17,505 nucleotides of DNA. It comes from Boseongicola sp. SB0675_bin_26 (GTDB lineage: Bacteria; Pseudomonadota; Alphaproteobacteria; Rhodobacterales; Rhodobacteraceae). Below are positions 1 to 17,505 of the stretch, one piece after another. The first letter of the stretch is position 1; each line of letters starts with the position of its first letter. The DNA lies in the NCBI GenBank assembly GCA_009843725.1, contig VYCX01000107.1, forward strand, positions 1 to 17,505. The letters are read 5' to 3'. The position numbers and the translations under genes were made by a program. The notes below the pieces were generated by a model that saw nothing but the letters and a program-made list of their open reading frames with translations, searched no databases and was not told the origin of the DNA.

Positions 1-619
1 CCGGCATTTCGCACGTCAGTTTCGTGAAGCGGCCGCCCTGCATTGCCGAAGCGCCCTCGCCCCAGCTCTTTGAAGAATGCCAGCCATTGGCTGAGTTGAC
101 CGGCCGCTGACGCACGGTCCGGCGGCCGCCAGCGCAGACGCCAGAATCGGACACCGCTCGCGCTGCTTCGTCGTGTCGGAGATGCATCCGGTCATCGACG
201 CCGTTCCCTTCGACTGGTTTCGGCCAACCGTTCCAGGAAGTCGCGAATTGATGGATGCTGACCCAAGATCCTTTTCTGGCTCCCTGCGAAGTTGCAGGAT
301 CGGGTCGCCCCATCCCGGTGGCAATTGGCTGGCGCAACCTCTGCCCCGGCCAACTGGATCGGTGCGATCTGAGTTTCCGAACAAGTCGGCGCACTATCTC
401 TTGCGCCGTTCGGGTGGCCGGATTACGCTCCGGCCCGAAGGAACTGCAGCCGTTTTTGGCGCGGAAACCGGTGGCTGGGGCCCGAAAGCCCCCTTCGCCG
501 GGACTTTCCCTCTTGATCGGGCCACGTTCCGATCCGGAAAGACTGCGGCGTTGCGTTCGGACGGGCAGCGGGGAGACATCGGCCGGTGCCCGATTTCAAC
601 GAGGAGGCTACGCACGGTC
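1..619. other. Upstream region without a supportable gene
   Basis: Open frames exist on both strands here, as expected in high-GC DNA, but none shows a recognisable domain, convincing composition or a good ribosome binding site. The frame of the HlyD-like gene stays open upstream to about position 173, but that extension is rich in Arg, Pro and Gly and resembles no adaptor N-terminus. One frame is open from position 3 to a stop at 108-110 (35 codons) and could be the end of a + strand gene lying outside the window; this is only a possibility. A small palindrome, TTCCG-ATC-CGGAA, lies at 527-539. I see no clear sigma-70 promoter for the cluster, so its promoter may be of another class or lie farther upstream. 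Confidence 0.5.
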
Positions 620-1165
620 GTGTTCAATAACCCATTCGGCTCGTTTCAGGACTCCGTTGCGGCAGCAAAGGAAGAACGCGAGCAACTTGACCGGCTGCTG
701 ACAATTTCGACACCGCGCGAGCGCGTGCTCGTGGTGGTGATCGGCGCCTTGTCCTTGTTGCTCGTGGCGTGGACGTTCTTTGGCGATGTGGCCCGCAATG
801 TCACGGTAGATGCCATACTGGTCGAGTCTGGCAACGATCCGCACACGAATGCCCCTTCGATGCATGCGCTTGCCTGGATCGAGAAGGGCGTCGAATCCCA
901 GGTCAAGGTCGGGCTGCCTGTGGTTGTCAGGTTGACTGACGCAAATGGCGTAGCACCAATTTATGTGGGAGAGATCAGCGAAATTTCCGCAGCCGGCCTG
1001 TCCGGGCAGTTGGCGGAACTTGAGTTGCTGGCCCCAGTTTCCGTGCACCACGTCAAGGTCGCACTCGACGAAGACTTGGATATCGAGATCGATGCAGGCA
1101 CGCAGTGCGAGATTGCCATCGAAGTCGGCAGGCATTCGCCGATCGCGCTCTTGCGCATGAGATGA
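620..1165 (+). CDS. Minimal HlyD-like NHLM secretion adaptor
   Basis: Likely the membrane-fusion (HlyD-type) partner of the NHLM exporter, linking the inner-membrane ABC proteins to the periplasm. I chose the GTG at 620 because the purine-rich GAGGAGG lies at 601-607, although its 12-base spacing is long. This gives 181 residues. A short cytoplasmic N-terminus contains LLTISTPRER (residues about 26-35), typical of the segment just before the helix in NHLM HlyD proteins. One membrane helix follows at about 36-54, then a periplasmic domain. The C-terminus (CEIAIEVGRHSPIALLRMR) matches the usual end of HlyD proteins. The normal family length is roughly 400 residues, so both ends are present but the long alpha-helical hairpin and lipoyl region are reduced or absent. 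Seven bases separate it from the next gene. The family call is from remembered patterns; the true start is uncertain. Confidence 0.72.
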   Translation: MFNNPFGSFQDSVAAAKEEREQLDRLLTISTPRERVLVVVIGALSLLLVAWTFFGDVARNVTVDAILVESGNDPHTNAPSMHALAWIEKGVESQVKVGLPVVVRLTDANGVAPIYVGEISEISAAGLSGQLAELELLAPVSVHHVKVALDEDLDIEIDAGTQCEIAIEVGRHSPIALLRMR

Positions 1166-1172
1166 TCAAGAA

Positions 1173-3377
1173 ATGTCGCTGCGTACCTCAGGTGGGGCCA
1201 ACGGCAAGGCCGCTTCCGACAGCCAAAGGGTGCGGACGCCTGTCATGTTGCAGATGCACGCGTCGGAATGCGGCGCCGCCTGCCTCGGCAGCGTACTGGC
1301 GTACTTCGGCAAATGGGTCCCGCTTGCCGAGTTGCGCGAGACGTGCGAGGTGAGCCGGGACGGCAGCAGTGCTGCAAGCATCGTGCGCGCCTCCCGACAC
1401 TACGGTCTTGAATGCAGCGGGCTGGGCGTGCGAGCGGATCAGCTCGGGAAGCTGCAAGTGCCCATGAGCCTGTTCTGGCAATTCAGCCATTTCGTCGTGC
1501 TCGAGGGGCATGACGGCAACAGCTTCCATCTGAATGATCCGTCCACAGGACGGCGACGCCTGTCAACAGAAGAGTTTACAAAGGGTTACAGCGGAATTGC
1601 ACTTCAATTCAAGCGCAGCTCCGACTTCAGGCCCGGCGGTGAGTGGCCAGGTCTGTTCAGGCAATTGGGCACAATTCTTGCCAACAAATGGAGCGCAGTC
1701 GCTGGAGTGGCTGCATGCGGTTTCATGTTGGCTCTGTTGACGCTCGTCATTCCCGTCTCTCTCGGTGTCTTTGTGGACGATGTGCTCGAAAGCCGGGGTT
1801 CTTGGCGCGGCATCGTGGCGGCAATGCTCGGCGGCGGTGTGCTCGTGTACATCCTGACCTATCTCAAGCACAGATTCCTCAAGCGGCTTGCAATCCGGAT
1901 TTCGGTAGCAGGATACAATCGGGGCCTGTCGCGGCTGCTTCGCCTGCCGGTCGAGTTCTTTGACCACAGGCTGCCAGGCGACTTGACGGATCGAGTGTCT
2001 TCAATCGACCGGGTCGCCAGGAACCTGACGGACCAGTTTCTGTTGCGCATTGTTGAGATGGTCATGAGTGCAGTGTTGCTCGCAGCAATGATGGTCCTTG
2101 ACTTCCGCCTTGCGCTGATTGTCGTGTTCTTGGCCCTGCTGCACGGTGTCCTGGCCCATATCCTGAACGGATTCCGAGCAGTCCGGATCCAGGCGATGAG
2201 ACGTGAGCAGGGGCTTTTGATTGGCTACGGCATGCAGATGCTGAGCAACGCCGACAGCCTGCGCCTTACGGGATCGGATGACAGGTTCTTTTCGCGCTGG
2301 ACCGGACAGCAGGCGCGCGAACTGCAAGCACGCCAGCGCGATGCCGAACTGGGGGCCGTCAGTTCCGCGCTGCCGGTCCTGATCGCGGGGTTTCGCGGTG
2401 CGGCGCTTCTGGGCGTCGGCGGGAGCCTGGTCTTGGCGGGCGAACTGACACTGGGGACGCTTGTCGGATTCTACATCTTGGCCGAGCTGTTCCTGGCGCC
2501 CTTCGGTCGCTTCATGGAGTTCGCCGACAAGCGTCAGGTCCTCGAAACAGATCTGCAGCGACTCGACGATATCCACAAGACCGCGGAAGCCCCTGCCTTC
2601 ACCCGCCGAACCCCTGACACGGAAACGATTCCAACGTTCAGGGGCCGCCTCCAGCTTGCGGGGCGGCTCGAACTGCGAAACGTTACGTTCGGCTTCACCA
2701 AGGGCCGGCCGCCCCTGATCAAGGACTTCAACCTCACGATTCATCCGGGGCAGCGCGTTGCCGTGGTCGGTCCCAGCGGATCCGGCAAGTCCACCCTGAC
2801 GCGCCTTGTGGCTGGTCTCTATCAGCCTTGGTCAGGCGACATCCTGTTCGATGGCCATCCCAGGGAGGAGATTCCCGAGGAAGTGCTCCGGCAGTCGATA
2901 TCGATGGTGGATCAGGAGGTCGTGCTCTTTTCCGCCTCCGTACGCGACAACATCACCCTGTGGAACGAGGCCGTTCCGGACGAGGCCATTTTCGCGGCTG
3001 CCCGGGACGCCCGGATTCATGACGAGATCCTGCTCAGGCCGCGCGGATACGCGACGCTCGTCGAAGAGGCGGGGGCGAATTTCAGTGGCGGGCAGCGCCA
3101 GCGGCTGGAAATCGCCCGCGCGCTGGTGGGCAACCCGACAATGCTCCTTCTGGACGAGGCTACCAGTGCGCTTGATGCAGCCACGGAGGAATTCGTCGAC
3201 GAATCCTTGCGTCGGCGCGGTGTCACGTGCCTCATCGTGGCACACCGGTTGAGCACCGTGCGTGACTGCGACGAAATTGTAGTTCTGCAAGGAGGCGTCG
3301 AAGTGCAGCGGGGCACGCATGACCAGTTGATGGCGGACCGGGACGGCACGTACCACAAGCTTGCGAGGTCGGGCTGA
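1173..3377 (+). CDS. NHLM C39 peptidase-ABC exporter (leader-cleaving)
   Basis: Inner-membrane exporter that should cut the precursor leader after a double-Gly-like site and pump the product out with ATP. The N-terminal C39 peptidase (about 20-150) keeps its catalytic set: Cys33 in SECGAAC, His106 in FSHFVVLEG and Asp122 in LNDP. Membrane segments cluster at roughly 172-200, 213-232, 296-331 and 400-440. The ATPase has Walker A GPSGSGKST (533-541), signature FSGGQRQR from 637, Walker B MLLLDEATSALD from 657 with Glu662, and the H-loop His691. The 734-residue length fits the NHLM ABC1 family. It follows the HlyD-like gene by 7 bases, and its stop overlaps the next start (TGATG at 3375-3379), so the two ABC proteins are probably translated together. 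The protein looks fully functional. Confidence 0.95.
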   Translation: MSLRTSGGANGKAASDSQRVRTPVMLQMHASECGAACLGSVLAYFGKWVPLAELRETCEVSRDGSSAASIVRASRHYGLECSGLGVRADQLGKLQVPMSLFWQFSHFVVLEGHDGNSFHLNDPSTGRRRLSTEEFTKGYSGIALQFKRSSDFRPGGEWPGLFRQLGTILANKWSAVAGVAACGFMLALLTLVIPVSLGVFVDDVLESRGSWRGIVAAMLGGGVLVYILTYLKHRFLKRLAIRISVAGYNRGLSRLLRLPVEFFDHRLPGDLTDRVSSIDRVARNLTDQFLLRIVEMVMSAVLLAAMMVLDFRLALIVVFLALLHGVLAHILNGFRAVRIQAMRREQGLLIGYGMQMLSNADSLRLTGSDDRFFSRWTGQQARELQARQRDAELGAVSSALPVLIAGFRGAALLGVGGSLVLAGELTLGTLVGFYILAELFLAPFGRFMEFADKRQVLETDLQRLDDIHKTAEAPAFTRRTPDTETIPTFRGRLQLAGRLELRNVTFGFTKGRPPLIKDFNLTIHPGQRVAVVGPSGSGKSTLTRLVAGLYQPWSGDILFDGHPREEIPEEVLRQSISMVDQEVVLFSASVRDNITLWNEAVPDEAIFAAARDARIHDEILLRPRGYATLVEEAGANFSGGQRQRLEIARALVGNPTMLLLDEATSALDAATEEFVDESLRRRGVTCLIVAHRLSTVRDCDEIVVLQGGVEVQRGTHDQLMADRDGTYHKLARSG

Positions 3378-6316
3378 TGCAGGACGCCGGGCGAAAGTAC
3401 CTATCGATTGCCGAACTTGCCGTCCGTTCGGGAGAGACCGTGCCCTGTGCCGGCAATCTTCCGGCGAAACTCGACGATTCGGACAGCGTCTGGTTCATTG
3501 AGCAGGGTGCGGTCAACCTGTTCCTTGTCGAGTTCAAGGACGGAGTGGAGACGGCCGCACCGCAACACGTTCTGTGTCGCGAGTCAGGCTGGTTGCTTCC
3601 CGGTGTCGCACCCGATGAAGGGCGCGACAGCAAGGACACCACGCTTAGCCTGATTGCCAAGGGGTCGCCGGGCACGATTTTGCGACGATTGCCGGCATCT
3701 TTGCTGTCCGAGGTTCATCCGTCGGAACTGGCGAGCCAGGTCGATACCTGGCTGACGGCCATTACTGACACTCTTTCGCGCTTTGCGAGCCGCGTTCCAA
3801 GGCCGACCGCTCTTGCCGAGCCAGGACAGAACCAGTCTTTCGCCACTGGCACGCTGTCAGTGCGACGCAGCGTGGTATGGGTGTCTGCGCCGCCGCGCGG
3901 TGCTGGCCTGTACATGGATATAGTCGATCGGGCGGAAATTGATGAAGCAGCCGGGGCGGACGAACTGTTCATTCCGCTGACCAGGACAAGCTGGTTCACC
4001 ATAATTGATGCGGCAACGCTTTCGGGGAAGTCCACGGAGGATCTGGCGCGCCAAGAAACGCTGCTGCAGGAACTCGCCACATTCCACAAGGTCGCTTTCC
4101 TTCTGGAGCGCTTCAACCGCAGGCTGGCGGTGGTCGATGACGCAAATCTCGAACGCGCAATGACAAGAAGCCGACGTACGGCCGAAATTGCGGCACGGCA
4201 ACGACTGTTCAATGTCTATGACCTGCCCGTTGACCGGGATTCCGACGTCGAGGACACGGCACTCGCGGATGCACTGCAAGTCATCGGTCGCCGCGAGGGG
4301 ATTGAATTCAAGGTGCCAAAGCGTCGGGGCCCGTCGGATTCTCCCGTCGGCCTTGTCGACATCCTTGATGCTTCAGGGGTGCGAGCGCGCCGCGTGCGGC
4401 TGCGACAGGAGGACAGTTGGTGGCGCGGCGACAGCAACGCGATGCTGGCATTTCGTGCCGGGGATGGCGAACCGGTGGCATTGCTGCCTAGCTGGTTCGG
4501 GAACTACCGGCAGATCGATCCAAAGAGCAAGCGTGGTGTTCGGGTCACAGCGGACCGTGCAAATGCGCTGATGGACGAAGCCTGGATGTTCTATCGTCCG
4601 TTTCCACCCGAAGGCGTGAAACCTGCAGACATGCTGGCAATCGCGCTGCATGGATCGGGCGCAGACGTGGTGCGGCTTGTGCTTGCCGGACTTCCTGGAG
4701 GGCTGGTCAAGCTGTTGCCAGCGCTGGCGCTTGGATTTGTCGCGACTCAGGTCGCCGCGGGAGGAAGCGCTGCAACCCTCCATGTCCTCGCCGTTGCGCT
4801 CGCGGGGTTCGGCCTGCTTGGCGCCCTGCTGCATCTGCTCCAAAGCATGGCGATGATGCGGCTCGAGGGACGCTCTCTGACGCGCCTCGAGGCCGCCCTT
4901 TGGGACCGCCTCATGCGGCTTCCGCCAAACGTGCTTCATCGCCGGCCGGCCGGCGACCTGGCAACTTCAGCGATGACATTCCAGAACTTGCGTGACGGCG
5001 TGCAAGGAGTCGTTGCCGACAGTCTGCTGTCGGTCGTCTTCCTGCTTCCGGTTTTGGGCCTGATGTTCTTCTACAATGCCACGTTGGGCATGATCGCCCT
5101 CGTCTTTGGGCTGGCTTCGCTGCTTTACACCGTGGCTCTCGGGCTGCGCCAAGTCTCGCCATACGGGGACATGATCCGTGCATCACGACACGTCGCCGGG
5201 CGGCTGTTCCAGATTGTGGGCGGTATCGCCAAATTGCGTGTGGAGGCTGCGGAAGGATCTGCATTCGCGATCTGGGCGCAGGATTATCGTGAACAGAAAC
5301 GAGCGGAACTCAAGGTGAATTCGCTCGAGGGGCATTCGCATGCGTTTGCTGCCGCGCTCCCCTTTCTTGCCGGCGGTGTCATGCTGTTTGCGGTGGCGAC
5401 AGGCGACGGGAGCGTCGGGGTGAGCGAGTTTCTCGTCGTCTATCTCGTATTCATCACCTTCCAGTCGGCAATCGCCCAGCTTGGCGAGTCATTCGGTACC
5501 ATTGCCGCTGCGCTGCCTGCGTTCGAACAGATGCGTCCACTGCTTGCGGCGGTTCCCAAGGCTGACGTTGAAGGTGAGCCGGTGGAGTTCCTTGGTGGCG
5601 ACTTATTGTTCGACCGAATTTCGTTTCGTTACGATGCCGATGGCCCGTTGATCCTCGACGATGTCTCCATTCATGCCCGTCCGGGCGAGTTCGTGGCGAT
5701 CGCCGGCGAGTCAGGATCCGGAAAGAGCACGCTGTTCCGTCTCGCGCTCGGAATCAATCAGCCAATCGCCGGCGCCGTGTATTACGACGGGCGTGACCTG
5801 AGGCACCTGAACCTGAAGCAGGTACGCCGGAAGATTGGCGTAGTGCCGCAGTCGGTCGGCCTCCACCCTAATGATCTTTGGGACAATCTGGTCAGCCATC
5901 GAGAAGGAGTGGAAGTCGAGGACGTGTGGAAGGCGATCCGGACCGCGGAAGTGGAGGACGAGATCAGGGGCATGCCGATGGGCTTGATGACCATGGTTGG
6001 CACCAGCGGCTCCGTCCTTTCCGGCGGCGAGCGACAGCGCGTCATGATCTCCCGCTCGGTGATCGGAAGCCCGAGAATGTTGCTGCTTGACGAGGCAACC
6101 AACTGGCTGGACAACGAGAACCAAGCCAACGTGATGCACAACCTTGCGGCGCTGACTTCAACGCGGCTGGTCATCGCCCACCGGTTGTCCACCCTTGAGC
6201 AGGCTGACTGCATCCACGTCCTGCAGGCCGGAAGGGTTGTGCAAAGAGGCTCGTTCAACGAACTCATGGAGGTCGATGGAGCATTCAGGGAACTGGTCAG
6301 GCGGCAAATCGCCTGA
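3377..6316 (+). CDS. NHLM second ABC transporter (ABC2 type)
   Basis: The second half of the paired NHLM exporter, expected to work with the peptidase-containing ABC protein next to it. Of its 979 residues, about 420 at the N-terminus form a soluble region without a C39 peptidase; the first ~110 residues (VWFIEQGAVNLFLVEF near 39-54) resemble a cyclic-nucleotide-binding-like beta fold, as in this family. Membrane segments lie near 433-490, 548-597 and 655-700. The ATPase has Walker A GESGSGKST (777-785), signature LSGGERQR from 881, Walker B MLLLDEATNWLD from 901 with Glu906, and His935 in the H-loop. The start ATG overlaps the previous stop by one base. After the stop there are 193 bases before the next gene, the largest break within the + strand array, so a new transcription start there is possible. 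Confidence 0.93.
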   Translation: MQDAGRKYLSIAELAVRSGETVPCAGNLPAKLDDSDSVWFIEQGAVNLFLVEFKDGVETAAPQHVLCRESGWLLPGVAPDEGRDSKDTTLSLIAKGSPGTILRRLPASLLSEVHPSELASQVDTWLTAITDTLSRFASRVPRPTALAEPGQNQSFATGTLSVRRSVVWVSAPPRGAGLYMDIVDRAEIDEAAGADELFIPLTRTSWFTIIDAATLSGKSTEDLARQETLLQELATFHKVAFLLERFNRRLAVVDDANLERAMTRSRRTAEIAARQRLFNVYDLPVDRDSDVEDTALADALQVIGRREGIEFKVPKRRGPSDSPVGLVDILDASGVRARRVRLRQEDSWWRGDSNAMLAFRAGDGEPVALLPSWFGNYRQIDPKSKRGVRVTADRANALMDEAWMFYRPFPPEGVKPADMLAIALHGSGADVVRLVLAGLPGGLVKLLPALALGFVATQVAAGGSAATLHVLAVALAGFGLLGALLHLLQSMAMMRLEGRSLTRLEAALWDRLMRLPPNVLHRRPAGDLATSAMTFQNLRDGVQGVVADSLLSVVFLLPVLGLMFFYNATLGMIALVFGLASLLYTVALGLRQVSPYGDMIRASRHVAGRLFQIVGGIAKLRVEAAEGSAFAIWAQDYREQKRAELKVNSLEGHSHAFAAALPFLAGGVMLFAVATGDGSVGVSEFLVVYLVFITFQSAIAQLGESFGTIAAALPAFEQMRPLLAAVPKADVEGEPVEFLGGDLLFDRISFRYDADGPLILDDVSIHARPGEFVAIAGESGSGKSTLFRLALGINQPIAGAVYYDGRDLRHLNLKQVRRKIGVVPQSVGLHPNDLWDNLVSHREGVEVEDVWKAIRTAEVEDEIRGMPMGLMTMVGTSGSVLSGGERQRVMISRSVIGSPRMLLLDEATNWLDNENQANVMHNLAALTSTRLVIAHRLSTLEQADCIHVLQAGRVVQRGSFNELMEVDGAFRELVRRQIA

Positions 6317-6509
6317 TCAGATCATGCCGGCAAATTCCCGAAGCCATGTTGCTGAAGCTCATGACCTTCGCAACGGGTGCAGCGCCTGAAAGGAACCGGG
6401 CACGATTGCCCCTCCTTCCGCCTCGAAATGTGGACCTGACCTGCTTGCCGGGATAGGCGTTTGCTGGACATCCTTTCGTTGGCCGGATTCACGAAGACGG
6501 AGAATCTCG

Positions 6510-7811
6510 ATGAAGCGATCTATCGACGTCACGGAATTCCTTGCGGCCAAAGCGGAGGACGATTGCGACTTTCGCAATCGCTTGCTCGCGAAGCCCAGGG
6601 AAACAATTGAAGCGGAACTCGGTGTCACGCTGGCGAAAGAGCATGAGATTCACGTGCACGAGGAATCCTACGCAAAGACGCATCTGGTTCTCCCGCCGCG
6701 CAGCAAGCTCACCAAGGCCGAGAAAGAGGCGGCCAAGCATGGTGCGACGTCGCTCGAGTTTCTGCGCAAGACGATGCACGACCCGGCACCGCCCGTTCGT
6801 CCTGCAGAACCTGGAGGGAAGCGTGGCCGCAAGGGGCGTGCCGGTGGCGGCTCTCTTGCAGGCGCTGGCAGGGAGAGCATCCGCAAGGGCCTGACATTCC
6901 TGGAAAGCGCCATCGACGACAACGGCGCGTGGCGCTGCATCCGGTTCAATGTGGGCGACCCTGACATTCCCAGACATTTCGAAAGACCGCCGTTTGTTTC
7001 CGCTCTCTGCGTACTGGCACTGGAATGCTCCGGCGAAGCGCTGGCGCAAGCCATATGCAGTGCCACCCGGACATACCTTGCCGACACGATCGAATATCCA
7101 GGGCTATGGCGGTACTACCGTCATCTTCCACAGGATCTTGACAGCACTTCACTCTGCTCGCTTGTCGTTGGAGCCCACCCCTGGATTGCCTTGGGACGAA
7201 ACATTCCGCCAGTTTTGGCGAACCGGGACGAAGACGGCCGCTTCATGACTTGGGTTCTGGCAGACGGAGAACCTGATGTCGTGTCGAGATTCCGAATTGA
7301 GGCAGATCCCGTGGTCAACGCGAACGTCATCGCCTATCTCGGTGATCATCCTGCGACAAGGAATGCCCAACGTTGGCTGGAGGCCTTGATTGTCGAAGGA
7401 CGCCTTGAGGGTTCGTCCAAGTGGTATCCCGACACGGTGTCGATCTACTATGCGGTCGCTCGTGCCTTGAATCTCGCACGACCTGCATTGGAGCGGCTGC
7501 GCCCCATGCTTGCGGACCGGGTCCTGGGCCTGCGCGACGAGAACGGAGACTTTGGAAACGTCCTTCAGACCGCGCAGGCCGTATCGACGCTTCACAGGAT
7601 CGGAGCCCTCGACAGGATCGACACCGGGCGCCGGGTTGAGGAACTCATGGATTCGCAACATGAAGACGGCAGCTGGCCCGAGCTTCTCGCATTCGGTGAC
7701 CAGACGTTGAAATGGGGCGCAATTGGGCAAATTGGGCATGGCGCCGAGTCCCTGACTGCAGCGTTTTGCATCGAGGCACTGGAGCATCTCGTCGAGACCA
7801 TGCAGCCCTGA
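6510..7811 (+). CDS. NHLP leader domain fused to terpene-cyclase/prenyltransferase-like barrel
   Basis: A 433-residue two-part protein. Residues 1-75 are clearly an NHLP leader: DCDFRNRLLAKP, ELGVTL, HEIHVHEES and THLVLPP align piece by piece with the free precursor at 14659-14910. A Gly/Pro/Arg-rich linker (about 92-120) contains GG pairs at 102-103 and 112-114 that a C39 peptidase might recognise. The rest is an all-alpha domain of the squalene-cyclase/prenyltransferase repeat type, with DLDST at 209-213 in the place of the class II cyclase DxDDT acid motif and a QW-like QHEDGSW at 383-389. Known DxDD cyclases protonate terpenes; here the third acid is Ser, so chemistry is uncertain. The start is supported by GGAG eight bases upstream. 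It could be a leader-docked tailoring enzyme, an exported protein or a scaffold. The domain assignments are fairly sure, the role is not. Confidence 0.85.
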   Translation: MKRSIDVTEFLAAKAEDDCDFRNRLLAKPRETIEAELGVTLAKEHEIHVHEESYAKTHLVLPPRSKLTKAEKEAAKHGATSLEFLRKTMHDPAPPVRPAEPGGKRGRKGRAGGGSLAGAGRESIRKGLTFLESAIDDNGAWRCIRFNVGDPDIPRHFERPPFVSALCVLALECSGEALAQAICSATRTYLADTIEYPGLWRYYRHLPQDLDSTSLCSLVVGAHPWIALGRNIPPVLANRDEDGRFMTWVLADGEPDVVSRFRIEADPVVNANVIAYLGDHPATRNAQRWLEALIVEGRLEGSSKWYPDTVSIYYAVARALNLARPALERLRPMLADRVLGLRDENGDFGNVLQTAQAVSTLHRIGALDRIDTGRRVEELMDSQHEDGSWPELLAFGDQTLKWGAIGQIGHGAESLTAAFCIEALEHLVETMQP

Positions 7812-7888
7812 GCGATTTGCAGGTCGGAGCGCCGGATGGTAAGAAATTCCCGCAAGTTGTGATATAGCTGTCTGCTAGGGGATCGACC

Positions 7889-10288
7889 ATGCCGCAGGAT
7901 GCACTCTTGGGCAGTGACTCGGGTTCGAAGAACGCTGGCATGGGGCCGCGCATCGAGCCGTCCATTCTCAGCGCAATTCCCCACTATCTCCCGTTGGCCA
8001 TATTTCCTTTGATCGTGCTCGCCGCAATCTACGGAGGATGGTGGCTGTTGCCTCCGCTCCTTTTCATGAGCGTGGCGGGTCCGCTTGATCGCGCGCTGGG
8101 CGTGGATGGTCGCAACATGGACCCGATGAAGACACCTGAGCGTCGGCTGATCTGGCATAACCTGCCGGTCTGGGCCTGGGCGTTCCTGTGGCCACCGACG
8201 CTCATCTTCGGCATGTGGCAGATCCTTGCGGTCAACCAGTTCGCTGTTTGGGAGGCGGCGTTGCTGGTGATCATCCTGACGATGGAAGGCCAGGCCGTAT
8301 TTGTCGTTGGCCACGAACTGATTCACCGGCGCACCACTTGGGAGCGGCGGATCGGTGAATTCCTGCTCGCCTGCGCCTCCTATCCTCAATATGCCACGGA
8401 GCACGTCTACATCCATCATGCGCTTGTAGGCACACCATACGACGCGGGGTCCGCTCCAAAGGGCGAGAGTTTCTGGCGGTACTTTCCCAAGGAGGTCCTG
8501 TGCAACCTGACCAACTCCTGGAAGGTTGCGAGAGAGCGGCTGGCGCGGCGCCGGCTTCCCGCGTGGCATCACAGCAACCCGTTCTGGCGCTACGGCCTTG
8601 GTGTCGCGTTTTGGTACGGCCTGGTGTTCTGGCTGGGCGGAATCTGGGCCGTCCTCGTCTTTGCGTTCCTCGGGCTGAGCTGCGTCTTTTCGATGAAGAT
8701 CAGCAACTACTTTCAGCACTACGGCCTGCGTCGTGTCCGTCTGCCGAACGGGCGATGGGAAAAGATCATGCCGCGCCATTCCTGGAGCGCCGACTGGAAG
8801 TTCAGCAACTGGATGTTCTTCAACATGCAGCGCCATGCGGATCATCATGCCGCCGCGTCGCGCCACTATCCTCTGCTCCAGGCTCTCGGCGCCGACGAAT
8901 CGCCGGTCCTGCCGGGAACCTACGCCGACATGATGAACATCGTGCTGCGGCCGAAGCGCTGGTTCGAGAAGATGGATCCGTTGGTCGACCAGTGGCGCGA
9001 GCACTTCTATCCGGAGATTGATGACTGGAGCGCCTATGACAGTCCCGTTGCGGCCGCGCGCCCGGACGCCTTTGACGCGATCATCGAGATCTACGGCGCC
9101 TCACCGCGGCTCGCCAAGTGCATCGAGCGCAACGCGGAACTTCTCGACAACCTGCAAGACCGGGAATTTGCGGACCTCGACCTGCCCAAGGGATTCGGGC
9201 CGGACGCGGAATTCGAATCGGTGGCGCGGCGTGGCCTGACGCGCGTCTACTGGACGCATGAAATGGACATTCAGGAAATGAAGGGCCTGATTGCGGAACT
9301 GCCAACTGCGGATGCAAGGGAGAGTGCCGAAATCGTGCGGAACTGGTCGAACGACAAGGCGTTCCAGATCGGCATGCACGTCGTGCGCGGGAACCTGTCG
9401 CCAGCAGAGGCCGAGATTGCGCTTTCCAACCTTGCCGAGGCATCTGTCTCTACCGTGCTGTCCGCAGTGGTCGAGGATTTCGTCGATTGGTGCGGACCGT
9501 TCAGCAAAGGAGGGGTCGCGGCGATATTCCTGGGCGATCTGGCAAGCAGGGAAGCTTACCCCGGCGTTACGCTCGACTTGCTGCTTGTCCATGATGGCGA
9601 ACGCGCTGACGACCTTGAGCGCCTCTGCCGGCAATTCCGGGCGGCCCTGGCCGATCTGGCGCAGGGCAGCCTGTTGTTTTCCCCGGTTCCACGCAGATCC
9701 AAATCCATTCTTGCACTGGCCCAGTCGGACCTGGAAAGGCAGTTCGGGAGCCCGAAGCCTGGAGAGATCCCGGCCCTGACGCGGGCACGCTGCTTCTTCG
9801 AGTGCGGCGATCTGCAAATAGGCCGTCGGTTCAACGAAGCTCGGCGTGCGATACTGGCTGGGTGTGGCGAGGACGAAGCGCTGATCTCGAAACTTCGCGA
9901 ACGACGAAAAGGTCCTGCCGAAGCCGACGCGTCGACATTCGCCAAGGCACGCGGCGGCCTGGAAGACGTGGAGAGGGCCGCACGAATGCTCCAGTTGACG
10001 GAGCCGGGACTTGACCTCGACGACGACCCCGCACCGACCGCTGCCGCGGTGTTTGGAGCCGCCGGCGCCCAGGGCCTGGAACAGGCCGCGGGCATGTGGC
10101 GGACTCTCCAAGGCGTTTTGCGTCTCGTCGGAGAGGAGGACTTTGACGTGACCGAGGCGGGGAAGAACGTTAGATCCCTCGTTGCAAGCGCGTGCGGTCA
10201 GGAGGATTTCGCTGCGCTGAACTCAGCGGTTGCCGAAACCGCGAAAGTGTCTGCCAAAGAGATTGATGAGTTGTTGTCACATACCTGA
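7889..10288 (+). CDS. AlkB-type diiron hydroxylase fused to GlnE-like nucleotidyltransferase domain
   Basis: A 799-residue fusion. Residues about 1-370 are a membrane-bound alkane-hydroxylase/desaturase-type diiron enzyme: several hydrophobic helices plus the full His set in GHELIHRR (His142, His146), EHVYIHH (172, 176, 177), NYFQHYGL (277) and QRHADHHA (316, 319, 320). Such enzymes hydroxylate alkyl carbons using O2 and electrons from rubredoxin; no rubredoxin is present here. Residues about 391-799 resemble one half of GlnE, the glutamine synthetase adenylyltransferase: the helical stretch before the fold, LGDLASREAY...LDLLLVHD, RLCRQFRAAL, LTRARCFFECGD and ARGGLEDVE (687-695). The GSDxD metal motif reads GVTLD (559-563), losing the first Asp, and the RLRPSG loop is not recognisable, so nucleotidyl transfer is doubtful. 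AGGGGA lies six bases before the start. The substrate is unknown; the precursor peptide is my guess from context. Confidence 0.87.
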   Translation: MPQDALLGSDSGSKNAGMGPRIEPSILSAIPHYLPLAIFPLIVLAAIYGGWWLLPPLLFMSVAGPLDRALGVDGRNMDPMKTPERRLIWHNLPVWAWAFLWPPTLIFGMWQILAVNQFAVWEAALLVIILTMEGQAVFVVGHELIHRRTTWERRIGEFLLACASYPQYATEHVYIHHALVGTPYDAGSAPKGESFWRYFPKEVLCNLTNSWKVARERLARRRLPAWHHSNPFWRYGLGVAFWYGLVFWLGGIWAVLVFAFLGLSCVFSMKISNYFQHYGLRRVRLPNGRWEKIMPRHSWSADWKFSNWMFFNMQRHADHHAAASRHYPLLQALGADESPVLPGTYADMMNIVLRPKRWFEKMDPLVDQWREHFYPEIDDWSAYDSPVAAARPDAFDAIIEIYGASPRLAKCIERNAELLDNLQDREFADLDLPKGFGPDAEFESVARRGLTRVYWTHEMDIQEMKGLIAELPTADARESAEIVRNWSNDKAFQIGMHVVRGNLSPAEAEIALSNLAEASVSTVLSAVVEDFVDWCGPFSKGGVAAIFLGDLASREAYPGVTLDLLLVHDGERADDLERLCRQFRAALADLAQGSLLFSPVPRRSKSILALAQSDLERQFGSPKPGEIPALTRARCFFECGDLQIGRRFNEARRAILAGCGEDEALISKLRERRKGPAEADASTFAKARGGLEDVERAARMLQLTEPGLDLDDDPAPTAAAVFGAAGAQGLEQAAGMWRTLQGVLRLVGEEDFDVTEAGKNVRSLVASACGQEDFAALNSAVAETAKVSAKEIDELLSHT

Positions 10289-10320
10289 AGTTACCGGTTC
10301 AGCCGGCACGGATACCCGAA

Positions 10321-12639
10321 ATGTCGTCGCAGGATTCCACGATTCCCCGGAAGGGGATGCTGGCGCGAATCACGCCGGAGGACCAGGGCTCGGTCAAGCT
10401 CCCCGCGCTAGCTCCGCACCTGCAGTCGCGCATCGTCGGTGACGCGCAGGCGTTGCTTGTTTCGGAGCAGTTCAACACGCTGCTCCATGGCGAGCTGATT
10501 TGTGGCCTGTTGCCGCTGCTCGACGGTCGCCACAGTCGAGACGAGATTGTTGGGCGCCTTGAGAACTCGTGGTCCGCCAATGAAGTTCATGCGGCCATGG
10601 AATCGCTTGCCGCCAAAGGCTATGTCGTGTCTGCCGATCATGGCATGGAAAGATCCCGGGCTGCCTACTGGTCATCGCTTGGTGCTTCGCCGCGTTGGGC
10701 CGAACGCCGGCTGTCAGAAGCGCGTATCGCGATTGAAGGTGACGACGGACGGCTGACCCGGCATTTGAACGATCAGGGCGCTAACGTGACGACCAGCACC
10801 CCTATGCTCATGGTCGTTGTGTGCGACGACTTCCTTGCATCGAGCCATGGAGAGGTGAACCGGCGCCAAATTGAGGCGGACACGCCGTGGATTCTCGTGA
10901 GACCCCTCGGCATGGAGGCACTGTTTGGCCCCATCTTTCGCGCCGACGGGCATGGCCCCTGTTGGGATTGCCTGGCTTGCCGTCTGCGCAGCCACCAGGA
11001 AGTTCACAATTTCCTGCGTAACGTTGCTGGTGACGAGGCGGCATTCAAGCCGTTCGTTGCCCAACCGGCCGTACTGGAGGCGCTGTATGGGCTGATCGCT
11101 GCGGAAATCGTCAAATGGCTGGTGCTCGGAGAATCCGCGCCAATCCACGAACACGTAATCACGATGAATGTCGGCACGTTTGCAAGTTCGAAGCATCGGG
11201 TCGTGCGCCGCCCGCAATGCTTCGCCTGTGGCGACGAAGAACTGAATCGTCCGGACCGAAAGCCGTCGCCCTTGCAACTGCAGGCGAGTCCCAAGGCTCA
11301 TCGCGGCAGCGGCGGCGCCCGGAGCGTGGCTCCGGGCGTCACGTTCGCAAAGTACAGGCACCTGGTGAACCCGGTAAGCGGCGTCGTGACCTGGCTGTCA
11401 CGCATTTCCGACGATTCCGATTCATGGCTGCATGTCGATTGGGCCGGAAGCAATCTCGGCGTGAGAAGCCGAACCTTGAGCTCGCTCCGGCGCAGTCTGC
11501 GCAGCAAGAGCGCCGGCAAGGGAAGCACGCGCGAGCAATCCAGGGTCAGCGCGCTCTGCGAGGCGATCGAGCGTTACTCCGGCATCTGTCAAGGAGACGA
11601 GATCCGCGTTCGCAGGCGGCTCACCGAATTCCTCGCGGGCGATGAGGCAATTCATCCAAACGATGCGCAGCTGTTCAGCGACAGGCAGCTTGACGACGCC
11701 AGGAGCATCAACGCCGAGGGCCATCCCTACAACATCGTCCCGCCGCGTCTCGATCCCGACGCAGAGATCGACTGGACGCCGGTGTGGTCGCTCTCGCAAT
11801 GCCGGCATCGCTATCTTCCGACATCGATGCTCTACAGCATGGCGCCGGAACAGCGAGGTCCGATGGATCTGGTCGCCGATTCAAACGGATGCGCTGCGGG
11901 CAATACTCTCGAAGAGGCAATCCTGCAGGGCTTCTATGAACTGGCAGAGCGCGACGCCTTTGCCATCTGGTGGTACAACCGGCTGCAGGTTCCGGCGGTC
12001 GACCTCGACAGTTTCGATGACGAGTACCTCGCTGCGGCCTCGGACCATTATGCCCGATGCGGCAGGGAAATTTGGGTGCTCGATATCACCTCGGACATCA
12101 AGATTCCCACATTCGTCGCGCTTTCACGAAGACCTAACGCGAAGAGCGAGGACATCATTTATGGTGCCGGCACCCACGCCGATGCACGTGTTGCCGCACT
12201 GCGCGCGGTATGCGAACTGAACCAGTGCCTAAGCTGGCTGCCGCGGCCCGGCCAGGCTGATGGCCGGCCCATGATCGACGACCCGTTGGCTCTTTGGTGG
12301 TGGAAAACCGCTCGTCTTGCCGAATGTGGCTGGCTGGCGCCGGCGACAGCCGAACCGCACCGCGAGGCTGCCGACTATCCGGCGACTGAAACTGCAGACG
12401 CGCGCGACGATGTGGACATGTGCCGCGCACTCGTCGAGGCCAAGGGCATGGAGTTCCTTGTCCTGGACCAGACCCGGCCTGACGTCGGCATGCCCGTCGC
12501 ACGCGTCATCGTTCCGGGCATGCGTCATTTCTGGGCGCGGTTCGCACCCGGACGCCTGTATGATGTGCCCGTAAGAATGGGGTGGCGCACGCACCGCATA
12601 GCTGAAGCCGACCTGAATCCAGCGCCGGTAATCGCTTGA
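10321..12639 (+). CDS. Fused TOMM cyclodehydratase (RRE + E1-like + YcaO)
   Basis: Enzyme expected to convert Cys (or Ser/Thr) in the precursor core to azolines, using ATP. Residues about 22-100 look like the leader-binding RRE (PqqD-like winged helix). An E1/ThiF-like C-protein region follows, with a zinc tetrad Cys214/Cys217 (CWDC) and Cys300/Cys303 (CFAC). From about 340 onward is a YcaO (SagD-like) domain with the nucleotide-binding Glu-rich motifs SALCEAIERYSG (410-421) and EEAILQGFYELAERD (531-545). The C-terminus ends NPAPVIA, close to but not the full PxPxP tail common in azoline-forming YcaOs. It starts 32 bases after the hydroxylase fusion with a weak GGA binding site, and a stop followed by GAGGAGA leads into the next gene. 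No SagB/McbC oxidase is nearby, so the product may stay at the thiazoline level. Confidence 0.94.
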   Translation: MSSQDSTIPRKGMLARITPEDQGSVKLPALAPHLQSRIVGDAQALLVSEQFNTLLHGELICGLLPLLDGRHSRDEIVGRLENSWSANEVHAAMESLAAKGYVVSADHGMERSRAAYWSSLGASPRWAERRLSEARIAIEGDDGRLTRHLNDQGANVTTSTPMLMVVVCDDFLASSHGEVNRRQIEADTPWILVRPLGMEALFGPIFRADGHGPCWDCLACRLRSHQEVHNFLRNVAGDEAAFKPFVAQPAVLEALYGLIAAEIVKWLVLGESAPIHEHVITMNVGTFASSKHRVVRRPQCFACGDEELNRPDRKPSPLQLQASPKAHRGSGGARSVAPGVTFAKYRHLVNPVSGVVTWLSRISDDSDSWLHVDWAGSNLGVRSRTLSSLRRSLRSKSAGKGSTREQSRVSALCEAIERYSGICQGDEIRVRRRLTEFLAGDEAIHPNDAQLFSDRQLDDARSINAEGHPYNIVPPRLDPDAEIDWTPVWSLSQCRHRYLPTSMLYSMAPEQRGPMDLVADSNGCAAGNTLEEAILQGFYELAERDAFAIWWYNRLQVPAVDLDSFDDEYLAAASDHYARCGREIWVLDITSDIKIPTFVALSRRPNAKSEDIIYGAGTHADARVAALRAVCELNQCLSWLPRPGQADGRPMIDDPLALWWWKTARLAECGWLAPATAEPHREAADYPATETADARDDVDMCRALVEAKGMEFLVLDQTRPDVGMPVARVIVPGMRHFWARFAPGRLYDVPVRMGWRTHRIAEADLNPAPVIA

Positions 12640-12648
12640 GGAGAACGC

Positions 12649-13767
12649 ATGCACATTGACCAAGCCGTCACGCTGACACAGGACAGGCTTGCCCAGGAGG
12701 GCAGCACCATGGGTGAGTTGCTCGGACATTTTCGACGCAGCACTTCGCGAAGCCTCATTGGAGATCCTGAATGGGAGCGCATACTTGCGTGCGCCGAGCA
12801 ACTGCCCATCACGATGGGCGCCCTGCCGTTCGGATTTGAACTTCCGTTGCAATCGTGCCGTCCCGAGGCGGATTTCGGTGTTTCCCTGGCAAGCGGAACC
12901 GCTACGGCGGCGCTCTTCGAGCAGCGCGCACGACGCAACAAGAGCGATGAGGTTGCACGGGCAATCACGAAGCTGTTCGGGCAGATGGATGAAGAAGACT
13001 CGTCCCTGCGCGAAATTGCCGGCCGCAAGCTGATGCTGGAATTTGACATCGGCTCGGCCAAGGAGAAAGAACGCTCGATGCCGGGAATGTTCCTGAGACC
13101 GGGCGAGCGTCCGATCCTGGGCGCCTGCGGACAGGCCAATGATGTCGTTGCCGTGGTTGATGCGCTTGTGTCCTGCGTCGGCTGGGAGTTGAAAGATGCA
13201 GAGAGGAAGCATGTGGAGCGTGCCTATCTGGCGCAGCCGGAAGACACGCGCATGGATTCCTTCGGCATCTTTCCTTCGCGCTCACGGTCAATCCGCTTGG
13301 CAATCATGGGCTTCAAGTCGCGACAGGAACTCGGATCCTATCTTGGCAACTTGGGCTGGCCAGGCCAGTTCCAGGCTGTCGAGTCCGTGATTGCTCGAAT
13401 CAGCGAACGCGTGAACATCGTCAGGACCGGAGTGAATGTCGACATAGCGGAACAGGGCGTCGGTCCGACATTGGGCCTCACGCTCATCGTCAAGCAAAGG
13501 TACACGAAGGACTCGCGCTATTGGCTCGACGGCCTGACCGATTGGGACCCTTTCCTGAATGCTCTGGGCCACGAGGACCTTGTCGTGCCTGACAAGCTCG
13601 CGGCGCTTGCCGACTGGGTATCGAAACCAAAAACGCTCTTCGGGAAGTCGGGACAGTTCATACTGCTGCGTGGGATCCACCACATCAAGCTTGTCATCTC
13701 CGACGATCAGCTCAAGGAGGCAAAGGCCTACGTGTTCTTGGTCCTATCAGCAGCGGCATCCACGTAG
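12649..13767 (+). CDS. Unrecognised RiPP-cluster protein, 372 residues
   Basis: I do not recognise this protein. It is certainly a gene: a strong GAGGAGA site precedes the ATG, it begins 9 bases after the cyclodehydratase stop, and its composition matches the neighbours. It is predicted soluble, with no signal peptide or membrane helix. Visible landmarks are LPFGFELPL near 61-69, GRKLMLEFDIG at 125-135, MPGMFLRPGERP near 145-156, and a C-terminal part with alternating beta-like and charged stretches. I see no flavin, Rossmann, Walker, radical-SAM, zinc or protease motif, and no nitroreductase pattern that would make it the missing SagB-type dehydrogenase. Its position, last in the array and coupled to the cyclodehydratase, suggests it handles the same peptide as a tailoring enzyme or partner protein. 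Confidence 0.8.
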   Translation: MHIDQAVTLTQDRLAQEGSTMGELLGHFRRSTSRSLIGDPEWERILACAEQLPITMGALPFGFELPLQSCRPEADFGVSLASGTATAALFEQRARRNKSDEVARAITKLFGQMDEEDSSLREIAGRKLMLEFDIGSAKEKERSMPGMFLRPGERPILGACGQANDVVAVVDALVSCVGWELKDAERKHVERAYLAQPEDTRMDSFGIFPSRSRSIRLAIMGFKSRQELGSYLGNLGWPGQFQAVESVIARISERVNIVRTGVNVDIAEQGVGPTLGLTLIVKQRYTKDSRYWLDGLTDWDPFLNALGHEDLVVPDKLAALADWVSKPKTLFGKSGQFILLRGIHHIKLVISDDQLKEAKAYVFLVLSAAAST

Positions 13768-14077
13768 CATCCCGACAGCATGGTGCCGATGGTTTCTGCC
13801 TTGTTTCGGTCCAGATGTGCTGGCGACCGAGCAGGCGCTGCCGTCCTCCGAACGGCAACCCACATGGCTTCCGGGGGTCGGGCAGCAGCAACGGACAGAG
13901 AATCGTCGCCTTCTGCAGTGTTGGCCCGGGAACAGTCGACCGGCAGAAGAATGTGCGATCCGGCTTGAGAAGGATGGGAGCAAGCGGCGGAATGAGATTC
14001 CACGAGTTGCACATGCAGCCCGGAGCGTTCCGTTGGTCACCGCCTGGAGGCGACGTCCACGGAAGCCGGCGCTTGCC
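13768..14077. other. 310-base gap between convergent genes, no gene seen
   Basis: This stretch separates the last + strand gene from the convergent DUF1801 gene. Short frames are open on both strands, but none has a binding site, a domain or a leader-like pattern, and none resembles an NHLP precursor. I see no strong GC hairpin followed by a T-run that would serve as terminator for either gene. Confidence 0.5.
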
Positions 14078-14506
14078 TTAGCTTGGTGCAACCGCCCAGC
14101 GGGAGCCAAGGTCGCGCAGGCCAGCCGCGATCAGTTCGCGCAAGACGTCCTCGTCCACGGCGTCGAGCCTGCTGATGTACAGGCACGATCGTCCCATTCT
14201 GTGCTTTCCGAGCCGTTTCAGAATGTCTCCCAAATCGGCATAGCCGGGCATGATGTAGATCGTCAGGCTGGTCTTGCGCGGACTGAATCCCGTGGCCAGG
14301 AAGTCACCTTCGCGGCCTGACTTGTAGACGTAGTGATAGGACCCGTAGCCAACGATGCTGGCTCCCCACATGACCGGCTCAAAGCCTGTGACCTCCCGGA
14401 AGACCTCGTTGAGCCGCAAGGCGTCCGCCCTGCGCCTTTCCGGTTCGACGGCGTTCAGGAACGCCATGACGTCCGCATCATTGGGTTTCGTCTTGTTTTC
14501 GGACAT
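14078..14506 (-). CDS. DUF1801 domain protein
   Basis: A 142-residue soluble protein of the DUF1801 (YdhG-like) family. Function in this family is not established. The sequence shows the usual pattern: an N-terminal helix with DVMAFLNAVEPERRRADALRL, FREVTGFEPVMWGASIVGYG, then YHYVYKSGREGDFLATGFSPRK and a YIMPGYADLGDILKRLGKH segment. I chose the ATG at 14504-14506, which has a GGAA about seven bases upstream. The open frame also extends to a TTG at 14542, but that start has nothing to recommend it. It lies downstream of the precursor peptide on the same strand, with 152 bases and a GC hairpin between them, so co-transcription is possible but not shown. I see no direct link to peptide modification; it is probably an ordinary neighbour. 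Confidence 0.85.
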   Translation of the reverse strand: MSENKTKPNDADVMAFLNAVEPERRRADALRLNEVFREVTGFEPVMWGASIVGYGSYHYVYKSGREGDFLATGFSPRKTSLTIYIMPGYADLGDILKRLGKHRMGRSCLYISRLDAVDEDVLRELIAAGLRDLGSRWAVAPS

Positions 14507-14516
14507 TGACGTTTCC

Positions 14517-14544
14517 AATTGCCAATTCAATTGTCGTGGCAATT
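14517..14544. repeat. Inverted repeat 5' of the DUF1801 gene
   Basis: AATTGCC (14517-14523) and GGCAATT (14538-14544) form a 7-base-pair stem with a 14-base AT-rich loop. It begins ten bases upstream of the DUF1801 start and lies next to its presumed binding site, so it could affect translation or be an operator. It may also be chance. Confidence 0.35.
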
Positions 14545-14561
14545 CGGAGAATGCACAAGTA

Positions 14562-14586
14562 CCTCGCCCTTGGTCACAGGGCGAGG
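14562..14586 (-). terminator. GC-rich hairpin downstream of the precursor gene
   Basis: CCTCGCCC (14562-14569) and GGGCGAGG (14579-14586) form a perfect 8-base-pair stem with a 9-base loop. It lies 72 bases after the precursor stop in the direction of transcription. No good U-run follows, so it is either a weak or Rho-assisted terminator, or a stabilising/processing hairpin that keeps the small precursor message abundant relative to the DUF1801 gene. Confidence 0.45.
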
Positions 14587-14658
14587 GGAGTTCACGCCAA
14601 GCACCCGCTCAGACGCAGCCAGCTCCGAACGTTGGCGGCTGGTCACAAGCCTCCGATG

Positions 14659-14910
14659 CTACCAGCAGCAGCAAAGTCCGGCGGAAATGGCTTCGAGCTG
14701 CTCTTCGGTGATGTTCGGATCTGGAGGTAGAGCAAGATGCACTGTCTGCATGTCGCTCTCATGAACCTCAATAGTCATCGAGTCCGGAATCGTAATGCCC
14801 AATTCACCACTGATGGTGGACTTGGGGTCTGAAAGAAGCTGCTGCCTGAAGTCCGAATCTACCGCGGACTTGTCGACAATCTGCTTCAGCATTTCGTCTC
14901 CACTTCTCAT
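14659..14910 (-). CDS. NHLP-type precursor peptide with LCCCW core
   Basis: An 83-residue RiPP precursor. Residues about 7-76 are an NHLP (nitrile hydratase alpha-like) leader: VDSDFRQQLLSDP, ELGITIPDSMTIEVHES, TVHLALPP and ITEEQLEAI. The leader ends in Ala77-Gly78, a double-Gly-like C39 cleavage site, leaving only Leu-Cys-Cys-Cys-Trp (79-83) as core; the three Cys codons are TGC repeats and the stop is TAG. The cyclodehydratase on the other strand would cyclise the cysteines. Two starts are plausible: ATG at 14908-14910 with AGAGGT five bases upstream, or ATG at 14890-14892 (Met7) with GGAG five bases upstream. The N-terminal part of the fused protein at 6510-7811 is a clear relative. NHLP leader identity is secure; cleavage point and modification are inferred. 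Confidence 0.92.
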   Translation of the reverse strand: MRSGDEMLKQIVDKSAVDSDFRQQLLSDPKSTISGELGITIPDSMTIEVHESDMQTVHLALPPDPNITEEQLEAISAGLCCCW

Positions 14911-14960
14911 GGCACACCTCTTTTGTTGACCGTCCCGCAGGACACCAAGAACTGACGAGG

Positions 14961-14989
14961 AGAGTAATTCCGCGAAATTGCAGCGTCAA
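14961..14989 (-). promoter_or_regulatory. Candidate sigma-70-like promoter of the precursor gene
   Basis: Reading the - strand, TTGACG (14984-14989, five of six -35 bases) is followed by a 17-base spacer and TACTCT (14961-14966, three of six -10 bases). This would give a 5' untranslated leader of about 45 bases before the precursor ATG. The spacing is ideal and the place is sensible, but the -10 box is weak. Confidence 0.45.
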
Positions 14990-15032
14990 TCCCCAATGCC
15001 GTTCCCCAATTTCACATCGAACCGGACCACCG

Positions 15033-15077
15033 GTCCCGCATCTCTCCGCATCGGAGGTGAATCGGGAATGACGGGAC
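15033..15077. repeat. Nested hairpin, dispersed-repeat-like
   Basis: An outer stem GTCCCG (15033-15038) / CGGGAC (15072-15077) encloses an inner hairpin CTCCG-CAT-CGGAG (15044-15056). Nested stems of this sort are typical of REP/BIME-type intergenic elements, and it could also act as a terminator for the exporter gene on the - strand. No T-run follows. Confidence 0.45.
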
Positions 15078-15151
15078 GAACAGGAGGAGCCACTTCCTGG
15101 ACTCGGGGCCATCCGGCCATTTGCACTTGACAGAACCCCTGGTTCCGGACG

Positions 15152-15182
15152 CGCTCGGAGAGCGTGGCGAACGTAGCGAGCG
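15152..15182. repeat. Short inverted repeat CGCTCG/CGAGCG
   Basis: CGCTCG (15152-15157) and CGAGCG (15177-15182) flank 19 bases containing AGCGTGGCGAACGT. The wording resembles common intergenic repeat modules. It lies about 85 bases past the exporter stop on the - strand, where it might contribute to transcript ending. Confidence 0.35.
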
Positions 15183-15267
15183 ATCCCGCTCCAGACACGC
15201 GCACGACGGATCGACGCCGAGAAACAAGGACCGCGGAAACGCGAGGAATGACCAGCTCAGGGACCCA

Positions 15268-17505
15268 TCACGCAGGTGTCACGCTGTGCAGCGCGCCAGC
15301 CGGCTCACCGCCGCGCCCGTATAGCCAGGCACCAAGCGCGGGCAGCAGCATGACCGCGCCCGCCATGTTCACGAGGAACATGAACATCAGCACCGTGCCC
15401 ATGTCGGCCTGAAACTGGAGCGGTGCCGCAACCCATGTCGCAACACCTGCGGCGAGGGTGAGGCCGGTCAGCATGACTCCCGCGCCAGCCGTCCGCAGTG
15501 CGCGCTCGTAGGCCTCCGCGAAGGGGACGCCGTCGCGCAGGTGGTTTCGTATCCGCCCGAAGATGTAGATTCCGTAGTCGACGCCGACCCCAGCGCCGAG
15601 CGCCACCACGGGCAGGGTGGACACCTTGAGCCCGATCCCGATCAGGGCCATGAGCGCATAGGCAAGCACCGAGACGGCGGCGAGCGGCAGGACGATGCAA
15701 AGAACGGAACGAATCGAACGGAAAGCAAGCAGAACCAGAAGGATGACGGCGGCATAGACATACCCGACTATCGGAAACTGTGCTGCATCCACCTCCTCGT
15801 TGGTAGCGGCCATCACGCCGACATTGCTGGCGGCCAGCTTGAAGGAGATCGGGCCGCCCGCGTTTGCGGTGTCAAAGGACTTCACAGCGTTCACGACCCG
15901 CTGGATCGTTTCTGCCCTGTGGTCCTCGGTATATATGTGCACTGGCATGACGCTGCAGTCGGAATTGAGGAGGCCGCTGGACGTCGGGATGGGGGAAACC
16001 GACTGAACCAGGCTGTAGCGGTTGCGCGGCAGGGTCTGCCACTTGAGATTGCCTTCGTTCCAGGCCGCGTTCAGCCGCCGTGCGGCGCCTGCGAGCCCGG
16101 CAACCGACACGACGCCCTCGACGTTGCTCATGGTCCACTCGAAGTCGTCGAGCGTCCGCATCGTCTCGAAGTCGATGCAGCCTTCGGTTGCCGTCTCGGC
16201 AATGACGGTAAGCACGTCTACGCCAATGTCGAACCGCTCACCGACCACGTCCGCGTCCCTGTTGTAGACGGAATCAGGCCGGAGTTCGGGCACGCCCCGC
16301 TGTTCATCGCCGATCCGCACATCGACCGCGTAGGTGGCGCCGAGCAGGACAAGTCCTGCCCACGCGCAGATGATGGCAGCTGCGGGTTTCCGGTGGGCAG
16401 CTCGCACGAGGACCGAACGGACCGCATGTGGCAGCGCTCTCGGAGGACGAGGAGGCTTCCTGGCAAAGGACAGCAAGATGGGCAGCAGCCCGAGATTGGT
16501 CAGCACAATAGTCGCCACGCCGAGCCCTGCCGCGACCGACACTTCCTGGATTGCCTGCACCTGGATGAGCGCGATCGTCCCGAATCCCGCCGCGTCTGAG
16601 GCGAGCGCCGCGGTCCCCGGACGAAGAAGGCGCCGGAAACCAGCCTTCGCGGCGTCGAGCGCCGCAACGCCGGTGGTCGATGCTTCGTGGGTCGCGCCGA
16701 CCACCTGGACGCCGTGGCTTACGCCGATGGCGAATATCAGGAAGGGCACGAGGATGGACAGCGGATCGATCCCGTATCCGAGCAGGCGGAGCAGTCCAAG
16801 CTGCCAGATCACGGCAAGCAGCGAGCAGCCGAGCAGCGCGACGGTTGCACCGGCCGACCTTGTGTACGCAAGGACCAGAAGGGTCGCGACCAGGAACGCG
16901 ACCGCGAAGAATGCCGCCACCGTCCCTGCGCCGTCCGCGATGTCGCCAACTGCCTTGGCGAAGCCGATGATGTGCACGTCGAGCAAGCCGTCGGCAGCTT
17001 CCAGAGTCTGTTCCCGAATCCGCTCGAGCTCGTGGGCGACCTCCACGTAGTCAAGACGCTCGCCGGTGTCGGGATGGAACTCCTGCAGTCTTGCTGCAAC
17101 GATGGCGCCGCTGAGATCGTTGGCGACCAGACGCCCGACCAGACCCGCCTTGACGATGTTCTCCCGCAAGCGCTGGAAGCCGGCCTCGTCCGGAACGAAG
17201 TCGGACGGCAGGACGTTGCCGCCGGCGATTCCGTCTTCGACAACCTCAACGAACCTCACGTTCGGCGTCAGGATCGAGAATACCTGTGTCCGATCAACGC
17301 CGGGAAGGAAGAACACGGCATCCGTCGCGCTGCGCAGCGCTTCCAGATACTCGGGCGTGAACATTTCGCCGTCGCGCGCGATGAGCGCAAGCACGATGCG
17401 GTCCGCGCCTCCGAATTCCTCGCGGTGATCGAGGAACGTCTTCATGTAGGGATGCTGAAGAGGTGCCAGCTTGGTGAAGCCTGCATCGATGCGCAACTGG
17501 GACGC
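15268..17505 (-). CDS. RND/MMPL-type exporter, 5' end outside the window
   Basis: Inner-membrane proton-driven exporter of the RND superfamily, closest in feel to the HAE3/MMPL proteins that move hydrophobic compounds. About 745 codons are present; the frame is open through the window edge (the last residues read ASQLRIDAGF), so the first membrane helix and true start lie beyond 17505. The order is typical: a periplasmic loop (IDAGFTKLAPLQHPYMKTFL, FGGADRIVLALI), a first helix bundle including FAIGVSHGVQVVG, a second periplasmic loop, and a second bundle with GAGVGVDYGIYIFGR, whose Asp is the usual proton-relay residue. It ends in TGA at 15268-15270. It shares direction with the precursor gene but is separated from it by 357 bases of repeat-like DNA. 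It might be an unrelated exporter or a second route for a lipophilic product. Confidence 0.9.
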   Translation of the reverse strand, partial: ASQLRIDAGFTKLAPLQHPYMKTFLDHREEFGGADRIVLALIARDGEMFTPEYLEALRSATDAVFFLPGVDRTQVFSILTPNVRFVEVVEDGIAGGNVLPSDFVPDEAGFQRLRENIVKAGLVGRLVANDLSGAIVAARLQEFHPDTGERLDYVEVAHELERIREQTLEAADGLLDVHIIGFAKAVGDIADGAGTVAAFFAVAFLVATLLVLAYTRSAGATVALLGCSLLAVIWQLGLLRLLGYGIDPLSILVPFLIFAIGVSHGVQVVGATHEASTTGVAALDAAKAGFRRLLRPGTAALASDAAGFGTIALIQVQAIQEVSVAAGLGVATIVLTNLGLLPILLSFARKPPRPPRALPHAVRSVLVRAAHRKPAAAIICAWAGLVLLGATYAVDVRIGDEQRGVPELRPDSVYNRDADVVGERFDIGVDVLTVIAETATEGCIDFETMRTLDDFEWTMSNVEGVVSVAGLAGAARRLNAAWNEGNLKWQTLPRNRYSLVQSVSPIPTSSGLLNSDCSVMPVHIYTEDHRAETIQRVVNAVKSFDTANAGGPISFKLAASNVGVMAATNEEVDAAQFPIVGYVYAAVILLVLLAFRSIRSVLCIVLPLAAVSVLAYALMALIGIGLKVSTLPVVALGAGVGVDYGIYIFGRIRNHLRDGVPFAEAYERALRTAGAGVMLTGLTLAAGVATWVAAPLQFQADMGTVLMFMFLVNMAGAVMLLPALGAWLYGRGGEPAGALHSVTPA

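Follow-up and report, generated by a model that had tools for sequence, protein, structure and literature searches.

A membrane diiron oxygenase fused to a degenerate GlnE half is a core gene of the sponge proteusin cluster srp

AlkB enzymes act on alkyl chains inside a hydrophobic membrane tunnel, and GlnE is an enzyme responsive to PII and glutamine. Indole diterpene pathways such as that of paxilline use a set of prenyltransferase, epoxidase and cyclase, and arginine prenylation by ABBA enzymes occurs in cyanobactins. In 2021 Nguyen et al. reportedly found, in JACS, that the proteusin cluster srp is widespread in sponges. The sections on srp in four papers (PMC10858898, PMC10286304, PMC12455567, PMC12615548) describe a precursor, SrpE, with the core LCCCW and the motif NLTEEQL at residues 66-72, a YcaO protein, SrpC, and a tryptophan brominase, SrpI, with Lys84, Tyr102 and Tyr110; in those sections only these three proteins appear, the fusion, the prenyltransferase-fold protein and the NHLP-cyclase protein dealt with here going unmentioned, and no final product is given. 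Literature searches, whose coverage excluded the text of the 2021 srp paper, returned no description of an AlkB-GlnE fusion. In the described part of the mpp brominated lanthipeptide cluster (PMC11791876), a brominase, a prenyltransferase, a terpene synthase and an oxygenase are annotated around a leader peptide.

The stretch analysed here (the window, 17,505 nucleotides of Boseongicola sp. SB0675_bin_26) carries an AlkB/pseudo-GlnE fusion gene (7889..10288, + strand) encoding 799 aa in one frame. Its first half, an AlkB-type membrane diiron oxygenase (7889..9043, +), comprises residues 1-385, the alignment to AlkB extending over residues 22-386, and its second, a degenerate GlnE adenylyltransferase half (9044..10285, +), residues 386-799. 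The original prediction, made from the window alone, had reported an uninterrupted 799-codon frame and had named separate genes for the two halves in relatives as a finding that would count against it. In contigs sampled at one genome per species, a profile of the second half matched 129 loci, and 80 of these were retained; adding the window, L032 and L033 gives the 83 loci surveyed. Instead of separate genes, the survey found a single fused frame in 82 of them, 77 at full length and five starting at the boundary of the sequence retrieved. The fusion of an AlkB and a GlnE-derived half is confirmed as genuine in its architecture, its degeneracy and its cluster membership. Two genes merged in the Boseongicola genome through a lost stop or a misassembly might have produced such a frame. 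The window itself gives no support to this. L089, which lacks an intact fused frame, as well as partial homologues on long contigs (e.g. P0201, P0203, P0209), perhaps broken or mis-assembled copies, would fit that explanation; but the recurrence of the frame throughout the survey rules it out, and in a tree made by a quick method from a narrow standalone sample with long branches the fused AlkB halves form one clade, a branch with support of 100 separating 57 of them from 21 standalone AlkBs.

A search for half-length proteins (best 120 of 143 matches) returned many cut fusions that keep part of the GlnE domain, and P0143 (78%) and P0189 (56%), on contigs of at most 7 kb, may be cut fusions too. 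Among the matches listed, the closest full-length separate AlkBs, named or shaped so, are 38-48% identical (e.g. P0211, P0206, P0224), and the nearest separate relatives are annotated as alkane 1-monooxygenase. Candidates for other arrangements were rejected: G021:C53, considered as a different GlnE fusion, is an ordinary two-domain GlnE, and the long AlkB frames of G047 and G042 run on upstream of AlkB and stop after it.

Eight named bacterial phyla carry the fusion. By NCBI ranks, the 80 kept loci belong to Pseudomonadota (49), Acidobacteriota (9), Nitrospirota (6), Latescibacterota (5), Nitrospinota (3), Gemmatimonadota (3), Myxococcota (2) and Binatota (1), two having no phylum. The phylum label switches at least nine times on the tree of AlkB halves, and over the length of the window protein most fusions outside its phylum share 67-75% identity with it, together suggesting horizontal spread; by its single frame in the survey, its range of phyla and its one clade, the fusion is also old and stable. 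Two Nitrospirota paralogues (L100, L107) are 51-52% identical to the window protein. On one contig of a Nitrospira MAG (WTGX01000017.1), a divergent fusion cluster (L100) lies directly beside a canonical one (L083). None of the 63 viral stretches that fit the pattern encodes a relative of the fusion, and none of 51 plasmid records covers 80% of the query, the 20 matches listed containing the AlkB or the GlnE part alone. The relatives of the fusion are presumably of sponge origin, as we take from one record title (Spongia_Bin9), dataset names and the srp papers.

Residues 1-385 match AlkB in sequence and fold, and have in common with the AlkB alkane 1-monooxygenase (PDB 8f6t, 8sbb) the set of nine His, here residues 142, 146, 172, 176, 177, 277, 316, 319 and 320 (8312..8848, +). 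This set, read as intact in the window's hydroxylase half from the start, is so throughout the family, each His occurring in at least 76 of the 77 full-length fusions, and 99 of the 331 positions of the AlkB core are conserved at 97% or more in these proteins. The structure model of this half is poor at residues 295-340, the region that holds three of the nine His. The fusion differs from the alkane hydroxylase in its attached GlnE half, its setting in a peptide cluster and its occurrence in a genus without detected rubredoxin. The rubredoxin partner expected in the genome of a classical rubredoxin-dependent enzyme (PF00301) was found in none of the eight genomes of Boseongicola's genus, which are drafts, that of the window being 92% complete. 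As it was found in just eight of 61 relatives as well, many of which have standalone AlkBs, the electron donor is probably a protein other than rubredoxin.

The GlnE origin proposed for the second half is borne out by strong similarity in both profile and structure: residues 386-799 are homologous to GlnE by profile, and the predicted structure retains the fold along the whole half. In 77 of 77 fusions it is closer to the C-terminal, adenylyltransferase half of GlnE, with which it shares fold and distant sequence homology over its full extent (PDB 3k7d). However, where GlnE links two halves, a removase and a transferase, the fusion has a single one, which lacks the catalytic acidic residues and is joined to a membrane enzyme. 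The loss of the GSDxD motif, first noticed in the window as a change to GVTLD, likewise turned out to be family-wide among the 77 full-length fusions. In 20 of 20 GlnE proteins the SDxD motif and a third Asp are invariant; in the window GVTLD (9563..9577, +; residues 559-563) replaces the catalytic motif, and the first catalytic Asp is kept in none of the 77 fusions (A 45, E 11, G 7, S 6, P 4, T 2, R 1, M 1). The second position is Asp in 43, Glu in 20 and Asn in 8, while the third Asp is present in none, in a column near gaps where the alignment is less certain. The nucleotide-site residues DxRLRPSG are gone as well. To judge from these columns, the adenylyltransferase site is destroyed across the family.

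Conservation in this half is concentrated in a helical lead-in (9053..9433, +; residues 389-515), where 50 of 127 positions reach 97% or more among the 77 fusions; the nucleotidyltransferase segment has just 5 such positions of 95, and the stretch after it 12 of 189. By this measure the lead-in is under strong selection and the former catalytic part much less so, and residues 389-515 form a putative docking surface. On another reading the half would be a sensor, switching the oxygenase according to nitrogen status through retained binding of glutamine, ATP or PII. The fold kept along the whole half and the known responsiveness of GlnE to PII and glutamine would suit such a role, but with the three metal-binding acidic positions variable or lost, DxRLRPSG gone, and conservation lying in the lead-in rather than in the nucleotidyltransferase core, we consider it very improbable.

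The RiPP setting that had been read from the window's NHLM and TOMM genes recurs across the survey, YcaO being found in 80 of the 83 loci. In the window, a YcaO cyclodehydratase with a leader-binding domain, of the SrpC type (10321..12639, +; E 9.5e-96), follows the fusion, and an srpE-type NHLP precursor (14659..14910, -) encodes 83 aa ending in AGLCCCW, with NITEEQL from residue 66; two relatives have NLTEEQL at residue 66. Among 64 precursors the endings are LCCCW (59), LSCCW (1), LCCCGF (1), LTCCGC (1) and RCCC (2), so that the Cys run is near-constant while Leu and Trp vary. In the halogenase family (Trp_halogenase) the Lys/Tyr/Tyr spacing of SrpI occurs in 34 of 41 long members, 16 of them at the exact published numbers, and an SrpI relative (73%) is encoded in the window's genome on a contig outside the window (G000:C257). 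As the LCCCW precursor, the LxxxxL region at 66-72, the YcaO and the SrpI-like spacing all agree, the window, compared with published motifs and residue positions rather than with published srp sequences, is part of the srp cluster, with which it also shares a wide spread; the fusion is a core gene of this published sponge proteusin cluster.

Besides YcaO, the recurrent neighbours in the 83 loci are the family of the protein encoded at 12649-13767 (69), the precursor of about 83 aa (64), the NHLP-cyclase (60), an ABC pair (58), the halogenase (45), HlyD (39) and MMPL (23). Restricting the count to the 52 loci whose flanks extend 6 kb or more on either side of the fusion gives YcaO 51, the 12649-13767 family 50, precursor 46, NHLP-cyclase 45, ABC 43, halogenase 38 and MMPL 18. 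The fusion adjoins YcaO in 71 of 82 loci and the NHLP-cyclase in 56 of 82. In 101 relatives, the fusion, a strong SrpE match (E <1e-20) and the 12649-13767 family (E <1e-10) occur in the same nine genomes (G000-G007 and G036), a co-occurrence that amounts perhaps to two independent cases, as eight of the nine belong to one genus. Behind the weaker SrpE matches of eight other genomes (1.7e-13 to 8.6e-4) there are probably nitrile hydratases or NHLP proteins of another kind.

For the unannotated 372-aa protein (12649..13767, +), neither Pfam nor NCBIfam gives a match at E 0.1, nor does a PDB profile search. A fold search alone gave a match, to ABBA/DMATS aromatic prenyltransferases at about 10% identity, and the protein is predicted from its model to be a putative ABBA prenyltransferase. 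Some divergent fusion loci have no gene of this family nearby, which speaks against strict dependence. In five such genomes that were searched (L095, L103, L106, L111, L112), a strong member lies elsewhere in three, while one has a weak member (2.0e-28) and one none. Upstream of the fusion, a further gene (6510..7811, +) encodes an NHLP leader domain joined to a class II terpene-cyclase-like domain with the motif DLDST, which aligns with DLDTT of drimenol synthase (profile match 3.7e-7); DLDST or DLDSS occurs in 59 of 60 members of the family. By its agreement with the Asp motifs of class II cyclases (DxDD, DxDTT), this domain is a putative cyclase. That it wears an NHLP leader suggests that the leader domain can act as an enzyme docking tag, besides being the leader of a precursor. 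Cyclisation does not appear to be universal, since in the divergent clusters L032, L100, L107 and L102 the NHLP-cyclase is missing from the sequence retrieved.

Cores without Trp (RCCC in L032, L033 and L148) still accompany the fusion. The 20 kb of L032 contain the prenyltransferase family, with an amine oxidase, a CMAS methyltransferase and an MPAB/Lcp oxygenase in place of the NHLP-cyclase and the brominase. Elsewhere in the window's genome, contigs C98, C553 and C10 of G000 (including L152 and L153) hold paralogues of the prenyltransferase and halogenase families along with NHLP precursors ending in SSSY and DIDTW, perhaps related clusters without the fusion. Three SrpE-like peptides of G005 (L149, L150, L151), with DGSCI in two and, in the third, AGLCCRWQ in a frame that runs on, are perhaps decayed or differently processed copies.

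These gene sets allow a proposal for the enzyme, to which we give a probability of roughly 0.44: the fusion would be a dedicated srp enzyme whose AlkB half oxidises a hydrophobic tail borne by the precursor, while its GlnE half docks the carrier or a partner. The tail would most likely be a prenyl chain that the prenyltransferase-fold neighbour attaches to the SrpE core. It would enter the membrane tunnel of the AlkB half, where the diiron centre and O2 might epoxidise, hydroxylate or desaturate it, and the NHLP-cyclase protein would then cyclise the oxidised tail. Throughout, the cytosolic GlnE-derived half, having lost adenylyl transfer, would keep either the carrier peptide or an enzyme partner positioned above the active site in the membrane. 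We infer core prenylation, tail oxidation, the order of the steps and the docking role from sequences and structure models; given the neighbourhood, a prenyl or terpenoid tail, which the original prediction had not considered, is more probable as the substrate than side chains of the peptide or an unbound lipid. The interpretation given in that prediction is partly supported, and its binding role for the second half and its hydroxylation step are those parts that may or may not hold.

Were the AlkB half instead to alter the peptide core, converting thiazoline to thiazole or hydroxylating a residue, it would replace the SagB flavin azoline oxidase and the GlnE half would dock the leader. The position of the fusion next to YcaO and the Cys run common to nearly all core variants, in which Leu and Trp vary, favour this. 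SagB was found above the cut-off in none of the eight genomes of the genus (one match below the cut-off, in G004), and its absence keeps thiazoline oxidation alive as an alternative. We nevertheless regard core modification as unlikely, for AlkB enzymes act on alkyl chains in a hydrophobic tunnel, and the conserved prenyltransferase-fold and cyclase-like genes would be left unexplained.

The window also encodes export functions: an NHLM HlyD-like secretion protein (173..1165, +; 330 aa, 3.2e-8), whose true start probably lies several hundred bases downstream since its relatives have a median of 185 aa, an NHLM ABC1 exporter with a C39 peptidase (1173..3377, +) and an NHLM ABC2 exporter (3377..6316, +). 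An MMPL-family exporter (15268..17496, -), present in 23 of the 83 loci, may be linked to the pathway. Families that are LolA-like, weakly DUF1302-like and Rieske ring-hydroxylases lie beside the cluster in 15, 14 and 10 loci (L057, L097, L074 and others), a hint that the product is lipid-like and oxidised further. The MMPL and LolA-like neighbours, like the alkane 1-monooxygenase names of the nearest separate relatives among the matches listed, are what would be expected if the enzyme hydroxylated a lipid or terpenoid in free form, to be attached to the peptide or exported together with it at a later stage, its GlnE half binding another cluster protein. This we think improbable, as no acyltransferase or acyl-CoA ligase is found among those recurrent neighbour families that were annotated, and the enzyme strictly co-occurs with a peptide precursor.

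The oxidation of a precursor-borne tail would give srp the same three activities as the paxilline-type set, which however has a small-molecule acceptor and a flavin epoxidase where srp has a ribosomal peptide and a diiron enzyme. The mpp enzyme set resembles that of the window by annotation, not by sequence comparison, but the described part of mpp has a Nif11 leader and LanM chemistry, with no GlnE fusion. More tentatively, and at rather less than even odds, the srp product may represent a molecular class of its own, new to science: a ribosomal peptide meroterpenoid that bears bromine and thiazolines, with a tail installed by an ABBA enzyme, oxidised by a diiron enzyme with a GlnE dock and cyclised by an enzyme led by an NHLP domain.

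An unusual fusion of a membrane oxygenase with the dead half of a regulatory enzyme is thus placed in a biosynthetic cluster that is widespread in sponge microbiomes. With it, two unannotated neighbours lead to a concrete proposal for the srp product, which would be made by prenylation, oxidation and cyclisation. If the docking reading is true, the GlnE half would be a case of a signalling enzyme turned scaffold.
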